Shown here: positions 1 through 64,000 of the stretch, one piece after another
Position numbering within the stretch: the first letter of the stretch is position 1
How the letters are laid out: each line of letters opens with the position of its first letter
NCBI RefSeq assembly: GCF_003719195.1
Contig: NZ_CP024996.1
Coordinates: 1,612,001 to 1,676,000 of the forward strand
Reading direction: 5' to 3'
Length of the DNA: 64,000 bases
Origin: Herbaspirillum rubrisubalbicans
Lineage (GTDB): Bacteria; Pseudomonadota; Gammaproteobacteria; Burkholderiales; Burkholderiaceae_D
Program-made: the position numbers and the translations under genes
Notes under the pieces: model-generated
Told to the model about the DNA's origin: nothing
The model's input: only the letters and a program-made list of their open reading frames with translations
The model's database searches: none

Positions 1-302
1 AGTCCGACCGAACTTTCCCGGCTGCCGAGGGCGCCGGCACCGGTATCGGGACTGAACCCCGACTCCAGCATGAAGGTGGCCGCCAGCCCATCGCCCAGGT
101 CTTCGCGGCCCTTGAAGCCGATCCGGCTGGAGAGGTTGTTTTCCTGCGTGGCCGCACCACGGCCTTGCCCATAGCCGGAATAATTGACCAAGCCCACGTT
201 AAGCCGTCCATACACCGTCACGTTGCTCTGCGCATGAACAGGTGAGGCCAGAACGATCATGGCGATCACCGAACCGGCCAGTGCATTTGCTTTGAAAGAC
301 AT
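1..302 (-). CDS. Gram-negative general porin, N-terminal part (cut by window edge)
   Basis: The first 100 residues of an outer-membrane general-diffusion porin of the Burkholderiales type (porin_4 family) are visible; the rest lies left of base 1. The protein starts MSFKANALAGSVIAMIVLAS and a signal peptide ends near residue 24 (VHA|QSNVTVYG). The QSNVTVYGRLNVGL beginning of strand 1 and the LSSRIGFKGREDLGDGLAA turn are hallmarks of the family. The start is set by AGGGGA about 6 bases upstream. The role, passive uptake of small hydrophilic solutes, is family knowledge. The upstream stretch to base 523 holds a 12-bp palindrome at 353-364 and nothing else I can name. Confidence 0.88.
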   Translation of the reverse strand, partial: MSFKANALAGSVIAMIVLASPVHAQSNVTVYGRLNVGLVNYSGYGQGRGAATQENNLSSRIGFKGREDLGDGLAATFMLESGFSPDTGAGALGSRESSVG

Positions 303-524
303 GTTGATTTCCCCTGTTGTCATAAAGAAGTGGCCTGTCGTTTGCTACATCCATCCCATGGGATTTGCGCCTGTTTTCAACAAGCGCCCGCAAAGGGAGG
401 CGATGCAGCGGGCTTAATTCTATGAAGCCGAAGCAGGGTGAAAATTGAGTTTTTCGCACACTACGATGAGCAGCCAACGCATCACCGACGGTGGTTGCGA
501 GAGAGTGCAGGAGGGGAAAAACTA

Positions 525-790
525 GGGCCTGTTCACATTTAATCTGCGAGATGCGTTGCCCCCAGAAGGCGTGGTGGCAAGGCGCGCGTCAGGGCTGGTG
601 GTGGTGCCACCAGCCCTGACGTGCAACGCGGCCAGCGCGCCTTCTGGGGGCAACCCTTCGGGAGAGGCCGCCAAGCGTCGCCTGCCGTTGTTGCAGCTCC
701 TTGCCGTAGCACCACTACGGCGCGTCGCCGCGCCTAGGCAGACAACGCTTGGCGACCTCTCGCACTCGCAGATTAAATGTGAACAGGCCC
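525..790. mobile_element. MITE-like element with perfect terminal inverted repeats
   Basis: The first 26 bases (525-550, beginning GGGCCTGTTCACATTTAATC) are the exact reverse complement of the last 26 (765-790). A TA dinucleotide flanks both ends (523-524 and 791-792), as expected for a target duplication. Inside are nested inverted repeats: 556-571 with 638-653 (16 bp) and 587-601 with 607-621 (15 bp, 5-nt loop), plus smaller hairpins in the right half. It has no plausible coding content. This looks like a non-autonomous transposon remnant mobilised in trans; TA duplication fits IS630/Tc1 or some IS5-like transposases, but the family is inference. Confidence 0.75.
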
Positions 791-844
791 TAACCAATGC
801 GCAGACGGACTGCGCACCATGCAGCGCAATTCGAGGTGAACTTG

Positions 845-1789
845 TCAGGCCAGGGTATTGGCCGGAACACGCAGCGGCGCAACGGTATGCGCATCCCGTG
901 GATCAGAGCAGGCCGCCTGCAACCACGTCCGGAAAGCCTTGAAAATGGGGAGGTTCAATTGCTCCTTCGGATAGCAGAGATAGTGCCCCTGATTGATTTC
1001 CACACTGGTGGAAAAAGGCTTGACCAGCAATCCCTTCTTCAGCTCCTGCCCTACCAGGAATTCGGGAACCAGGCCGATGCCCATGCCGTTGACCACTGCT
1101 GAAATGAGCACCGAGTATTGCTCGAATCTCGGTCCCAGCAGAGCGCGCGACTTGTCGATCTTCACGTGGTCGCACCACAGTTCCCAACTGCCCGGCGCCT
1201 CGATGTGCTGCAGCAAGGTGTGGCGATGGATATCGTTCACCCCCCTGATGGCGCGTTCGCCTTTCAAGTCTTCCGGCCGGCAGATCACCACGAAGCGGTT
1301 GCCGATCAGGTATTCGGAAACCACATTGGGCCAGGTCCCCTTGCCAAAACGCACTGCTGCGGTGACGTCCGAGGGAAACATCTCGTCCGAAGAAACGTGT
1401 GCCTTGAAATTCAGCTTGGCGTCCGGATAGATCTGCTGGAACAGCGGCCAGTGCGGGATCAGCCAGTTGGTGGTGAAGGTCGGGACGCTGGAGAGCGTCA
1501 ATGAGCTGTCGCACGATCTGACGGCTAGCATGTCCAGCGAGGCCGCTTTGATGATGTTGAGCCCTGGCGCCACCTTGGAGAGATACATCTTGCCGTTGCC
1601 GCTCAACACCAGCTTCTTGCCGCTGCGGCGAAACAGCGCCACCCCGAGAAATTCTTCCAGGCTGGAGACCTGCCGGCTGACCGCGCTGGGCGTGATGCAG
1701 AGCTCATCGGCGGCATCCGTGAAACTCAGATGGCGCGCCGATGACTCGAAGGCCAGCAGCTCATGGATGGTGGGACAGATTCTCTTCAT
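845..1789 (-). CDS. LysR-type transcriptional regulator (GcvA-like)
   Basis: A 314-residue LysR regulator. The winged helix-turn-helix occupies about residues 5-65 (FTDAADELCITPSAVSRQVSSLE, then ALFRRSGKKLVLSGNGKMYL), followed by a periplasmic-binding-protein-like effector domain. I chose the ATG at 1789 because the family alignment begins at MKRICPTIHELLAF. A longer in-frame start at 1945 would add 52 residues with no similarity to the family, and neither start has a strong ribosome-binding site. The gene is divergent from the ABC importer that begins at 2038, so it probably controls that operon from the 248-bp gap. Its inducer is unknown. Confidence 0.85.
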   Translation of the reverse strand: MKRICPTIHELLAFESSARHLSFTDAADELCITPSAVSRQVSSLEEFLGVALFRRSGKKLVLSGNGKMYLSKVAPGLNIIKAASLDMLAVRSCDSSLTLSSVPTFTTNWLIPHWPLFQQIYPDAKLNFKAHVSSDEMFPSDVTAAVRFGKGTWPNVVSEYLIGNRFVVICRPEDLKGERAIRGVNDIHRHTLLQHIEAPGSWELWCDHVKIDKSRALLGPRFEQYSVLISAVVNGMGIGLVPEFLVGQELKKGLLVKPFSTSVEINQGHYLCYPKEQLNLPIFKAFRTWLQAACSDPRDAHTVAPLRVPANTLA

Positions 1790-2037
1790 GGGGACGGGCA
1801 GGGAAGGGCGTCTCGCGTCAGGCCGGAAGCCAGACGGGGCGCCAGTTTGCCAAGCGGATATGACAGGAACATGACGCTGCTTAACAGGTGTGGCTTTCTG
1901 GTGGTTGCGATGAGCGCCCATCATCGTTGAATGCGGAATGCGCAAAATGCAGCCCGGAAAGCTGCACTAGAATCTCGTTCGATTCGATACACCACCATTC
2001 CTCGATACCGCCGGGGCCACCTCGGACAGAGTGAAAG

Positions 2038-2802
2038 ATGTTACTCAGACTGATCTCAATTTCGTATGGCCTTTATCTGCTGCTTCCCATCGCGCTGGTC
2101 TGCGTGGGCTCGGTGGGTCAGACCTGGACCAACACTCTGCTGCCGGAGGGATTCACGCTCTCCTGGTTCGTCGCGCTGTGGCAGGACGTGTCCATGCGCC
2201 GCGCATTTTTTTCGAGTCTGACGCTGGCCTTGTGTACCTGCGTGCTCTCGACGCTGCTCTCGGTGCCGCTGTCCTACTATCTGTACAAGAACGGCCGTGG
2301 TGCCAAGGCAGTGGCTACCGGCTTGATCGCCTCGATGCCTATCGCGGTGCCGACCATCACACTGGCCTTCGGTTATCTGCTGGTCTTCAATTCGGACTGG
2401 CTGCCCTGGCAAGGTTCCTTCGGGCTGCTGATCGCTGCGCACACCATGCAGACCATGCCCTATCTCACCAACACACTCCTGAGCGATCTGCGCCATCTGA
2501 AGCTGGATCAGCTGGAGCAGGCAGCCGCCACACTCGGTGCGAGTGCTGCCCAGCGCTTTTTCGGCATCGTGCTGCCCAATCTCGGCCACAGCTTGATCTC
2601 TGGACTGGCCATGGTGTCGGCCCTGTCCATTGGTGAATTCGGACTGTCGAACCTGCTCTCCAGTTTTTCCAATCGCACGTATCCGGTGGTCTTGCTGCAA
2701 GCCTTCTACGGCGCTACCGGCCTGGCCTGCGCGGCCACGGTGGTGTTGCTGCTGCTGGCTGCGATGGCCTCCCTCATCTCCACTTATTTTGCCAAACGAT
2801 AA
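2038..2802 (+). CDS. ABC importer permease (PotC/PhnV/iron-type)
   Basis: A 254-residue inner-membrane permease with about six hydrophobic helices. The cytoplasmic EAA loop, EQAAATLGASAAQRFFGIVLP at about residues 160-180, contacts the ATPase. The family includes permeases for polyamines, 2-aminoethylphosphonate, Fe3+ and thiamine. It is the first gene of a compact operon and its stop codon overlaps the ATPase start by one base. The second permease of the heteromeric channel is encoded at 4998. The substrate cannot be read from the sequence. Confidence 0.86.
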   Translation: MLLRLISISYGLYLLLPIALVCVGSVGQTWTNTLLPEGFTLSWFVALWQDVSMRRAFFSSLTLALCTCVLSTLLSVPLSYYLYKNGRGAKAVATGLIASMPIAVPTITLAFGYLLVFNSDWLPWQGSFGLLIAAHTMQTMPYLTNTLLSDLRHLKLDQLEQAAATLGASAAQRFFGIVLPNLGHSLISGLAMVSALSIGEFGLSNLLSSFSNRTYPVVLLQAFYGATGLACAATVVLLLLAAMASLISTYFAKR

Positions 2803-3830
2803 TGGGTCTGCATTTCAACGATGTCGTTTTTCACTATGGCCAGAGCCGGCATGGTATCGATCAGCTCAGTCTCAACATCGCCAAGGGCGAACTGCTGGCC
2901 GTCATCGGCGCCAGCGGTTCGGGCAAATCGACCTTGCTGCGCCTGGTGGCCGGATTGCTGCGCCAGCAAAGCGGGCACATCGTCCTGGATGGACATGACC
3001 TGACCGGTGTGGAAGTACACAAGCGCAATATCGGTATGGTGTTCCAGCATTACGCGCTGTTCCCCCATCTGAGCCTGCAAGACAACGTGGCCTATGGTCT
3101 CAAGATGCGCGGCATCTCCCGCGAAGAATCGGTCCGCCGGGCCGGCGACATGCTGGCGATGGTGGATCTGGCAGCAATGGCGCAACGGCTGCCGCATCAG
3201 ATCTCGGGTGGGCAGCAGCAACGCGTGGCACTGGCGCGCGCACTGGCCTACCGCCCCAGCGCCTTGCTGCTCGATGAACCGCTGTCGGCGCTGGACGTCA
3301 ACATCCGCGGCTATCTGCGCGATCAGATCAAGGTTCTGCAGCGCGAATTTGCCGCCACCACCCTGATGGTCACGCACGACCAGGAAGAAGCGCTGGCCAT
3401 CGCCGACCGCATCGCCGTCATGGATGGCGGGCGCCTGCTGCAGGTCGCCACGCCCCAGGAGCTCTACGAGCGCCCGGCCAATCGTGCCGTGGCCGGCTTC
3501 GTCGGCCATTCCACCATACTGTCCGGCCGCGTCGTCGCCGCTGGCATCGTGGATGTCGGCTTCCAGCTGCTACTGACACAGACCGGCAAGCTGGCCGTGG
3601 GCACCCCGGTCTGGCTGCTGATCCGGCCGGAATGCGTCAGCGTCGATGCCAATCCGCGCACGCCGAACTGTATCGAGGGAGAACTGAGAACCGTGCGCTA
3701 TCTCGGCGCCACCAAACGTTATGACTTCTTCCCCAGGGGCGGTACTGCCGCGATCCTGGGCGAGGGCGCGGATTTGCCCGCGCATCGCATCTCCATCAAA
3801 CCGGAAGATATCTATCTTCTGCAATCCTGA
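2802..3830 (+). CDS. ABC importer ATPase (PotA-like, with TOBE domain)
   Basis: A 342-residue ATPase that powers the importer. The Walker A motif GASGSGKS is at residues 36-43, the signature ISGGQQQRVALARAL begins near 134, and Walker B LLLDEP is at 155-160, followed by the H-loop TLMVTHDQEEAL. About 110 C-terminal residues form a TOBE-type regulatory domain, typical of polyamine, iron and phosphonate importers. The start overlaps the upstream permease stop (TAATG), indicating translational coupling. Length and motifs are complete. Confidence 0.9.
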   Translation: MGLHFNDVVFHYGQSRHGIDQLSLNIAKGELLAVIGASGSGKSTLLRLVAGLLRQQSGHIVLDGHDLTGVEVHKRNIGMVFQHYALFPHLSLQDNVAYGLKMRGISREESVRRAGDMLAMVDLAAMAQRLPHQISGGQQQRVALARALAYRPSALLLDEPLSALDVNIRGYLRDQIKVLQREFAATTLMVTHDQEEALAIADRIAVMDGGRLLQVATPQELYERPANRAVAGFVGHSTILSGRVVAAGIVDVGFQLLLTQTGKLAVGTPVWLLIRPECVSVDANPRTPNCIEGELRTVRYLGATKRYDFFPRGGTAAILGEGADLPAHRISIKPEDIYLLQS

Positions 3831-3864
3831 TCCTGTCCAGCAATCTCATTCTCGGGGAAACACC

Positions 3865-4932
3865 ATGATCAAGTACCTTCGCATCGCCGGCCTCTTGGCC
3901 GCGTTCATGTCCACTGCCACCAGCATGGCGGCCGATTTCAAGGAGCTCTATCCGGGCGAGGCCGCGCTGTATGAAAAGGCCAAGTCCGAAGGCATGGCCG
4001 TCTCTTTCGACACTGGCCCGGAGTGGGCCAACTGGAAGGCGCTGTTTTCTGCATTCAAGCAGCGCTATCCCGAAGTGGAGCTGACCTATAACGATCTCGG
4101 TTCGGCCGCCACCGTCGTCGCGTTGGACAAGACCCGCCGCCGCCCGCAGGCCGATACGGCCTACTACTTCGCTGCTTCGGCGCTGGATGCGGTGAAGAAG
4201 GATGTGGTGGCGCCCTACAAGCCAGTCAACTTCGACAAGCTGCCGCCGGTGTTCCGCGAAGCCGAAGGGAAGTGGTTCGCCGTGCATTCGCTCAACATCG
4301 CTTTCCTGGTCAACAAGAAGCTGGTCAAGGAAGTGCCGCAATCCTGGGCCGATCTGCTCAAGCCGCAATACAAGAGCAGCGTGGTCTATCTGGACCCGCG
4401 TTCGGCCGGCGTGGGCCAGGTGACCGTGCTGGCAGCGGCCTACGGCAACGGCGGCAGCGTGGACCAGATCAAGCCCGGCCTGGACTACCTGTCCACGCTG
4501 CACAAGTCGGGCAACGTCCTGCGGGTGGAAGCCACCACGCCCTATGCCAAGTTCCTCAAGGGTGAAATCCCCATCTGGATCGGTTACGAGAGCGATGGTC
4601 TGAAGGCCAAATATACCGATGGCATGGGGGATGCGATTGCGGTCGTCATTCCGCGCGAAGCCAGCGTCTCCGCACCCTATGCCATGAGCCTGGTGAAGAA
4701 CGCTCCCAATCCCAATGCCGGCAAGCTGTGGCTCAACTTCGTGATGAGCGACATCGGCCAATCCCTGTTCGTGAAGGGTTATGTGCGTCCGGCGATTGCC
4801 GTCAAAGCGGCGGGCGACAGCGCCGTCCAGCTTCCCGATGCACCGCAGATCCATGCGCTGGATATCGAAAAGGCCGCTGCGAAGAAGGATGACATCGACC
4901 GTCAGTGGGCCAGTGCTGTCCTGTTGAAGTAA
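3865..4932 (+). CDS. Periplasmic solute-binding protein (SBP_bac_6-like)
   Basis: A 355-residue periplasmic binding protein of the iron/thiamine/phosphonate superfamily. A signal peptide of about 22 residues (MIKYLRIAGLLAAFMSTATSMA) precedes mature ADFKELYPGE. I chose the ATG at 3865 because it starts the signal peptide and follows GGGGA; an upstream in-frame start would place 48 unrelated residues before the signal. The gene sits between the ATPase and the second permease, so it delivers substrate to this transporter. The ligand is unknown. Tyr-rich stretches (TAYYFAAS) could line a binding site, but I cannot assign iron-binding residues. Confidence 0.86.
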   Translation: MIKYLRIAGLLAAFMSTATSMAADFKELYPGEAALYEKAKSEGMAVSFDTGPEWANWKALFSAFKQRYPEVELTYNDLGSAATVVALDKTRRRPQADTAYYFAASALDAVKKDVVAPYKPVNFDKLPPVFREAEGKWFAVHSLNIAFLVNKKLVKEVPQSWADLLKPQYKSSVVYLDPRSAGVGQVTVLAAAYGNGGSVDQIKPGLDYLSTLHKSGNVLRVEATTPYAKFLKGEIPIWIGYESDGLKAKYTDGMGDAIAVVIPREASVSAPYAMSLVKNAPNPNAGKLWLNFVMSDIGQSLFVKGYVRPAIAVKAAGDSAVQLPDAPQIHALDIEKAAAKKDDIDRQWASAVLLK

Positions 4933-4997
4933 GGCGGCCATGCTTGCGGCCTGGCATCGCTGGTCCAGGCCGCACCGCCTTTTAGAGAGAACTTCGT

Positions 4998-5801
4998 ATG
5001 CAACGATTTGGATCGTGGCCGGCCTGCATTGCGCTGGCCCTGTTTTTCTTCCTGCCGCTGCTGTCGTTGCTGCCCGAAGCCTGGAGCGACGGCGGCCACA
5101 GCTTCGCCCATCTGTTCGGTGACCGCCTGTTCTGGCAGGGCTTGGCCAACACCTTGCTGCTGGGCCTGCTCTCGGGCGGCATGTCGGTGGTGGTGGGCAG
5201 CCTGATCGCCATCCAGTTGGCGCGGCAGCCGCAACAGCGGCGCGGCTGGATGATCATGCTGCTGGGCTTGCCGCTGGCGTTCTCGGGCCTGGTGATCGCC
5301 TATGGCTTCATCCTGGCCTTCGGACGCGCAGGTTTCGTCACGCAAAGCCTGGAAGTGTTTGGCATTGATCCGGCCAGTTCGGGCAGTCTGCTCTATTCCT
5401 TGTGGGGCCTGGCCCTGGCCTATGCCTACTACCTCATCCCCAGGGTGGCGCTGACGCTGTATCCGGTCTTCGCCAATTTCGACGTGCGGTCCTTGCACGC
5501 GGCGCGCACCATGGGTGCTTCGCCGCTGCGTGCTGCTGTTGAGATTGCGCTGCCCCAGGTCTATCCCGCCATCCTCCAGTCGGGATGTGTCGTGGCGGCC
5601 ATTGCCATGGGCACCTATGGCACGGCGTTGGCGATGGTGGGGGCGCAAATCAATATCCTGCCGCTGCAGCTGTACCAGAAGGTCAGCGACGGCGGCAGCG
5701 ATCTTTCCGAGGCCGCGGCGCTGTCGTTGGTGCTGCTGGTCTGCTGTTCAACTTTTATTGGAATCGGTGATGCAGTTGCAAGACGTCGACAATCAACTTA
5801 G
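4998..5801 (+). CDS. ABC importer permease (second subunit)
   Basis: A 267-residue inner-membrane permease that pairs with the one at 2038. It has several hydrophobic helices and a cytoplasmic EAA loop (HAARTMGASPLRAAVEIALPQ at about residues 170-190). The 3' end overlaps the following SLOG-family gene by 32 bases, so the two are translationally linked. Operon order permease, ATPase, binding protein, permease is complete; no gene looks broken. Confidence 0.86.
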   Translation: MQRFGSWPACIALALFFFLPLLSLLPEAWSDGGHSFAHLFGDRLFWQGLANTLLLGLLSGGMSVVVGSLIAIQLARQPQQRRGWMIMLLGLPLAFSGLVIAYGFILAFGRAGFVTQSLEVFGIDPASSGSLLYSLWGLALAYAYYLIPRVALTLYPVFANFDVRSLHAARTMGASPLRAAVEIALPQVYPAILQSGCVVAAIAMGTYGTALAMVGAQINILPLQLYQKVSDGGSDLSEAAALSLVLLVCCSTFIGIGDAVARRRQST

Positions 5802-6315
5802 TCAGGAAACACAAGAGGTGCTGGCCCAACTGGCACAGCGGCAAGCCGGCGCCAATGCGATCCGCCAGCCGGTGGCGATCATCGGTCCGGGCGAGGCCAC
5901 GGACGAACAGAAGGCCAGCGCCTTTCGTATTGCGCGTGCATTGGCGGGGGCGGGTGTGCCCATCATTTGCGGTGGCAAGGGCGGGGTGATGGAGGCGGCG
6001 GCACAAGGTGCGCGGGATGCAGGGGGATTGGTCATTGGCATTCTTCCTGATGCCGATGCGGCGAGCGGGAACGCTTATCTGAGTGTGGTGTTGCCTACGG
6101 GACTTGGGGAAGCCCGTAACGCGGTCATCGCAAGCAGCGCAATTTGCCTGATTGCGGTGGGGGGAGGGTGGGGGACTATCTCTGAAATGGCCTTGGGTCT
6201 CAAGTGGAACAAGCCGGTTTTTGCGACCTATGATGCGGAGAAGATTCCTGGGATTCAGCAATTCGATAGTGTGGAGATGCTGATTTTTCGGGCTGCGGGT
6301 TGGTTGTGTGGGTGA
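5770..6315 (+). CDS. SLOG/LOG-fold nucleotide-binding protein (TIGR00725-like)
   Basis: A 181-residue Rossmann-like protein of the SLOG superfamily, which includes LOG cytokinin-nucleotide phosphoribohydrolases and TIGR00725 proteins. Visible motifs are PVAIIGPGEATDEQ, a GGKGGVMEAAAQGARDAGG loop (cf. LOG GGxxGLMG) and AVGGGWGTISEMALGLKWNKP, the counterpart of LOG PGGxGTxxE. The start at 5770 lies inside the end of the permease gene, so it is the last cistron of the importer operon. LOG enzymes release a base from a nucleoside monophosphate; whether this one is catalytic is unknown. The context suggests handling of a nucleotide-like ligand or signal linked to the imported solute, which is inference. 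Confidence 0.75.
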   Translation: MQLQDVDNQLSQETQEVLAQLAQRQAGANAIRQPVAIIGPGEATDEQKASAFRIARALAGAGVPIICGGKGGVMEAAAQGARDAGGLVIGILPDADAASGNAYLSVVLPTGLGEARNAVIASSAICLIAVGGGWGTISEMALGLKWNKPVFATYDAEKIPGIQQFDSVEMLIFRAAGWLCG

Positions 6316-6638
6316 TGTCAGGCCGATTGATGGATGCCATCAGAGATGATGGTATTCATCGTGGATGTCATGCTGCCTCGCCGGACGGCGAGGGGCAGAA
6401 AAAAATGCTGTGTCAGCAGTCACGCGGGCTTTAAAACATCTTGGTATTTCCATTGCGCAATCATTTGGTTCCAGAATCAAAAAAGTCCTTCGAGATCCTT
6501 GCAAATTCTGCCTTTGTAGAAAAAGTTAGTCAGAAATGCCGTCAAGCACCGGCAAATCTCAAAGTAACCAAACCGTTGGGCATTTGCCATAATGTAGTCA
6601 CAGTTTCCCGGCGCGGAGTGCAATCTCTAGGAGAAGAC
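6316..6638. other. Intergenic left edge of the accessory patch
   Basis: This 323-bp stretch marks a visible drop in G+C. It contains a short hairpin around 6381-6405 (CCTCGCC/GGCGAGG) followed by A residues on the + strand, so it is not an intrinsic terminator in either direction. The AGGAGA before the GTG at 6639 is at its right end. I found no copy of the tRNA-Leu 3' end here. Confidence 0.4.
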
Positions 6639-7454
6639 GTGACAGAGAGCCAATTTGACGACGAAGAGCTTTATGGTTGCGAGTACAGTCCCGAGGATCG
6701 GCCATGCTACCTGGCGCCCGGCGACATTCCCGATGGCGAACTCCGCTCTGCGCTCGGACAGCTTTGCTTCCTGCAATCAGATCCCTATTTCCGGACACAA
6801 GCTTTTAATCTCGACATGACGGATGGGTTTCTCATGGAGCTTGAGTACGCGACGTTGCGCGAATGGTTCGAGACTGAACGCACGCCACCTCGGGCGTATT
6901 TTCTTGGCGCCCAATCGCAGATGTGGATCTTCGCCACTTACGAACTGCTGCGATCTTGGCGCGAGTGGGTTAGTGAGGTCAAGAAATGGTCTGCCAATGG
7001 GGGCTTGGATCAAAAGCTTGCATCTCTGAAAAACCAGGCTAAAGACTTCAGCCACTTTGGCATCGAAGCCAAAATAGGCCAGTTGAAGGCGGTGATTAAG
7101 AAGCCAGAACTTGTTCTTCTGATCGAGGCCCATCTGGACCACACATACGTTTCCTTCAAGAAGTTGGAGTTTTTGCGTGTTGCATTGGCAAAGAATCAGG
7201 TCAGCGGGAAGCCGAAGTTGATTCCATCGATGCCGACCCATGGCCGTATTAACAAAGAATGTGGGGCATTGGATTATGAACTTCAAAACGGAATTTACAT
7301 CATCGGACAGATGAGCCGCCGTGACGTGGCAGATGCAATACGTGGCCTTGATCTCACAGCCGCACCTCCATCCAAGGAGAATTTAGCTTCCTTTGATACC
7401 TATATGAAAGGGCCTGGCAGCGGAATTCCTTCTAGTGAAACATCATGCGCGTAG
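6639..7454 (+). CDS. Hypothetical protein, accessory region
   Basis: A 271-residue soluble protein I do not recognise. I chose the GTG at 6639 because AGGAGA lies 6 bases upstream; the upstream open frame extends another 66 codons without a better site. The protein is acidic at the N terminus (TESQFDDEELYGCEYSPEDRP) and rich in aromatics (MWIFATYELLRSWREWVSEVKKW near residues 95-120). Its middle is predicted to be mainly helical, with a lysine-rich segment. No signal peptide or membrane helix is visible. Codon use is less G+C-biased than in the core genes, consistent with transfer. Position beside an integrase remnant allows a defence or cargo role, but nothing in the sequence proves it. Confidence 0.6.
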   Translation: MTESQFDDEELYGCEYSPEDRPCYLAPGDIPDGELRSALGQLCFLQSDPYFRTQAFNLDMTDGFLMELEYATLREWFETERTPPRAYFLGAQSQMWIFATYELLRSWREWVSEVKKWSANGGLDQKLASLKNQAKDFSHFGIEAKIGQLKAVIKKPELVLLIEAHLDHTYVSFKKLEFLRVALAKNQVSGKPKLIPSMPTHGRINKECGALDYELQNGIYIIGQMSRRDVADAIRGLDLTAAPPSKENLASFDTYMKGPGSGIPSSETSCA

Positions 7455-7734
7455 GCACTCACCGCGCAGCCTTTCGAATATTTGATCGGATGAATCCGTG
7501 CTGTCGGTAGATAAGAAAATAAATGAGAGATAAAAATGCTAGGGAACATAAAAGGTTTGGTTGATCGGTTGCTGATCCGCCCCCCTCTCTGTATAAACCG
7601 TTCTCGCTGATGAGTGACATGACGGCAATTTGCATAAAGAGAAATCCGTGCTTTATCCGCCATTTTCAAGTCTACGGGTCGACAGTGGCGGAGGGGGCAT
7701 CGATTGCTAAGTCACATTGCATGAAGGTGGATTG

Positions 7735-8577
7735 ATGTCAGAGAAAAAAACAGAAGCAGCATCGGATATTCAGGATACCGCTAGTCACTTCTTGACGACA
7801 TTGCAGCCGTATGCGCCTGTGATCCTGAGCGGGCTGCAACTTATAACTGGCGCAACACAGGCATTATCCGATTTCTTCGCTCGCGAGATAGCCCCGTGTT
7901 TGGAGCGGGCGCGAATTGATTGGGCGGAGATAACGCGACGATTGAATGAGCTGCCTGCCAAGTCCAAAGCCGCCATGACTCTTGCTTCATCCAAAGGCTG
8001 GTTTTTCGGTTGGGACCAGTCTTTGGAAGATGTTTTGGTCTTGGTAGAAAAAATGGCCCAAATCGACCCCTCGGAGGTGGATGAATTACTGTCACAGTAT
8101 TACCGCGACAACCTGCAGTCGATGGCGTATAGCCTGACGAAGCAGTACCCCGCACGGGCCGCTGCGATCAATGCTGCGGTTAAGGCGCACTCAGATCTCG
8201 GCGGCGAGGGCTACTATCTTTCTGTGCCGGTATTTATCGCACAGGCGGACGGCTTGCTGACCGACATCACCGGCGTCAAGTCGGCTCTAATGAAATCTCG
8301 AAAAAACATTTATTCACGAGATGAGTTGCAAGCCTCTGAAGCGTTACGCTTGCGATTGCAGGACGACCCGGAATCGCTGGCCTTGGTCACCCAGTTCCTC
8401 AATCTACATGAGCATGACCTCATGAAAAGCGCGGATAAGCGAGTGAAAGCCGCAGAGGTCAGCATCTCTTTCAGATACGACAATCCGCAAGTACCTGATG
8501 ATTGTCAGCCATATTTTTCGCACAGCTATCTCCAGGCGCTGGTGCGTCGACCTACAAAATCCGGTGAAAACGGTTGA
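7735..8577 (+). CDS. Hypothetical protein, C terminus replaced by integrase-derived sequence
   Basis: A 280-residue open frame that I do not recognise. ATG 7735 follows AAGGTGG. Residues 1 to about 228 read as an authentic, mostly helical protein (for example VPVFIAQADGLLTDITGVKSALM). From about residue 229 (base 8420 onward) the frame runs through DNA whose alternative frame encodes a tyrosine recombinase, so the last 50 residues look like an out-of-frame or fused tail rather than the original C terminus. The natural protein was therefore probably longer or different. No membrane segment or signal peptide is visible. Confidence 0.55.
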   Translation: MSEKKTEAASDIQDTASHFLTTLQPYAPVILSGLQLITGATQALSDFFAREIAPCLERARIDWAEITRRLNELPAKSKAAMTLASSKGWFFGWDQSLEDVLVLVEKMAQIDPSEVDELLSQYYRDNLQSMAYSLTKQYPARAAAINAAVKAHSDLGGEGYYLSVPVFIAQADGLLTDITGVKSALMKSRKNIYSRDELQASEALRLRLQDDPESLALVTQFLNLHEHDLMKSADKRVKAAEVSISFRYDNPQVPDDCQPYFSHSYLQALVRRPTKSGENG

Positions 8578-9193
8578 ACTGCCTCGACCGTCACGGATGA
8601 GAAGCAGGCGGTTTGAAGCTGACGAATATGAATATCTGAGTGCCGAATTCGCCAAATTCTCCAATCCCCAGATTTGGTCCTTCTTTGAATTGCTGATCGA
8701 AACGGCATGTCGCAGAGGTGAGCTTTTACGACTTCGCGTTCGCGACATTGATCTCGAAGCTAGAACCGCAACTTTGCTAGATACCAAGAATGGTGAGGAC
8801 CGGGTGATCGGTCTTTCTTCGCGGGCAGCAATGCTTTTGGCACCGCTGTTGAAGAAGCCCACCGGTGAAAAAGTGGTTTCCGTTCATAAGGAAGTGCCCG
8901 AGAAGAGGGTTTTCAACGTCACCACGCGGGCCATTCGATATGCGTTCGAGAAAGCACTGTCATTGGCTAAAGATAAATACAGATCCGATTGCGAGAAGGC
9001 TGGGCATCAACCAAGAGCCGGATTTCTCGAGAATATTCGGCTTCACGATTGTCGCCGAGAGGCCACTAGCCGAATGTTTGAAAAGGGTCTGGACGTCATG
9101 GAGGTCTCCTCGCAGACCGGTCATAAAACGTTATCTATGTTGCGCGGATACACCAACTTAAGAGCAAGCGCATTGGCTCGAAAGCTGGGTTGA
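8426..9193 (+). pseudogene. Tyrosine recombinase (integrase) fragment, 5'-truncated and frameshifted
   Basis: The reading frame from 8498 encodes the catalytic domain of a phage-type integrase. The catalytic set is visible: Arg in ETACRRGELLRLRVRDID, the HxxR box LHDCRREATSRM, the TGHKTLSMLRGY block with His and the presumed nucleophile Tyr. Integrase-like sequence continues upstream (SDTTIRKYLMIVSHIFRTAI), but a stop and a frame change interrupt it. Deleting one T from the TTT at about 8469-8471 would join DKRVKAAEVSIS to SDTTIRKYL in one frame. The N-terminal arm-binding and most of the core-binding region are missing. I infer a dead remnant of a mobile element. Confidence 0.75.
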
Positions 9194-9306
9194 TTGAATG
9201 CTAGGGGGCTGGTGAAAACCAGCCGCTTCGAAGATAGGTTTTTTAATGCTTCTGTTTGCGGCGACAACGTTTCTTGAGTCACCGTAACCCCGAAGGGCGC
9301 ACTTAT

Positions 9307-9331
9307 GCAAACTGGCCTGCGGCCAGTTTGC
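9307..9331. repeat. 11-bp inverted repeat downstream of integrase remnant
   Basis: GCAAACTGGCC and GGCCAGTTTGC are separated by 3 bases. No T run follows on either strand, so it is not a standard intrinsic terminator. The rest of 9194-9428 shows no gene. Confidence 0.5.
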
Positions 9332-9428
9332 GTGCGGTCTGCGACGCAAACCGCAACACCTGGAGGTATTTCCATAGCGATTTTTCATTTGTCAGTGAAG
9401 GTCGTGAGTCGTAGCACGGGGCGATCAG

Positions 9429-9659
9429 CTACTGCTGCGGCCGCGTATCCATAAGAATCAGGAAGTCATCTGAACTTATTTTTCCTATTTCAACAGCATT
9501 TAGAAAGACTGCCCCTGCCAAGATTTTCTTTCGGCTATCGATCTTTCTATCATCCTCTGCCTTTCTTGCTTCAAGTGCTTTCTTTTGCGCTCGAAGCTGC
9601 TCAAGTTTTTGTTGCTGATGAGCGATTTTTTCTTGGATTTGCGCGAGTGTCTTATCCAT
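9429..9659 (-). CDS. Small coiled-coil protein, mobilisation-accessory-like
   Basis: A 76-residue protein. Residues 2-45 form a strongly predicted coiled coil rich in Gln, Lys and Glu (IQEKIAHQQQKLEQLRAQKK), followed by DSRKKILAGAVFLNAVEIG and a short C-terminal domain. Small plasmid and integrative-element proteins annotated as mobilisation or conjugal-transfer accessory proteins have this layout, with the K/R-rich KILxGA segment after the coil. That is family resemblance only. No relaxase gene is in the window, which suggests a decayed element. Confidence 0.55.
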   Translation of the reverse strand: MDKTLAQIQEKIAHQQQKLEQLRAQKKALEARKAEDDRKIDSRKKILAGAVFLNAVEIGKISSDDFLILMDTRPQQ

Positions 9660-9758
9660 TGATGGGTCTCCGTCTTTAAGCGATCAGCCGCTATAGCAGC
9701 ATTTCGAGTTCGGCTAGTGTGTGACGGGAACGTATATCCGACGTCGAGGCGGAGTCGA

Positions 9759-10172
9759 TCATAGTGCGACCTGTGCGACTGATGCTGACAACCGTTCTTC
9801 AGCTCTTTGTCGATTGCTTTTGCGACCGCCTTTTTTGCGAATCGTGCCAGCAGAGGAGTTCCAAATCAATCTCAAAAGATCTTCCGTGCGGACATAAACT
9901 CGCGAGTTGAAGCGAACAACATCCAACCCCGCGCAGCCGCCTCCGGCTCCAATCTTAGAGCCGCCGCGGCTTAGTTGATTTCTAATGGTCTGGTAGCTGA
10001 TTGGAAGAAAATCAGGCAGCAACGTTATCGGAAGTAGTTCTCGATTTCCGCCATTGGCTGCTGCTAGCCGTTCGACAAGTGATGTGCGGAGCATCAGCGG
10101 CATGCTGCTGTCCAATTCGATTGAACGAGAATGGTGCTCGGAATTTGAGGGGAATATATTTGAAACGCCCAT
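9759..10172 (-). CDS. Putative DNA-binding protein of a mobile element
   Basis: A 137-residue protein I cannot place firmly. The central part, LPDFLPISYQTIRNQLSRGGSKIG, resembles the helix-turn-helix of excisionase and element-regulator proteins, followed by a beta-rich VVRFNSRVYVRTEDLLRLIW segment typical of MerR/Xis-like winged folds. The C terminus is basic (IRKKGGRKSNRQRAEE). A strong hairpin lies 19 bases upstream of the start (10191-10214). Its partner may be the iteron-like array at 10.6-10.85 kb. Confidence 0.45.
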   Translation of the reverse strand: MGVSNIFPSNSEHHSRSIELDSSMPLMLRTSLVERLAAANGGNRELLPITLLPDFLPISYQTIRNQLSRGGSKIGAGGGCAGLDVVRFNSRVYVRTEDLLRLIWNSSAGTIRKKGGRKSNRQRAEERLSASVAQVAL

Positions 10173-10190
10173 GGGGGATCCACTAAAACG

Positions 10191-10214
10191 CCCCTTAACT
10201 TTGCAGTTAAGGGG
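10191..10214 (-). promoter_or_regulatory. 10-bp perfect hairpin upstream of the putative DNA-binding protein gene
   Basis: CCCCTTAACT and AGTTAAGGGG flank a TTGC loop. On the minus strand the stem is followed by CGTTTTAG, so it could terminate incoming transcription; as an inverted repeat it could equally be an operator for the 9759-10172 protein. The bases 10215-10620 that follow show no gene or clear signal. Confidence 0.4.
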
Positions 10215-10622
10215 TGAGTCAGTGCGATCTTGGCAGCGTCTTGATTGGTTGACTAAGCAGGCACGCTAACTTTCGTTACTTCCTGCTTGATGCTTGCCCT
10301 CCATTCATTCCAGCTCGCAGAAAATGGAAGAAGAGAGAAGGGGGCACGGGCCTTGGGCACCTACCTTGAATAGAATCTGTCCTATACACAACCGGGTTTT
10401 ACGCCTTCGCCAATTTCGGCAACCCAGAGACTCTACCCGCGCATTCTAACTAAAAAATTTTGTCTATCGCAAGCCACAGGCCAAACTTTTTTTGTCCGTG
10501 CTTTTTCGAACTGATCGAAGAAAACAACATGCTGATGTTGTTTTAGAGATTTTTAAAAGACCATCCTTTAAGAACCTTTAGGTAGCGAAAATCCAATACC
10601 AGATTGTCTTTGCGCGGGGATA

Positions 10623-10848
10623 GGTCATAGTTTCCGGTGCCTTCGGACATATTTTGCGGTGTCACCGAATATTAAAGGTCATAACTTTCGGGGATTGCGG
10701 TCATAAGATCCGGTGGCGTCTGGACCATGGGTCATAGTATTCGGTGAACCTACGCGCGGCTCGAAAAAAAAACGTCATGCCCGGGCGGGACAAAGAGTTT
10801 CGGTTGAAGCCACCGGCTGTCGGCAGTAAAAGGTCATACTTTTCGGTG
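10623..10848 (+). repeat. Five iteron-like direct repeats, GGTCATAnnnTYCGGKG
   Basis: Near-identical 17-mers start at 10623, 10677, 10699, 10730 and 10832, for example GGTCATAGTTTCCGGTG, GGTCATAGTATTCGGTG and GGTCATACTTTTCGGTG. A degenerate copy lies near 10788 and an inverted partial copy at 10663-10673. Several spacings (22, 31, 54) are close to whole helical turns. Such arrays occur in iteron origins of plasmids and in the multi-repeat ends of some transposons such as the IS21 family. No replication or transposase gene is nearby, so this may be a remnant. The short open frame across it is not credible as a gene. Confidence 0.65.
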
Positions 10849-11003
10849 GGTTCAGAGCGGTACGGCCAGTTGTTTTTATGTGCTAAATTGACGTTGGTGA
10901 TTCTGGGTGGCCTTGGCAGCTTGCCTGGACAACAGAGGACAAAGTCACAGAGTACAACGAGGTATTTTCAGCTGTAATGGGCTGTACTGATTTCTGCGCC
11001 AGA

Positions 11004-11033
11004 AAATAAAAATGCACCCCGAAAGGTGCATTC
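11004..11033 (-). terminator. Intrinsic terminator of tRNA-Leu
   Basis: On the minus strand, AATGCACC and GGTGCATT form a stem followed by TTTATTTTC, 17 bases past the tRNA 3' end. Confidence 0.8.
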
Positions 11034-11049
11034 TTAAGCGAAAAATTAC

Positions 11050-11134
11050 TGGTGCCGGGAGCCGGAATCGAACCGGCACGCCTTGCGGCGCGGGATTTTG
11101 AGTCCCGTGCGTCTACCTATTCCGCCATCCCGGC
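11050..11134 (-). tRNA. tRNA-Leu (anticodon CAA)
   Basis: The minus strand folds as a class II tRNA of 85 nt with encoded CCA. The acceptor GCCGGGA pairs with TCCCGGC, and the D-loop contains GGCGGAATAGGTAGACGC. The anticodon stem CGGGA/TCCCG holds loop CTCAAAA, giving anticodon CAA for the Leu codon UUG. A long variable arm (CGCCGCAAGGCG) and TTCGATTCC T-loop follow. Its 3' end faces the accessory patch with the integrase remnant, a classic attachment-site arrangement, although I could not find a second copy of the 3' end inside the window. Confidence 0.95.
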
Positions 11135-11273
11135 GACGCAAGCCAGCGATTATCACCGATTTCATTCGCGAGAGCAAGCCTTGTGTTGATCTATCTTTCT
11201 TGAAGAGATGAAGTTCATGCTCCAGATGGGAAAGCAAGGTAGCCCCGCCAGCGTAAATAATTTGCTGATTGTG

Positions 11274-12020
11274 CTAGTCGTCGTCCTGACCGGTTGTGCC
11301 ACGGCTACGTTTCATATCCAGGTAATGGCGACGGGCCGTCGTATCGTCGGCACCATAGGCAACGTCACTTTGCTGTCGGCTGTTTCTGCCATCCAGGCCG
11401 TCGATGGCTTGCAGATGTTCCAGTAACGAGCTGCGAGGCGTAGCGCTGCCAATGAAGGGACGCAAGTAGCGATCCAGATGCTGTCCTTGAGGATGGAGTA
11501 GTTCCTGGGTCAGTGCTGCCAGATAATCCTGTTTGCGCGTAGCACGCCAGTCGATGGTGATGCCGGCGCGATGACTCAGCACGGAATGGACTACCAGCAT
11601 GGTGCGTCCATTGCCATCGAGGAAGGGATGGCCCCAGGCGAAGGCACCCATCACGGCTCCCGGCCGGGTGCGCATGGTCTTGCGGTCATTGCCCATGTGT
11701 AGGCCCCATTCCACTGCACGTTGGCACAACTCTGCGGCTTCGAACTGCAGGCGCTCACCCTTGCCGATCAAGCGGCCCACCCCAAGCGTGTGGCGGTCCT
11801 GTCCTGCCCATGGGTAGAATTCGCCGAAGAGCAGGCGATGTACCTGCATGAAATGCTCATAACGCAGCGGGCCGCGTACATTTTCGAGATAGTCGAGTGC
11901 GGTTTCCAGATTGGCTTCGAAGAAAAGGTGCTCCTGCACCTTGATTTCATCGCCATCCTTGAGACCTTCAATGTTGCGTAGATAGCCCGCGCTCTGGAAG
12001 TCGCCGAAGGGATCGAACAC
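11274..12020 (-). CDS. Fic-domain protein (AMPylator-type toxin)
   Basis: A 248-residue protein with a complete Fic active site HPFLDGNGRT at residues 131-140. His131 is the general base and the following loop binds the nucleotide phosphates. Fic enzymes usually transfer AMP or another nucleotide to a target protein hydroxyl. The preceding FYPWAGQDRH stretch is the usual Fic flap region. About 50 C-terminal residues are polar and disordered-looking. The gene overlaps the upstream AbiEi-like gene by 53 bases, suggesting a toxin-antitoxin operon. I see no Fic inhibitory helix within the protein itself, so inhibition would have to come from the partner; that is inference. Confidence 0.85.
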   Translation of the reverse strand: MFDPFGDFQSAGYLRNIEGLKDGDEIKVQEHLFFEANLETALDYLENVRGPLRYEHFMQVHRLLFGEFYPWAGQDRHTLGVGRLIGKGERLQFEAAELCQRAVEWGLHMGNDRKTMRTRPGAVMGAFAWGHPFLDGNGRTMLVVHSVLSHRAGITIDWRATRKQDYLAALTQELLHPQGQHLDRYLRPFIGSATPRSSLLEHLQAIDGLDGRNSRQQSDVAYGADDTTARRHYLDMKRSRGTTGQDDD

Positions 12021-12672
12021 CTTTTGTCTCCCGCATATAGTTGGTCATCAGGCGCGCCAGTTGTGCGCCATTGAGAAGGCCTTTCTTCTTCAGGGCAACC
12101 AGCAGCTTGCCCACCGGGTCCAGCGTCACGTCATCGCCTGCGGCGCGGGTGACGGCTTCGGCATAGTCGTCCAGTCCGGTGCGCACGGGATGCACGCGAT
12201 GGGCTCGCGCGTAGCGTTCGATGAAGCGCTGTACACCTGTGGTGGGAAGGTCGTCTGGATTCGCAGGCAGAGAGGGGCACATTCCGTCTTGCGTGGCATG
12301 ACGCAAATAGCGCACTTCCACGCCATCGATGTCCACCTTGCGTTCGATGCGGCGACTGCCGACATCTACCCACAGTACCGGGCGATCTTGCTCGGTGTCC
12401 TGTTGCACGCCATTGATTTGAATGCCGAGCTTGGCGAAGGCCTCGCGCAGCAGGTCGGCAGGCGGGGCTTGCAGGTGACCACGCCCATCCTCGCCAGGCT
12501 GCGACTTGGCATAGAGCCCTTCACTGAGTCGTATCAGCCATCCTTGCCCGACCAGTTGATTCAGTCCGGCACTGAGCTGCGAGGGGCTGGCCATTCTGGT
12601 GAGTTCGCTGCGCAGTACGACCTGGCCCTGGCGCTTGCGCAACGACACCCTCAACCTGCTCGATAGCTTCAT
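11968..12672 (-). CDS. AbiEi/DUF6088-like antitoxin partner of Fic
   Basis: A 234-residue protein. The N-terminal winged helix (about residues 8-60: LRKRQGQVVLRSELTRMASPSQLSAGLNQLVGQGWLIRLSEGLYAKS) is the AbiEi/DUF6088 type found in type IV antitoxins and autoregulators. The remainder is a mixed alpha/beta domain of unknown role. It lies first in a two-gene operon with Fic. Antitoxin and promoter-repressor roles are inferred from family and position. Confidence 0.7.
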   Translation of the reverse strand: MKLSSRLRVSLRKRQGQVVLRSELTRMASPSQLSAGLNQLVGQGWLIRLSEGLYAKSQPGEDGRGHLQAPPADLLREAFAKLGIQINGVQQDTEQDRPVLWVDVGSRRIERKVDIDGVEVRYLRHATQDGMCPSLPANPDDLPTTGVQRFIERYARAHRVHPVRTGLDDYAEAVTRAAGDDVTLDPVGKLLVALKKKGLLNGAQLARLMTNYMRETKGVRSLRRLPERGLSTQH

Positions 12673-12792
12673 GTCGGCCTCTCATGAGATGACAACCTTG
12701 ATATACGCAAGATTATACATTTTCTCAATGAAAACATGGGCTTAGTGTGCTTTTGAGGGCGGGTGTTCCGGCATCGTCCGCCAGTGGCGCAG

Positions 12793-13233
12793 CTATTTTC
12801 CGCACACCGCCTCAATGGCCCGCTCCCCGGTCGAACCAGGAATCGGATCCTGCAGCTTCACATCCGAATAGGCCAGTTGCGGGGCCAGCAGCAGTTGTCC
12901 GCGACCATCGGCCTGCGCATACATCTTGCGGCTGCCGAATCCCAGCTGGCGATTGCTGCAGTCGAAGTAGGCGGTCGAGACTTCGGAGAGGTAATAGGTC
13001 TTGCTGCCCTGGCCCATGAGCAATTGCGGGCGGTTCCAGTTCAACAGGATCTGGGCCTGGCGCACGCTGCGGGTGGTCACGATGCTGCTCTTGTCGATGA
13101 AGAAGCTGCCGATGCTGTTCTCGCCCAGCGGTGACCACTCGGCATGGGCCGGCAGGCAGGTCGCGGCCAGTGTGGCGGCCAGCAGCAGGGGCAGTGTCAG
13201 GCGGGGGGCGGGGTGGGGCGGTCGTGGATCCAT
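12793..13233 (-). CDS. Secreted surface-adhesin E (CNP1)-like protein
   Basis: A 146-residue exported protein. A signal peptide ends near residue 31 (LAATCLPAHA|EWSPLG). The mature part, WSPLGENSIGSFFIDKSSI and KTYYLSEVSTAYFDCSNRQLGFGSRKMYA, matches the small beta-rich surface-adhesin-E family common in Burkholderiales. Two cysteines (in FDCSN and AVCGK) probably form the conserved disulfide. Function in the family is poorly known. It appears monocistronic. Confidence 0.7.
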   Translation of the reverse strand: MDPRPPHPAPRLTLPLLLAATLAATCLPAHAEWSPLGENSIGSFFIDKSSIVTTRSVRQAQILLNWNRPQLLMGQGSKTYYLSEVSTAYFDCSNRQLGFGSRKMYAQADGRGQLLLAPQLAYSDVKLQDPIPGSTGERAIEAVCGK

Positions 13234-13249
13234 GTCGCAAGGCTTCGCG

Positions 13250-13369
13250 TCAGGTCAGCATCATGGCCAGCATGGCGACATCGTCTTCCAGCAACAGTAG
13301 CAGCGTGATGCTCCAGAAGAGCAGTTCGGCCAATACCCGGTGTCCTGTCATGCGCAGGCTTGCAGCCAT
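13250..13369 (-). CDS. Possible 39-residue single-pass membrane peptide
   Basis: A short open frame whose product is almost entirely hydrophobic (VLAELLFWSITLLLLLEDDVAMLAMML). The ribosome-binding site is weak and the frame could start further upstream. I list it because the composition is membrane-like and the gap between 13234 and 13504 has no other content. Confidence 0.22.
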   Translation of the reverse strand: MAASLRMTGHRVLAELLFWSITLLLLLEDDVAMLAMMLT

Positions 13370-13504
13370 GTCCAACTCAACGATCGCGAAAAATAAAGTT
13401 GCGGCAATCCTAACATGCCCATCGCGAATGAACATGCTGCGCGCACATGAAAATGGCTCGCACACGGCGAGCCATTGTTCATTTCACGCTTGGGGCCGCG
13501 TGGT

Positions 13505-14584
13505 TCAGATCGCCGCCGCAATGGCCTGGCCGACCTCGGTGGTATTGCTCTTGCCGCCCAGGTCAGGGGTGGTCGGGCCATTGACCAGCACCTGTTCAAT
13601 AGCCGCCAGCATGGCGTCGTGCGCCTGGCGGTACTTGCCTTCCCCATTGCCCAGGAAGTCCAGCATCATGGCGCCGGACCAGATGGTGGCCACCGGGTTG
13701 GCGATGTTCTTGCCGAAGATGTCGGGCGCCGAACCATGCACCGGTTCGAACAGCGAGGGCAGTTCGCGGGTCGGGTTGATGTTGGCGGAGGGGGCGATGC
13801 CGATGGTGCCGGCGCAGGCCGGGCCGAGGTCGGAGAGGATATCGCCGAACAGGTTGGAGGCTACCACCACGTCAAAGCGATCCGGGTTGAGCACGAAGTG
13901 CGCGGTCAGGATGTCGATGTGGTACTTGTCGCGGCGCACGTCGGGGTACTTGGCGCCCATGGCTTCGACCCGTTCATCCCAGTAAGGCATGGTGATGGCG
14001 ATGCCGTTGGACTTGGTGGCCGAGGTCAGGTGCTTCTTGGGGCGGCTTTGCGCCAGGTCGAAGGCGAACTTGAGGATGCGGTCGGTACCCTTGCGGCTGA
14101 ACACCGATTCCTGGATCACGGTCTCGCGCTCGGTGCCTTCGAACATGCGACCGCCGATGGCGGAGTATTCACCTTCGGTATTCTCGCGCACCACGTAGAA
14201 ATCGATGTCGCCCGGCTTGCGGTTGGCCAGCGGGCAGGGCACGCCCGGCATCAGGCGCACCGGACGCAGATTGACGTAGAGGTCGAAGTCGCGGCGGAAC
14301 TTGAGCAGCGAACCCCACAGCGAGACGTGGTCCGGCACCGTGGCCGGCCAGCCGACAGCACCGAAGAAGATGGCTTCGAAGCCCTTCAACTGTTCGAACC
14401 AGTCATCGGGCATCATCTGGCCGTGCTTGGCGTAGTAGCCGCAGTGCGCCCAGTCGAAGTGGGTGAATTCGATGTCGATGCCGAACTTCTTGCTGGCGGC
14501 CTCGACCGCGCGCAGGCCTTCGGGCATCACTTCCTGGCCAATGCCGTCGCCGGCGATGACGGCGATTCTGTGGTTTTTGCTCAT
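13505..14584 (-). CDS. dmlA: D-malate / tartrate dehydrogenase
   Basis: A 359-residue NAD-dependent beta-hydroxyacid decarboxylating dehydrogenase. It oxidises D-malate (or tartrate) to pyruvate or oxaloglycolate with CO2 release. Landmarks are IAGDGIGQEVMPEG, VVRENTEGEYSAIGG, KSNGIAITMPYWDE, VASNLFGDILSDLG and NPVATIWSGAMMLDFLG, all typical of the DmlA/TtuC branch rather than LeuB. ATG 14584 is preceded by AGAGGAG; an upstream in-frame start is not supported. A terminator of the next gene separates it from the mutarotase gene. Confidence 0.88.
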   Translation of the reverse strand: MSKNHRIAVIAGDGIGQEVMPEGLRAVEAASKKFGIDIEFTHFDWAHCGYYAKHGQMMPDDWFEQLKGFEAIFFGAVGWPATVPDHVSLWGSLLKFRRDFDLYVNLRPVRLMPGVPCPLANRKPGDIDFYVVRENTEGEYSAIGGRMFEGTERETVIQESVFSRKGTDRILKFAFDLAQSRPKKHLTSATKSNGIAITMPYWDERVEAMGAKYPDVRRDKYHIDILTAHFVLNPDRFDVVVASNLFGDILSDLGPACAGTIGIAPSANINPTRELPSLFEPVHGSAPDIFGKNIANPVATIWSGAMMLDFLGNGEGKYRQAHDAMLAAIEQVLVNGPTTPDLGGKSNTTEVGQAIAAAI

Positions 14585-14717
14585 CGTTGCTGCTCCTCTG
14601 GAGATGACTGGGCGATAAAAACTGCAGTCATCATAGAACGCTTCTGCCCAACGGTCATCCACGAACTGGTGATTTTATAAAACACGATTCGTGAACAGTG
14701 CAGAAAACGTCAGCCCA

Positions 14718-14749
14718 GAAAAAAGGCGCTACCGCAGCGGTAGCGCCTT
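14718..14749 (-). terminator. Intrinsic terminator after mutarotase gene
   Basis: AAGGCGCTACCG and CGGTAGCGCCTT form a 12-bp stem with a 3-nt loop, followed on the minus strand by TTTTC. Confidence 0.85.
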
Positions 14750-14796
14750 CGCAAGTGCAGTTGACAACCGATCGGCGGCAGCCGGACCCGCAGGTT

Positions 14797-15735
14797 TCAG
14801 CCGCCCAGGGCTTCGGCCCACAGGCTCACGCCCATGCTGTGCTCGGCCCCTGGTTCCAGTTCCACCAGGTCATCCATCACATTGGCGGTTTCGATGCACA
14901 ACATGCGTTGCCAGGCGTCATCGGCAAACTGCGACAGCCGTCGCGCCTTGCTCACCCAGGGGTTCCAGACCACGGCCGAGGTCGAGCCGCTGGCTTGGAT
15001 ATGGATGCGGCGGTTCCAGCCATCGTCGCGGATCGATAGGTGGGGCGGCAGGTCGAGGTAGATGCGGTCGGTTTCGCTGCTGACCACCAGCGCACGTTTC
15101 TGCTCGCGCTCGGCCCAGCCTTCCAGGGTTTCGATATAGCGCTGGCCTTCCAGGCCCTCGACGGTGACGTCATGGATGCTGCTGACGGCAAAGTAGCTGT
15201 GCAGTGCCTGGGTCAGGGCGATGTGCTGCTCGCTGCCGTTGCGGGTGGTCAGTTTCAGATGCAGGCGGTCGTCCAGCAGGATTTCCAGGCGCAGCTCGAT
15301 ACCCGGCGGCAGGTGGCGCAAGGCCGGTGATTCGTTGGTCGGGGGAATGGCCAGTACCAGGCGCACGGTGTCGCCTTCGATGGCGTTTTCCATCAACAGC
15401 CAGGGGATGCCTCGCACCAGGCCATGCGCCGGCAGGCGGCCGCCGGCGTGCAGGGATTGGACTTGTGGTGGATTGCGCATGAGGTCGCCGAACCAGGGCC
15501 AGCATACCGGGATGCCGCCGCGCACCGAGTTGCCGGCTTCGAAGGCGGCTTGCTCGCTCATCCAGATCAGCGGCTCCTGGCCGTGGACCTGGTAGCGCAG
15601 TACCTGGGCGCCCTGTTCGGCAATCAGCAATTCGGCGCGCTCGGTCTGTACGCGCAGGCACTGCAATTGATTGACTTCGATCCGCTGGATATGCGGGAGG
15701 TCGGGCGGGACTTCCTGCTCTTCGATGATGCTCAT
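14797..15735 (-). CDS. D-hexose-6-phosphate mutarotase
   Basis: A 312-residue galactose-mutarotase-fold protein of the YeaD type, which interconverts alpha and beta anomers of hexose 6-phosphates. Motifs include GAQVLRYQVHGQEPLIWMSEQAAFEAGNSVRGGIPVCWPWFG (about residues 40-80), LVRGIPWLL and the HSYFAVSSIHDVTVEGLEG block with the catalytic-site His. The start at 15735 (MSIIEEQEVPPDL) follows GGAG; the 40 extra codons upstream encode nothing similar to the family. Confidence 0.85.
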   Translation of the reverse strand: MSIIEEQEVPPDLPHIQRIEVNQLQCLRVQTERAELLIAEQGAQVLRYQVHGQEPLIWMSEQAAFEAGNSVRGGIPVCWPWFGDLMRNPPQVQSLHAGGRLPAHGLVRGIPWLLMENAIEGDTVRLVLAIPPTNESPALRHLPPGIELRLEILLDDRLHLKLTTRNGSEQHIALTQALHSYFAVSSIHDVTVEGLEGQRYIETLEGWAEREQKRALVVSSETDRIYLDLPPHLSIRDDGWNRRIHIQASGSTSAVVWNPWVSKARRLSQFADDAWQRMLCIETANVMDDLVELEPGAEHSMGVSLWAEALGG

Positions 15736-15906
15736 GCCGGTGACTCCAAGGAATTCATTGCGATTGCGCAAGACTGCCACATTTCGCGTCGTTGCGGGAG
15801 ATTTGGCGTGCTTGGCAGGCGATGCGTAGCGTCTCGGCTGGAGCGGAAAGCTCATCAGCGCAAGTCGTTATAATCTACACATCGTTGACTCCAATGGCTA
15901 CATATC

Positions 15907-16821
15907 GTGAACAATTCTCCCCTGCTGGAAGACCTGCGCTTGTTCTGCGTGGTAGCGCGGCATAGCAATTTTGCTGAATCGGCGCGCGAGGTAGGGGCCT
16001 CGCCGGCCTACATCAGCAAGCGCATCGCCTTGCTGGAGCAGGCGCTGGGCGTGCGTTTGTTCCATCGCACTACGCGCAGCGTGGTCATGACCGAGGATGG
16101 CGGCAATGTCCATGAATGGGCGCGCAAGATCCTTGACGACGTGGAGCAGATGATGGAAACCGTCAGCAGCGCCAAGCGCGTGCCGCGCGGCTTGCTCAAG
16201 ATCAGCACCAGCTTCGGGCTGGGGCGCAAGGTGGTGTCGCCCTTGCTGTCGCGCTTTGCCAGCGAACACCCGGAGTTGAAGATACAACTGGAACTGGTGG
16301 ACCGGCAGATCGACCTGGTCAATGAGGGCATCGACCTGGATATCCGGGTGGGGGCAGGGCATGAGCCACATCTGTTTTCCAAGCGCATCCTGCCCAGCCA
16401 GCGTGTGCTGTGTGCCAGTCCGGCCTATCTCAAGAAGCATGGCGTGCCGGCCGACTTGGCTGCGCTGCGCCAGCACCAGTGCCTGGTGATCCGCGAGCGC
16501 AATCAGTCCTTCGGCATCTGGCGCATGATGGGGCCCAAGGGGCAGGAGACGGTCAAGGTCTCGGGCGGGCTGGCCTCTAACCATGGCGAGATCATCCACC
16601 AGTGGGCGGTGGATGGGCATGGCATCATCCTGCGCTCGATCTGGGATGTGGCCGACAGTCTCAAGCGCGGGCGGCTGGTGCGGGTGTTGCCACAGTATTT
16701 CCAGGAGGCCGACCTGTGCGCGGTCTATCCCCTGCAATTGAAGAATTCGGCCAAGGTGCGCGAATGTGTGCGCTTCCTGCAGAAGCATCTGGATGTGACG
16801 GCCTCCTCGGCCACTGTCTAG
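15907..16821 (+). CDS. dmlR: LysR-type regulator, DmlR-like
   Basis: A 304-residue LysR protein beginning at a GTG. The helix-turn-helix (NFAESAREVGASPAYISKRIALLEQALGVRLFHRTTRSV, about residues 21-60) is followed by an effector domain with IQLELVDRQIDLVNEGIDLDIRVG, typical of the DmlR/CrgA branch. In E. coli dmlR activates dmlA and is divergent from it. Here it is divergent from the mutarotase gene and one gene away from dmlA, so the same role is plausible but not shown; the symbol is by analogy. Confidence 0.78.
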   Translation: MNNSPLLEDLRLFCVVARHSNFAESAREVGASPAYISKRIALLEQALGVRLFHRTTRSVVMTEDGGNVHEWARKILDDVEQMMETVSSAKRVPRGLLKISTSFGLGRKVVSPLLSRFASEHPELKIQLELVDRQIDLVNEGIDLDIRVGAGHEPHLFSKRILPSQRVLCASPAYLKKHGVPADLAALRQHQCLVIRERNQSFGIWRMMGPKGQETVKVSGGLASNHGEIIHQWAVDGHGIILRSIWDVADSLKRGRLVRVLPQYFQEADLCAVYPLQLKNSAKVRECVRFLQKHLDVTASSATV

Positions 16822-16828
16822 GGCCTGT

Positions 16829-17815
16829 TCAGCGGCCCTCGAAGCGCTGGCGCACGATGCGTTCCAGCACCTGCGCCACGTGCGCCACGGCCAGGTCATC
16901 GGTATGACGGCGATGCTGCAGCAGACGCAGCGGCGGCGCCTCCAGCGGCAGTGGCGGGCGCAGGCAGGTCAGCGCCACCGGATGAGCGGCGGTGGCGGCT
17001 GGCACACAGTGCATGGGCATGACCGCGATCAGGTCCGTGCCCTGCAGCAAGGCCGGCGCCATCAGGAAATTGGGGATCACCATGCCGATGCGGCGGCGTC
17101 GGCCTTGCATGGCGACCTGCTGGTCCATCATGCGGTTGAGCGTGTCGTGGCAGGCGATCTGCAGATGCGGATAGTCCAGCCAGCGCGCCAGGGTCAATTG
17201 ATGCGCGGCCGGATGGTCGCGCCGCATCACCGCCACGCAGCGTTCCTGCAGCACCTCGCGACCGCGCAGGTTAAGGGCGGGCGTGGCCGCGCCCAGGACC
17301 AGCTCGGTCTGGCCGCGTTCCAGGCGGGCGATGGCGTCAGCCTCTCCCAGCCAGGTCTGGAACTCCAGGTCCAGCAGGGGCGCCGCGGCGCTCAGTTCCT
17401 GATACAAGGCCTGGACCACCACTTGCGCCGGATAGTCCGGCATCAGGATGCGCACCCGGCGCGCCAGCGTGGCCAGACCCTGCTCCGGCTGCGCCTGGTC
17501 CGCTGCAGCGTTGCTGTCTTTGCCAACCTCGTCGCCATACAGCAGCTTGTGCAAGGGCTCACGCAGGGCCTGGGCGGTGGCCGTCAGGCGCATCTGCAGG
17601 CCACCGTCTTCCAGCAAGGGATCGCGCAGCAACTGGCGGCAGCGTTCCAGTGCGCTGGCCGCGGCCGGCAGCGACAAGCCCACGCGCGCCGCGGCACGCG
17701 CCAGGTGTACCTCATCAAGCAGGGCCTCCAACAGGCGTAACAGGCGGGCGTCCAGCGCAGCAAGTGCGGACAGGGCGGGCTGGGTGGGCTTGGAAGCGGG
17801 TGCGGCGGAATTCAT
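16829..17815 (-). CDS. LysR-type transcriptional regulator, divergent sequence
   Basis: A 328-residue LysR-like protein, convergent with the DmlR-like gene. The DNA-binding region is atypical and Ala/Leu-rich (VHLARAAARVGLSLPAAASALERCRQLLRDPLLE, about residues 36-70). The effector domain is recognisable by VRILMPDYPAQVVVQALYQEL and IPNFLMAPALLQGTDLIAVMP. No target operon is evident beside it. Confidence 0.75.
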   Translation of the reverse strand: MNSAAPASKPTQPALSALAALDARLLRLLEALLDEVHLARAAARVGLSLPAAASALERCRQLLRDPLLEDGGLQMRLTATAQALREPLHKLLYGDEVGKDSNAAADQAQPEQGLATLARRVRILMPDYPAQVVVQALYQELSAAAPLLDLEFQTWLGEADAIARLERGQTELVLGAATPALNLRGREVLQERCVAVMRRDHPAAHQLTLARWLDYPHLQIACHDTLNRMMDQQVAMQGRRRRIGMVIPNFLMAPALLQGTDLIAVMPMHCVPAATAAHPVALTCLRPPLPLEAPPLRLLQHRRHTDDLAVAHVAQVLERIVRQRFEGR

Positions 17816-17938
17816 GGCGCGATCGGGCAGACGAAAAGAAACGGCCCGCCGCCAGGACGGCAGCGGGCCAGGGGCGCGAGTTTAGCCTCTTCGCCAAGCG
17901 CCTACAAGCGGGCAGTTGGGGAGGGGAGCAGGCCCTAG

Positions 17939-19006
17939 TTAGCCAAAGGCTTCCTTGATGGTCTGGATCTTGCCCATGTCGGTGGCGTCATAGCCGGCCA
18001 GGTTGTTGACCACCTTGCGGAAGCTATCCGATTGCAGGATGTCGATCACGGAGCGGATCAGCGGGTCTTGCAGGGACGCCGCCGGCAGGGCGAAGAAATA
18101 GCGTTCGCGCACCAGCGGGATGAAGCCCAGGCCGAAGCGGTGGGCGGCGGTCTGCACGCCGAAGCCGACGTCGGCCATGCCGCTGGCAATGAAGGCGGCC
18201 ACTGCCGAGTGGGTGAACTCGGTGTTCTCGAAGCCATTGATCTTCTTGTGGGCGATACCGGCTCCGGCCAGCATCAGTTCGAGCAACATGCGCGTGCCCG
18301 AGCCGGCTTCGCGGTTGACGAAGCGCAGGTCGGTACGTACCAGGTCAGCCAGGCCGCGCAAGCCCTTGGGGTTGTCCGGTTCGATGAACAGGCCCTGGTT
18401 GCGGATGGCCAGGTGGATCAGGCAATCGCTGCGCTTGTTGAGCCACTTGGCATAGGCGGCGATGGCCGGCTTCTCGAATTCGCCCAGCGGCACATGAAAG
18501 CCGGCCAGGTCACATTCCTGGCGCGACAGTGCGGCCACTGCGTCGGTGCTGTGGCGGTAGCGCACTTCCACCGGCAAGCGCCCCTCGTTGATCTTGTTGA
18601 GCAAGGCGGCCACGGCAAAACCGTGGCTGGCATTTAAGCGTACCTTCTCGGCCTTGCCTTCGACGGTCTTGCTCAGTTCCACCTCCAGCTCCGAGGCCAG
18701 GCTGTCGAGCGTGGGCGACAGGCGCGCCGTCACCAGGCGATCGGTCCATAACAGCTTGCTGGCGAAATCGGTCAGCGTGGTGCCACGACCACGGCCGCTT
18801 TCGATCAGGGCATTGCCGAACATGCGCTCGGCATCGCGCAACAGGCCCCAGGCGTGGCGATAGGAATAGCGCGTCAATTGCGCAGCACGCGCAATCGAGC
18901 CGCTTTGCTGGATTGCCGTGAGCAAGGTCAGAAGATTGGCCGTGTCCAGCGCCGCCTCGTTGTCGTAGGCGATTTCCCAGTGAGGTTTGATGTGGACTTT
19001 GAACAT
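17939..19006 (-). CDS. ModE-type HTH regulator with PBP-like domain
   Basis: A 355-residue regulator. Residues 1-85 form a ModE/LysR-like winged helix (LLTLLTAIQQSGSIARAAQLTRYSYRHAWGLLRDAERMFG). The rest is a molybdate-binding-protein-like substrate domain (FVNREAGSGTRMLLELMLAGAG and SGMADVGFGVQTAA). It is divergent from the oxalate/formate carrier and upstream of fdsGBACD, which encodes a Mo-bis-MGD enzyme. In Cupriavidus a related regulator, FdsR, precedes fds. I infer control of formate dehydrogenase and carrier genes in response to molybdate or formate. Confidence 0.8.
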   Translation of the reverse strand: MFKVHIKPHWEIAYDNEAALDTANLLTLLTAIQQSGSIARAAQLTRYSYRHAWGLLRDAERMFGNALIESGRGRGTTLTDFASKLLWTDRLVTARLSPTLDSLASELEVELSKTVEGKAEKVRLNASHGFAVAALLNKINEGRLPVEVRYRHSTDAVAALSRQECDLAGFHVPLGEFEKPAIAAYAKWLNKRSDCLIHLAIRNQGLFIEPDNPKGLRGLADLVRTDLRFVNREAGSGTRMLLELMLAGAGIAHKKINGFENTEFTHSAVAAFIASGMADVGFGVQTAAHRFGLGFIPLVRERYFFALPAASLQDPLIRSVIDILQSDSFRKVVNNLAGYDATDMGKIQTIKEAFG

Positions 19007-19063
19007 TTAAGAAAAAGAAAGCATATTGAAACGGCTGTTTATCGGTGATAATTTCGCGTCACT

Positions 19064-19091
19064 CCGCATAGATGATAGAAAATATATGCGG
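19064..19091. promoter_or_regulatory. Inverted repeat between regulator and carrier genes
   Basis: CCGCATA (19064-19070) and TATGCGG (19085-19091) flank 14 A/T-rich bases in the divergent gap, a candidate operator for the ModE-like regulator. A second small hairpin, GGCCGG/CCGGCC, lies at 19143-19163. Confidence 0.4.
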
Positions 19092-19229
19092 TGTTGTACA
19101 TAAATAAATAAATTAAAAGAGAAGGATAACGCCGCAAAAAGGGGCCGGTTTCACGATCCGGCCAGGCTATTTGCGCTGTAATCCTTCCTTCGATTTACCC
19201 ACATCACTCATAAAACATTCGGAGGAATA

Positions 19230-20876
19230 ATGGCTTTCGATTTCCTGAACAAGGAACACACAGTCGCCAAGCCTGGCTTCAACCGCTGGCTGGTCCCACC
19301 AGCAGCACTCGCAATCCACCTGTGCATCGGCATGGCCTACGGTTTCTCCGTATTCTGGCTGCCGCTGTCCAAGGCCCTGGGCGTGACCGCGCCGATTGCC
19401 TGCGGTGCCGATGTCGGCTTCTTCGCCCAGGTCTTCTCGTCCTCCTGTGACTGGAAGATTTCCATGCTGGGCTGGATGTACACCATGTTCTTCGTCCTCC
19501 TGGGCATCTCCGCAGCATTGTGGGGTGGCTGGCTGGAACACGCCGGTCCGCGCAAGGCCGGTGTGGTGGCCGCCATCTGCTGGTGCGGTGGCCTGTTGAT
19601 CTCGGCCCTGGGCGTGAAGACGCACCAGATCTGGCTGATGTGGCTGGGTTCGGGCGTCATCGGTGGCGTCGGTCTCGGTCTGGGCTACATCTCTCCAGTG
19701 TCGACCCTCATCAAGTGGTTCCCAGACCGGCGCGGCATGGCCACCGGCATGGCCATCATGGGCTTCGGTGGTGGTGCGCTGGTCGGCACGCCCCTGGCCG
19801 ATGCGCTGATGAAGAAGTTTGCCTCCCCCACCTCGGTGGGCGTGTGGGAAACCTTTGTGGTCATGGCGATTATCTACTTCGTCTTCATGATGGCCGGCGC
19901 CTTCGGCTACCGCGTGCCGCCGACCGGCTGGAAGCCGGCTGGCTGGACCCCGCCGGTGGCCAAGTCCTCTGCCACCATGATCACCCAGAACCACGTGCAC
20001 GTCTCCAAGGTCTGGGGCATCCCCCAGTTCTGGCTGGTGTGGCTGGTGCTCTGCCTGAACGTGTCGGCTGGTATCGGCGTCATCGGCATCGCCTCGCCGA
20101 TGCTGCAGGAAGTGTTCGGCGGCAAGCTCTTGGGTGTGAACATCGGTTTCAATGACCTGTCGGTCGAGCAGAAGACCGCCATCGCGGCACTGGCGGCCGG
20201 CTTCACCGGCCTGATTTCGCTCTTCAACATCGGTGGCCGTTTCGCTTGGGCCTCGTGCTCGGACTTCTTCGGTCGCAAGATGACCTACGCCATCTTCTTC
20301 GTGCTGGGCTTCGTGCTGTACGTGAGCCTGCCGTGGTCGGCCAAGGCGGGCAACATCCCGCTGTTCGTCGGTGCGGTCTGCATCATCCTGTCGATGTATG
20401 GCGGCGGCTTCGCTACCGTGCCGGCCTACCTGGCCGACCTGTTCGGCACCCAGATGGTGGGCGCCATCCACGGCCGCCTGCTGACCGCGTGGGCCACTGC
20501 CGGCATCCTGGGCCCGGTGGTGGTGAACTACATGCGTGAGTACCAGTTGTCCCTGGGGATGCCCAAGAGCCAGGTCTACAACACCACCATGTACATCCTG
20601 GCCGGCATGTTGGTGCTGGGTCTGATCTGCAACCTGCTGATCCGTCCGGTGGCCGCCAAGCACTTCATGACGCCGGAAGAACTGGCCCGTGAAAAGCAAC
20701 TGGCCCACGAAAAGTCGGCGGCCGATGCAGTGGCGACGGCCGGTTCGGGCGACATGTCGCAGATCGGCACCGGCGGCAACCCGGTGATGATCGGCCTGGC
20801 ATGGGCCGCGGTGGGCATTCCGCTGATCTGGGGTATCACCCTGGTGTTGCAGAAGTCGGCCGTGCTGTTCCGTTGA
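19230..20876 (+). CDS. Oxalate/formate antiporter family MFS transporter
   Basis: A 548-residue carrier of the OxlT-like major facilitator subgroup, with 12 predicted membrane helices. It has the family signatures MAYGFSVFWLPLSKALG (TM1), KWFPDRRGMATGMAIMGFGGGALVGTP (TM4-5 region) and a long loop with RFAWASCSDFFGRKMTY. A roughly 60-residue insertion between TM1 and TM2 contains three cysteines. GGAGGAAT precedes ATG 19230. Location directly upstream of fdsGBACD suggests uptake of formate or exchange of oxalate and formate, with the dehydrogenase consuming the product; substrate specificity is inference. Confidence 0.85.
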   Translation: MAFDFLNKEHTVAKPGFNRWLVPPAALAIHLCIGMAYGFSVFWLPLSKALGVTAPIACGADVGFFAQVFSSSCDWKISMLGWMYTMFFVLLGISAALWGGWLEHAGPRKAGVVAAICWCGGLLISALGVKTHQIWLMWLGSGVIGGVGLGLGYISPVSTLIKWFPDRRGMATGMAIMGFGGGALVGTPLADALMKKFASPTSVGVWETFVVMAIIYFVFMMAGAFGYRVPPTGWKPAGWTPPVAKSSATMITQNHVHVSKVWGIPQFWLVWLVLCLNVSAGIGVIGIASPMLQEVFGGKLLGVNIGFNDLSVEQKTAIAALAAGFTGLISLFNIGGRFAWASCSDFFGRKMTYAIFFVLGFVLYVSLPWSAKAGNIPLFVGAVCIILSMYGGGFATVPAYLADLFGTQMVGAIHGRLLTAWATAGILGPVVVNYMREYQLSLGMPKSQVYNTTMYILAGMLVLGLICNLLIRPVAAKHFMTPEELAREKQLAHEKSAADAVATAGSGDMSQIGTGGNPVMIGLAWAAVGIPLIWGITLVLQKSAVLFR

Positions 20877-20949
20877 TCGCGTAGTTCGAGACGTCATCGT
20901 TTCATCCGCAGGCCGGCTCCACCCGGTCTGCATGTGAGACCTTAGATCT

Positions 20950-21039
20950 CAGACCTCTGAGCTCAGAGGTCTGACCCCAGCGGCGAAAGCCGCTGACACA
21001 AGCTGCTCTGCCACGTGAGCAGCGGCAGCTTGTGTCAGC
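20950..21039. repeat. Cluster of three strong inverted repeats between carrier gene and fdsG
   Basis: Within the 496-bp gap 20877-21372 lie a perfect 24-bp palindrome (20950-20973, centred on CTGAGCTCAG), a 6-bp hairpin AGCGGC-GAAA-GCCGCT (20979-20994), and a 14-bp stem (20992-21005 with 21026-21039, GCTGACACAAGCTG). No T run follows. The remainder of the gap to the AGGAGG before fdsG shows no gene that I can support. Confidence 0.7.
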
Positions 21040-21372
21040 GACTATCAAAAAACAGGAGCATGAGCGGCCCATCGGTAAGGGCCGGTCAGCATCCGCAGTG
21101 TTCCCACCAACCCCGAAGGCAGGGAGAACATGCAACAACGGAGACTAGCTGTTTCACTTCGCACGGCCGTGCGCGCCCATCACCGGGGCGCTGGCGGGCC
21201 GCTGCATGGTTCCTCCTTGCCCCTGATCTGTTGGCAGCAGGCGGCGCCGCCCTAGGCGCGGCAGATTTCCCTCATCCCCATTTTCATTCGTTGGTCATTG
21301 CGCGGTGGGTACAAGATCCAGCAAGAGCAGAAGCAGGACCGGGTCCGCATCGAGGCAACACAGGAGGCATCC

Positions 21373-21849
21373 ATGAAGAGGCAACAAGTTTTCGACGTCG
21401 CTGCGGTGCGTGGCATCATCGCCGAGCGCAAGCACATGGCCGGCGCCATGCTCCCCATCCTGCACGGCATCCAGGAACAGGTCGGCTACATCCCCGCCGA
21501 TGCGGTGCCGATGATTGCGGGTGAATTGAACGTCTCGCGCGCCGAGGTGCATGGCGTGATCTCGTTCTATCACTTCTTCCGCCAGGAACCGGCCGGCCAG
21601 CATGTGGTGCAGGTGTGCCGTGCCGAAGCTTGCCAGGCGCGCGGTAGCGAAGCCCTGGCCGAACATGCGCAGAACCTGCTGGGCTGCGGCTTCCATGAGA
21701 CCAGCGCGGATGGCCAGTTCACGCTGGAGCCGGTGTATTGCCTGGGCCAGTGCGCCATCGGTCCCAATCTCACCCTCGACGACGAACTGCACGCCCGCGT
21801 CGATGCCGATAAATTCAAGCGCCTGATCCAGGCCAAGCGGGAGGCATGA
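21373..21849 (+). CDS. fdsG: NAD-dependent formate dehydrogenase gamma subunit
   Basis: A 158-residue thioredoxin-like [2Fe-2S] protein of the NuoE/HoxE family, the gamma subunit of soluble formate dehydrogenase. Cluster ligands are seen as VCRAEACQARG and VYCLGQCAIGPN, four cysteines in the C-terminal half. AGGAGG precedes ATG 21373. The stop overlaps the fdsB start (ATGA). The subunit relays electrons beside the FMN subunit in the cytoplasm. Confidence 0.92.
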   Translation: MKRQQVFDVAAVRGIIAERKHMAGAMLPILHGIQEQVGYIPADAVPMIAGELNVSRAEVHGVISFYHFFRQEPAGQHVVQVCRAEACQARGSEALAEHAQNLLGCGFHETSADGQFTLEPVYCLGQCAIGPNLTLDDELHARVDADKFKRLIQAKREA

Positions 21850-23411
21850 TGAGCACCCAGGATATCGTCACCATTTACGTGCCGCGCGACTCCACCGCAC
21901 TGGCCTTGGGCGCCAACCAAGTCGCCGAGGCCATTCGCGCCGAGGCGGACAAACGCGGCCAGAGCATCAAGCTGGTGCGCAATGGCTCGCGTGGCATGTT
22001 CTGGCTGGAGCCGCTGGTGGAAGTGTCCACCGCGGCCGGACGCGTGGCCTATGGGCCAGTGGCAGCCGAGGATGTGGGCAGCCTCTTCGATGCCGGGCTG
22101 CTGGCGGGAGGCCAGCACAGACTGCACCTGGGCCTGACCGAAGAGATCTCCTTCCTCAAGAATCAGGAGCGCCTGACCTTCGCCCGGGTGGGCATCATCG
22201 ATCCGCTGTCGCTGGAGGATTACCTGGCCTATGACGGTTATGTCGGCCTCAAGAATGCCCTGGCCAAGACCCCGGAAGCCATCGTCGAGGAGATGATCGC
22301 CTCCGGCCTGCGCGGTCGGGGCGGTGCCGCCTTCCCCACCGGCATCAAGTGGCAGACCGTGTTGCGTGCGCCGGCCACGCAGAAATACGTGGTCTGCAAT
22401 GCCGATGAGGGCGACTCCGGCACCTTCTCGGATCGCATGATCATGGAAGACGATCCCTTCACCCTGATCGAGGGCATGACCATTGCGGCCCTGGCCGTGG
22501 GCGCTACCGAGGGTTATGTCTATGTGCGCTCCGAATATCCGCACTCGATTGCGACGATGAACGACGCCATCGCCATCGCCACCGCGCGCGGCTACCTGGG
22601 TCACAACATCCTCGGTTCCGGCAAGTCCTTCCACCTGGAAGTACGCAAGGGCGCCGGCGCCTACATCTGCGGCGAAGAAACCGCCATGCTGGAGAGTCTG
22701 GAAGGCAAGCGCGGCGTGGTGCGCGCCAAGCCACCGCTGCCGGCGCTGGAGGGTTTGTTCGGCAAGCCTACCGTGATCAACAACCTGATCTCGCTGGCTT
22801 CGGTGCCGGTGATCCTGGCGCGGGGGGCGGAGTTCTACAAGAACTATGGCGTGGGCCGCTCGCATGGCACGCTGCCATTCCAGTTGGCCGGCAACATCAA
22901 GCAGGGCGGCCTGGTGGAAAAGGCCTTCGGTCTGACGCTACGCCAGTTGCTGGAAGACTTCGGCGGCGGCAGTGCCAGTGGTCGTCCGCTGCGCGCGGTG
23001 CAGATGGGTGGACCGCTGGGGGCTTATCTCCCCCCCTCGCAATTCGATACGCCGCTCGATTATGAAGCTTTCTCCGCGATAGGCGCCATGATCGGGCATG
23101 GCGGGCTGGTCGCTTTTGACGATAGTGTCGATATGGTCAAGCAAGCCCGCTATGCCATGCAATTCTGTGCCGTCGAGTCCTGCGGCAAGTGCACACCTTG
23201 CCGCATCGGTTCCACCCGTGGCGTGGAAGTGATCGACAAGATCATCGCCAACCAGGATCGCGGCCAGCAAGTGCATCTGCTCAAGAGCCTGTGCGACACC
23301 ATGCTCAACGGTTCGCTCTGTGCCATGGGCGGCATGACGCCGTTCCCGGTGCTCTCGGCGCTGAACCATTTCCCGGAAGACTTCGGCGCGCCCAGCCAAC
23401 AGGCGGCCTGA
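21846..23411 (+). CDS. fdsB: NAD-dependent formate dehydrogenase beta subunit (FMN/NAD)
   Basis: A 521-residue NuoF-like subunit that carries FMN, one [4Fe-4S] cluster and the NAD+ site. Residues 1-110 form a thioredoxin-like extension. The nucleotide loop SGLRGRGGAAFPTGIKW is near residues 150-166, NADEGDSGTFSDR follows, GAGAYICGEETAMLESLEGKRG is near 270-292, and the cluster motif ESCGKCTPCRIGSTRG is near 444-459 with the fourth Cys in LCDTMLNGSLCAMGG. It passes electrons from formate to NAD+. Confidence 0.93.
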   Translation: MMSTQDIVTIYVPRDSTALALGANQVAEAIRAEADKRGQSIKLVRNGSRGMFWLEPLVEVSTAAGRVAYGPVAAEDVGSLFDAGLLAGGQHRLHLGLTEEISFLKNQERLTFARVGIIDPLSLEDYLAYDGYVGLKNALAKTPEAIVEEMIASGLRGRGGAAFPTGIKWQTVLRAPATQKYVVCNADEGDSGTFSDRMIMEDDPFTLIEGMTIAALAVGATEGYVYVRSEYPHSIATMNDAIAIATARGYLGHNILGSGKSFHLEVRKGAGAYICGEETAMLESLEGKRGVVRAKPPLPALEGLFGKPTVINNLISLASVPVILARGAEFYKNYGVGRSHGTLPFQLAGNIKQGGLVEKAFGLTLRQLLEDFGGGSASGRPLRAVQMGGPLGAYLPPSQFDTPLDYEAFSAIGAMIGHGGLVAFDDSVDMVKQARYAMQFCAVESCGKCTPCRIGSTRGVEVIDKIIANQDRGQQVHLLKSLCDTMLNGSLCAMGGMTPFPVLSALNHFPEDFGAPSQQAA

Positions 23412-23441
23412 CCCCATTACCGAATGCAGAGGAGTTGCAAC

Positions 23442-26339
23442 ATGAACCAGCTCAATGAAACGGATTACGGCACCCCCGCACGGGCCTCGGAACAGATGGT
23501 CACGCTGGAGATCGACGGCGTGCAGGTGACGGTGCCGGCCGGCACCTCGGTGATGCGCGCCTCGGTCGAGGCCGGTATCAACGTGCCCAAGCTGTGCGCC
23601 ACCGATAGCCTGGAACCCTTCGGTTCCTGCCGCCTGTGCCTGGTGGAAATCGAAAAGGATGGTCGCAGGATGAAGGGTTATCCGGCCTCCTGCACCACGC
23701 CCTGCGAACCCGGCATGAAGGTGCAGACGCAAACGCCCAAGCTGGCCGAGATCCGGCGCGGCGTGATGGAGCTCTACATCTCCGACCACCCGCTGGATTG
23801 CCTGACCTGTCCCACCAACGGCAACTGCGAACTGCAGGACATGGCCGGCGTGGTCGGCCTGCGTGAAGTGCGCTATGGCTACGAGGGGGAGAACCACACC
23901 AAGATGAAGAAGGATGAATCCAATCCCTACTTCACCTATGACCCCTCCAAGTGCATCGTCTGCAACCGCTGCGTGCGGGCTTGCGAAGAAACCCAAGGCA
24001 CCTTTGCACTGACCATCAATGGTCGCGGTTTCGAATCGCGCGTCTCGGCCGGGCAGATGGATACCTTCATGGAATCGGAGTGCGTTTCCTGCGGCGCCTG
24101 CGTCGAGGCTTGCCCGACCGCCACCTTGACCGAGAAGACCGTCATCATGCTGGGCCAGGCCGAGCACAGCAAGGTCACCACCTGCGCCTATTGCGGCGTG
24201 GGCTGCTCCTTCAAGGCCGAGATGAAGGGCAATGAAGTGGTGCGCATGGTGCCGTACAAGGATGGCAAGGCCAACCAGGGCCACTCTTGCGTCAAGGGCC
24301 GTTTCGCCTGGGGCTATGCGACCCACAAGGATCGCATCTTAAACCCCATGATCCGCAAGAGCATCAACGATCCCTGGCGCGAAGTGTCGTGGGAAGAAGC
24401 GTTGTCCTATGCGGCCAGCGAGTTCCGCCGCATCCAGGCCAAGCATGGCAAGGATTCCATCGGCGGCATCACCTCTTCGCGTTGTACCAATGAAGAGACC
24501 TACCTGGTGCAGAAGCTGGTGCGCGCCGCCTTCGGCAACAACAACGTCGATACCTGCGCGCGGGTGTGCCATTCGCCCACCGGCTATGGCTTGAAGCAGA
24601 CCCTGGGCGAGTCGGCGGGCACCCAGACCTTCGAATCGGTGATGCATTCCGACGTCATCCTCATCATGGGCGCCAACCCGGCTTCCGGCCACCCGGTCTT
24701 TGCCTCGCAGATCAAGCGCCGCGTGCGCCAGGGCGCCAAGCTGATCGTGATCGATCCGCGCACTACCGAGATGGTCAAGTCGCCGCACATCCAGGCCGAC
24801 TATCACCTCAAGCTGCGCCCCGGTACCAACACCGCCATCATCACCGCGCTGGCGCATGTGATTCTCTCCGAGGGCTTGCAGGATGAAGCCTACATCCAGG
24901 AGCGCTGCGATCTGCAGTCCTACCAGGACTGGAAGGAATTCGTCCTGCGTGCCGACAATTCGCCCGAAGCCATGGCGGCCATTACCGGCGTGCCGGCTGA
25001 GACCATCCGTGGCGCCGCACGGCTGTATGCCACCGGCGGCAATGCCGCGATCTACTACGGCCTGGGCGTGACCGAACATGCGCAGGGTTCGACCACCGTG
25101 ATGGGCATCGCCAACCTGGCCATGTGCACCGGCAACGTCGGTCGTGAAGGCGTGGGTGTGAACCCGCTGCGGGGCCAGAACAATGTGCAGGGTTCCTGCG
25201 ACATGGGTTCCTTCCCGCACGAGCTGCCGGGTTATCGCCACATCTCGGACTCCACCGTGCGCGGTCAGTTCGAACAGGCCTGGGGCGTGACGCTCAATCC
25301 TGAACCGGGCCTGCGCATTCCCAACATGTTCGATGCCGCGCTCGATGGCAGCTTCAAGGGTCTGTATTGCGAAGGTGAAGATATCGTCCAGTCCGACCCC
25401 AATACCCAGCATGTGGCGGCCGCCTTGCAAGCGATGGAATGCATCGTGGTGCAGGATCTTTTCCTCAACGAAACCGCCAAGTATGCGCACGTGTTCCTGC
25501 CCGGTTCGTCCTTCCTGGAAAAGGATGGCACCTTCACCAATGCCGAGCGCCGCATCTCGCGCGTGCGCAAGGTGATGCCGGCCAAAGCCGGCAAGTCCGA
25601 CTGGGAAGTCACGGTAGCCTTGGCCGAAGCGCTGGGTTATCCGATGCCGTACAATCACCCCTCGGAGATCATGGATGAAATCGCCGCCCTGACCCCCAGC
25701 TTCCACGGCGTGAGCTACGACAAGCTGGAAAAACTTGGCAGCATCCAGTGGCCATGCAACGAAGCGGCACCGGAAGGCACGCCCATCATGCACGTAGGCA
25801 GCTTCATCCGAGGCAAGGGCAAGTTCATCAACACGCAGTACTTCGCCACCGATGAGAAGGTGACCCAGCGTTACCCGCTGATCCTGACCACCGGCCGCAT
25901 CCTGTCGCAGTACAACGTGGGCGCGCAGACGCGCCGCACCGAGAACTCGCAATGGCATAGCGAAGACCGGCTGGAAATCCACCCGCACGATGCCGAGGAC
26001 CGTGGCATCCGCGAGGGCGACTGGGTCGGGGTGGAATCGCGCGCCGGCCAGACCGTATTGCGCGCCACCGTTACCGAGAACGTGCAACCGGGCGTGGTCT
26101 ATACCACCTTCCACTTCCCGGAATCCGGGGCCAACGTGATCACCACCGACAACTCCGACTGGGCCACCAACTGCCCCGAGTACAAGGTGACGGCGGTACA
26201 GGTGATGCCGGTGACCCAGCCGTCCGAATGGCAGCAGCATTACGAGCGCTTCAACCGCGAGCAACTGGAATTGCTCAAGGGTGACAAGCAGGGTGACAAG
26301 CAGATCGACAAACAGGCCGAACCACTGGTCACCAAGTAA
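23442..26339 (+). CDS. fdsA: NAD-dependent formate dehydrogenase alpha subunit (Mo-bis-MGD)
   Basis: A 965-residue catalytic subunit. The N terminus has a [2Fe-2S] domain (LCATDSLEPFGSCRLCLVEI) and a NuoG-like His-Cys3 motif (DHPLDCLTCPTNGNCELQ). Two ferredoxin clusters follow (CIVCNRCVRACEE, CVSCGACVEACP), then the [4Fe-4S] of the molybdopterin domain (TCAYCGVGCSFK). The Mo ligand is Cys376 in VCHSPTGYG, with the adjacent catalytic His, so this is a Cys rather than selenocysteine enzyme. I prefer ATG 23442, which follows GAGGAG, over 23424. It oxidises formate to CO2. Confidence 0.94.
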   Translation: MNQLNETDYGTPARASEQMVTLEIDGVQVTVPAGTSVMRASVEAGINVPKLCATDSLEPFGSCRLCLVEIEKDGRRMKGYPASCTTPCEPGMKVQTQTPKLAEIRRGVMELYISDHPLDCLTCPTNGNCELQDMAGVVGLREVRYGYEGENHTKMKKDESNPYFTYDPSKCIVCNRCVRACEETQGTFALTINGRGFESRVSAGQMDTFMESECVSCGACVEACPTATLTEKTVIMLGQAEHSKVTTCAYCGVGCSFKAEMKGNEVVRMVPYKDGKANQGHSCVKGRFAWGYATHKDRILNPMIRKSINDPWREVSWEEALSYAASEFRRIQAKHGKDSIGGITSSRCTNEETYLVQKLVRAAFGNNNVDTCARVCHSPTGYGLKQTLGESAGTQTFESVMHSDVILIMGANPASGHPVFASQIKRRVRQGAKLIVIDPRTTEMVKSPHIQADYHLKLRPGTNTAIITALAHVILSEGLQDEAYIQERCDLQSYQDWKEFVLRADNSPEAMAAITGVPAETIRGAARLYATGGNAAIYYGLGVTEHAQGSTTVMGIANLAMCTGNVGREGVGVNPLRGQNNVQGSCDMGSFPHELPGYRHISDSTVRGQFEQAWGVTLNPEPGLRIPNMFDAALDGSFKGLYCEGEDIVQSDPNTQHVAAALQAMECIVVQDLFLNETAKYAHVFLPGSSFLEKDGTFTNAERRISRVRKVMPAKAGKSDWEVTVALAEALGYPMPYNHPSEIMDEIAALTPSFHGVSYDKLEKLGSIQWPCNEAAPEGTPIMHVGSFIRGKGKFINTQYFATDEKVTQRYPLILTTGRILSQYNVGAQTRRTENSQWHSEDRLEIHPHDAEDRGIREGDWVGVESRAGQTVLRATVTENVQPGVVYTTFHFPESGANVITTDNSDWATNCPEYKVTAVQVMPVTQPSEWQQHYERFNREQLELLKGDKQGDKQIDKQAEPLVTK

Positions 26340-26416
26340 CGGCGCAGCGCAGGCCGGTGCGCGCTGCCCAGATTTTTTTTTGCAGACACGAGCCCGGCCA
26401 AGCCGCGCAGGACAGC

Positions 26417-27271
26417 ATGAATACACGCAACAGCAATACCCGCAACAGCGGCCCCGTCATCGATGAAGCCAGCGGCGACTACGCCACCTTTGCCCATGTG
26501 CAGGTGGATCGTTGGCGCGATGGCCAGCGCGAGACGGTGGACGATGTCGTGGCCGAGGAAGTGCCGATCGCGCTGGAATACAACGGCATCTCGCACGCCG
26601 TGATGATGGCTACGCCCACCGACCTGGAAGATTTTGCGCTGGGTTTTTCGCTCACCGAAGGCATCCTGGCCGCGCCCGGCGAATTGTATGAATGCGAGAT
26701 CTTGCCTGGTTGCGAAGGTGTGCAGGTGCAGATGCGCATTGCCACTGAACGCTTCGTGGCGTTGAAGGAAAAGCGCCGCAACCTCACCGGGCGCACCGGT
26801 TGCGGCCTGTGTGGCGCCGAGACGCTGGAGCAGGCGGTGCGGCATCCGCAGGCGGTGGCGGCCGGCGCGCTCTTCACGGTGCAGCAGGTGCACGCGGCAT
26901 TTGAACAGATGCAGTCGCGCCAGCAGTTACAGCAGGTGACCGGCGCCACCCATGCGGCGGCGTGGATGGATGTCGAGGGACGCATCGTGCTGGTACGTGA
27001 AGATGTCGGTCGCCACAATGCGCTGGACAAGCTCATTGGTGCATTGGCGCAAGAGGGCGCCGACTTTTCGCAGGGCGCGGCCATCATCACCAGCCGCGCC
27101 AGTTATGAGATGGTGCAGAAGGCGGCCATGGTAGGCATCGGCTTCATCGCTGCCGTCTCGGCCCCGACGGCACTGGCGATCCGGCTGGCCGAGGAGACCG
27201 ATGTGACGCTGCTGGGCTTCGTGCGCAAGCAGGGGCATGTGGTGTATGCGCGGCCACAGCGTTTGCGGTGA
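26417..27271 (+). CDS. fdsC: Formate dehydrogenase sulfurtransferase (FdhD/FdsC)
   Basis: A 284-residue FdhD-family sulfurtransferase. It transfers sulfur to the bis-MGD cofactor before insertion into FdsA. The CxxC pair is Cys129 and Cys132 in TGCGLCGAE; LVREDVGRHNALDKLIG is the second family motif and binds the cofactor. ATG 26417 follows AGGA. The upstream poly-T tract and in-frame extension are not coding-like. Confidence 0.9.
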   Translation: MNTRNSNTRNSGPVIDEASGDYATFAHVQVDRWRDGQRETVDDVVAEEVPIALEYNGISHAVMMATPTDLEDFALGFSLTEGILAAPGELYECEILPGCEGVQVQMRIATERFVALKEKRRNLTGRTGCGLCGAETLEQAVRHPQAVAAGALFTVQQVHAAFEQMQSRQQLQQVTGATHAAAWMDVEGRIVLVREDVGRHNALDKLIGALAQEGADFSQGAAIITSRASYEMVQKAAMVGIGFIAAVSAPTALAIRLAEETDVTLLGFVRKQGHVVYARPQRLR

Positions 27272-27340
27272 AGTGCACGATTGGCAGGATTGGCAGTCTT
27301 GGATCAAACAGTTGATGAACAGAGCAGGAGGAGAGCACGC

Positions 27341-27568
27341 ATGAATACCGAACACCTGGTCAAGATGGCCAACCAGATTGGCAATTTCTTTTCCACCATG
27401 CCGGACCGCGACCAGGCCATCGCCGACCTGGCCACGCACCTCAAACGTTTCTGGGAACCGCGGATGCGCAAGGCGTTTCTGGCGCACGTCGAGCAGACCC
27501 AAGGGGCGGGCGTGGATGCCATCGTGCTGGAGGCGGTGAGCCGGCATTTGCAGCAGTTGGCGGTGTAG
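27341..27568 (+). CDS. fdsD: Formate dehydrogenase delta subunit
   Basis: A 75-residue FdsD-family protein (LVKMANQIGNFFSTMPDRDQA, LKRFWEPRMRKAFLAHVEQ), a small helical assembly subunit of the fds enzyme. AGGAGGAGAG precedes the start. It is the last gene of the operon and is followed by an intrinsic terminator. Confidence 0.9.
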   Translation: MNTEHLVKMANQIGNFFSTMPDRDQAIADLATHLKRFWEPRMRKAFLAHVEQTQGAGVDAIVLEAVSRHLQQLAV

Positions 27569-27597
27569 CGCTGCGGCGTTCTTGTGATTTCTGATGA

Positions 27598-27627
27598 AAC
27601 CGCTCGGCTTGCTGGGCGGTTTTTTTG
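27598..27627 (+). terminator. Intrinsic terminator of the fds operon
   Basis: AACCGC and GCGGTT enclose a short loop and are followed by an uninterrupted run of eight T. Confidence 0.75.
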
Positions 27628-27766
27628 TGGGCAGAAAAATGATGACACCGCAGACAGTGCGCCGTTATCCTTTGCGCAATCGGCGTCAGCGCCAAGCGCT
27701 TGTCGATCAGCAGATCAGAGGGAGAACGCAGCGCTTGCCACAGCCTGCGTCCTGGGATGAACAATA

Positions 27767-27792
27767 GACCCTGGGCAAATCCAGGGTCAAAT
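27767..27792 (+). promoter_or_regulatory. Candidate LysR box upstream of the 27813 regulator
   Basis: GACCCTGG and CCAGGGTC form an 8-bp inverted repeat with a 6-bp spacer. The same bases read as two 11-bp repeats, CTGGGCAAATC and CAGGGTCAAAT. The second is repeated exactly at 35477-35487 upstream of the catabolic operon. Confidence 0.55.
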
Positions 27793-27812
27793 GATTGTCT
27801 GGAATGTTGCGC

Positions 27813-28739
27813 ATGAAGCAAATGAATATCGGTGCAGTCGACCTGAACCTGCTCAAGACCTTCATCGTCATCTGGGAATTGCGCAGCCTCACCGCGGCTG
27901 CCGATCGCCTGCACCTGACCCAGCCCGCCGTAAGCCACGCGCTGCGCCGTCTGCGCGAGATGTTCGATGATCCCTTGTTCGTGCGCAGCACCAGCGCCAT
28001 GGTGCCGACCGAAACCGCGATCCGCCTGCATGAGCCGATTGCGCGTGCGCTGGGCATCATCCACGAAGCCCTGCATACCCACGCCAGCTTCGATCCGGTC
28101 ACGGCCACGCGCACCTTCCACCTGGTGATGTCGGACATGTCCTGTAGCCACGTGCTGCCGATGCTCATGGAAGAGCTGGCCCATGCCGCCCCGCATGTCT
28201 CCCTCGAAGTGCAGCAGATGGCCATGGAAAACCTGGGCGCGGCCATGCGCAATGGCGACATCGACCTGGCCTTCGGCTATCTGCCGGGTTTGCCCGAGGA
28301 TTGTCAGAGCCAGTTGGTGCTCTACGACGATTACATCTGCATGTTGCGCCGTGCGCATCCGCTGGCAGGCCAGCCGTTGACCATGGAAAACCTGCTGCAG
28401 TTGCGCTACGTCTACGCCAATACCAATACCACTGGCCACCAACTGGCCGAGGACGTGCTGCGCAATGCGGGCGTGAAGCGTGACTTCGCGCTGCGGATGC
28501 CGCACTTCACGGTGGCGCCGCAGATCGTGCGGCATACCGACCTGGCGCTGTTCCTGCCGCGCAGTATCGCCGAGCGTCATAACCTCGATGATGCCTTCGT
28601 GTTGCTGGACCTGCCGCTGGAGATGCCGCGCATTCCAGTGAGCATCTATACGCATACGCGCTTTTCGGCTGACTCGGGCATACAGTGGCTGCGCAGTTTG
28701 TTGATTGAAATGTTCGGGCGCGAGACAGAGATGGCCTGA
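27813..28739 (+). CDS. LysR-type regulator (NodD/NahR-like)
   Basis: A 308-residue LysR protein of the NodD/NahR/SyrM branch. The recognition region is DLNLLKTFIVIWELRSLTAAADRLHLTQPAVSHALRRLREMFDDPLFVR, and the effector domain contains VMSDMSCSHVLPMLMEEL and DIDLAFGYLPGLP, as in aromatic-responsive regulators. In-frame ATGs at 27804 and 27822 are alternatives. It starts just after the candidate box at 27767-27792. It may activate its own region and the convergent operon ending at 30081, which shares the box; the inducer may be aromatic. Confidence 0.82.
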   Translation: MKQMNIGAVDLNLLKTFIVIWELRSLTAAADRLHLTQPAVSHALRRLREMFDDPLFVRSTSAMVPTETAIRLHEPIARALGIIHEALHTHASFDPVTATRTFHLVMSDMSCSHVLPMLMEELAHAAPHVSLEVQQMAMENLGAAMRNGDIDLAFGYLPGLPEDCQSQLVLYDDYICMLRRAHPLAGQPLTMENLLQLRYVYANTNTTGHQLAEDVLRNAGVKRDFALRMPHFTVAPQIVRHTDLALFLPRSIAERHNLDDAFVLLDLPLEMPRIPVSIYTHTRFSADSGIQWLRSLLIEMFGRETEMA

Positions 28740-28780
28740 CCCCGGCGCTACTGATTTTATTTTTTGACTGGAGCCACACC

Positions 28781-29104
28781 ATGAGTATTGCCGTCACCGG
28801 AGACGTTCCCTATTACGCCGTCATCTTCACTTCCCTGCGCACCGAGGGCGATCATGGCTATGGCCAGATGGCCGATGCCATGGTGCAGGCAGCTTCGCGC
28901 CAGCCGGGTTTTCTGGGCATGGAGTCGGCGCGGGAAGAAGTCGGCATCACTGTCAGCTATTGGGAGAGCCTGGAAGCCATCGCCGCGTGGAAACGCGATC
29001 TGGACCACCAGATGGCCCAGCGCCTGGGGCGCGAGCAGTGGTACCAGGCCTATAAGACCCGCATCTGCAAGGTTGAGAGGGATTACGCCTTCGTCCGGGA
29101 TTAA
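28781..29104 (+). CDS. Antibiotic-biosynthesis-monooxygenase (ABM) domain protein
   Basis: A 107-residue dimeric alpha+beta-barrel protein. YYAVIFTSLRTEGDHGYGQMADAMVQAASRQPGFLGMESAREEVGITVSYWESLEAIAAWKRDLDHQ-type layout, read in separate pieces, is that of YqjZ-like ABM proteins. These can be small cofactor-free oxygenases or only structural relatives. It is 42 bases after the LysR gene and likely cotranscribed with it. Confidence 0.75.
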   Translation: MSIAVTGDVPYYAVIFTSLRTEGDHGYGQMADAMVQAASRQPGFLGMESAREEVGITVSYWESLEAIAAWKRDLDHQMAQRLGREQWYQAYKTRICKVERDYAFVRD

Positions 29105-29141
29105 TTTAGAATCGAGAACCCTGACAAAGCAAGGAGTTCCC

Positions 29142-29981
29142 ATGTCCAGCTCTAGTATCGCCCAGCGGCGTGCCGCGTTCCGTCACCTTCATCAAAGCGG
29201 GTGCTTTGTCTTGCCCAACCCTTGGGATGTGGGCAGCGCCAAGATGCTTGCCAGCATGGGATTCAAATGCCTGGCTACTACCAGCTCGGGATACGCATGG
29301 TCTACCGGTCGGCCAGAGGGGGAGGTATCTCGCGACCAAACCATCGCGCATCTTCGCCAAATGGTCGATGCGACCGAACTGCCGATCAACGCCGATTTCG
29401 AAAGTGGATTTGGTGCGACCTTGGAAGAGGTGACAGAAAGTGTGCGGATGGCTATCGATACCGGCGTCGCAGGCCTGTCGATAGAAGATTCCACAGGAAG
29501 CGCTGCGCTGCCCTTGAGGAGCATCGCCGAGTCAGTGGAGCGCATTCGTGCGGCCAAGCTGGCCATTGCCGAATCGGGTGAAGATGTCCTGCTCATTGGA
29601 CGTGCCGAGAATTTCTTTGTTGGGCAGCCCGATCTCGATGACGCCTTGCGCCGTCTGAAAGCCTACGCCGAGGCCGGGGCGGATTGTCTATATGCCCCCG
29701 GTATCAAGACTGCCGAGCAGATCAAGGCAGTGGTGGCAGCCGTCGCGCCCAAGCCGGTAAATGTTCTGATCGGCTGGCCATCGGAGCTGACGCTGCAGGA
29801 CCTGGAGCATCTGGGCGTGCGACGTGTCAGTCTGGGCGGCGCACTGGCGCGTGCGGCGTGGGGATGCGCACAACGCGCGGCGCGCACGATCTTGAACGAT
29901 GGAAATTTCAGCGGATTGGCCGGAGCCCCCTCTGGCTTGGAGCTCAATACGCTTTTTGGACAACAAGATCCACGCGAGTAA
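29142..29981 (+). CDS. Isocitrate lyase/PEP mutase superfamily protein
   Basis: A 279-residue (beta/alpha)8 protein of the ICL/PEPM superfamily. It contains CFVLPNPWDVGSAKMLASMG, the ATTSSGYAWSTGRPEGE loop, INADFESGFG (Mg-binding acidic residues) and LSIEDSTG. The KKCGH loop of true isocitrate lyases is absent, so a C-C or P-C bond lyase acting on a 2-oxoacid-like substrate is more likely. AAGGAG precedes ATG 29142. Confidence 0.82.
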   Translation: MSSSSIAQRRAAFRHLHQSGCFVLPNPWDVGSAKMLASMGFKCLATTSSGYAWSTGRPEGEVSRDQTIAHLRQMVDATELPINADFESGFGATLEEVTESVRMAIDTGVAGLSIEDSTGSAALPLRSIAESVERIRAAKLAIAESGEDVLLIGRAENFFVGQPDLDDALRRLKAYAEAGADCLYAPGIKTAEQIKAVVAAVAPKPVNVLIGWPSELTLQDLEHLGVRRVSLGGALARAAWGCAQRAARTILNDGNFSGLAGAPSGLELNTLFGQQDPRE

Positions 29982-30080
29982 AAAGACCAAATCGGAAAAC
30001 CTTCCCCGTGGTCTGCCGACGGAAGTCAGAACATTGCAGCGCTACGTTTTTGGAGCAATGACGTGGTTTCGTTTGCGACT

Positions 30081-30929
30081 TTATCTCCTGGCCGCTTCGC
30101 CATCCGTGCAGGGCATGGACCACACCCGCTGCAAGAAATCCAGCACCGCCTGCGCAAACGGCCCAGGGATCTGGTCGGGCATGGGCACCATGCCTTCTTC
30201 CAACGTCTCTAGCTGGCTGCCGGCAATGAGTTGGGCGATGCGTTCGGCATAGGGCGCGGCGTGCGGATCGCGACCGGCGCGCAGGACCAGCGTGGGTGAG
30301 TGCACCAGGCCGATGCGCGCCTCCATCACGTAATTGCGTACCACCATGTGGCCATGCGCAGCCATCTCACCTGCCTTGAGGGCGTCCATCATGAAGCGCG
30401 ACAGCAGTTCGGTATCGCCTGGCGGGTAGTAGGGCTGGCGGCGCTGCCACAGTTCTTGCAAGTGGCTGCCGTCGGCGCGTACCACCACATCGTCGATGGC
30501 GCGTTTGCCGGCATGGGCGCTGCGGTGAGCGGCATCGTTGTAGGAGCAGGAGGACAGTACCAGCGCCGCCACCCGTTCGGGGGCGGCGGCGGCGATTTCC
30601 ATGGCCGTGGCCGCGCCGGTATGGTGGCCGACCACGGCGGCCTTGCTGATGCCTAGTTGATCCATCACTTCCAGCGCCAGTTGCGCCCAGCGCTCGATGC
30701 TGTGTGCGGACAAGGGCGGCTTGCAGGAGTCGCCAAAACCGAGGGTATCGATGGCAATCGCCCAGTACGCTTGCCCCAGCAGCGGCAGCACGTCGCGATA
30801 TTCATCCCAGGAGCGCGGCGTCTGGTGCAGCAGCAGCACCGGCCGACCTTGCCCCATGCTGGCCACGTGCAGCGGGCCAGCCGTGGTTTGAATGAATTGT
30901 CGGCGCAATGCGTGCTGTTGTGGCTGCAT
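30081..30929 (-). CDS. Alpha/beta-hydrolase-fold protein lacking the usual catalytic residues
   Basis: A 282-residue alpha/beta-hydrolase fold. The oxyanion segment LLLHQTPRSWDEY (about residues 31-44) and cap region are normal. The nucleophile elbow reads GHHTG (residues 101-105), placing His103 where Ser, Asp or Cys is expected. The usual C-terminal GH motif reads EEGMVPMPDQ, so the catalytic His also appears replaced. The acid position (GRDPHAA) is retained. It is the last gene of the operon. It may be a pseudoenzyme or use different chemistry; related GHHTG proteins may exist in databases, which I could not check. Confidence 0.8.
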   Translation of the reverse strand: MQPQQHALRRQFIQTTAGPLHVASMGQGRPVLLLHQTPRSWDEYRDVLPLLGQAYWAIAIDTLGFGDSCKPPLSAHSIERWAQLALEVMDQLGISKAAVVGHHTGAATAMEIAAAAPERVAALVLSSCSYNDAAHRSAHAGKRAIDDVVVRADGSHLQELWQRRQPYYPPGDTELLSRFMMDALKAGEMAAHGHMVVRNYVMEARIGLVHSPTLVLRAGRDPHAAPYAERIAQLIAGSQLETLEEGMVPMPDQIPGPFAQAVLDFLQRVWSMPCTDGEAARR

Positions 30930-30980
30930 GAGGCTCTTCGGGGAGGCAGGAGGGACGGCGGTGACAGGCGAGATGAAGAA

Positions 30981-31544
30981 TTATTCCTTCATCAGCACCG
31001 AATAGCTCGGCACATTGTTGGCCCACCCCGTAGCAAGCGGCGCGACGAACACGTTTTCGGTGCGGGTGCGGGCGATTTTCCAGACGCCATCGACCTTGGT
31101 GAAGAGATTGTTCAGGCGGCTGGAGCGCAGCAGCGAGGAACCGTCGCCGAAGATCCAGGGCTGGCAATGGACCCACTGGCCATCGGCACGGGTGCAATCG
31201 GCATTGACATGGATCTGCTCCGAGGTCAGGTAGTGCACGTTCAACAGCAGTTCCGGGTCTTTCTTCTGGCCCCAGAAGGCCTGGAAGTGTTTGCGGATCG
31301 CGTCCTTGCCGATGGCCTGGCCGAACTGGCCTTCGTAATAGGCGCCCACGCCTTCCCAGATGGCGTCTTCGGCATAGAGTTCGAGGATCTTCTCGATGCG
31401 CTCGGCGTCATCGGCCACCGGTTCCGGGCAGGGGGTGTCGCACAGGAACATGTAGCGCGCCTGGAGACGGCGGATGTCGGCCTCGGCGTCGAGGATGTCG
31501 AGGCGGCGTTTGAGTTGCAGGATTTCTTGGGTGATGTCGCTCAT
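30981..31544 (-). CDS. NTF2-like / SnoaL-fold protein
   Basis: A 187-residue NTF2-like cone-shaped protein (ILQLKRRLDILDAEADIRRLQARYMFLCD, LYAEDAIWEGVGAYYEGQFGQAIGKDAIRKHF, GVWKIARTRTENVFVAPL). Family members include SnoaL-type cyclases, ketosteroid-isomerase-like proteins and small dehydratases. I chose ATG 31544 because the family starts there; the longer frame upstream overlaps the permease gene on a shadow frame. It probably acts on the product of the operon monooxygenase. Confidence 0.75.
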   Translation of the reverse strand: MSDITQEILQLKRRLDILDAEADIRRLQARYMFLCDTPCPEPVADDAERIEKILELYAEDAIWEGVGAYYEGQFGQAIGKDAIRKHFQAFWGQKKDPELLLNVHYLTSEQIHVNADCTRADGQWVHCQPWIFGDGSSLLRSSRLNNLFTKVDGVWKIARTRTENVFVAPLATGWANNVPSYSVLMKE

Positions 31545-31591
31545 GGTGAAGAAGTCTCGTTGGTGATCTTGTGATGAAAAGCCCGCTGCAC

Positions 31592-32410
31592 TTACAGGTA
31601 GCGCGCCAACAGCCTGCGCGTGGCGATCCGCAGCACACGGTCGAACAGGTAGCCCAGCAGGCCCAGGGCTATGATGCCGACGAACACCCATTCGGTGCGA
31701 CTGAAGTTGCGCGCGGTCCAGATCAGCGCGCCCAGGCCTTCGCGGGCCGAGACGATCTCGGCCGATACCACGGTGAGGAAGGAATTGCCCATCGCGATGC
31801 GGGCTCCGGTGACCATGTAGGGCACGGTCGAGGGCAGGATCACGGTGGTCAACATCTTCCATGGTCCGGCGCCCAGCGAGGCCGCCGCCCGCAGGCGCAG
31901 CGGATTGACCGCCTGCACCCCGGCGATGGTGTTGAGGGTGACGATGAAGACGGTGGTGTAGAAGATCAGCGCGATCTTCGACAGTTCGCCGGGGCCCAGC
32001 CAGATCACGGCCAGGGTGACGAAGGCAATCGGTGGAATGAAACGGAAGAATTCGATATAGGGATCGAGCAACTGCCGCACGATCTCGAAGCGGCCCATGA
32101 AGATGCCCAGTGGCACGCCGATGACCACACCCGCTCCCCAGCCGGCCAGGATGCGACAGGAAGAGGCCAGCACCGATTGCTGCAGGGTGCCGTCGCTGAT
32201 CAACTCCAGTGCCGCGGACCAGGTCATCGAGACCGAGGGCAGGAACAGCGGCGAGGTGGTCATCGAGACCAGTTGCCACAGCACCAGGCCGCCGACGATG
32301 GCAATGACCGAGATCAGGAAGGGACGGGCGGCTTTGACGCGGCTGCCCAGCTTGGATGGCGTGGCCGAGGCGGAAGCGCTGGCCGTGGCGGTCTGTGTGA
32401 GTTGCGTCAT
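31592..32410 (-). CDS. ABC permease, nitrate/sulfonate/taurine type
   Basis: A 272-residue SsuC/TauC-like permease with about six helices. After a cytoplasmic N terminus it shows LLDPYIEFFRFIPPIAFVTLAVIWLG and the EAA loop RLRAAASLGAGPWKMLTTVILPSTVPYMVTG (about residues 170-200). The start overlaps the ATPase stop by four bases. It forms a homodimeric channel with the ATPase at 32407 and the binding protein at 33208. Confidence 0.85.
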   Translation of the reverse strand: MTQLTQTATASASASATPSKLGSRVKAARPFLISVIAIVGGLVLWQLVSMTTSPLFLPSVSMTWSAALELISDGTLQQSVLASSCRILAGWGAGVVIGVPLGIFMGRFEIVRQLLDPYIEFFRFIPPIAFVTLAVIWLGPGELSKIALIFYTTVFIVTLNTIAGVQAVNPLRLRAAASLGAGPWKMLTTVILPSTVPYMVTGARIAMGNSFLTVVSAEIVSAREGLGALIWTARNFSRTEWVFVGIIALGLLGYLFDRVLRIATRRLLARYL

Positions 32411-33204
32411 TGCAGGGATTCCTCTTCGATCAAACCTTGGGCGCGCAGCACGCGTGTGACTTCGGCGCCGATATCGTCGCGGATGCGGGCATACAGCGCC
32501 ATACAGGCCGGGTCGGCCGGATCGCGAGGGTGCGGCAGGTCCACGGTTTCGATGATCTTGATGTGGGCGCGCGGACCGGCCGTCATGGTCACCACGCGGT
32601 CGGCCAGCAGGATGGCTTCCCAGATGTCGTGGGTGACGAAGACGATGGTGCAGCCGGTACTCTTCCAGATGCGTTCCAGCTCGCTTTGCAGCACTTCGCG
32701 GGTCTGGGCGTCGAGTGCGCCGAAGGGTTCATCCATGAGCACCACGGAAGGCTGGTTGACCAGCACGCGGGCGATCTGCGCGCGCTGGCGCATCCCGCCC
32801 GAGAGTTCGCCGGGGAACTTGTCGATGGCGTGCCTGAGGCCCACCAGGCTGACGTAGCGCTCGGCGGCCGTGCGCCGTTCGGCACTGGCGATGCCGCGCA
32901 GGCGCAGGCCATATTCGACGTTCTCGCGCACGGTGAGCCAGGGGAAGAGTGCCTCCGAGGACTGGAACACTACGCCGCGATCCAGTCCCGGTCCCTTGAT
33001 GCGCTGGCCACCGATGCTGATCTCGCCACTGACCTCCTGGAAGCCGGCGATGGCATTGAGCAGGGTCGACTTGCCACAGCCCGAGGGGCCGAGCAGGCAG
33101 ATGAATTCGCCGGCACGGATATCGAGGTCGATGCCGGCCATGATCTCGTGCTTGCCGATGTTCAAGCCCACCCGTTTGATGGAAACCGAAGATCCATGTC
33201 CCAT
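32407..33204 (-). CDS. ABC ATPase, nitrate/sulfonate/taurine type
   Basis: A 265-residue SsuB/TauB-like ATPase. Walker A GPSGCGKSTLLN begins near residue 38, the signature ELSGGMRQRAQIARVLV is near 140, Walker B VVLMDEPFGALD follows, then the H-loop IVFVTHDIWEAILLADRV. Complete in length. It lies 3 bases after the binding-protein gene. Confidence 0.88.
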   Translation of the reverse strand: MGHGSSVSIKRVGLNIGKHEIMAGIDLDIRAGEFICLLGPSGCGKSTLLNAIAGFQEVSGEISIGGQRIKGPGLDRGVVFQSSEALFPWLTVRENVEYGLRLRGIASAERRTAAERYVSLVGLRHAIDKFPGELSGGMRQRAQIARVLVNQPSVVLMDEPFGALDAQTREVLQSELERIWKSTGCTIVFVTHDIWEAILLADRVVTMTAGPRAHIKIIETVDLPHPRDPADPACMALYARIRDDIGAEVTRVLRAQGLIEEESLQ

Positions 33205-33207
33205 GGT

Positions 33208-34167
33208 TTACCCCTGGTAGAAACCGCGTTGCAGAATCTTGCTCATGTCCACCGGGGCCTTGATGGCTTGTTTGGACAGCAGGAAGTTGGCGATGGCGTT
33301 GGCGGTCTTCAGGTCGGTGTCGGTGAAGTCGCGCACTACCGGTTCCATGTCCTTGAGCGAGTTCAGCGTCTGCGCCACCGGAATGTGGGTGACGGCCTGC
33401 ACCGACTTGGCGGCCCGTGCAGGATCCTTGCGGGTGATCTCCGAGGCTTCGGCCAGCGCCTTGAGGATCTTGCCGGCGGCTTCCTTGTTGGCCGCCAGCC
33501 AGGACGCGCTGGCCGCCAGCCACAGGGTGCTGGTGTAGCCGACGTCACCGGCGGTCATGAGGATGTGGCCGCCTTGCTGCACGCCCAGGGTGGGCCAGGG
33601 TTCCCAGACGAAGTAGGCGTCGATGTCGCCGCGTGCCAGCAGCGCCGGCAGTTCGGGCGGACCCGAGCGCACCAGCTCGACCTTGGCGGGGTCGATGTTG
33701 AGGGTCTTGAGCGTGAGGCCGGTGATGTATTCCGAGACCGAGCCGGCGACGATGCCGAATTTCTTGATTTTGTCGACGGTGGCGATGTCCTTGCGCGCCA
33801 CCAGCTTGACGTAGGTGCGGGATTGATAGGTCACGGCCAGCGGACGCAACTCGGCGCGCGCGAGCCGCACGATGTGCGTAGGTTCGCCGGCACAGCCCAG
33901 TTGCACCTGATTGGCCACCAGCGCGTTGAGCGCCTCGCCGCCATCGGTATAGGACTGCACGCTGACGTTGGGTACGCCATGCTTGGCGAAGAGTTTCTCG
34001 TTGGCCGCAACGTAGAAGGCGGTGAAGACGGGGTCGGCGCCCACCCCGATGAGGATGGGCGCGCCCTGAGCCAGGGCCGGTAAGGCAGGCGCAGCACCTG
34101 CGGCGAGCAGCGAGGCGGCGCCGAGCAGCAGCTTGCGGCGTTGTGGCGAGACGGTGGAGTAGGTCAC
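33208..34167 (-). CDS. ABC substrate-binding protein, SsuA/TauA-like
   Basis: A 319-residue periplasmic binding protein. The N terminus SPQRRKLLLGAASLLAAGAAPALPALA has a twin-arginine-like RRK and an AxA cleavage near residue 34. The mature domain has ADPVFTAFYVAANEKLFAKHGV and GGEALNALVANQVQLGCAG, as in aliphatic-sulfonate, taurine and some aromatic-acid binding proteins. With the monooxygenase gene upstream it probably imports the compound that is oxidised. The ligand is not known. Confidence 0.85.
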   Translation of the reverse strand: MTYSTVSPQRRKLLLGAASLLAAGAAPALPALAQGAPILIGVGADPVFTAFYVAANEKLFAKHGVPNVSVQSYTDGGEALNALVANQVQLGCAGEPTHIVRLARAELRPLAVTYQSRTYVKLVARKDIATVDKIKKFGIVAGSVSEYITGLTLKTLNIDPAKVELVRSGPPELPALLARGDIDAYFVWEPWPTLGVQQGGHILMTAGDVGYTSTLWLAASASWLAANKEAAGKILKALAEASEITRKDPARAAKSVQAVTHIPVAQTLNSLKDMEPVVRDFTDTDLKTANAIANFLLSKQAIKAPVDMSKILQRGFYQG

Positions 34168-34240
34168 GGGCTGGGTCCTCTTGGTGAAGTTGGTGAAACG
34201 CCAGTGGAGTTGGCAGGCGAGACTTCAGGGGAGAAGCGCC

Positions 34241-35425
34241 TTAGCGCGTGATCCCCAACTTGGCAAAAAGCGCGCCAGCGCTTTCGTAGTTCAGTTCCGA
34301 CAGGGCCGCGTGTTGCGTGACCACCATGGCATCGCGCACGATGTGTTGCAGGCGATGACTGCGCTGGATGGCGGCCATCCCCGCGGCCTGGTAGGCGTCG
34401 TTGACCACTTCCATCGAGACCCGCGCGGCATAGGTGGCCGAGAGCTTGAGCATCATGTCGGTTTCTTCGGTGATGGGGTTGCCGGCCACGATCTGTTCCC
34501 ACGCCTGTTCGCAGGCATCGTAGAAGAACATGCGGGCGCTGCGCCATTTGGCTTCGCAGGTACCCAGCTTGATCTTGTAGTAGGCACGGTCGGCCAGGCG
34601 CAATGCACCCGGCATGATCTTGGTGCCGCCTGCCATGTCGGTGACGATGTCCAGCGCCGCGCGCGCCAGGCCGATGTTGACCGCGGCGTGTACTTCGGCC
34701 TGGTAGGCCAGGGCCGGATAGCGATACAGCGGCTCATCAATGAGACCGGGCGCACCGCGGGCACAGGTCCAGGCGTGGGCCACGAACTTGTCCTGCAGGC
34801 GTGTATCGTGACTGCCGGTGCCTTGCATCCCGACCACGTTCCAGTTGTCGATGATCTCCACTTCCGCTGCCGGCATGACGGCCATCAGCGCCGGCTTGTG
34901 CGCGCCATCGTCGGGGCCGTCATCCTTGATGCCCACGCCGATCCAGTCCGCCCCCTTGCAGCCGCTGGCGAAATGCCAGCGCCCGGAAATCTCCCAGCCG
35001 CCCGGCACTGCCTTGGCTTGCTGCAAGGGATACAGACCACCGGCATAGACCTGGTCGGGGCCACTGGCATAGATCGCGTGTTGCGTGTCGATGGGCAATG
35101 CGGCCAGGTAGGTATTGGCCGAGCCGAAGGCGGCGACCCAGCCGGCCGAGCCATCGGCCCGCGAGATGCGCTCGACCATCGCCAGGAAGGGCGCCGGCGC
35201 CAGCGGCTCGCCGCCAAACCTGCGCGGTGTGCTGGAACGGAAGATGCCGGCTTTTTTCATCGTGGCGATGAGATCGCGCGGCACATGACCCAACTGATCG
35301 AATTCATCGCGGCGCGCCGTGACCTCGGCGATGAGCGTATCCATTTCCGGGGAATGCGCATTCGGCGGCGTGACGGTGACGGCTTTCTTCTGGATGGGAT
35401 AGACATCGAGCGTGATCGAATTCAT
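34241..35425 (-). CDS. Acyl-CoA-dehydrogenase-fold flavin monooxygenase
   Basis: A 394-residue protein of the HpaH/HsaA/DszC/IacA-like oxygenase branch. These use reduced flavin from a separate reductase to hydroxylate aromatic or heterocyclic substrates. Segments include IFRSSTPRRFGGEPLAPAPFLAMVERISRADGSAGWV, GGWEISGRWHFASGCKGADWIGVG and WNVVGMQGTGSHD (short pieces of the FMN/substrate site), and the C-terminal helices SHRLQHIVRDAMVVTQHAAL. The catalytic Glu of true acyl-CoA dehydrogenases is not evident. It is the first gene of the operon. No flavin reductase is in the operon. The substrate is unknown. Confidence 0.8.
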   Translation of the reverse strand: MNSITLDVYPIQKKAVTVTPPNAHSPEMDTLIAEVTARRDEFDQLGHVPRDLIATMKKAGIFRSSTPRRFGGEPLAPAPFLAMVERISRADGSAGWVAAFGSANTYLAALPIDTQHAIYASGPDQVYAGGLYPLQQAKAVPGGWEISGRWHFASGCKGADWIGVGIKDDGPDDGAHKPALMAVMPAAEVEIIDNWNVVGMQGTGSHDTRLQDKFVAHAWTCARGAPGLIDEPLYRYPALAYQAEVHAAVNIGLARAALDIVTDMAGGTKIMPGALRLADRAYYKIKLGTCEAKWRSARMFFYDACEQAWEQIVAGNPITEETDMMLKLSATYAARVSMEVVNDAYQAAGMAAIQRSHRLQHIVRDAMVVTQHAALSELNYESAGALFAKLGITR

Positions 35426-35465
35426 GGCTCACCACATTGGTTGAAGGAGGTAGCTGAGTGTCGTC

Positions 35466-35487
35466 CTGGGTCAAAACAGGGTCAAAT
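35466..35487 (-). promoter_or_regulatory. Candidate LysR box in the promoter of the monooxygenase operon
   Basis: Two tandem 11-bp repeats, CTGGGTCAAAA and CAGGGTCAAAT on the + strand, lie 40-62 bases upstream of the operon start. They match the box at 27771-27792 in 18 of 22 positions, with the second 11-mer identical. Confidence 0.55.
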
Positions 35488-35510
35488 TCTATTTAGGAAT
35501 TGGCGCAATG

Positions 35511-35531
35511 AATATTAGTAATAATGATTAG
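35511..35531. promoter_or_regulatory. Weak Fur-box-like sequence
   Basis: AATATTAGTAATAATGATTA resembles the GATAAT-type Fur repeat. It lies in the 425-bp gap 35426-35850, which otherwise has a candidate terminator at 35791-35823 and no gene I can support. Confidence 0.3.
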
Positions 35532-35790
35532 AGCGCTCCGTAGTTGCGCGCAGGCTCTTTGCGGCTGCACCTGCATGAGGCGAAAAGCCGCTGTGGGAGA
35601 GGGTTTGCAAGGGGATATGCACCAAACTCGCGAGACGTTGCACGCGGTATGAAGGTGTATTTGCAATATTGATGGGGCTAATCCGTGATGCGGATTTGCC
35701 TTGCGGGGGAGGTGATCACTACTATCCAGAACGAGATTGACTGAACATCTTTCAGTTTTGTCATAGGCTCCTTCTGGCCTTTGTCTTGGG

Positions 35791-35823
35791 CGGGCTTCGT
35801 CATGGAGCCCGTCGTTTTCTTTT
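35791..35823 (+). terminator. Intrinsic-terminator-like hairpin without an assigned gene
   Basis: CGGGCT and AGCCCG pair across a 9-nt loop, followed by CGTTTTCTTTTC on the + strand. No + strand protein gene precedes it, so it may end a short non-coding RNA. Confidence 0.5.
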
Positions 35824-35850
35824 CTTGATCCTTCTGCCCTTATGCCCGGC

Positions 35851-36291
35851 CTAGCGCCAGTAGGCCTCATTGCATCCCTGTTGCGCGATGCGTTGCAGAT
35901 GCTCCTGCACCGGTTCGCGTCTGAGGATGTCGGCGCGCAGGACTGATACCGTTCCACCGGCTGCACGCAGCTTGCGGGTTCCGTCCTCGAACTGGCCGGG
36001 CGCCAGTGTGCGGATGGCGCAGGCGGCGTAGAGACGACCTTCCTTGGTGGCTGCTTCATCGTCGAGCAGACGGTTGAAATTCTCCAGTGCTTCAGGGGTT
36101 TGCAGGATGCGGCGATAACGCTGTTCACTCTCGCTGATGTGGCCGATGAACCCGACCTGGCCGAGGGCGAAGCTGGGCGTCTGTCGAAGCTGGCTGAGGT
36201 CGTCCGCCATCGCCTCCACGGCGCGGGTGGAGAAGGCGCTAGCGAGCATGAGCAGGGAGCATGACAGCGTCAGGGGCAGCTTGGTTTTCAT
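35851..36291 (-). CDS. Secreted protein resembling MchS3 family
   Basis: A 146-residue exported protein. A signal peptide ends near residue 24-29 (SCSLLMLASAFSTRAVEA). The mature segment LGQVGFIGHISESEQRYRRILQTPEALENFNRLLDDE and the GRLYAACAIRTLAPGQFEDGTRKL stretch resemble the small MchS3-like periplasmic family, of unknown function. I chose ATG 36291 because it starts the signal peptide. It is downstream of the TonB receptor on the same strand and may be cotranscribed. Confidence 0.55.
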   Translation of the reverse strand: MKTKLPLTLSCSLLMLASAFSTRAVEAMADDLSQLRQTPSFALGQVGFIGHISESEQRYRRILQTPEALENFNRLLDDEAATKEGRLYAACAIRTLAPGQFEDGTRKLRAAGGTVSVLRADILRREPVQEHLQRIAQQGCNEAYWR

Positions 36292-36442
36292 TGTTTCTCC
36301 TTGGTCATTGAGGCGGTCAGTCGATAGGGAAGAGGATGAACAGTTCAACGCACCTCATTTCCATTGGATGACAAGAAATCGGCCGCATGAGCGCGGCCGA
36401 TTTCAAAGCAAGCATTTAGGACATGTTCACATCATCACGTCT

Positions 36443-38554
36443 TCAATAGCGATACCCCAGCGTCAGCAGGATGGTGCGGTCATCGCCCAGCGCCACGGCG
36501 TTTTGCAGGCCGCCCGTGTAGTAGTGCGTATTGAAGACATTCTTCACATTGAGCGCAGCGCGCCAGCGTTCGGCGTTGTAGGCCACCCCGGCATCGCCCA
36601 CCACGTAGCCGGGCAGGGTGTAGCCATAGGTGCGCACCATGCTCTGGCCGCGCACGCCGCCATTGACTTCCCAGCCGTTCAACTCGCCCTTGAAGCGATA
36701 GCGGGCGCTGCTGGTGAAGCTGTGGCGCGGCACGTTGTTGAGCCACTGGCCCACCGTGGTGCTGGGCTGGCCGCCGTCATCGGTGACGATGGCAGCGGTG
36801 TAGGAATAACCGGCGTTGAGACTGACGCCATTGCGCAAGTCCGAGCTCACGCTGATCTCGCCACCCTGCGAGCGCTGTTCGCCCACTGCGATGTTGAAGC
36901 CGATGTTGTTGGGATCACTCACCAGCACGTTGCGACGACGCAGGTCGAAGACGGCGACGTTGAGGTTGGTGCGGCCTTCATCGAGGTCGAACTTCACACC
37001 GGCTTCCCATTGCTTGCCGGTCTCGGGCTTGAAGGTGCTGCCGCCGACATCGGTGCCGCTATTGGGATAGAACGAGGTGGTGTAGCTGATGTAGGGGCGC
37101 ACGCCCTGCAGCAGCTCATACATCAAGGCCGCCGAGCCGGTGGTGGCGCTGCTCGGATTGTCGGTATGCACGCCATTGCGCTGGTTGGTGGCATAGGTGG
37201 AGGCGCGGTCGTAACGCAGTCCGGTGAGCAACTGCCAGCGCTGGTCGAGAGTGATCTTGTCGCGGGCATACAGGCCGGTATCGCGCACGCTGGTCGAGGT
37301 CAGGGTGGTGGGCCGGGCGGGACAGTTCAGGCGTGCGCCATACACCGGTTGATAGACGTTGAGCGCGGCGATGCCACAGGTATAGGAGCGGTTGTCTTCG
37401 CGTGAATTGAGATAGTCGCTGCCCAGCGTGATCTCGTGTTTGCCGAAGTCGGTGTTGAAGCCGCGCTGGACATTGGTATCGACGCTGAAGGTCGGGCCCT
37501 CGAAAGTCTGATCGGTGCCCGCGCGGGTGAGGTTGCGACCGGTGCTGCTCAGGGCAGTGTTGGTCACCACCTGGCCACTCATCTGGAACTGCTGGTAGCG
37601 CAGATTGTGGTTGAGCGTCCAGCCATCGTCGAAGCGATGGGTGAGGGCGTAGCCGATGCGGGTCTCATTGGCCGAATAGGGACGGGCGCCGGGTTCGCCG
37701 ATGAAGAGGCTGCGCGGCAGCGCGCCGTTGATGTTGGGCCGGATCGAACCCGACAGGGGCAGGCCCTGCTGGCGCACGTAGCCGCGTTCCTGGTAGCTGG
37801 TCAGGATCGTGAAGTCGGTGCGCGCACCCAGGTCCAGCGAGAGCGAGGGGGCGATGTAGCGATTCTTGAACCAGACGTAGTTGGTGGCGTCGTTCGAATT
37901 GGAAATGAGGCCATTGATGCGGAAGGCTTGCTTGCCGTTTTCCGAGAGGGATTTGTTGAGATCCACCGTGGTCTGGTAGAAGTCGTAGCTGCCTACGGTC
38001 ACGTCGACGTTGGCAAAGTCAGTGCCTTGCGGGCGCTTGCTGACCATGTTCACCAGGCCACCCGGCAGCACCAGTCCGTACAGCAGCGAGCCCGGTCCCT
38101 TGAGCACTTCCACTTGCTGCAAGCCGAATAGCTGCTCGGCCACGCGGGAGCTGGCCGTGGTACGCAGGCCATCCAGATACAGCGAATCGGAGGACACCTG
38201 ACCACGGATGATGATGTCATCCCAGCCGCGCCGGCCATATTGCTGCGCGACCACGCCGGGCACGTTCTTCAGGGCATCGGACAACGAGACGGCTTGCTGG
38301 CTGTCCAGCATGGAACGGGTCACCACCGAGATCGATTGCGGGGTCTCCGACAGTGGGGTGGAGGACTTGTTGACCTGGCTTTGAGTGGCCTTGAATTTGG
38401 TGTCGCTGATGCCGTCGGCGACCACGTCTACGGTGGGCAGTTGGGCTGCGCCGGGAGCGGTGGTGCTGTTGTCGGAAGCGGACGTCTGGGCCAGGACGGG
38501 GCCAGCGGAAAATGCGAGCAGGATGGCAAGGGTGCCAGGGGAGAGCGAGGGCAT
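36443..38554 (-). CDS. TonB-dependent siderophore receptor
   Basis: A 703-residue outer-membrane receptor of the FhuE/FpvA-like siderophore group. A signal peptide ends near residue 22 (GPVLAQ). The plug begins LPTVDVVADGISDTKF, with PLSETPQSISVVTRSMLD and RGWDDIIIRGQVSSDSLYLDG. The barrel ends in an aromatic residue (LTLGYRY). Siderophore transport is driven by TonB-ExbBD. A Fur-like box covers the promoter. The ligand is not determinable; a ferrichrome- or coprogen-type hydroxamate is common for this group. Confidence 0.88.
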   Translation of the reverse strand: MPSLSPGTLAILLAFSAGPVLAQTSASDNSTTAPGAAQLPTVDVVADGISDTKFKATQSQVNKSSTPLSETPQSISVVTRSMLDSQQAVSLSDALKNVPGVVAQQYGRRGWDDIIIRGQVSSDSLYLDGLRTTASSRVAEQLFGLQQVEVLKGPGSLLYGLVLPGGLVNMVSKRPQGTDFANVDVTVGSYDFYQTTVDLNKSLSENGKQAFRINGLISNSNDATNYVWFKNRYIAPSLSLDLGARTDFTILTSYQERGYVRQQGLPLSGSIRPNINGALPRSLFIGEPGARPYSANETRIGYALTHRFDDGWTLNHNLRYQQFQMSGQVVTNTALSSTGRNLTRAGTDQTFEGPTFSVDTNVQRGFNTDFGKHEITLGSDYLNSREDNRSYTCGIAALNVYQPVYGARLNCPARPTTLTSTSVRDTGLYARDKITLDQRWQLLTGLRYDRASTYATNQRNGVHTDNPSSATTGSAALMYELLQGVRPYISYTTSFYPNSGTDVGGSTFKPETGKQWEAGVKFDLDEGRTNLNVAVFDLRRRNVLVSDPNNIGFNIAVGEQRSQGGEISVSSDLRNGVSLNAGYSYTAAIVTDDGGQPSTTVGQWLNNVPRHSFTSSARYRFKGELNGWEVNGGVRGQSMVRTYGYTLPGYVVGDAGVAYNAERWRAALNVKNVFNTHYYTGGLQNAVALGDDRTILLTLGYRY

Positions 38555-38560
38555 GAGTGG

Positions 38561-38582
38561 GATAATAATGAGAATAATTACT
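38561..38582 (-). promoter_or_regulatory. Fur-like box before the siderophore receptor
   Basis: GATAATAATGAGAATAATTA, 7 bases upstream of the start codon, resembles the Fur consensus of repeated GATAAT hexamers. Iron repression of the receptor is expected. Confidence 0.6.
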
Positions 38583-38838
38583 ATTTATAATATCGCATTC
38601 ATGTGCTTTGCAACAAATTTTTACTGATGCTTTGCATTTTGTCGTCCGGAGAGCGAAGAAAAAGCCGAGGCTGCAATGCAGCATCCAGGCTTCTGAGCGG
38701 GCATTGATGCGCTTAGGGCGGGGAGTGGGCCGCGTTGCCATTGCGATTGTCGGACGGCAATGATGGTCAGCCTTCATCACTGGAAATCAAAATTTTCATC
38801 TGAAATAAGTTTGACCCTACCCGGTTTGCGCTGCTATC

Positions 38839-38854
38839 TTGAAACCGGTTCCAA
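38839..38854 (+). promoter_or_regulatory. PtxS-type operator upstream of the LacI gene
   Basis: TTGAAACCGGTTCCAA is a near-perfect palindrome and matches the known PtxS site TGAAACCGGTTTCA in 13 of 14 bases. It lies 14 bases before the regulator start, which suggests autorepression. Confidence 0.75.
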
Positions 38855-38867
38855 AAGATTCCAATAA

Positions 38868-40058
38868 ATGAGCAGCCCGGAACCGGAAGCACAAATCAAC
38901 CCACGTAGTTCAACGATTTGGCGGGCAACAGTGAGACAAAGCATCAAGACCGGCACCGACCGGGTCACCATCGCACAGGTTGCGCGGGAGGCCGGGGTGT
39001 CCAAGACCAGCGTATCGCGTTACCTGGGCGGCGAGTTCGACGCGCTGTCAGTGCGCCTGCGCGAGCAGATCGGCCAGACCATTGCGCGCCTGGGCTACCA
39101 GCCCAGCCAGATGGCGCGCGGCCTCAAGGGCGGGCGCACCCGGTTGATCGGCATGTTGGTGGCCGATATCCTGAACCCTTATTCAGTGGCCGTGCTGCAT
39201 GGCGCCGAGGCTGCCTGCCAGAAGCATGGCTATACGCTCATGCTGTGCAACACCGGCAATGATGAGGCGCGCGAGAAGCAGTCGCTGGCGGCCCTGCATT
39301 CCTATAGCGTTGAAGGGCTGCTATTCAATACCCAGGGGCGCAATGTGACGCCGCTGCGCGAGCTGGGGCAGGCGGCCTTTCCGGTGGTACTGCTGGATCG
39401 CCATGTGGAAGGTTGCGACTTCGACCTGGTGGGGCTGGACAACGTCAGGGCTGCGCAACTGGGCACGCGCCATCTGCTGGCCCAGGGCTATACCGATATT
39501 GCCCTGGTGGTGCAGCCGCTGTACGGCGTCAGTTCGCGTCAGGGGCGGCAGGCGGGTTTCCTGCAGGCCATGAGCGAGCGACCCGATTGCCACGGTGAGA
39601 CCCTGGAAGTGGATGTGGAACAGCCCGGCCATGTGGCCACGGTGCTGCGCGAATTCTTCCTGCGGCGTGTCGCTGCCGGTAGCCAGGGCCGGCTGGCGCT
39701 GCTGGCCGGCAATGGCATGGTGTCGCTGCAGATCGCGCTGGCCTTGCAGAGCATGGGCTTGCGCTTTCCCGAGGATGTGGGACTGCTGTGCTTCGATGAA
39801 CTATCGTGGTCGCCCCTGGTGGGCAGCGGCATCAGCACCATCGAACAACCGACCTATGACATCGGCTTTACTGCCATCGAGCGCCTGTTGGTGCGCGTGC
39901 GTGGCGAGCGTTCGGTGCGCATGGAGATCCTGTTGGAGCCACGGCTGATCTGTCGCGGCTCCACGGTCAGCGTGGCCAGTCATCCGCAGCGCGCCATCGT
40001 CGCCGGCATCGGCGAAAAACTCCGCAGTAGCAAGTCCGGCCAGTACGGTGTCGTCTGA
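38868..40058 (+). CDS. ptxS: LacI-family repressor of the 2-ketogluconate cluster (PtxS-like)
   Basis: A 396-residue LacI-family repressor. After a 30-residue N-terminal extension the helix-turn-helix is VTIAQVAREAGVSKTSVSRYLGGEF (about residues 33-57). The hinge and sugar-binding core follow, with RTRLIGMLVADILNPYSVAVLHGAE and ISTIEQPTYDIGFTAIERLL. Two PtxS-like palindromes flank it, and the downstream genes are kgu homologues. In pseudomonads PtxS is released by 2-ketogluconate. The extension is unusual; a GTG at 38931 is an alternative start. Confidence 0.82.
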   Translation: MSSPEPEAQINPRSSTIWRATVRQSIKTGTDRVTIAQVAREAGVSKTSVSRYLGGEFDALSVRLREQIGQTIARLGYQPSQMARGLKGGRTRLIGMLVADILNPYSVAVLHGAEAACQKHGYTLMLCNTGNDEAREKQSLAALHSYSVEGLLFNTQGRNVTPLRELGQAAFPVVLLDRHVEGCDFDLVGLDNVRAAQLGTRHLLAQGYTDIALVVQPLYGVSSRQGRQAGFLQAMSERPDCHGETLEVDVEQPGHVATVLREFFLRRVAAGSQGRLALLAGNGMVSLQIALALQSMGLRFPEDVGLLCFDELSWSPLVGSGISTIEQPTYDIGFTAIERLLVRVRGERSVRMEILLEPRLICRGSTVSVASHPQRAIVAGIGEKLRSSKSGQYGVV

Positions 40059-40068
40059 GGCGCCGGTC

Positions 40069-40082
40069 TGGAACCGGTCCCA
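40069..40082 (+). promoter_or_regulatory. Second PtxS-type operator, before the transporter genes
   Basis: TGGAACCGGTCCCA is palindromic with the same ACCGGT core as 38839-38854. It lies 211 bases before the binding-protein gene, in a gap without another gene. Confidence 0.65.
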
Positions 40083-40292
40083 TCGGTAAGGACCGAGCAA
40101 TGCACCAGTGGTAAGACCTTGCAAGAGGGCGGAACAGTAGATCAGCAGTAGAACCAGAGACCTGAGATCGAGAGGGATCAAGCAGGCAGCAACCAGGAGG
40201 GCACAGCAATCCGATCGGCCAGGCGCTGCCGGGTTGGGCGCCATTCGCATTCAAAGCACCGCCGTCCACACGGCAATTTTCAGGAGACCAGG

Positions 40293-41099
40293 ATGATGAG
40301 CATCAAGAAAGTTTTCAACGCCAAATTCCTCGCATTGACGCTGGCTGCTGCCTGCGCAGTGGCCACCGCCGCCAGCGCCAGCGCGCAGAGCATCGCCGAG
40401 CTGACCAAGAAGGGCAAGATCACCATCGGCGTGGTCAGCGGCACGCCGCCCTTCGGCTCGGTCGATGCCAAGGGGGTGCCCATCGGCTATGACGTCGATG
40501 TGGCCAACCTGATCGGCAAGTATCTCGGCCTGCCGGTGGAAATCGTGCCGCTGGTGCCGCCGGCCCGCATCCCGGCGCTGGAGTCGGGCAAGGTCGACAT
40601 GCTGGCCGCCACGCTGGCCCCCACGCCGGAACGCGCCAAGTCGGTGCTCTTCACCATTCCCTACAGCGGTTTCGAACTCTCCATCGTCGGCCCGGTGGGC
40701 AGCCACTACAAGAAGCTGGATGATCTGGTGAAGAAGAAAGTGGGCGTCTCGCGCGGTTCCACCAACGATACCGCGCTGACCCGCCTGGCCCCGGCCGGCA
40801 CGGTGCTGGTGCGTTTCGAGGATGATTCCACGGTGACCCAGGCGCTGCTGTCGAACCAGGTCGATGCGATTTCCATCCCCAACACCATGGCCAACGAGAT
40901 CGTCAAGAGCCGTGGCCAGGGCAAGATCGAAGTCAAGTTCCCGTACTCGGTGCAACCCAATTCGATGACCGTGCGCAAGGGTTCCTATGAGCTGCAACAG
41001 TGGCTCAACAACTTCATCTACTACGTCAAGCTCAACGGCGAACTCGATGCCATCTCGCGCAAGTGGGCCGGTCCGCTGCCCAACCTGCCGGTGTTCTGA
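40293..41099 (+). CDS. Amino-acid-type ABC binding protein of the kgu cluster
   Basis: A 268-residue periplasmic protein of the SBP_bac_3 (polar amino acid) family. A signal peptide ends near residue 32 (AASASAQ|SIAELTKKG). Domain signatures are KITIGVVSGTPPFGSVDAKGVPIGYDVDVA and VDMLAATLAPTPERAKSVLFTIPY. The typical Arg that clamps amino-acid carboxylates is in the TPERA loop. In this cluster the likely ligand is 2-ketogluconate or a related sugar acid, which is inference from context. Confidence 0.82.
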   Translation: MMSIKKVFNAKFLALTLAAACAVATAASASAQSIAELTKKGKITIGVVSGTPPFGSVDAKGVPIGYDVDVANLIGKYLGLPVEIVPLVPPARIPALESGKVDMLAATLAPTPERAKSVLFTIPYSGFELSIVGPVGSHYKKLDDLVKKKVGVSRGSTNDTALTRLAPAGTVLVRFEDDSTVTQALLSNQVDAISIPNTMANEIVKSRGQGKIEVKFPYSVQPNSMTVRKGSYELQQWLNNFIYYVKLNGELDAISRKWAGPLPNLPVF

Positions 41100-41218
41100 T
41101 CCCTGAAAACTGCCTTGCAGAAGCGGTGGCGCACGCATGGCGTGCGCCGCCTGGAAGAACAGATCAGGCGTCGCTCAGGGGATGAACGGGCGGCGCGGGT
41201 TTGGCGGAGGAGCACACG

Positions 41219-41914
41219 ATGCAATACGATTTTCAGTTCGCGTTCATCTTCCAGCATCTGGATCAGTTGCTGGTCGGCGCGCTGCTCACCATACGCTTGA
41301 GCGCGCTATCGATGATCTGCGGTTTGGCTGTCGGTATTTTCGGCGCCATCATTTCCATCCACGGCAGCAGACCGGCACGCCTGGCGGTCACCTCCTATGT
41401 CGAGCTGATCCGCAGCACGCCGTTCCTGGTGCAGTTGTTCATCATCTTCTTCGGCTTGCCTTCCATCGGCGTGCAGGTCGATGCCAACATCGCCGCGCTG
41501 GTGGCCATGACGGTCAACCTCGGTGCTTACTCCACCGAGATCGTGCGCGCCGGCATGATGGCCATCCACCCCTCGCAGATCGAGGCCGCGCAGGCGCTGG
41601 CCATGACGCGCTGGCAGGTGATCCGGCACGTGGTGCTGACACCGGCATTGGAAAAAGTCTATCCGGCGCTGGCCAGCCAGTTCACGCTGATGATGCTGGC
41701 CTCCAGCATCGTCTCAGCCATTTCGGCAGAAGAGTTGACCGCCACCGCTAATCTGCTGGACGCCGAGACCTTCCGCAGCTTCGAGATCTACCTGGTGGTG
41801 ATGGTGCTCTACATCCTGCTGGCCTTGCTGTTCCGTCTGGCCTTCTGGCTGATCGGGCTGGTGGTCTTCAAACGCCGTCGCCGTCTGGGCGTGGCCCGTC
41901 CGAGGAGGATGTGA
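41219..41914 (+). CDS. Amino-acid-type ABC permease, kgu cluster
   Basis: A 231-residue HisM/GlnP-like permease with about five helices. Its EAA loop is IEAAQALAMTRWQVIRHVVLTPALEKVYPAL (about residues 120-150). ATG 41219 follows GGAGGAG. It overlaps the next permease start at TGATG. Two different permeases form a heterodimer in this family. Confidence 0.85.
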   Translation: MQYDFQFAFIFQHLDQLLVGALLTIRLSALSMICGLAVGIFGAIISIHGSRPARLAVTSYVELIRSTPFLVQLFIIFFGLPSIGVQVDANIAALVAMTVNLGAYSTEIVRAGMMAIHPSQIEAAQALAMTRWQVIRHVVLTPALEKVYPALASQFTLMMLASSIVSAISAEELTATANLLDAETFRSFEIYLVVMVLYILLALLFRLAFWLIGLVVFKRRRRLGVARPRRM

Positions 41915-42564
41915 TGCTGGCTGAATTTTCTTGGGATAATTTCCTGTTCCTGCTGGAAGCGGCGCGCTGGACGTTGTTGCTCTCGGCCCTGGCCTTCATC
42001 GGTGGCGGTATCGCCGGCTTCATCGTGGCCCTGATGCGCACGTCGCACCTGGCGCCGCTGCGGCTGCTCTCGGCGGTGTATATACAGATCATCCAGGGCA
42101 CGCCGGTGCTGATCCTGTTGTTCCTGTCCTTCTATGGATTGGCGATCTTCGGCTACAAGCTGCCGCCCATGGTCGCGGCGACCATTGCCATGACCATCTA
42201 TTCCAGTGCCTATCTCGGCGAGATCTGGCGCGGCTGCATCGAAGCCGTGCCGGTGCCACAGTGGGAAGCCTCGACTGCGCTGGCCATGACGCGCTGGCAG
42301 CAACTGCGCTACGTGATCCTGCCGCAGGCGGTGCGCATCTCGCTGCCGCCCACCGTGGGCTTCCTGGTGCAGATCGTCAAAAACACCTCGATTGCTTCCA
42401 TCATCGGCCTGGTGGAACTGGCGCAGGCCGGCAAGCTGGTCAGCAATGCCACCTTCCAGCCCTTCCTGGTGTTCCCCATCGTGGCCGCCATCTATTTCGT
42501 GTTCTGCTATCCGCTGTCGCGTTTCGCCTTTGTCCTGGAGAGGAAATACCATGCCCATCGTTGA
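41914..42564 (+). CDS. Amino-acid-type ABC permease, second subunit, kgu cluster
   Basis: A 216-residue permease. The EAA loop is WEASTALAMTRWQQLRYVILPQAVRISLPPTVG (about residues 114-146). The ATG at 41914 follows GAGGAGG; a GTG one codon upstream is possible. Its end overlaps the ATPase start by 14 bases. Confidence 0.85.
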   Translation: MLAEFSWDNFLFLLEAARWTLLLSALAFIGGGIAGFIVALMRTSHLAPLRLLSAVYIQIIQGTPVLILLFLSFYGLAIFGYKLPPMVAATIAMTIYSSAYLGEIWRGCIEAVPVPQWEASTALAMTRWQQLRYVILPQAVRISLPPTVGFLVQIVKNTSIASIIGLVELAQAGKLVSNATFQPFLVFPIVAAIYFVFCYPLSRFAFVLERKYHAHR

Positions 42565-43285
42565 GATCAACAACATCACCAAGCGCTTCGGCAGCAACCA
42601 GGTCTTGAATGGCATTTCGCTGTCGGTCGAGCGTGGCCAGGTGGTGGCCGTCATCGGTCGCTCCGGCTCCGGCAAGAGCACCATGCTGCGTTGTATCAAC
42701 GGCCTGGAAACCATCGATGGCGGCAGCATTACCGTGGCCGGACACAAGCTGACCAACAAGCATGAACACTTGATCGAATTGCGCAAGGATGTGGGCATGG
42801 TGTTCCAGCATTACAATCTCTTTCCGCACCTGACCGTGGAGGAGAACATCATGCTGTCACCCCGCATCGTCAAGAAGACCGCTACCGAGACCGCACGCGC
42901 GACGGCCATCAAGGTCTTGCAGCAGGTCGGCCTGGATCACAAGCGCGACGCCTATCCCGAACAACTCTCCGGTGGCCAGCAGCAACGCGTGGCCATTGCC
43001 CGCTCGCTGGCCATGGAGCCGCAGGTGATGCTGTTCGATGAAGTGACCTCGGCGCTGGACCCGGAACTGACTGCCGAAGTGTTGAAGGTGATGGAAGAAC
43101 TGGCGCGCGGCGGTATGACCATGCTGCTGGTGACGCACGAGATGGAGTTCGCACGGCGGGTGGCGGATCTGACGGTCTTCATGCACCAGGGCAAGGTGTG
43201 GGAAGCGCGTCCCTCGGAGGAATTCTTCGCCGATCCGCAGACGCCGGAAGCCAAACAGTTCATCGGTGCGGGGTCCATCAAATGA
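42551..43285 (+). CDS. Amino-acid-type ABC ATPase, kgu cluster
   Basis: A 244-residue GlnQ/HisP-like ATPase. Walker A GRSGSGKSTMLR begins near residue 36, the signature QLSGGQQQRVAIARSLAMEP near 138, Walker B VMLFDEVTSALDPE, and the H-loop LLVTHEMEFARRV. GAGAGGAA precedes ATG 42551. The stop overlaps the kguE start (ATGA). Confidence 0.88.
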   Translation: MPIVEINNITKRFGSNQVLNGISLSVERGQVVAVIGRSGSGKSTMLRCINGLETIDGGSITVAGHKLTNKHEHLIELRKDVGMVFQHYNLFPHLTVEENIMLSPRIVKKTATETARATAIKVLQQVGLDHKRDAYPEQLSGGQQQRVAIARSLAMEPQVMLFDEVTSALDPELTAEVLKVMEELARGGMTMLLVTHEMEFARRVADLTVFMHQGKVWEARPSEEFFADPQTPEAKQFIGAGSIK

Positions 43286-44025
43286 GCCCGGTGCTGGTCG
43301 CCGCGTCGGCCTATGGTGCGGATCTGGTGCGGCGGGTCGGTCATGCCGATCTGGTGCCGATGGTGGCGGCGGCCGGGGCGTCGGGGCTGGAGATACGGCG
43401 CGAGCTGTTCGACGGTCCCAAGGACTTGAGCGGCCTGCGTGATTTGCTGGGTCAGCACAAGCTGTTCTCGGTCTATTCGGCGCCGCTGGAATTGTTTGGC
43501 GCCAATGGCCGCTTTGATCGCGCGCAGATGAGCCAGGTGATGGAAGAGGCCGAGGAAGTGGGAGCGCGTTTCCTGAAGGTATCGCTCGGTCATTTTTCGG
43601 CGACCAGTGATCTGCAATCGCTGCTGCGCTTTCTCTCGCATTCTCCCATCGAAGTCCTGCTGGAAAACGACCAGACCCCGCAAGGCGGCAAGCTGGAACC
43701 CATCGTCAGTTTCCTGGCGCTGTGCACCGGCAATGGCTATGCCTTCGGCATGACCTTCGATATGGGCAACTGGCGCTGGCAGGGTGTGGATCCCGAGACC
43801 GCCGCGCGTTCGCTGGCGCCGCATGTGCGCTACGTGCATTGCAAGGGCGTGCAGGAAGGCAAGGGCAAATTGAAGGCGGTGCCGTTGCAGGCGCAGGATA
43901 GCCACTGGCAGGACATGCTGGCGCATTTCCCATCGGGCATTCTGCGGGCTATCGAATTTCCGCTGGTGGGTAGTGATCTGGAAGAGACCACCCGTCGTCA
44001 CGTGGCGATGCTGGCGGCGGTGTGA
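43282..44025 (+). CDS. kguE: Sugar isomerase/epimerase-like protein KguE
   Basis: A 247-residue xylose-isomerase-like TIM-barrel protein. Candidate metal ligands are visible in FLKVSLGHF, VLLENDQTPQGGK and GMTFDMGNW, with HVRYVHCKGV and RAIEFPLVG late in the barrel. KguE is found in pseudomonad 2-ketogluconate clusters, and its exact reaction is unsettled. It is translationally coupled to both neighbours (start overlaps the ATPase stop; stop lies 11 bases before kguK ATG). Confidence 0.78.
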   Translation: MSPVLVAASAYGADLVRRVGHADLVPMVAAAGASGLEIRRELFDGPKDLSGLRDLLGQHKLFSVYSAPLELFGANGRFDRAQMSQVMEEAEEVGARFLKVSLGHFSATSDLQSLLRFLSHSPIEVLLENDQTPQGGKLEPIVSFLALCTGNGYAFGMTFDMGNWRWQGVDPETAARSLAPHVRYVHCKGVQEGKGKLKAVPLQAQDSHWQDMLAHFPSGILRAIEFPLVGSDLEETTRRHVAMLAAV

Positions 44026-44036
44026 GGATAAGCACG

Positions 44037-44981
44037 ATGACGATGCAACTGGACGTGGTGACCTGGGGTGAAGCCCTGGCGCTGCTGGTGGCCGATGAAG
44101 TCGGCCCCTTCGAGGAAGTGGAAAGATATACACGCCGTCTGGCTGGCGCCGAGACCAACGTCGCCATCGGTCTGGCGCGCCTGGGCTTGAAGGTGGGCTG
44201 GGCCAGTCGCGTGGGCAATGATGCCTTCGGGCGCTTCATCCGCAAGCGGGTGGCGCAGGAGGGCGTGGACGTCAGCCGCGTACTGACCGACATGGAATTT
44301 CGCACCGCCATCCAGTTGAAGGCCAAGGCAGTCGATGGCGCTGATCCGGCCATCGAGTATTACCACAAGGGTTCGGCTGCCAGCCATCTGTCGCTGGCCG
44401 ATTTCGATGCCGACTATTTCGGCGCGGCGCGCCACCTGCACGCCACCGGCATCGCGCCGGCCTTGTCGCCCAGCACCATGGCCTTTGCCCATCATGCGAT
44501 GGAGGTCATGCGTGCTGCGGGCAAGACGATTTCCTTCGATCCCAACCTGCGGCCCATGCTATGGCCGTCCAAGGAGGTGATGGCGCAGCAGTTGAATGCG
44601 CTGGCGTTCAAGGCTGACTGGGTGCTGCCGGGCTTGTCCGAAGGCAAGATCCTGACCGGATATGAAGATCCGCGCGAGATCGCCGGCTTCTATCTGGAGC
44701 GCGATGTGAAGATGGTGGTCATCAAGCTGGGCGCCGAGGGCGCTTATTGGCGCACTGGTGAAGGCGAGGGCAGGGTGGCTGGGGTGCCGGTGAAGGAAGT
44801 GGTCGATACCGTGGGGGCCGGTGATGGCTTTGCGGTGGGCGTCATCAGCGGGATGCTCGAAGGTTTGCCGGTGGCCCAGGCTGTCATGCGCGGCAACCGC
44901 ATCGGGGCGTTTGCGATCCAGGTGGTAGGTGATATGGAAGGCTTGCCCACACGCGCCGAGCTGGATGCGGCCTCGGCTTGA
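44037..44981 (+). CDS. kguK: 2-Ketogluconate kinase (PfkB family)
   Basis: A 314-residue ribokinase-family sugar kinase. It would phosphorylate 2-ketogluconate to 2-keto-6-phosphogluconate with ATP. Motifs are VDVSRVLTDMEFRTAIQLKAKAVDG, GSAASHLSLADFD, and the PfkB signature DTVGAGDGFAVGVISGML with the catalytic Asp (about residues 258-275). I chose ATG 44037 after GAGGATAA rather than the overlapping GTG at 44022. Confidence 0.82.
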   Translation: MTMQLDVVTWGEALALLVADEVGPFEEVERYTRRLAGAETNVAIGLARLGLKVGWASRVGNDAFGRFIRKRVAQEGVDVSRVLTDMEFRTAIQLKAKAVDGADPAIEYYHKGSAASHLSLADFDADYFGAARHLHATGIAPALSPSTMAFAHHAMEVMRAAGKTISFDPNLRPMLWPSKEVMAQQLNALAFKADWVLPGLSEGKILTGYEDPREIAGFYLERDVKMVVIKLGAEGAYWRTGEGEGRVAGVPVKEVVDTVGAGDGFAVGVISGMLEGLPVAQAVMRGNRIGAFAIQVVGDMEGLPTRAELDAASA

Positions 44982-45003
44982 TCTGAATCTGACAGGAACA
45001 GTG

Positions 45004-45963
45004 ATGAAGCAACGCGTGGTGGTCTACAAGAAATTGCCCGAGCACCTGGTGCAGCGATTGCAAGCCCAATTCGAGCTCACCCTGTTCGACCGCATCACCG
45101 AGGACAACCGCGCCGATTTCCTGGCGGCTTTGAAGATGGCCGATGGCATGATCGGCGCCAGCCTGCCCATCACCAATGCCATGCTGGACGGCGCGCCCCG
45201 GTTGAAGATCGCTTCCACCATCTCGGTCGGGGTGGACAATTTCGACCTGGATTATTTCCGCCAGCGCGGCCTGATGCTGGCGCACACCCCCGGCGTGCTG
45301 ACCGAAGCCACCGCCGATACCATCTTCGCCTTGATCCTGGCGACGGCGCGCCGCGTGGTGGAACTGGCCGACTACGTCAAGGCCGGCCGCTGGAAGGGCA
45401 GCATCGGCGAGGCGCAATTCGGCGTGAACGTGCATGGCAAGACGCTGGGCCTGATCGGCATGGGCCGTATCGGCAGTGCCGTGGCGCGGCGCGCGCGGCA
45501 TGGTTTCGGCATGTCCATCCTGTATCACAACACCCGTCCCAATCCCGAGGCCGAGGCCGAACTGGGCGCGCGTTATGTCAGCCGGGATGCCTTGTTGAGC
45601 CAGGCTGACTTCGTCTGCCTGATGCTGCCCTTGACGCCCGCCACCGAGCGCATGTTTGGCGCCCGCGAGTTTGGCCTGATGAAGCGTAGCGCCATCTTCA
45701 TCAATGCCTCGCGCGGGCGCATCGTCGATGAGACGGCGCTCATTGCCGCCCTGCAAGAGAACACCATTTACGGCGCCGGTCTGGATGTGTTCGAGGTCGA
45801 ACCTTTGCCGGTCAGCTCACCCTTGCTGCAACTGCCCAACGTGGTGGCCTTGCCGCACATCGGTTCGGCCACCCATGAAACCCGGCTGGCCATGGCCGAG
45901 CTGGCGGTGGCCAACCTCATCGCCGGCTTGCGCGGCGAACCGGTCCCGCACTTGGCGGTCTGA
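45004..45963 (+). CDS. kguD: 2-Ketogluconate-6-phosphate reductase (D-2-hydroxyacid dehydrogenase family)
   Basis: A 319-residue NAD(P)-dependent reductase of the D-isomer-specific 2-hydroxyacid dehydrogenase family. It would reduce 2-keto-6-phosphogluconate to 6-phosphogluconate, feeding Entner-Doudoroff or pentose-phosphate routes. The Rossmann motif LGLIGMGRIGSAVARRA is near residues 143-159. The catalytic triad is seen as Arg in FINASRGRIVDE, Glu in DVFEVEPLP and His in LPHIGSATHE. A glyoxylate/2-ketogluconate reductase GhrB-like enzyme is the alternative. AGGAACAGTG precedes the start. An intrinsic terminator follows. Confidence 0.82.
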   Translation: MKQRVVVYKKLPEHLVQRLQAQFELTLFDRITEDNRADFLAALKMADGMIGASLPITNAMLDGAPRLKIASTISVGVDNFDLDYFRQRGLMLAHTPGVLTEATADTIFALILATARRVVELADYVKAGRWKGSIGEAQFGVNVHGKTLGLIGMGRIGSAVARRARHGFGMSILYHNTRPNPEAEAELGARYVSRDALLSQADFVCLMLPLTPATERMFGAREFGLMKRSAIFINASRGRIVDETALIAALQENTIYGAGLDVFEVEPLPVSSPLLQLPNVVALPHIGSATHETRLAMAELAVANLIAGLRGEPVPHLAV

Positions 45964-45983
45964 ACAGCGCGGTATTGCCTGCT

Positions 45984-46019
45984 GGCAGGGCGCCGGCATT
46001 GCGCTGCCTGAAGTTTTTT
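45984..46019 (+). terminator. Intrinsic terminator of the kgu operon
   Basis: GGCAG/CTGCC with inner GCGC pairing forms an imperfect stem, followed by TGAAGTTTTTT. Confidence 0.65.
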
Positions 46020-46126
46020 GCGCCTTTCCTTCATTTCTTCTTCCGCTCACCTGAATCTTTGGTGTATGCTTCGGACATTAAAAAGAACGATCGTGCTAAA
46101 TTCCGGTAGGCACCCCGTTTTGCTTT

Positions 46127-46132
46127 TATAAT
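46127..46132 (+). promoter_or_regulatory. Likely -10 element of etfBA
   Basis: A perfect TATAAT lies 50 bases before etfB. I do not see a good -35 at the usual distance. Confidence 0.45.
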
Positions 46133-46181
46133 CCCGCGGAAGTTTACGTTTACGTCAATTCCTTTTTGCAAGGGCCATGCG

Positions 46182-46937
46182 ATGAAAGTATTAGTACCAG
46201 TCAAGCGCGTCGTGGATTACAACGTCAAGGTGCGCGTCAAGAGCGACGGCAGTGGCGTCGATATCGCCAACGTCAAGATGTCGATGAACCCGTTTGACGA
46301 AATCGCGGTGGAAGAAGCCGTGCGTCTGAAGGAAGGCGGCAAGGTCACCGAGGTGATCGCCGTCTCCGCCGGCGTGACCCAGTGCCAGGAAACCCTGCGT
46401 ACCGCCATGGCCATCGGCGCCGATCGTGGCATCCTGGCTGAAGTGGGCGCCGATGTCGAACTGCAACCGCTGGCCGTGGCCAAGATCCTGAAGGCCCTGG
46501 CCGAGAAGGAACAGCCGCAGCTGATCATCCTGGGCAAGCAAGCCATCGACGACGATTGCAACCAGACCGGCCAGATGCTGGCGGCGCTCTTGGGCTGGCC
46601 GCAAGCCACCTTCGCCTCCAAGGTGGTACTGGAAGAGGGCAAGGTCACCGTGACCCGTGAAGTGGACGGCGGCCTGGAAACCCTGGCCCTGACCCTGCCA
46701 GCCATCATCACCACCGACCTGCGCTTAAACGAGCCGCGTTATGTGACGCTGCCCAACATCATGAAGGCCAAGAAGAAGCAACTGGATACCGTCAAGCCTG
46801 ATGAACTGGGCGTGGACGTCGCCCCGCGCGTGAAGACGCTCAAGGTCGCCGAACCGGCCAAGCGTAGCGCCGGCGTGAAGGTGCCGGATGTCGCGACCCT
46901 GGTCGCCAAACTGAAAAATGAAGCCAAGGTGATCTGA
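46182..46937 (+). CDS. etfB: Electron transfer flavoprotein beta subunit
   Basis: A 251-residue Etf[22 protein letters not shown] and [23 protein letters not shown] open the AMP-binding domain. [33 protein letters not shown] is the signature region, and [20 protein letters not shown] the recognition loop that contacts acyl-CoA dehydrogenases. It forms a dimer with EtfA and passes electrons to ETF-quinone oxidoreductase. The gene lies 2 bases before etfA. Confidence 0.94.
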
Positions 46938-46939
46938 TC

Positions 46940-47878
46940 ATGACCGCACTCGCAATTTTAGTCGTGGCCGAACACGACAACGTTAGCCTGAAGGGCAGCA
47001 CCCTCAACACCATCACCGCCGCAGTCCAAGCCGGTGGTGACGTCCACGTCTTGGTGGCCGGCTCCAACGCCAAGGCCGCCGCTGACGCTGCGGCACAAGT
47101 GGCCGGCGTAGCCAAGGTCCTGCTGGCCGACGCCCCGCAATTCGCCGATGGCCTGGCCGAGAACGTCGCTGAACAAGTCCTGGCCATTGCCAAGGATTAC
47201 AGCCACATCCTGGCCCCCGCCACCGCCTACGGCAAGAACATCCTGCCGCGCGTGGCTGCCAAGCTGGACGTGGGCCAGATTTCCGACATCACCAAGGTGG
47301 AGTCGGCCGATACCTTCGAGCGTCCCATCTATGCCGGCAACGCCATTGCCACCGTGCAGTCGATCGACCCGATCAAGGTCATCACCGTGCGCACCACCGG
47401 TTTCGATCCGGCAGCACAGGGTGGCTCGGCGGCCGTGGAAAGCATCCCGGCCGTGGCCGATTCGGGCAAGTCCAGCTTCGTTGGCCGTGAGGTCGCCAAG
47501 TCGGATCGCCCGGAACTGACCGCGGCCAAGATCATCGTCTCCGGTGGTCGTGGCATGGGCTCGGCTGAGAGCTTCAAGATCCTGGAGCCGCTGGCCGACA
47601 AGTTGAACGCGGCCATGGGCGCTTCCCGCGCCGCGGTCGATGCGGGCTATGTGCCCAACGACTGGCAGGTCGGCCAGACCGGCAAGATCGTAGCGCCCCA
47701 GCTCTACATCGCCGTCGGTATCTCCGGCGCGATCCAGCATCTGGCCGGCATGAAGGACTCCAAGGTCATCGTGGCCATCAACAAGGATGAGGAAGCGCCG
47801 ATCTTCTCTGTGGCTGACTACGGCCTGGTGGGCGACCTGTTCGAGGTCGTGCCGGAGCTGGTCAAGCAACTCGGTTGA
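46940..47878 (+). CDS. etfA: Electron transfer flavoprotein alpha subunit
   Basis: A 312-residue EtfA. The C-terminal FAD domain contains [63 protein letters not shown] and [22 protein letters not shown], which bind the isoalloxazine and AMP parts. Complete length. It acts with etfB and probably serves the acyl-CoA dehydrogenase encoded downstream. Confidence 0.94.
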
Positions 47879-47902
47879 AGCATTGTTGAATCGTAGTATC
47901 TG

Positions 47903-47920
47903 CCCCGGCTCAAGCCGGGG
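47903..47920 (+). terminator. Hairpin between etfA and the acyl-CoA dehydrogenase gene
   Basis: CCCCGGCT and AGCCGGGG form an 8-bp stem with a 2-nt CA loop, followed by TACTTTC. It may reduce rather than end read-through, since the next gene starts 55 bases later. Confidence 0.5.
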
Positions 47921-47974
47921 TACTTTCATGTAAGCAAGGAACGCCGGCAGAGCGTTCCCCATTGGAGGTTGGAG

Positions 47975-49759
47975 ATGAGTTACACCGCGCCTGTGAAGGA
48001 TATGTTGTTCGTCATGAACGAGCTGGCCGGTCTGGCCGCCGTCAATGCGCTGCCCGGTTGCGAAGATGCCACGCCGGAGACGGCCGAGGCCATCCTTGAA
48101 GAAAAGGCCAAGTTCTGTAGTGAAGTGATCGCCCCGCTGAATCATTCTGCGGACAAGGAACCCAGTAGCTGGGCCGATGGCAAGGTCACCACCAGTCCCG
48201 GCTTCAAGCAGGCCTTCCGGCAGTTCGGCGAGGCCGGCTGGCAAGGCGTGCAGCACCCGGTGGAGTTCGGCGGCCAAGGCTTGCCCAAGCTGCTGGCCAC
48301 GCCCTGCATCGAGATGCTGAACTCGGCCAACCTGTCCTTCGCCCTGTGCCCGCTGTTGACCGATGGCACCATCGAAGCCCTGATGACGGCCGGCTCGCAA
48401 GCTCAGAAGGAAACCTTCATCGCCAACTTCATCTCCGGCAAGTGGACCGGCACCATGAACCTGACCGAGCCGCAGGCTGGCTCCGACCTGGCCCTGGTGC
48501 GCACCCGCGCGGTGCCGGAAGGCGATGGCACCTACAAGATCTTCGGCACCAAGATCTTCATCACCTATGGCGAGCACGACATGGCCGAGAACATCGTCCA
48601 CCTGGTGCTGGCCCGCACGCCCAATGCGCCCGAAGGGGTGAAGGGCATCTCGCTGTTCATCGTGCCCAAGTTCCTGATCAATGCCGATGGTTCGCTGGGG
48701 GCGCGCAATGATGTGCATTGCGTGTCCATCGAACACAAGCTGGGCATCAAGGCCAGCCCGACCGCGGTGCTGCAGTTCGGCGACCATGGCGGTGCCATCG
48801 GCACCCTGGTGGGCGAGGAAAACCGCGGTCTGGAATATATGTTCATCATGATGAATGCGGCCCGCTTCGCAGTGGGCATCCAGGGCTTGTCGGTGTCGGA
48901 ACGTTCATATCAGAAGGCGGTAGCCTATGCCCGGGACCGTATCCAGTCGCGCGACCTGGCCGGCTCGCCCGGCCCGGTGGCCATCATCCACCAGCCCGAC
49001 GTGCGCCGCATGTTGATGTCCATGCGCGCCCAGATCGAGGCGGCGCGCGCGCTGGCCTATGTGGCCGCGGCCACCTCGGATGCGGCGCACTTCAGCGACG
49101 ACGAGGCTACCCGCAAGTCCAATCAGGCTTTCTATGAATTCCTGGTGCCCATCGTCAAGGGCTGGATTACCGAGATGTCCGTTGACGTCACCTCCACCGG
49201 TGTGCAAGTGCACGGCGGCATGGGCTTCATCGAGGAAACCGGCGCGGCCCAGTATTACCGCGACGCCCGTATCCTGCCGATCTACGAAGGCACCACCGCC
49301 ATCCAGGCCAATGACCTGGTGGGCCGCAAGACCGCCCGCGACGGCGGCGCCGTGGCCAAGGGCATCCTCGCCCAGGTGCGCCAGACGGTCTCCGAGTTGC
49401 AGGGCGATGCGCAGTTGCAGCCCATCGCTGCTCGCCTGGCTGAGGCTGCCGATGCGCTGGAGCAGGTGGTCGAGTATGTGGTGGGCAACCTCAAGAGCGA
49501 TATCAAGGCGGTCTTTGCCGGCAGCGTGCCCTATCTGAAGATGGCTGGTGTGGTGCTGGGGGGCTGGCAGATGGCGCGTGCCGCAGCCATCGCAGCGGCC
49601 AAGCTCAAGGCGGGTGCGGGCGATGCCAAGTTCTATTCCGCCAAGCTGGCTACCGCGCGCTTCTATGCCGACCAGATCCTGCCGCAGGCGCTGGCCCATC
49701 GCACGGCCATCGTCGAAGGTGGTCAGGCGGTGCTGGCGCTGGCTGAAGACCAGTTCTGA
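47975..49759 (+). CDS. Acyl-CoA dehydrogenase (DmdC/AcaD-type, long form)
   Basis: A 594-residue flavoprotein with the C-terminal extension found in 3-methylmercaptopropionyl-CoA dehydrogenase (DmdC)-like enzymes. The FAD contacts MNLTEPQAGSDLALVRT and YGEHDMAENIVHLVLAR are near residues 155-215. MMNAARFAVGIQGLS follows. The catalytic Glu is in ILPIYEGTTAIQANDLVGRK, near residue 443. It oxidises an acyl-CoA to the 2-enoyl-CoA and passes electrons to EtfAB, encoded just upstream. AGGTTGGAG precedes ATG 47975. The substrate, a fatty acyl-CoA or MMPA-CoA, is uncertain. Confidence 0.88.
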   Translation: MSYTAPVKDMLFVMNELAGLAAVNALPGCEDATPETAEAILEEKAKFCSEVIAPLNHSADKEPSSWADGKVTTSPGFKQAFRQFGEAGWQGVQHPVEFGGQGLPKLLATPCIEMLNSANLSFALCPLLTDGTIEALMTAGSQAQKETFIANFISGKWTGTMNLTEPQAGSDLALVRTRAVPEGDGTYKIFGTKIFITYGEHDMAENIVHLVLARTPNAPEGVKGISLFIVPKFLINADGSLGARNDVHCVSIEHKLGIKASPTAVLQFGDHGGAIGTLVGEENRGLEYMFIMMNAARFAVGIQGLSVSERSYQKAVAYARDRIQSRDLAGSPGPVAIIHQPDVRRMLMSMRAQIEAARALAYVAAATSDAAHFSDDEATRKSNQAFYEFLVPIVKGWITEMSVDVTSTGVQVHGGMGFIEETGAAQYYRDARILPIYEGTTAIQANDLVGRKTARDGGAVAKGILAQVRQTVSELQGDAQLQPIAARLAEAADALEQVVEYVVGNLKSDIKAVFAGSVPYLKMAGVVLGGWQMARAAAIAAAKLKAGAGDAKFYSAKLATARFYADQILPQALAHRTAIVEGGQAVLALAEDQF

Positions 49760-49777
49760 TTCTTCGCTGCAACCACC

Positions 49778-49819
49778 AGCCCGGAAGGCCGTTCTGGCGG
49801 CGTTCCGGGCTTGTCTTTT
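49778..49819 (+). terminator. Intrinsic terminator after the acyl-CoA dehydrogenase gene
   Basis: AGCCCGGAA and TTCCGGGCT form a 9-bp stem with a GC-rich inner loop, followed by TGTCTTTTG. Confidence 0.7.
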
Positions 49820-49831
49820 GGTGTGGCGGGA

Positions 49832-50254
49832 TCAGCCGAAGGCGCCGCCGGTGAAGATCAGGTCGAAGCTGCGCGCCAGCAGGGCGATCACGCCCATGGC
49901 GCCCAGGCCCACGGTCAAGACCAGGATCACGGCCAGGATCCAGTGTGATTCCGAGTGCTTGCCGCTGCCGGCATTGTGGCGTGCATCCCATTTGTCGTCG
50001 GGAGTGAGGCCGATCACCAGTGCTTCCAGGCAGGCGGTCAATGCCGAGAGCACGAAGGGCAGGCCGGTGAAGAGCTTGGGCGTGCTCGGCTGGGCGGCCA
50101 TCAGGCCCAGCGACAGCGGGATGGCCAGGATGTGCAGCCAGCCGAAGCGGTCACGGTTGCCGTAGAGATAGAAGCGGTGCAGGCCGATGCTGCCGCCCAC
50201 GGCGGCCAGGAAGGTGCTCAGGGTTTTGTTCTTGTGGCGGGGTGCTGGGGACAT
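49832..50254 (-). CDS. TM2-domain-like membrane protein
   Basis: A 140-residue inner-membrane protein. The N-terminal TLSTFLAAVGGSIGLHRFYLYG is a TM2-type hairpin with its GxHRFYLG-like turn. Two more hydrophobic stretches follow (FTGLPFVLSALTACLEALVIG and WILAVILVLTVGLGAMGVIALLA). The function of TM2 proteins in bacteria is not known. It is convergent with the acyl-CoA dehydrogenase gene. Confidence 0.7.
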   Translation of the reverse strand: MSPAPRHKNKTLSTFLAAVGGSIGLHRFYLYGNRDRFGWLHILAIPLSLGLMAAQPSTPKLFTGLPFVLSALTACLEALVIGLTPDDKWDARHNAGSGKHSESHWILAVILVLTVGLGAMGVIALLARSFDLIFTGGAFG

Positions 50255-50402
50255 GCTGGGCGTCTCTTTATTCTGTTGTCGGTCGCCGGAAGTGAAGCGG
50301 CGGCCATCTTGTCGTCATGGGTGAGGCCAGTATAGCCGAGCCGAAGGCGCACAGGCGTTTCCGGCAGGACAGGCGGTAACGGGGCTGTCTTGCCCGGATG
50401 GG

Positions 50403-50436
50403 GGTAAAAGTGATGTCTTTTGGCATCACTTTTACC
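50403..50436. repeat. 13-bp perfect hairpin upstream of the rpsP promoter
   Basis: GGTAAAAGTGATG and CATCACTTTTACC pair across an 8-nt loop. It lies in the 312-bp gap 50255-50566 and is upstream of the -35 element. No T run follows it on either strand. Confidence 0.7.
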
Positions 50437-50497
50437 GTGTTTGGGGGAGTTTGAGGAGCTTTATGCGTTGGCCTATGGCACAAAAGCACCAAGCAAC

Positions 50498-50527
50498 TTG
50501 CCCGGGTGGTCGGAAGTCCGTTATAAT
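50498..50527 (+). promoter_or_regulatory. Sigma-70 promoter of the rpsP operon
   Basis: TTGCCC (50498-50503) and TATAAT (50522-50527) are separated by 18 bases and lie 40 bases before rpsP. Confidence 0.7.
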
Positions 50528-50566
50528 CTGCGGCTTTTCCGTGTCCGTATTCTTACTGGAACCATT

Positions 50567-50821
50567 ATGGTCGTTATTCGTTTAGCTCGTGGCGGCGCCA
50601 AGAAGCGCCCCTTCTACAACATCGTTGCAACCGACTCGCGCAATCGTCGCGATGGTCGTTTCATCGAGCGCATCGGCTTCTACAACCCGGTCGCTTCCGG
50701 CAAGGAAGAAACCGTGCGTATCGCTGCTGACCGTCTGGCTCACTGGCAAGGCGTTGGCGCACAACTGTCGCCGACCGTTGCTCGCCTGGTCGCAGAAGCC
50801 GGTTCCAAGGCTGCTGCTTAA
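50567..50821 (+). CDS. rpsP: 30S ribosomal protein S16
   Basis: An 84-residue bS16 ([39 protein letters not shown]). It is needed for assembly of the 5' domain of the small subunit. First gene of the conserved rpsP-rimM-trmD-rplS operon. I start at ATG 50567, where the conserved protein begins; upstream in-frame sequence contains the promoter. Confidence 0.97.
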
Positions 50822-50867
50822 TTCAGGTTTTCCTGTCTGATTCTGCGTCAGGTTTCCTGGCGCAAGG

Positions 50868-51500
50868 ATGAAGAACAGGTCTGGTGTACTCATGACTCAT
50901 CCAGCCCAGGCGGGGTTCTCCGCACCCGACGATCTCGTGACCGTCGGCCATGTGACCGGAGCCTACGGAATCCAGGGTTGGATTCGCGTGCGTCCTTATT
51001 CAAGCGAGGCCGAGGCCTTGTTGAATGCCAAGACCTGGTGGTTGGAGAAATCCGGCCAGCCCAAGCAGGACGTCGATGTCATGCAATCCAAGGGGCACAG
51101 CGGCGATGTCGTTGCGCGCCTGACCGGGGTAGCGGACCGCAATGCGGCCGAAGCGATGAAGGGAACCGTGGTTTCCATCTCCCGCAAGCACTTCCCGGCG
51201 CTGGATGACAACGAATTCTACTGGGTCGATCTGATCGGCTCGGCGGTGGAAAATCTCCAGGGTGAAACCTTGGGCGTGGTGTCCGACATGATGGACAACG
51301 GCGCCCACCCCATCCTGAAGGTGACGGCTCCGGTGCAGGAAACTGCCCCTGAGGCAACTGCTGAAGCCAAGCCGAAGAAGGGCGCCAAGGAGAAATCCGC
51401 GGCGGCACCCGAAATGCTCATTCCGTTTGTCGATCAGTTCGTCAAGACGGTGCAGCAGAGCGAAAAAAAGATCATCGTCGATTGGGACAAGGATTACTGA
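50868..51500 (+). CDS. rimM: Ribosome maturation factor RimM
   Basis: A 210-residue RimM that helps assemble the 30S head by binding S19. The N-terminal domain has VTVGHVTGAYGIQGWIRVRPYS and the PRC-barrel part EFYWVDLIGSAVENLQGETLGVV. A low-complexity Ala/Glu/Lys insert (about residues 156-180, ETAPEATAEAKPKKGAKEKS) interrupts the barrel just before EMLIPFVDQFV. The start could instead be ATG 50892 (MTHPAQAGFSAPDD). Confidence 0.93.
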   Translation: MKNRSGVLMTHPAQAGFSAPDDLVTVGHVTGAYGIQGWIRVRPYSSEAEALLNAKTWWLEKSGQPKQDVDVMQSKGHSGDVVARLTGVADRNAAEAMKGTVVSISRKHFPALDDNEFYWVDLIGSAVENLQGETLGVVSDMMDNGAHPILKVTAPVQETAPEATAEAKPKKGAKEKSAAAPEMLIPFVDQFVKTVQQSEKKIIVDWDKDY

Positions 51501-51575
51501 CCTCAGCGGTCAGTTTTTTCTTTTCCGGCTCGCTGATGGCAAGAGATTCACGAGATACCAGGAAATGGAGGCGTG

Positions 51576-52349
51576 ATGCAGTTTGATGTCGTCACTCTGT
51601 TTCCAGAGATGTTTGCCGCGTTGACGCAGTCCGGCATTACCCGCCGGGCGCTGGAGCAGCAGCGTTGGGGTCTGCAGTTGTGGAATCCGCGTGAATTCAC
51701 GACCGACAATCACCGCACCGTGGATGACCGCCCCTATGGCGGCGGTCCCGGCATGGTGATGCTGGCCAAGCCGCTGCAAGCCGCTATCGAGGCGGCGCAG
51801 CAGCGCCAGCAGACGCTGGGTCTGGCCAAGCCGCGTGTGATCTATCTTTCACCGCAAGGCGCACCGCTGACGCATGAGCGCGTGGTGCGGCTGTCGCAGG
51901 ACAGTGGGGCCGTGCTGTTGTGCGGACGCTATGAAGCGATCGACCAGCGCCTGCTCGACAAGTGCGTGGATGAAGAAATCAGCATCGGCGATTTCGTCCT
52001 CTCCGGTGGTGAATTGCCGGCGATGGCGCTGATGGATGCAGTGATCCGGCTGTTGCCGGGTGCGCTCAACGACAGCGCCTCGGCGGTGGAAGACAGTTTC
52101 GTCAATGGACTGCTGGATTCGCCGCACTATACGCGGCCGGAAGTCTACGAAGGTGAGCCGGTGCCCTCCATCCTCTTGGGTGGACACCATGCCGAGATCC
52201 AGAAGTGGCGCCGGCAGCGGGCACTGGAAGCCACGCAGGCCAAGCGTCCCGACCTCATCGTCAGGGCGCGCGAGCAGGGCCTGTTGAGCAAGGCTGATGA
52301 AAAGTTTCTGGGCAGTCTGCCGCAGCAGGCTGCCAATCCGAAGTCTTAG
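51576..52349 (+). CDS. trmD: tRNA (guanine-N1)-methyltransferase
   Basis: A 257-residue SPOUT methyltransferase that makes m1G37 in tRNAs reading CNN codons. [13 protein letters not shown] starts the protein. [36 protein letters not shown] and the trefoil-knot [27 protein letters not shown] with [10 protein letters not shown] form the SAM and substrate sites. GTG 51573 is one codon upstream. Confidence 0.96.
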
Positions 52350-52493
52350 CAGCAAATGCAGTACCGCAGGCCCAGCAATGGACCTGCACCGTGCGGTGGC
52401 CCAGGCTGCCGTGTTTGAAACCCCATCCTCTACCGGGCTACACATTGAGCCCTCGTGGCAACGGCGCCGGCAAGATGGTTACAGGAGCAAAAA

Positions 52494-52877
52494 ATGGATC
52501 TGATCCAGCAACTCGAGCAAGAAGAGATCGCGCGTCTCGCCAAGAACATTCCCGACTTCGCCCCCGGCGACACCGTGATTGTCAACGTGAACGTGGTTGA
52601 AGGTACCCGCAAGCGCGCCCAGGCTTACGAAGGCGTGGTCATCGCCCGCCGTAACCGTGGTCTGAACTCCAACTTCATCGTCCGCAAGATTTCTTCGGGC
52701 GAAGGCGTTGAGCGTACCTTCCAGCTGTACTCGCCGCTGATCGCCTCGATCGAAGTCAAGCGTCGTGGTGACGTGCGTCGTGCCAAGCTGTACTACCTGC
52801 GCGAACGTTCGGGCAAGTCGGCACGTATCAAGGAAAAGCTGCCCAGCCGTGCGGCAAAGGCTGCTGCTGCCGAGTAA
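52494..52877 (+). CDS. rplS: 50S ribosomal protein L19
   Basis: A 127-residue bL19 ([74 protein letters not shown]). It lies at the 30S-50S interface. AGGAG precedes ATG 52494. The C-terminal Ala-rich tail is usual in Betaproteobacteria. Last gene of the operon. Confidence 0.97.
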
Positions 52878-52901
52878 TCGGTCGCCTGTTGATGCGTCAG
52901 G

Positions 52902-52930
52902 AAAAGGGGTGTCTTACGACGCCCCTTTTT
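52902..52930 (+). terminator. Intrinsic terminator of the rpsP-rplS operon
   Basis: AAAAGGGGTG and CGCCCCTTTTT pair around TCTTACGA, ending in a T run. Confidence 0.88.
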
Positions 52931-52981
52931 CGTTTCCGTCTGCTGCATTGAATTCTTCTCAACAGATCAAGCGAGCATAAC

Positions 52982-53653
52982 GTGGCCAGTTTCGACCCCG
53001 TCAACCTGCCGGTAGACACCGTCGCCGGCGAGAGCGCCCTGGAAGCGGCGCGCCTGAACGCCGATTGGCTGCGCCAGCGCTTCGCCGATCCACCGCGCTG
53101 GGAGCCCGAGCACAGTGGCGACCAGATGGCGCGCATGGCCGAGACCCGTGGGCGCTTCCGGCTGGCCTCGGTATTGATCCCGATCGTGCTGCGCGAGCAA
53201 GGCATGACGGTACTGTTCACGCGCCGCACCGCTGACCTGAAGGATCACGCCGGCCAGATCAGCTTCCCCGGCGGTCGTCGCGAAGACTACGATGGCTCGG
53301 CCATCGAAACCGCCCTGCGCGAGACCGAAGAAGAGATCGGCCTGACGCGCCAGCATATCGAGGTCATCGGTTCGCTGCCGGATTACTTCACCGGCACCGG
53401 TTACCGGGTCACTCCGGTGGCCGGATTGATCCAGCCCCCCTTTGAAGCGGTGGGCGATCCGCGCGAAGTGGCCGAGATCTTCGAGGTGCCACTGGCCTTC
53501 CTGATGGATGGCGTGAACCACCAGCGCCGCTCGGTCGAGCTGCCGGCGCCGGTGGGGCGCCGCAGCTTCTATACCATGCCCTATGAACGTTATTTCATCT
53601 GGGGCGCCACCGCGGGCATGTTGCGCAATCTCTTTCATTTCCTGCGCAGCTGA
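52982..53653 (+). CDS. CoA pyrophosphatase (Nudix hydrolase)
   Basis: A 223-residue Nudix protein of the NudL/PCD1-like type, hydrolysing CoA to 3',5'-ADP and phosphopantetheine. The Nudix box GGRREDYDGSAIETALRETEEEIG spans residues 97-120 in pieces, preceded by LKDHAGQISFP, the CoA-specific UPF0035 signature. Glu114-Glu117 bind Mg. It starts at a GTG 51 bases after the rplS terminator and may have its own promoter. Confidence 0.85.
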   Translation: MASFDPVNLPVDTVAGESALEAARLNADWLRQRFADPPRWEPEHSGDQMARMAETRGRFRLASVLIPIVLREQGMTVLFTRRTADLKDHAGQISFPGGRREDYDGSAIETALRETEEEIGLTRQHIEVIGSLPDYFTGTGYRVTPVAGLIQPPFEAVGDPREVAEIFEVPLAFLMDGVNHQRRSVELPAPVGRRSFYTMPYERYFIWGATAGMLRNLFHFLRS

Positions 53654-53831
53654 CCGCCTCCTGATTTTTCGCTCATTTTGTAGCGTATGAGCGACGCGAA
53701 GTCACCGTTAGTGTTCAAATAAGTAAAAGTCCGTGACATTGCGCGCTTGATTTTGATCAACGAATCAATTGTTTGATTCCCATCTTGCACTGCGCTATCG
53801 TACGGGCTACAGAGACCCATAAGGCTGCTTG

Positions 53832-54791
53832 ATGACTTTTCTTTCCATTCTCTTTGCGCTGTTAATCGAACAACTCAAACCACTGCGCGCAGACAATCCA
53901 GTGTATGCCTCCATCAAGTCTTTCGCCGCCACGATAGAGGGCTGGTTCAACGCTGGCCAGGTGCATCATGGCCGCCTGGGCTGGGTGGTGATGGTGGGTG
54001 CGCTCACCGTGCCGGTGGCGCTGGTCTACTGGGTTCTGCTGCACGTAAGCCTGGTGGCGGCCTTTGCCTGGAACGTGCTGGTGGTCTACATGACCCTGGG
54101 TTTCCGTCATTACAGCCATTACTTCACGTCCATTCAGATGGCGCTCAACAGTGGTGACGAAATGACCGCGCGCACGCTCTTGGCCGAATGGACCAAGCTG
54201 GACACCGCCGGCATGGACGTGAGCGAAATCTCGCGCATCGCCTCCGAACGCGCCCTGATCACCACCCATCGTCACGTCTTCGGCGTGTTCTTCTGGTTCC
54301 TGATGCCGGTCGGCCCGGCGCTGGCGGTGATGTATCGCGTGGCCGAATACCTCGCACGCGCCTGGAACGAGCCGGATCATATGAAGTTCGAGGCCTTCGG
54401 CCGTTTCGCTGCCCAGGCTTTCTACTGGATCGACTGGATTCCGGCACGCCTGACGGCATCGGCCTTTGCCGTGGTTGGCAACTTCGAGGATGCCATCTAC
54501 GCCTGGCGCAACTTCGCCAGCCGCTGGGACGACGAAGCCGTCGGCATCATCCTGGCCGCCGGTGGCGGCGCCATGGGGGTGCGCTTCGGGACCGAGAAGC
54601 AGGCTGCCGCCGGCATCATCCTGCCCGCCGACGCAGCCACGGTGGATTCCATGCCCGAGGAAAGCGATGGCCTGCCCGGCGACACTCCGTCCCCCCGCAC
54701 CCTGCAAAGCACGGTCGGCCTGGTCTGGCGCGCCTTGTTGCTGTGGATGTTCCTGTTGCTGCTGCTGTCGGTGGCAGTCTGGATGGGCTAG
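53832..54791 (+). CDS. CobD/CbiB-like integral membrane protein
   Basis: A 319-residue protein with about five hydrophobic segments (MTFLSILFALLIEQLKPL, WVVMVGALTVPVALVYWVLLHV, VFGVFFWFLMPVGPALAVMYRVAEYLARAW, and LLLWMFLLLLLSVAVWMG). The SERALITTHRHVFGVFFWF region resembles the CobD/CbiB substrate loop. Cobalamin genes are not nearby, and Burkholderiales CobD-like proteins without cobalamin partners are usually left uncharacterised. I therefore give the fold but no reaction. Confidence 0.75.
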   Translation: MTFLSILFALLIEQLKPLRADNPVYASIKSFAATIEGWFNAGQVHHGRLGWVVMVGALTVPVALVYWVLLHVSLVAAFAWNVLVVYMTLGFRHYSHYFTSIQMALNSGDEMTARTLLAEWTKLDTAGMDVSEISRIASERALITTHRHVFGVFFWFLMPVGPALAVMYRVAEYLARAWNEPDHMKFEAFGRFAAQAFYWIDWIPARLTASAFAVVGNFEDAIYAWRNFASRWDDEAVGIILAAGGGAMGVRFGTEKQAAAGIILPADAATVDSMPEESDGLPGDTPSPRTLQSTVGLVWRALLLWMFLLLLLSVAVWMG

Positions 54792-54808
54792 GATTCCAGT
54801 GGTTGAAG

Positions 54809-54836
54809 AAGCGGGCTGCGGCCCGCTTTATTTTTG
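54809..54836 (+). terminator. Intrinsic terminator after the CobD-like gene
   Basis: AAGCGGGC and GCCCGCTT pair across a short loop, followed by TATTTTTG. The following 300 bases (to 55139) hold a TATAAT at 55020-55025 and no gene. Confidence 0.85.
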
Positions 54837-55019
54837 GGAACGCATTTCGCTCTAACCCGGTATACTTCCGGCTTCACATCACAAAGACCGCATCTTTCCC
54901 GGCAGCAGCAGGTTCACGTTGCAAGCAGATGAGCGGCGCGCAAGGCAGGCCAGAGGGCGCAGGACAGGCACGATGGGCTGGAGGCGAGGAGACCTGTAGA
55001 AGCTAAGTCTTCTATAAGA

Positions 55020-55025
55020 TATAAT
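55020..55025 (+). promoter_or_regulatory. Likely -10 element for the DUF3579 gene
   Basis: TATAAT within AAGATATAATACTC, about 115 bases before the start codon; the -35 is not clear. Confidence 0.35.
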
Positions 55026-55139
55026 ACTCACTACCGCAGGCACCCACGCGACAGGTCGCGCAGGCACCGCGGGATCCAGGGCTCCGGTCCCATCAGGACA
55101 AGGGCATTCGGTTGCAAGCGCTTTAGAAGAACTGCATGT

Positions 55140-55490
55140 ATGGCTGATCCCATCAAACCCGCAAACGCACCGGCCAAAGAATTCATCATCCTGGGCAAGA
55201 CCCAGGATGGCCGGCAGTTCCGCCCCAGCGACTGGGCGGAGCGCCTGTGCGGCGTGATGTCGTGTTTCCGTCCCGAAGGCAGCGGCGGACGCAATGCACA
55301 CCTGAAATATTCCCCCTACGTGTTGCCCACCCACATCGATGGCGTGCGCTCGGTGGTGGTCAACGAAGCCCTGCGCGAGCTGGAGCCGCTGGCCTATCAC
55401 TTCGTGGTCAACTTCGCCAAGGATAACAACCTGCAGGTGGTCGAGGCCTGTGTGCTGCCCGATCCGCCCAAGGAAAACAAGGGGAGTTGA
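55140..55490 (+). CDS. DUF3579 protein
   Basis: A 116-residue soluble protein (EFIILGKTQDGRQFRPSDWAERLCGVMSCFRPEG, YSPYVLPTHIDGVRSVVVNEALRELEPLAYHFVVNFAKDNNL) matching the DUF3579 pattern. The family is widespread in Beta- and Gammaproteobacteria and of unknown function. The two cysteines in ERLCGVMSCF are conserved in the members I recall. ATG 55140 is not preceded by a strong ribosome-binding site. Confidence 0.75.
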   Translation: MADPIKPANAPAKEFIILGKTQDGRQFRPSDWAERLCGVMSCFRPEGSGGRNAHLKYSPYVLPTHIDGVRSVVVNEALRELEPLAYHFVVNFAKDNNLQVVEACVLPDPPKENKGS

Positions 55491-55732
55491 ACCCTTGCGA
55501 GTCGGCTGTGGCGGCGCAAGCGCCGTCCCATGCCGCGCCATCTTTTCGCATCCGCATTACCCGTACTCATTACCCGCCAGCCCCGCACCGCCGCTCCAGC
55601 AGGCGGTCCCGCCAGCAGTTACACTAGACGTTTTCTTTTCAGTCTCGCCTGTGACTCAGCCGCACGCATCCGCCAGAGTCTCACGGGATCCTCGGGCCGC
55701 TTGCGGCCGTCTTATCACGGAGAACCAGCATC

Positions 55733-57121
55733 ATGAACCACCGCATGGAGCGCGATACCTTTGGCCTGATCGAAGTCCCTGCCGAGCGTCTATGGGGCGC
55801 GCAGACCGAGCGTTCGCTGCACCACTTCCATATTTCCACCGAGCGGATGCCGGCCGAGCTGATCGTGGCCTTGGCCGCCGTCAAGCGCGCCTGTGCCGCC
55901 GTCAACCGCGACCTGGGCAAGCTGGACGGCAAGAAGGCCGAGGCCATCATGGCCGCCGCCGATGAGGTCATCGCTGGCAAGCATCCGCTGGAGTTTCCGC
56001 TGTCGGTCTGGCAGACCGGTTCCGGCACCCAGAGCAATATGAACATGAACGAGGTGCTGGCCAATCGCGCCTCGGAGCTCTTGGGTGGCGTGCGCGGCGA
56101 GGATCGCTTGATCCACCCCAATGACGACGTCAACCGCGGCCAGTCCTCCAACGACATCTTCCCCACTGCCATGCACGTGGCCGCCTGCATGGCCGTGGCC
56201 ACGCACCTGATCCCGTCGCTGCACCAACTGCGCGCCACGCTGGCGGACAAATCCACCCGGTTCGCCGACATCGTCAAGATCGGCCGCACCCACCTGCAGG
56301 ACGCCACGCCCCTGACCCTGGGCCAGGAATTTTCCGGCTACGTGGCGCAGCTCGACCATGCCGAGTCGGCCATCATCGCCACCTTGAACGCCATCTCCGA
56401 ACTGGCCGCAGGCGGCACGGCAGTGGGCACCGGCTTGAACGCCCACCCGGAATTCGGCGAACGCGTCGCCGCCGAGCTGGCCAAGTATTTCGGCTTCCCC
56501 TTCAAGACCGCCCCCAACAAGTTTGCGGCGCTGGCCGGCCACGATGCCCTGGTGTCGGCCCACGGCGGCTTGAAGACCCTGGCGGCGGCCATGATGAAGA
56601 TCGCCAATGACGTGCGCTGGCTGGCTTCCGGCCCGCGTTCGGGACTGGGCGAGATCACCATCCCCGAGAACGAGCCGGGCAGCTCCATCATGCCGGGCAA
56701 GGTCAACCCGACCCAATGCGAAGCCATGACCATGCTGTGCGCCCAGGTGTTCGGCAATGATGTCGCGCTCAACATCGGTGGCGCCAGCGGCAATTTCGAG
56801 CTCAACGTCTTCAAGCCGGTGATCATCCACAACTTCCTGCAGAGCGTGCGCCTGCTGGCCGATGGCATGGCCAGCTTCGAGGAGCACTGCGCACGCGGCA
56901 TCGAAGCCAACCACAGCCGCATCGGCGAGCTGATGGAAAAGTCGCTCATGCTGGTCACCGCCCTGGCCCCGCACATCGGCTATGACAAGGCCGCCAAGAT
57001 CGCCAAGCAAGCCCACCACGATGGCACGACCTTGAAGCAGGCCGCGCTGGCGCTGGGTTATGTGACCGAAGCGCAGTTTGCCGAGTGGATCAAGCCGGAG
57101 CAGATGACGCGCCCGGGGTGA
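55733..57121 (+). CDS. fumC: Class II fumarate hydratase
   Basis: A 462-residue iron-independent fumarase that interconverts fumarate and malate in the TCA cycle. [67 protein letters not shown] and the catalytic-Ser loop [17 protein letters not shown] (near residues 315-331) are all present. The Thr/His site is in [19 protein letters not shown]. Tetramer. The gene is single and ends before a strong hairpin. Confidence 0.95.
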
Positions 57122-57148
57122 TGCATTGATGTGATGTGCAGCAGTACT

Positions 57149-57182
57149 GCAAAGCGGCCTCTCGTGAGGCCGCTTTGCATTT
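57149..57182 (+). terminator. Intrinsic-type terminator after fumC
   Basis: GCAAAGCGGCCTC and GAGGCCGCTTTGC form a 13-bp stem with a TCGT loop, followed by ATTTG. The gap to 57440 contains no other gene that I can support. Confidence 0.7.
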
Positions 57183-57440
57183 GCCTTGTCTTGCTATCTC
57201 CTTGCTATCCCCTTGATTGCAAAGCCTTTTCAACCCCATGTATATCAATATTGACGGGGGTTACGAATTGAAACATCCCAAGATTTCATATCGTCCCCGG
57301 CGTATATTGTTTCCACTGCATCAGATACGTCGGTAAGCCGCGCCCGGCAAGGAGAGCCGGGTGGTGAAGCAACGGGGAAAGCGGCACCGAGATGGTCTGG
57401 CAATGTGACGATATTCAGAGACACTCCCAAAGGCAACAAC

Positions 57441-57767
57441 ATGAAAAAACTAGCGGCAATTGGCCTCTCTGGCGTGCTGGCGATAGCTGGCCTGTTCGCC
57501 AGCGCTGCGGCGTATGCGCATGGGCATTTCTATGGCGGCGTGGTCATCGGTGGTCCGGTGTGGGTGCCGCCTCCGGTCTACTATCCACCACCGGTCTACG
57601 TGGAACGGGTACCGGCGCCGGTGTATGTGGAACCGGCGCGCCAGGACTATTGGTATTACTGCCCGGAGTCCAAGGGCTATTACCCCTATGTCCAGAACTG
57701 CCCCAGCCCCTGGATGAAGGTAGTCCCCAATACCCCGGCCGGGCCGGGCGGGCCGCCGCCGCAATGA
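57441..57767 (+). CDS. Small secreted Pro/Tyr-rich envelope protein
   Basis: A 108-residue exported protein. A signal peptide ends near residue 25 (ASAAAYA|HGHFYGGV). The mature chain has repeats of PPPVYYPPPVYVE and the conserved DYWYYCPESKGYYPYVQNCPSPWMKV motif, seen in many small Betaproteobacterial envelope proteins. The two Cys probably form a disulfide. I use ATG 57441, the start of MKKLAAIG; an upstream in-frame start has no function. Confidence 0.7.
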   Translation: MKKLAAIGLSGVLAIAGLFASAAAYAHGHFYGGVVIGGPVWVPPPVYYPPPVYVERVPAPVYVEPARQDYWYYCPESKGYYPYVQNCPSPWMKVVPNTPAGPGGPPPQ

Positions 57768-57837
57768 GGCGGTTAATGCCCCTCTGAACCTGATCCAGAT
57801 CCTGATCCTGATCCATCCTTCCAGTAAAGGAAACAAC

Positions 57838-58401
57838 GTGAAACCCCTCTACAAGACTGCCGCAACCGTCACCGCCGTGGGCGCCATGCTGGCGCTGGGT
57901 GGATGCGTGAGCGTGCCCACCGGGCCTTCGGTGATGGCCATGCCGGGCAAGGGCAAGAGCTACGAACAATTCCGCGCCGAGCAGCAGCAATGCCAGCAAT
58001 ACGCCCAGGAAGCCATCGGCGGCCAGGCGGCGCAGACCCAGAACAATGCCGCCAACAGCGCCGCCGTCGGTACTGCCGTGGGCGCCGTGGCCGGTGCCCT
58101 CATCGGTGCGGCCTCGGGCAATGCCGGCGCCGGTGCGGCCATCGGTGCCGGTGGCGGCTTGCTGGTGGGCAGTGCCGCCGGCAGCAACGCGGCAGCCGGC
58201 GGCAACTATTCGATGCAGCAGCGCTACGACATGACCTACACCCAGTGCATGGTCAGCAAGGGCAACCAGGTCCAGCAGCCGGTGGTGGAGACCACCACCG
58301 TCTACACCTACCACCCGCGCTATTACTACGCACCGCCGCCGCCGCCGGGCTATTACGGCCCGCCGCCGGCGTATTACGGTCCGCCACCGGGTGCTTACTG
58401 A
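57838..58401 (+). CDS. Lipoprotein with glycine-zipper region
   Basis: A 187-residue protein starting at a GTG. The lipobox LALGGC gives an acylated Cys at about residue 23. The middle AAVGTAVGAVAGALIGAASGNAGAGAAIGAGGG is a glycine zipper expected to insert in the outer membrane, and the tail is Pro/Tyr-rich (YYAPPPPPGYYGPPPAYYGPP). It probably forms a unit with the preceding envelope gene; short CCTGATC tandem repeats (57789-57818) sit between them. Confidence 0.75.
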   Translation: MKPLYKTAATVTAVGAMLALGGCVSVPTGPSVMAMPGKGKSYEQFRAEQQQCQQYAQEAIGGQAAQTQNNAANSAAVGTAVGAVAGALIGAASGNAGAGAAIGAGGGLLVGSAAGSNAAAGGNYSMQQRYDMTYTQCMVSKGNQVQQPVVETTTVYTYHPRYYYAPPPPPGYYGPPPAYYGPPPGAY

Positions 58402-58470
58402 GTCCGGTTACCAACACCGTCTCTTCGGAGGCGGTTTTTTCTTATGCAACGCAACATGACGGGCTGCCGG

Positions 58471-58479
58471 TGCTATACT
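58471..58479 (+). promoter_or_regulatory. Extended -10 promoter of the trpS leader
   Basis: TGCTATACT is an extended -10 (TGnTATAnT). Initiation about 7 bases downstream would fall at 58485-58487, on or next to the leader ATG. I see no good -35. Confidence 0.6.
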
Positions 58480-58486
58480 CGCCGCC

Positions 58487-58540
58487 ATGCTTTTCCGAAA
58501 AAATCAACTTGCGAAAACCCAGCATTGGTGGCGCGCCTGA
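58487..58540 (+). CDS. trpS leader peptide with tandem Trp codons
   Basis: A 17-residue frame, MLFRKNQLAKTQHWWRA, with two consecutive TGG codons at 58526-58531 near its end. There is no Shine-Dalgarno, and the predicted transcription start lies at the ATG, so translation is probably leaderless, as known for trpL of Sinorhizobium. Ribosome stalling at the Trp codons when tryptophanyl-tRNA is scarce would favour the antiterminator and let trpS be transcribed. Confidence 0.75.
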   Translation: MLFRKNQLAKTQHWWRA

Positions 58541-58582
58541 ACGAGGCGGCCCGTTTTCACACAGCTTGACCATGTGACCATG

Positions 58583-58612
58583 ATGCCGCCGGTTCCGGCG
58601 GCATTGTTTCTT
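58583..58612 (+). terminator. Attenuator terminator before trpS
   Basis: ATGCCGCC and GGCGGCAT pair (58583-58590 with 58597-58604) and are followed by TGTTTCTT. The upstream GGCGGC at 58545-58550, right after the leader stop, can pair with GCCGCC at 58585-58590 and form an antiterminator instead. Confidence 0.75.
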
Positions 58613-58654
58613 CAGCGTCGGGACCGGCAGCATTCCAGAGATTAACGATCAGGA

Positions 58655-59689
58655 ATGACCATGTCTTCGAACGCCACACCTTCCAGCACCTTACCCGTCG
58701 TCCTCACCGGCGACCGTCCTACCGGCCCGCTGCATCTGGGCCACTACATCGGCTCGCTCAAGTCGCGCGTGGCGCTGCAGGAAACTGCACGCCAGTTCCT
58801 GTTGCTGGCCGATACCCAGGCCATGACCGACAACGTCGGTCGCCACCAGAAGGTCACCGACAACGTGCTGGAAGTGGCGCTGGACTACCTGGCCGTGGGC
58901 ATCGACCCCGAAAAGTCCACCATCTTCATCCAGTCCCAGGTGCGCGAGCTGTATGAGCTGTCGATGGTGTTGCTCAACCTGGTGACGGTCTCGCGCCTGG
59001 AGCGTAACCCCACCATCAAGGAAGAGATCCGCCTGCGCGGCTTCGAGCGCGATATCCCGGCCGGTTTCCTGACCTATCCGGTCAGCCAGGCCGCCGACAT
59101 CACTGCCTTCAAGGGCCAGCTGGTGCCGGTGGGCAGCGACCAGTTGCCGATGATCGAGCAGACCAATGAACTGGTGCGCAAATTCAACGCCACCGTGGAC
59201 CGCGAAGTGCTGGTCGAGTGCAAGGAAGTGCTCTCCGAAACCGGCCGCCTGCCCGGTATCGATGGCAAGGCCAAGATGAGCAAGTCGCTGGGCAACTCGA
59301 TTGCGCTGGGCGCCACCCCGGCCGAGATCAAGCAGGCCGTACACCGGATGTACACCGATCCCAACCACCTGCGGGTGGACGATCCGGGCCAGGTCGAGGG
59401 CAATGTGGTGTTCACCTTCCTGGATGCCTTCGACCCTGACCGCGAGGCCGTGGCCGAACTGAAGGCCCACTACACCCGTGGCGGCCTGGGCGACAGCGTG
59501 GTCAAGCGCCGTCTGGAAGGCATCCTGCAGGAATTGCTGGAGCCGATCCGTACCCGTCGCGAAGAATTCGCCAAGGATCGTGGCGAAGTGCTGGCTATCT
59601 TGAAGCGCGGTACCGAACGCGCCAGCGCCGTGGCCGCGCAGACCATGTCCGAGGTCAATGCGGCCCTGGGCCTGAATTACTTCGGCTAA
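58655..59689 (+). CDS. trpS: Tryptophanyl-tRNA synthetase
   Basis: A 344-residue class I synthetase that charges tRNA-Trp. The HIGH-like HLGH is at residues 27-30 and KMSKS at 207-211. Trp-binding segments [10 protein letters not shown] and [11 protein letters not shown] are near 143-171. A GATCAGGA sequence precedes ATG 58655; ATG 58661 is an alternative start. The gene appears to be regulated by the Trp-codon attenuator upstream. A strong terminator follows. Confidence 0.95.
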
Positions 59690-59713
59690 GGCGATTTTGG
59701 GTCGGATATGAAG

Positions 59714-59749
59714 ACCGCTGCTTCCTGACTGGGGAAGCAGCGGTTTTTT
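59714..59749 (+). terminator. Intrinsic terminator of trpS
   Basis: ACCGCTGCTTCC and GGAAGCAGCGGT form a 12-bp stem with a short loop and run into TTTTTTAT. Confidence 0.9.
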
Positions 59750-59786
59750 ATATGGTGACCTGAACGTTTGTTTAAAGTTGCCCGAG

Positions 59787-61166
59787 CTAGCGCGGCTTGC
59801 CCGGCGTCATCGTCGGCAGTTCCAACAGCACTTCCAATCCACCCTCGCTCAGGTTGCGCAAGCGCAGCTGGCCGTGATGGTTCTCGGCGATGTTGAGCGC
59901 AATGGTCAGGCCCAGCCCGGTGCCACCGGTATCGCGCGAGCGCGAGGCTTCCAGGCGATAGAAGGGCTCGAAGACCGCCTCCAGTTCCGCCTCGGGAATA
60001 CCGGGCCCCTGGTCGCGGATGCGGATGGCGATCTTCTGCTGTTCCAGCGCGATGGTCACGCGGGCCACCTTGCCATACTTGCAGGCATTGTCGATCAGGT
60101 TGGTCAGACAGCGCCGCAGCGCGCCCGGCTGGGCCATGACGAAGGCCCGGGTGCTGCCTTGCAGGCTCACGTCCTGGCCGCTGTCGGCGGCATCGGCGCA
60201 GACGCTGTCGAGCAGGGAATCGATGTCCAGCGCCTGGATCTTCTCGGACGAATCCATGCTGCGCGCCAGGTCCAGCCCTTCACGCACCATGCCGTGCATT
60301 ACGCCCAGGTCATCGATGAGCTTTTGCTGCAATTGGCTATCGGCCACCTTTTCCAGGCGCAGGCGCATCCGCGTCAAGGGCGTCTGCAAATCATGCGTGA
60401 TGGCCGCCAGCATGTGGGTGCGATGCTGGATCTGGCGCCGGATGCGCGCCTGCATGGCATTGAAGGCGTGCGCCGCCTGGCGGATTTCGGTAGGGCCGGT
60501 CTCGGCCAGCGGGGCGTGGTCGATGTCGCTGCCCAGGCGCGAGGCGGCCTGCGCCAGTTGGCGGATCGGGCGCGTGGCCATGCGCGCTACCAGCCAGGCC
60601 AGCATGGCGATCAACACCAGGAACAGCAGGATGTATTGCAGCCCGAACGGTCCACCCGGAGCGCTGCCGCCGCGCAGTGCCGGGGCCTCGCCCGGCTGGT
60701 GCAGGCGCAGGCGCATCAGGGCGTGGTCATGCAGGCTGATGTAGATGACGCGGCAGGTATCGTGGTGCCGCGCGCGGGCGTCATCGGGGCGCAGCGGCGG
60801 ACATTCGTTCTCGCGCTGCACGGCGATCTTGCGGTCCTGGCCCAGGCGCGCCTGCAGCATCTCGACCAAGGGACTGTTGCTGGCATTGGGGCCGTCGATG
60901 GCCTCGTTCATGTCCTCCACCATGCGCGCTTCGAAACCGAAGTTGGCGGCCGCTTGCAACACGATGGAACGTTGCGAGAGCGGCAGCTCGTCGACCGCCC
61001 GCACGAATTGCTCGACACGGTCGGCCAGGTGCTGGAAGCGCAGTTCGCGCAAGGTATTGCGGCGCTCATTGCCGGCCAGCCAGTTGGTGGCGAACACTGC
61101 CACCACGATCCCGGCCAGCAGCAGCACGAAGATGCGGTTTCCGATGGAGCCCAGAAAACGCGTCAT
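59787..61166 (-). CDS. Sensor histidine kinase (EnvZ/CpxA-type)
   Basis: A 459-residue membrane kinase. TM1 spans about residues 11-31 and TM2 about 177-194, with a sensor domain between them. A HAMP domain (RPIRQLAQAASRLG) follows. The H-box AITHDLQTPLTRMRLRLEKV gives His258. The ATPase has NLIDNACKYG (N), RDQGPGIPEAELEAVFEPFYR (G1/F) and TGGTGLGLTIA (G2). It overlaps the response-regulator gene by 4 bases. A Spy-like target next door suggests an envelope-stress signal. Confidence 0.9.
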   Translation of the reverse strand: MTRFLGSIGNRIFVLLLAGIVVAVFATNWLAGNERRNTLRELRFQHLADRVEQFVRAVDELPLSQRSIVLQAAANFGFEARMVEDMNEAIDGPNASNSPLVEMLQARLGQDRKIAVQRENECPPLRPDDARARHHDTCRVIYISLHDHALMRLRLHQPGEAPALRGGSAPGGPFGLQYILLFLVLIAMLAWLVARMATRPIRQLAQAASRLGSDIDHAPLAETGPTEIRQAAHAFNAMQARIRRQIQHRTHMLAAITHDLQTPLTRMRLRLEKVADSQLQQKLIDDLGVMHGMVREGLDLARSMDSSEKIQALDIDSLLDSVCADAADSGQDVSLQGSTRAFVMAQPGALRRCLTNLIDNACKYGKVARVTIALEQQKIAIRIRDQGPGIPEAELEAVFEPFYRLEASRSRDTGGTGLGLTIALNIAENHHGQLRLRNLSEGGLEVLLELPTMTPGKPR

Positions 61167-61900
61167 GCCGGGCGGCCCGTGTGGTCGGTTGTGACCGCCG
61201 TGGCCAGCACGTAGCCCTCGTTGCGCACGGTCTTGATGATGGTCGGGGTGCGCGCATCATCGCCCAGCTTCTGGCGCAGGCGGCTGATCTGGATATCGAC
61301 CGAGCGGTCGAAGGGATCCGATTCGCGGCCCTGGGTCAGTTCCAGCAACTGGTCGCGGTTGAGCACGCGGTTGGGGTGATCCAGGAACACCTTGAGCAAA
61401 CGGAATTCGGCCCCCGACAAGGCCACCACCACGCCATCCTGGTTCAGCAGGTGACGCGCCGTCAAGTCCAGCGTCCAGCCGGCAAAGCGCATGGCGGCCA
61501 CGTCCGGCTGGGCCATATTGGGCGGCAGCGCCTGGGTACGGCGCAGGACGCTGCGGATGCGGGCAAATAGTTCGCGCGGCTCGAAGGGTTTGGCCAGGTA
61601 ATCGTCGGCGCCCATCTCCAGCCCCAGGATGCGGTCCAGTGGCTCGCCGCGGGCGGTCAGCATGATCACCGGCACCGAGGAGGTGGCGCGCAGGTTGCGG
61701 CAAATGGTGAGACCGTCTTCACCGGGCAGGGTCAGGTCCAGCACGATCAGGTCCACGCGCGACTCTTCCAGCACCCGGCGCATTTCATTGCCATTGGTGG
61801 CGGTCAGGGTGCGCAGGCCGTTGCTGTCGAGGTATTCGGCCAGCAGGGTGCGGATGTCGCGGTCGTCGTCGACCACGAGGATGTGAGCATTTGTATCCAT
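61163..61900 (-). CDS. OmpR-family response regulator
   Basis: A 245-residue regulator. The receiver has DDD (residues 11-13), the phosphoacceptor Asp55 in IVLDLTLPGEDG, Thr in IMLTARGE and Lys in DDYLAKPFEP. The C-terminal winged helix (LSGAEFRLLKVFLDHPNRVLNRDQLL, FDRSVDIQISRLRQKLGDD) is OmpR-type. I start at MDTNAHILVVDDD; an in-frame ATG at 61909 is possible. It is divergent from the spy-like gene and likely binds the AAAACGATAC repeats between them. Confidence 0.9.
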   Translation of the reverse strand: MDTNAHILVVDDDRDIRTLLAEYLDSNGLRTLTATNGNEMRRVLEESRVDLIVLDLTLPGEDGLTICRNLRATSSVPVIMLTARGEPLDRILGLEMGADDYLAKPFEPRELFARIRSVLRRTQALPPNMAQPDVAAMRFAGWTLDLTARHLLNQDGVVVALSGAEFRLLKVFLDHPNRVLNRDQLLELTQGRESDPFDRSVDIQISRLRQKLGDDARTPTIIKTVRNEGYVLATAVTTDHTGRPA

Positions 61901-61977
61901 GGAACGCATTATGCCGAACTTGTCCGCGCGTGCAGGGGGGATTTGTATCGGGTCTTTACAAGCACCGGTACAGAAAT

Positions 61978-62018
61978 AAAACGATACCTGTACAGTTCAC
62001 CTATATACAAAACGATAC
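61978..62018. promoter_or_regulatory. Response-regulator binding repeats between the TCS and spy-like genes
   Basis: AAAACGATAC occurs at 61978-61987 and 62009-62018, 31 bases apart (about three turns). An inverted TGTATCG lies at 61944-61950, and CGATACAC at 62044-62051. The region 61901-62137 carries both divergent promoters. Confidence 0.55.
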
Positions 62019-62137
62019 AAATGCAGCCACAGCGGAAAAATCGCCGATACACGTTGCCGGTTTAATGGGAACCGTGCCAGGACAGTAGAACGCTGTTCCC
62101 AGGCAGCACAGAGCACCATCCCATCAAAGGAGCAACC

Positions 62138-62659
62138 ATGTTGACATTGAAGAACCGTATCCTGGCCGGCATCGCCGCCGTGAGTATCAGCGCCGTGACC
62201 CTGTCGGCCTTCGCCCAGATGCCCCCGGATGGCCCGCGAGGCCATGCCCCCAGCCCCGAACAGATCGCCAAGTTCGAACAGATGCGCGCCAAGCACCAGG
62301 CCCAGCTGCACGACAAGCTCAAGATCACCGCCTCCCAGGAGGCCGCCTGGAAGCTCTTCCTGGACAAGACCAAGCCGGCCCCCATGGACCCGGCAGCGCG
62401 TCCCAGCAAGGAAGAATGGGCCAAGCTGACCACCCCGGAACGCCTGGACAAGAAGCTGGAGATGATGCGCAAGCGCGAATCCTTCGCCGAGCAACGCGTG
62501 GCCGCCACCAAGGAGTTCTACGCCACCCTGTCGCCGGAGCAGCAAAAGACCTTTGACGCCGAATTCGCCAAGATGGAGCGTCATCGCTGGGAGCATATGA
62601 AGCATATGGACCATATGCGCCATGGCAAGCCCGCAGCCGACGCCACCCCGGCCAAGTAA
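62138..62659 (+). CDS. Spy/CpxP-family periplasmic chaperone-like protein
   Basis: A 173-residue periplasmic protein. A signal peptide ends near residue 26 (AFAQ). The helical hairpin holds two LTxxQ-like motifs, LKITASQEAAWKLFL and TLSPEQQKTFDAEFAKM. The C terminus is rich in His and Met (HRWEHMKHMDHMRHG), which could bind Cu or another metal. Divergent from the two-component genes, it is the probable target. A metal- or envelope-stress role is inferred. Confidence 0.82.
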   Translation: MLTLKNRILAGIAAVSISAVTLSAFAQMPPDGPRGHAPSPEQIAKFEQMRAKHQAQLHDKLKITASQEAAWKLFLDKTKPAPMDPAARPSKEEWAKLTTPERLDKKLEMMRKRESFAEQRVAATKEFYATLSPEQQKTFDAEFAKMERHRWEHMKHMDHMRHGKPAADATPAK

Positions 62660-62726
62660 ATCCAAGGCAGGACCGGGCGCAGCACCTGATGCAGCCTGAT
62701 CGTGGCACTGGTTTGGCGTCCCCCGG

Positions 62727-62760
62727 CAGCCTTGCGCTCATCCGCAAGGCTGTTCTCGTT
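62727..62760 (+). terminator. Possible terminator after the spy-like gene
   Basis: CAGCCTTGCG and CGCAAGGCTG form a 10-bp stem with a short loop, followed by TTCTCGTT. The rest of the 306-bp gap 62660-62965 shows no gene. Confidence 0.5.
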
Positions 62761-62965
62761 GGCACATTGCGCCATAGCTAGGTACACTGCGTGCCAGCCT
62801 CGGCGCGGGTGGCCACAATGTTTTGAATCTGTCAGCCTGCCCGGCGACAATAGCGGCCGGCCAGAGCCTGGCCGCAGGCGTTGAACAAGCATTCCAATAT
62901 TCCAATTTCGGCCGGGTCGCCATGGTGGCGGCTGGCACATCGATCGGTCCACTGGTTTTTCTGAC

Positions 62966-64000
62966 ATGACAAATACTCCCAATCCCGGCCAGCCATCTCC
63001 TTCCCACCCGACTTCGCGCGGCAGCATCCTGCGCCGCTGGTGGTTCTGGGTATTGGTGGCGGCGCTGGCGGCCGGTGGCGGCTACACCCTGTGGTCCAAG
63101 AAGAGGGCCCAGCAGGAGCAGATGGCAGGCATGGGCGGCCCGGGCGGCCATTTTGGTCCGGGCGGTCCCGGTGGGCGTCGTCCGGGAGCAGGCGCCTTCG
63201 CTGGCCCGGCCATGCCGGTGGGCGTGGCAGTGGCGCGGGTGCAGAACGTGGACGTGTTCCTCAATGGCCTGGGCGCCGTCACCCCGACGGCCACGGCTAC
63301 CGTGCGTGCCCGCGTGGATGGGCAATTGATGAAGCTGTATTACAAGGAAGGCCAGGTGGTCAAGGCCGGCGACCTGCTGGCCGAGATCGATCCGCGTGCC
63401 TTGCAGGCCGCCCTGACCCAGGCCGAAGGCCAACTGGCGCACGACCGCGCCTTGCTGGCCTCGGCCCGGCTGGACCTGAAGCGCTACCAGACCCTGCTGT
63501 CCCAGGATTCCATTGCCAGCCAGCAGGTCGACACCCAGATGGCCCTGGTCAAGCAATATGAGGGTACGGTCAAGGCCGACGAAGGCAACGTCGCCAGCGC
63601 CCGCCTGCAATTGTCCTTTACCCGCGTGACCGCACCCATCAGTGGCCGCCTGGGTCTGCGCCAGGCCGACGTCGGCAACAACGTCACCACCAGCGATACC
63701 AATGGTCTGGTCATCATTACCACCTTGCAGCCGATCACGGCCATCTTCAGCATCCCCGAAGACAACATTCCCCAGGTCTTGCAGCAACTACAGAGCGGGC
63801 GCAAGCTGCCGGCCCAGGCCTGGGACCGCGAACAGAAGAACAAGCTGGCCGATGGCGTGCTCTTGACCATCGACAACCAGGTCGACGCCACCACCGGTAC
63901 CGTCAAACTCAAGGCCCAATTCCCCAATACCGATTACGCACTCTTCCCCAGCCAGTTCGTCAACATCCGCCTGCAGCTCAAGACCGACGAAGGCGCTACC
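62966..64000 (+). CDS. mdtA: RND efflux membrane-fusion protein MdtA-like (cut by window end)
   Basis: The first 345 residues of a periplasmic adaptor of a tripartite RND pump. An N-terminal signal-anchor (RRWWFWVLVAALAAGGGYTLW, about residues 23-43) is followed by a Gly/Pro-rich linker. The lipoyl and hairpin parts are GAVTPTATATVRARVDGQL, YYKEGQVVKAGDLLAEIDPRAL, FTRVTAPISGRLGLRQADVGNNVTTSD. MdtA works with MdtBC and an outer-membrane TolC. No stop is reached inside the window. No strong ribosome-binding site precedes ATG 62966. Confidence 0.88.
   Translation, partial: MTNTPNPGQPSPSHPTSRGSILRRWWFWVLVAALAAGGGYTLWSKKRAQQEQMAGMGGPGGHFGPGGPGGRRPGAGAFAGPAMPVGVAVARVQNVDVFLNGLGAVTPTATATVRARVDGQLMKLYYKEGQVVKAGDLLAEIDPRALQAALTQAEGQLAHDRALLASARLDLKRYQTLLSQDSIASQQVDTQMALVKQYEGTVKADEGNVASARLQLSFTRVTAPISGRLGLRQADVGNNVTTSDTNGLVIITTLQPITAIFSIPEDNIPQVLQQLQSGRKLPAQAWDREQKNKLADGVLLTIDNQVDATTGTVKLKAQFPNTDYALFPSQFVNIRLQLKTDEGAT

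Follow-up and report, generated by a model that had tools for sequence, protein, structure and literature searches.

The trpS gene analysed here belongs to a 64-kb stretch of Herbaspirillum rubrisubalbicans DNA, which is referred to below as the window. Upstream of it lie an extended -10, a short leader frame with two adjacent Trp codons and an intrinsic terminator (Table 1). The leader ORF begins with the ATG at 58487, ends with the TGA at 58538-58540 and occupies the region 115-168 nt upstream of the ATG at 58655. The extended -10, the 17-codon frame lacking a Shine-Dalgarno (SD) sequence and the GGCGGC behind its stop, all of which a previous sequence-only reading of this DNA had described, could be read directly in the sequence, and no SD was found upstream of the leader ORF in the window. 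The ability of this GGCGGC to pair with the GCCGCC of the terminator 5' arm was likewise upheld by the sequence and by fold models; GGCGGC also occurs at 58597-58602, within the terminator 3' arm. The locus features reported earlier are confirmed, with one distance corrected: the terminator had been placed 115-150 bases before trpS, and its stem (58583-58604) is in fact located 51-72 nt before the ATG at 58655. The whole element (58583-58613), which was listed by a terminator scan and sits between leader and trpS, is followed by an interrupted U-tract, TTGTTTCTTC. Since a further terminator closes the upstream gene, trpS looks like a transcription unit of its own.

Table 1. Features of the trpS leader region of H. 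rubrisubalbicans (positions within the window)
Feature	Position	Strand	Basis
Intrinsic-terminator-like hairpin and T-run, 3' of the upstream gene (57838-58401)	58416-58435	+	Terminator scan and sequence
Extended -10, TGCTATACT (TGC TATACT), 7 nt before the leader ATG	58471-58479	+	Sequence
Leader ORF, MLFRKNQLAKTQHWWRA then stop; 17 codons, no Shine-Dalgarno	58487-58540	+	Sequence and conserved WW frame
Two adjacent Trp codons (TGG TGG), at which the ribosome is predicted to stall	58526-58531	+	Sequence
Segment 2, GGCGGC, antiterminator 5' arm, 4 nt past the leader stop	58545-58550	+	Sequence, folds, comparison
Segment 3, terminator 5' arm ATGCCGCC; segments 2 and 4 are alternative partners of its GCCGCC (58585-58590)	58583-58590	+	
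Segment 4, terminator 3' arm GGCGGCAT (58597-58604), then interrupted U-tract	58597-58613	+	Terminator scan, folds
Segment 5, TCGGGACCGGCAGCATT, complementary to segment 3 and the terminator loop	58618-58636	+	Complementarity, permutation
AGGA, probable Shine-Dalgarno for a trpS start at ATG 58661	58651-58654	+	Sequence
trpS, encoding a tryptophanyl-tRNA synthetase of TrpRS II type; 344 aa if started at 58655, 342 aa if at 58661	58655-59689	+	

Two in-frame ATG codons occur within 58655-58663, at 58655 and 58661. The second is the more likely start of trpS, because the AGGA lies 6 nt before it and touches the first. The product matched TIGR00233 with 236.5 bits (cut-off 176.75) as well as PF00579 and was assigned to the TrpRS II type, the closest solved structures being 1yi8 (4e-117) and 2a4m ('Tryptophanyl-tRNA synthetase II', 4.3e-116), both from Deinococcus radiodurans; the next structure followed at 2.9e-67. 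The label 'E. coli-type TrpRS' was dropped, as the structure matches point to TrpRS II and chain 8i1w, presumably the E. coli enzyme, reached only 4.8e-33. Another TrpRS is encoded in the genome; it is 399 aa long, scored 769 bits against NF008922 (cut-off 572) and shares 40% identity with the 344-aa enzyme over an alignment of 185 columns. No such leader was found upstream of its gene, which leaves no room for one because it stands directly behind another frame.

Comparison among genomes backed the proposal of a Trp-codon attenuator on trpS. Of 125 genomes, 77 had a WW frame (an ATG frame of 10-32 codons containing WW, within 330 nt upstream of trpS) ahead of the homologous trpS; the set consisted of H. 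rubrisubalbicans itself, 104 others of the family sample and 20 further members of the genus. When the trpS upstream regions were dinucleotide-shuffled in 20 rounds, the mean was 0.5 and the maximum 2. Loss of the WW codons and stems in close relatives had been named in advance as evidence against the attenuator; within the genus, the WW frame was retained at 28 of the 32 examined trpS copies of TrpRS II type, and indels inside the Herbaspirillum leader were multiples of three. About a dozen of the 48 genomes without a WW frame show one-Trp versions (for example, MIFFTTPHASLTWRRS and MNTPPTNAPGWMRA) and others nothing there. In a second, partly overlapping set, the WW frame was found upstream in 93 of 128 loci, 91 of which passed a stricter filter, a few of these (L030, L115 and L117) possibly by chance. 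Genera with the leader included Herbaspirillum, Massilia, Janthinobacterium, Rugamonas, Pseudoduganella, Burkholderia and Paraburkholderia, and also Chromobacterium, Aeromonas (5/5), Lelliottia, Salipiger, Microvirga and Cupriavidus (one of three loci); relatives occur in other Beta-, Gamma- and Alphaproteobacteria. No WW frame was detected upstream of trpS in Herminiimonas and Duganella (both loci in each), Undibacterium, Methylophilus, Acinetobacter, Pandoraea and others.

These parts suggest the following mechanism. A transcript starting on the A of the leader ATG would be entered by the ribosome as a leaderless mRNA. With sufficient Trp-tRNA, the ribosome would reach the stop and cover GGCGGC, whereupon the 3:4 terminator would form and transcription would end. 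When charged tRNA-Trp is short, the ribosome would stall on TGG TGG and leave GGCGGC free to pair with GCCGCC; this 2:3 helix would block the terminator, read-through would rise, trpS would be made and charging restored. If the leader were not translated, GGCGGC would be held in a hairpin that spans the last part of the frame, and termination would be favoured.

Geometry and folds were consistent with this scheme, since a ribosome at the stop covers the antiterminator arm, which is free when the ribosome is stalled at the Trp codons. With the ribosome taken to cover 10-12 nt downstream, RNA ending before the terminator 3' arm adopted the 2:3 helix at -17.6 to -18.1 kcal/mol for a ribosome at Trp codon 1 or 2, and in the model with the ribosome at the leader stop this helix was absent (-4.6 to -5.0 kcal/mol). 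In the ribosome-free model, the end of the leader frame paired with GGCGGC and the terminator formed. Once the 3' arm was present, the terminator was preferred in each modelled state, the stalled one included; therefore, the decision between 2:3 and 3:4 must be kinetic. The RNA of 58485-58670 folded only moderately better than its shuffles (z -2.06; 5 of 200 shuffles equally good). An RNA fold of 58485-58615 had been suggested as a check on the attenuator: competing folds proved feasible, but the lowest-energy one of 58485-58670 lacked the terminator, whose 5' arm paired with a downstream segment (3:5 helix). With the trpS start region included, the 2:3 fold was lowest (-45.3), followed by 3:4 (-42.6) and 3:5 (-39.1).

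Similar arrangements were observed in related leaders. Among 75 leaders for which the scan listed a terminator, segment 2 usually started 1-6 nt after the leader stop, and its match to the terminator arm reached p<=0.05 against shuffles in 48 and missed this level in 27; in seven further leaders the terminator scan found none. The stretch from segment 2 to segment 3 folded with paired ends in all 40 taxa of a set that was selected, from 91 leader-bearing loci, for having the GGCGGC/GCCGCC/GGCGGC triple and that excludes near-duplicates and the Massilia/Janthinobacterium type (triple GCGGC/GCCGC/GGTGGC). It should be noted that TGGTGG is invariant in this alignment because the rows were so chosen, and that covariation inside the triple says little because the triple hardly varies.

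The start of the transcript was examined through promoter spacing. At the trpS locus, the -35 at 17-nt spacing (GCAACA) is weak, matching the consensus at only three of six positions, and the extended -10 would therefore carry most of the promoter work; transcription is predicted to start, most likely, on the A of the leader ATG. After similar upstreams had been collapsed, 59 were left. A strict -10 (at least 4/6 match, with A2 and T6, ending 6-8 nt before the leader ATG) was found in 33 of them, where about 1.2 were expected (about 0.4 per position in shuffles), and 12 more, mostly from Massilia and its kin, carried TTGAC-N17-NANNNT ending 6-7 nt before the ATG (0.01 expected). Counting both forms, 45 of the 59 have a -10-like hexamer whose end is 6-8 nt ahead of the ATG, and an SD-like motif precedes the leader in one. 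That two unlike promoter sequences keep one distance to the ATG argues for selection for a start at this codon, and the claim of a leaderless leader gains comparative backing.

On these grounds, a conserved Trp attenuator on trpS appears to be real and is probably leaderless. We estimate a probability of about 0.85 that the element is a ribosome-mediated, Trp-responsive transcription attenuator before a TrpRS II-type trpS, with a start that is most likely leaderless. The same attenuator might instead lie on a longer mRNA transcribed from further upstream, with translation of the leader starting at a weak or non-SD site. Such an arrangement would suit the 14 upstreams that fit neither promoter form, although some of these (for example, L041) would fit via an in-frame ATG further upstream, and it would suit the generic promoter scan, from which the extended -10 was absent and which gave one other site (58556-58584). 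However, the spacing found in most upstreams, the near absence of SD-like motifs and the terminator behind the upstream gene speak against it, and we consider it improbable. That a short two-Trp frame simply happens to stand before an ordinary terminator, without regulation, is hardly credible: the hairpin is indeed terminator-like and more than a third of the genomes (48 of 125) have no WW frame, but the excess over shuffles is large and the upstream gene already has its own terminator.

Behind the U-tract, the complementarity of segment 5 was significant (p<=0.05) in 37 of the 40 chosen taxa. When only the arm was used to fix the register, 144 of 190 cells held canonical pairs between the terminator loop and its partner (mean of the permutations 0.65, 0/5000 as high), as did 113 of 157 for the 32 distinct loop/partner combinations (mean 0.62, 0/5000 as high), a result that is inflated by related rows and in which loop position 1 also pairs inside the terminator in some taxa. 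Segment 5 should not steer termination, because it would be transcribed after that decision; mRNA processing, a translation check and pairing with released leader RNA are candidate functions. The last six nucleotides of segment 5, CATTCC (58631-58636), complement the GGAATG that lies over the trpS SD, and hairpins in which this end covers the SD can be drawn in several lineages. Nevertheless, a general role as an SD switch was not supported. The state models (35 taxa, 4 of 39 being dropped) changed SD opening little, with medians of 0.25 in 3:4, 0.25 in 2:3 and 0.38 in 3:5; opening of the SD rose by more than 0.2 in 13 of these taxa and fell in two. SD pairing did not exceed shuffles in the 29 taxa used for that comparison (10 of 39, which have no clear trpS SD, being dropped), with five at or below 0.1 and a median of 0.27. 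One locus, L026, where the motif was not found, was excluded from these tests.

The same data bear on whether the attenuator works at one level or two. Attenuation might be supplemented, not replaced, by a choice of segment 5 between segment 3 with the loop and the trpS SD, such that leaky read-through RNA with an intact terminator would stay untranslated. The wide occurrence of segment 5, its loop pairing and the drawable SD hairpins would favour such a switch, but the small modelled changes, the SD pairing at shuffle level, the taxa without a clear SD and the kinship that inflates the permutation result make it unlikely. Also of low probability is the idea of a leaderless Trp attenuator linked to TrpRS II genes throughout the Proteobacteria, in which segment 5 holds the terminator arm and loop and reaches the ribosome site of trpS as a second checkpoint, acting either within the read-through mRNA in cis or through released leader RNA in trans; we know of no such checkpoint in any described trp attenuator. 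If the released leader RNA or peptide acted in trans with segment 5 as its target, it would resemble rnTrpL/peTrpL of Sinorhizobium meliloti, where leaderless trpL products are described to act in trans (PMC7298713), and segment 5 is indeed complementary to the loop that the terminator has in the released RNA. This comparison is by analogy, pairing in cis would be simpler, and we regard action in trans as very improbable.

The proposed leaderless attenuator shares several features with known systems. The E. coli trp attenuator also has a short leader with tandem TGG TGG towards its end, as well as competing 2:3 and 3:4 stems; it controls biosynthesis and has a 5' UTR with an SD. Attenuation of trpRS1 and work on indolmycin have reportedly been described for Streptomyces coelicolor. 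In Streptomyces lividans, as proposed for Herbaspirillum, a leaderless leader peptide (trpL2, MMTRTCTQLWRAA) precedes a tryptophan-tRNA ligase gene, with hairpins behind it (PMC8079986); this actinobacterial leader differs in having one Trp codon and another sequence, and no U-rich tract is reported for it. An attenuator has also been predicted for trpS2 of Streptomyces avermitilis (PMC1262725), and duplicated synthetases, including the indolmycin-resistant TrpRS1, have been reviewed (PMC9437257). Among proteobacteria, the trpL RNA of S. meliloti has its 5' end at the leader ATG and combines Trp codons with a terminator and an antiterminator, whereas it controls trpE(G) and the Herbaspirillum element precedes trpS (PMC7298713). 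A small leader CDS with ribosome-profiling support is found on the trpS mRNA of the alphaproteobacterium Caulobacter crescentus, a likeness drawn from its description, not from sequence; no attenuator is worked out in the accessible part of that report (PMC4117421).

The sequence-only reading had considered a leaderless Trp attenuator on trpS as unusual and possibly undescribed in this lineage. This kind of attenuator is already known from Streptomyces, where a leaderless Trp leader before trpS has been described in S. lividans (PMC8079986) and a trpS2 attenuator predicted in S. avermitilis (PMC1262725). That it may be undescribed in this lineage holds within the open literature: there we found no description of the element in Proteobacteria, Betaproteobacteria included, most subscription journals lying outside the search, and the available portions of PMC10201369, PMC12135181 and PMC4974804 contain nothing on a trpS leader element. 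As far as this search reaches, the proteobacterial attenuator family and segment 5 are not described. The Rfam model Trp_leader (RF00513) scored 18.6 bits on the Herbaspirillum element, below its gathering score of 41, and no Rfam family matched at gathering in 15 related loci; a match to mir-4857 (26 bits, gathering 70) was taken as chance.

A covariance model (R1) built from the 40 chosen taxa was searched against 300 genomes from the order and 398 from the phylum. Its E-values are rough and its background is high, some match at E<=0.01 being found in 129 and 183 genomes, respectively. The 57 loci that were fetched comprised 19 with a TrpRS of at least 200 bits to the H. rubrisubalbicans enzyme, two with a weak TrpRS, seven with TrpE and 29 with no TrpRS-, TrpE-, TrpG- or TrpD-like frame. 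Among 19 fetched loci with at least 38 bits (match G445:C2, also above this score, lies outside them), 12 were beside trpS, four beside trpE and three beside other genes, and thus strong R1 matches go mainly with tryptophan genes. The 12 include the H. rubrisubalbicans locus, a close relative and L217, whose divergent gene encodes 298 aa and scores below the TrpRS cut-off, and others are near training rows. The trpE-side leaders found by R1 differ in sequence from trpS leaders.

Several loci in these sets deserve separate mention. Three TrpRS-like genes of 283-298 aa (L217, L227 and L231) stand behind the same kind of element and have altered HIGH-like motifs (GPLGLGHY, GPLSLGQL); NCBIfam scores of L217 and L227 were below cut-off, and L227 and L231 matched no Pfam family. 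The three loci beside other genes carry a sodium-dependent SNF-family transporter (L216), an unnamed frame (L221) and a phage-type integrase (L245). The transporter gene is preceded by a leader, MTAVFLAGWWRA, with a matching triple and is possibly Trp-controlled; the integrase gene has a leader, MNPTLRLNQWWWRL, with a terminator. Within the H. rubrisubalbicans genome, a search for further copies of the element gave one DNA match only and two R1 matches. About 210 nt upstream of trpE in this genome is a Trp-rich candidate leader, MFRNNKRTAQPTAAPEAWLWRRWQFQAQ followed by a stop (L131, frame 1132-1218), which has no DNA similarity to the trpS leader. About 9 kb past the end of the window is a frame of 613 codons (L132) that partly matches the trpE family and is presumably a pabB-pabC fusion.

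If the attenuator operates as proposed, a large bacterial group would use the level of charged tRNA-Trp, the enzyme's own product, to control a tryptophanyl-tRNA synthetase, and the whole sensor would begin at RNA nucleotide 1. The fixed distance between promoter and ATG in several lineages would make the benefit of a leader peptide without a 5' UTR testable. In genomes with two TrpRS enzymes, the switch could restrict synthesis of a reserve enzyme to times at which the housekeeping TrpRS or tryptophan fails, which would parallel Streptomyces. The 399-aa type was detected in 145 of 195 family genomes at E<=1e-50 and the TrpRS II-type trpS in 105, of which 48 had no 399-aa match at this threshold. 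The attenuator is not a mark of auxiliary copies only, as genomes that have both enzymes carry the WW leader in 34 of 57 cases and those having the TrpRS II type alone in 27 of 48, a comparison in which 16 of the 20 further genus members, with the WW leader, stand unclassified. The His in VADWHALT of the 399-aa enzyme, which presumably matters for indolmycin, aligns to a Gln in the 344-aa enzyme (LLADTQAMT), and the same Gln occurs in all 117 parsed relatives (11 of 128 were unparsed); this substitution is only a hint toward an indolmycin tolerance like that of Streptomyces TrpRS1.

Relatives of the H. rubrisubalbicans TrpRS II-type enzyme were also identified in 150 plasmid records, of which 48 showed 60-80% identity. 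Each of the three plasmid stretches examined (from Burkholderia pyrrocinia, Variovorax and Escherichia coli) carried the WW leader with the same layout and promoter spacing, and the leader is listed in none of the three plasmid gene tables, which are incomplete. The E. coli plasmid copy has nearby a transposase and what is predicted to be a fragment of a fosA-like gene.
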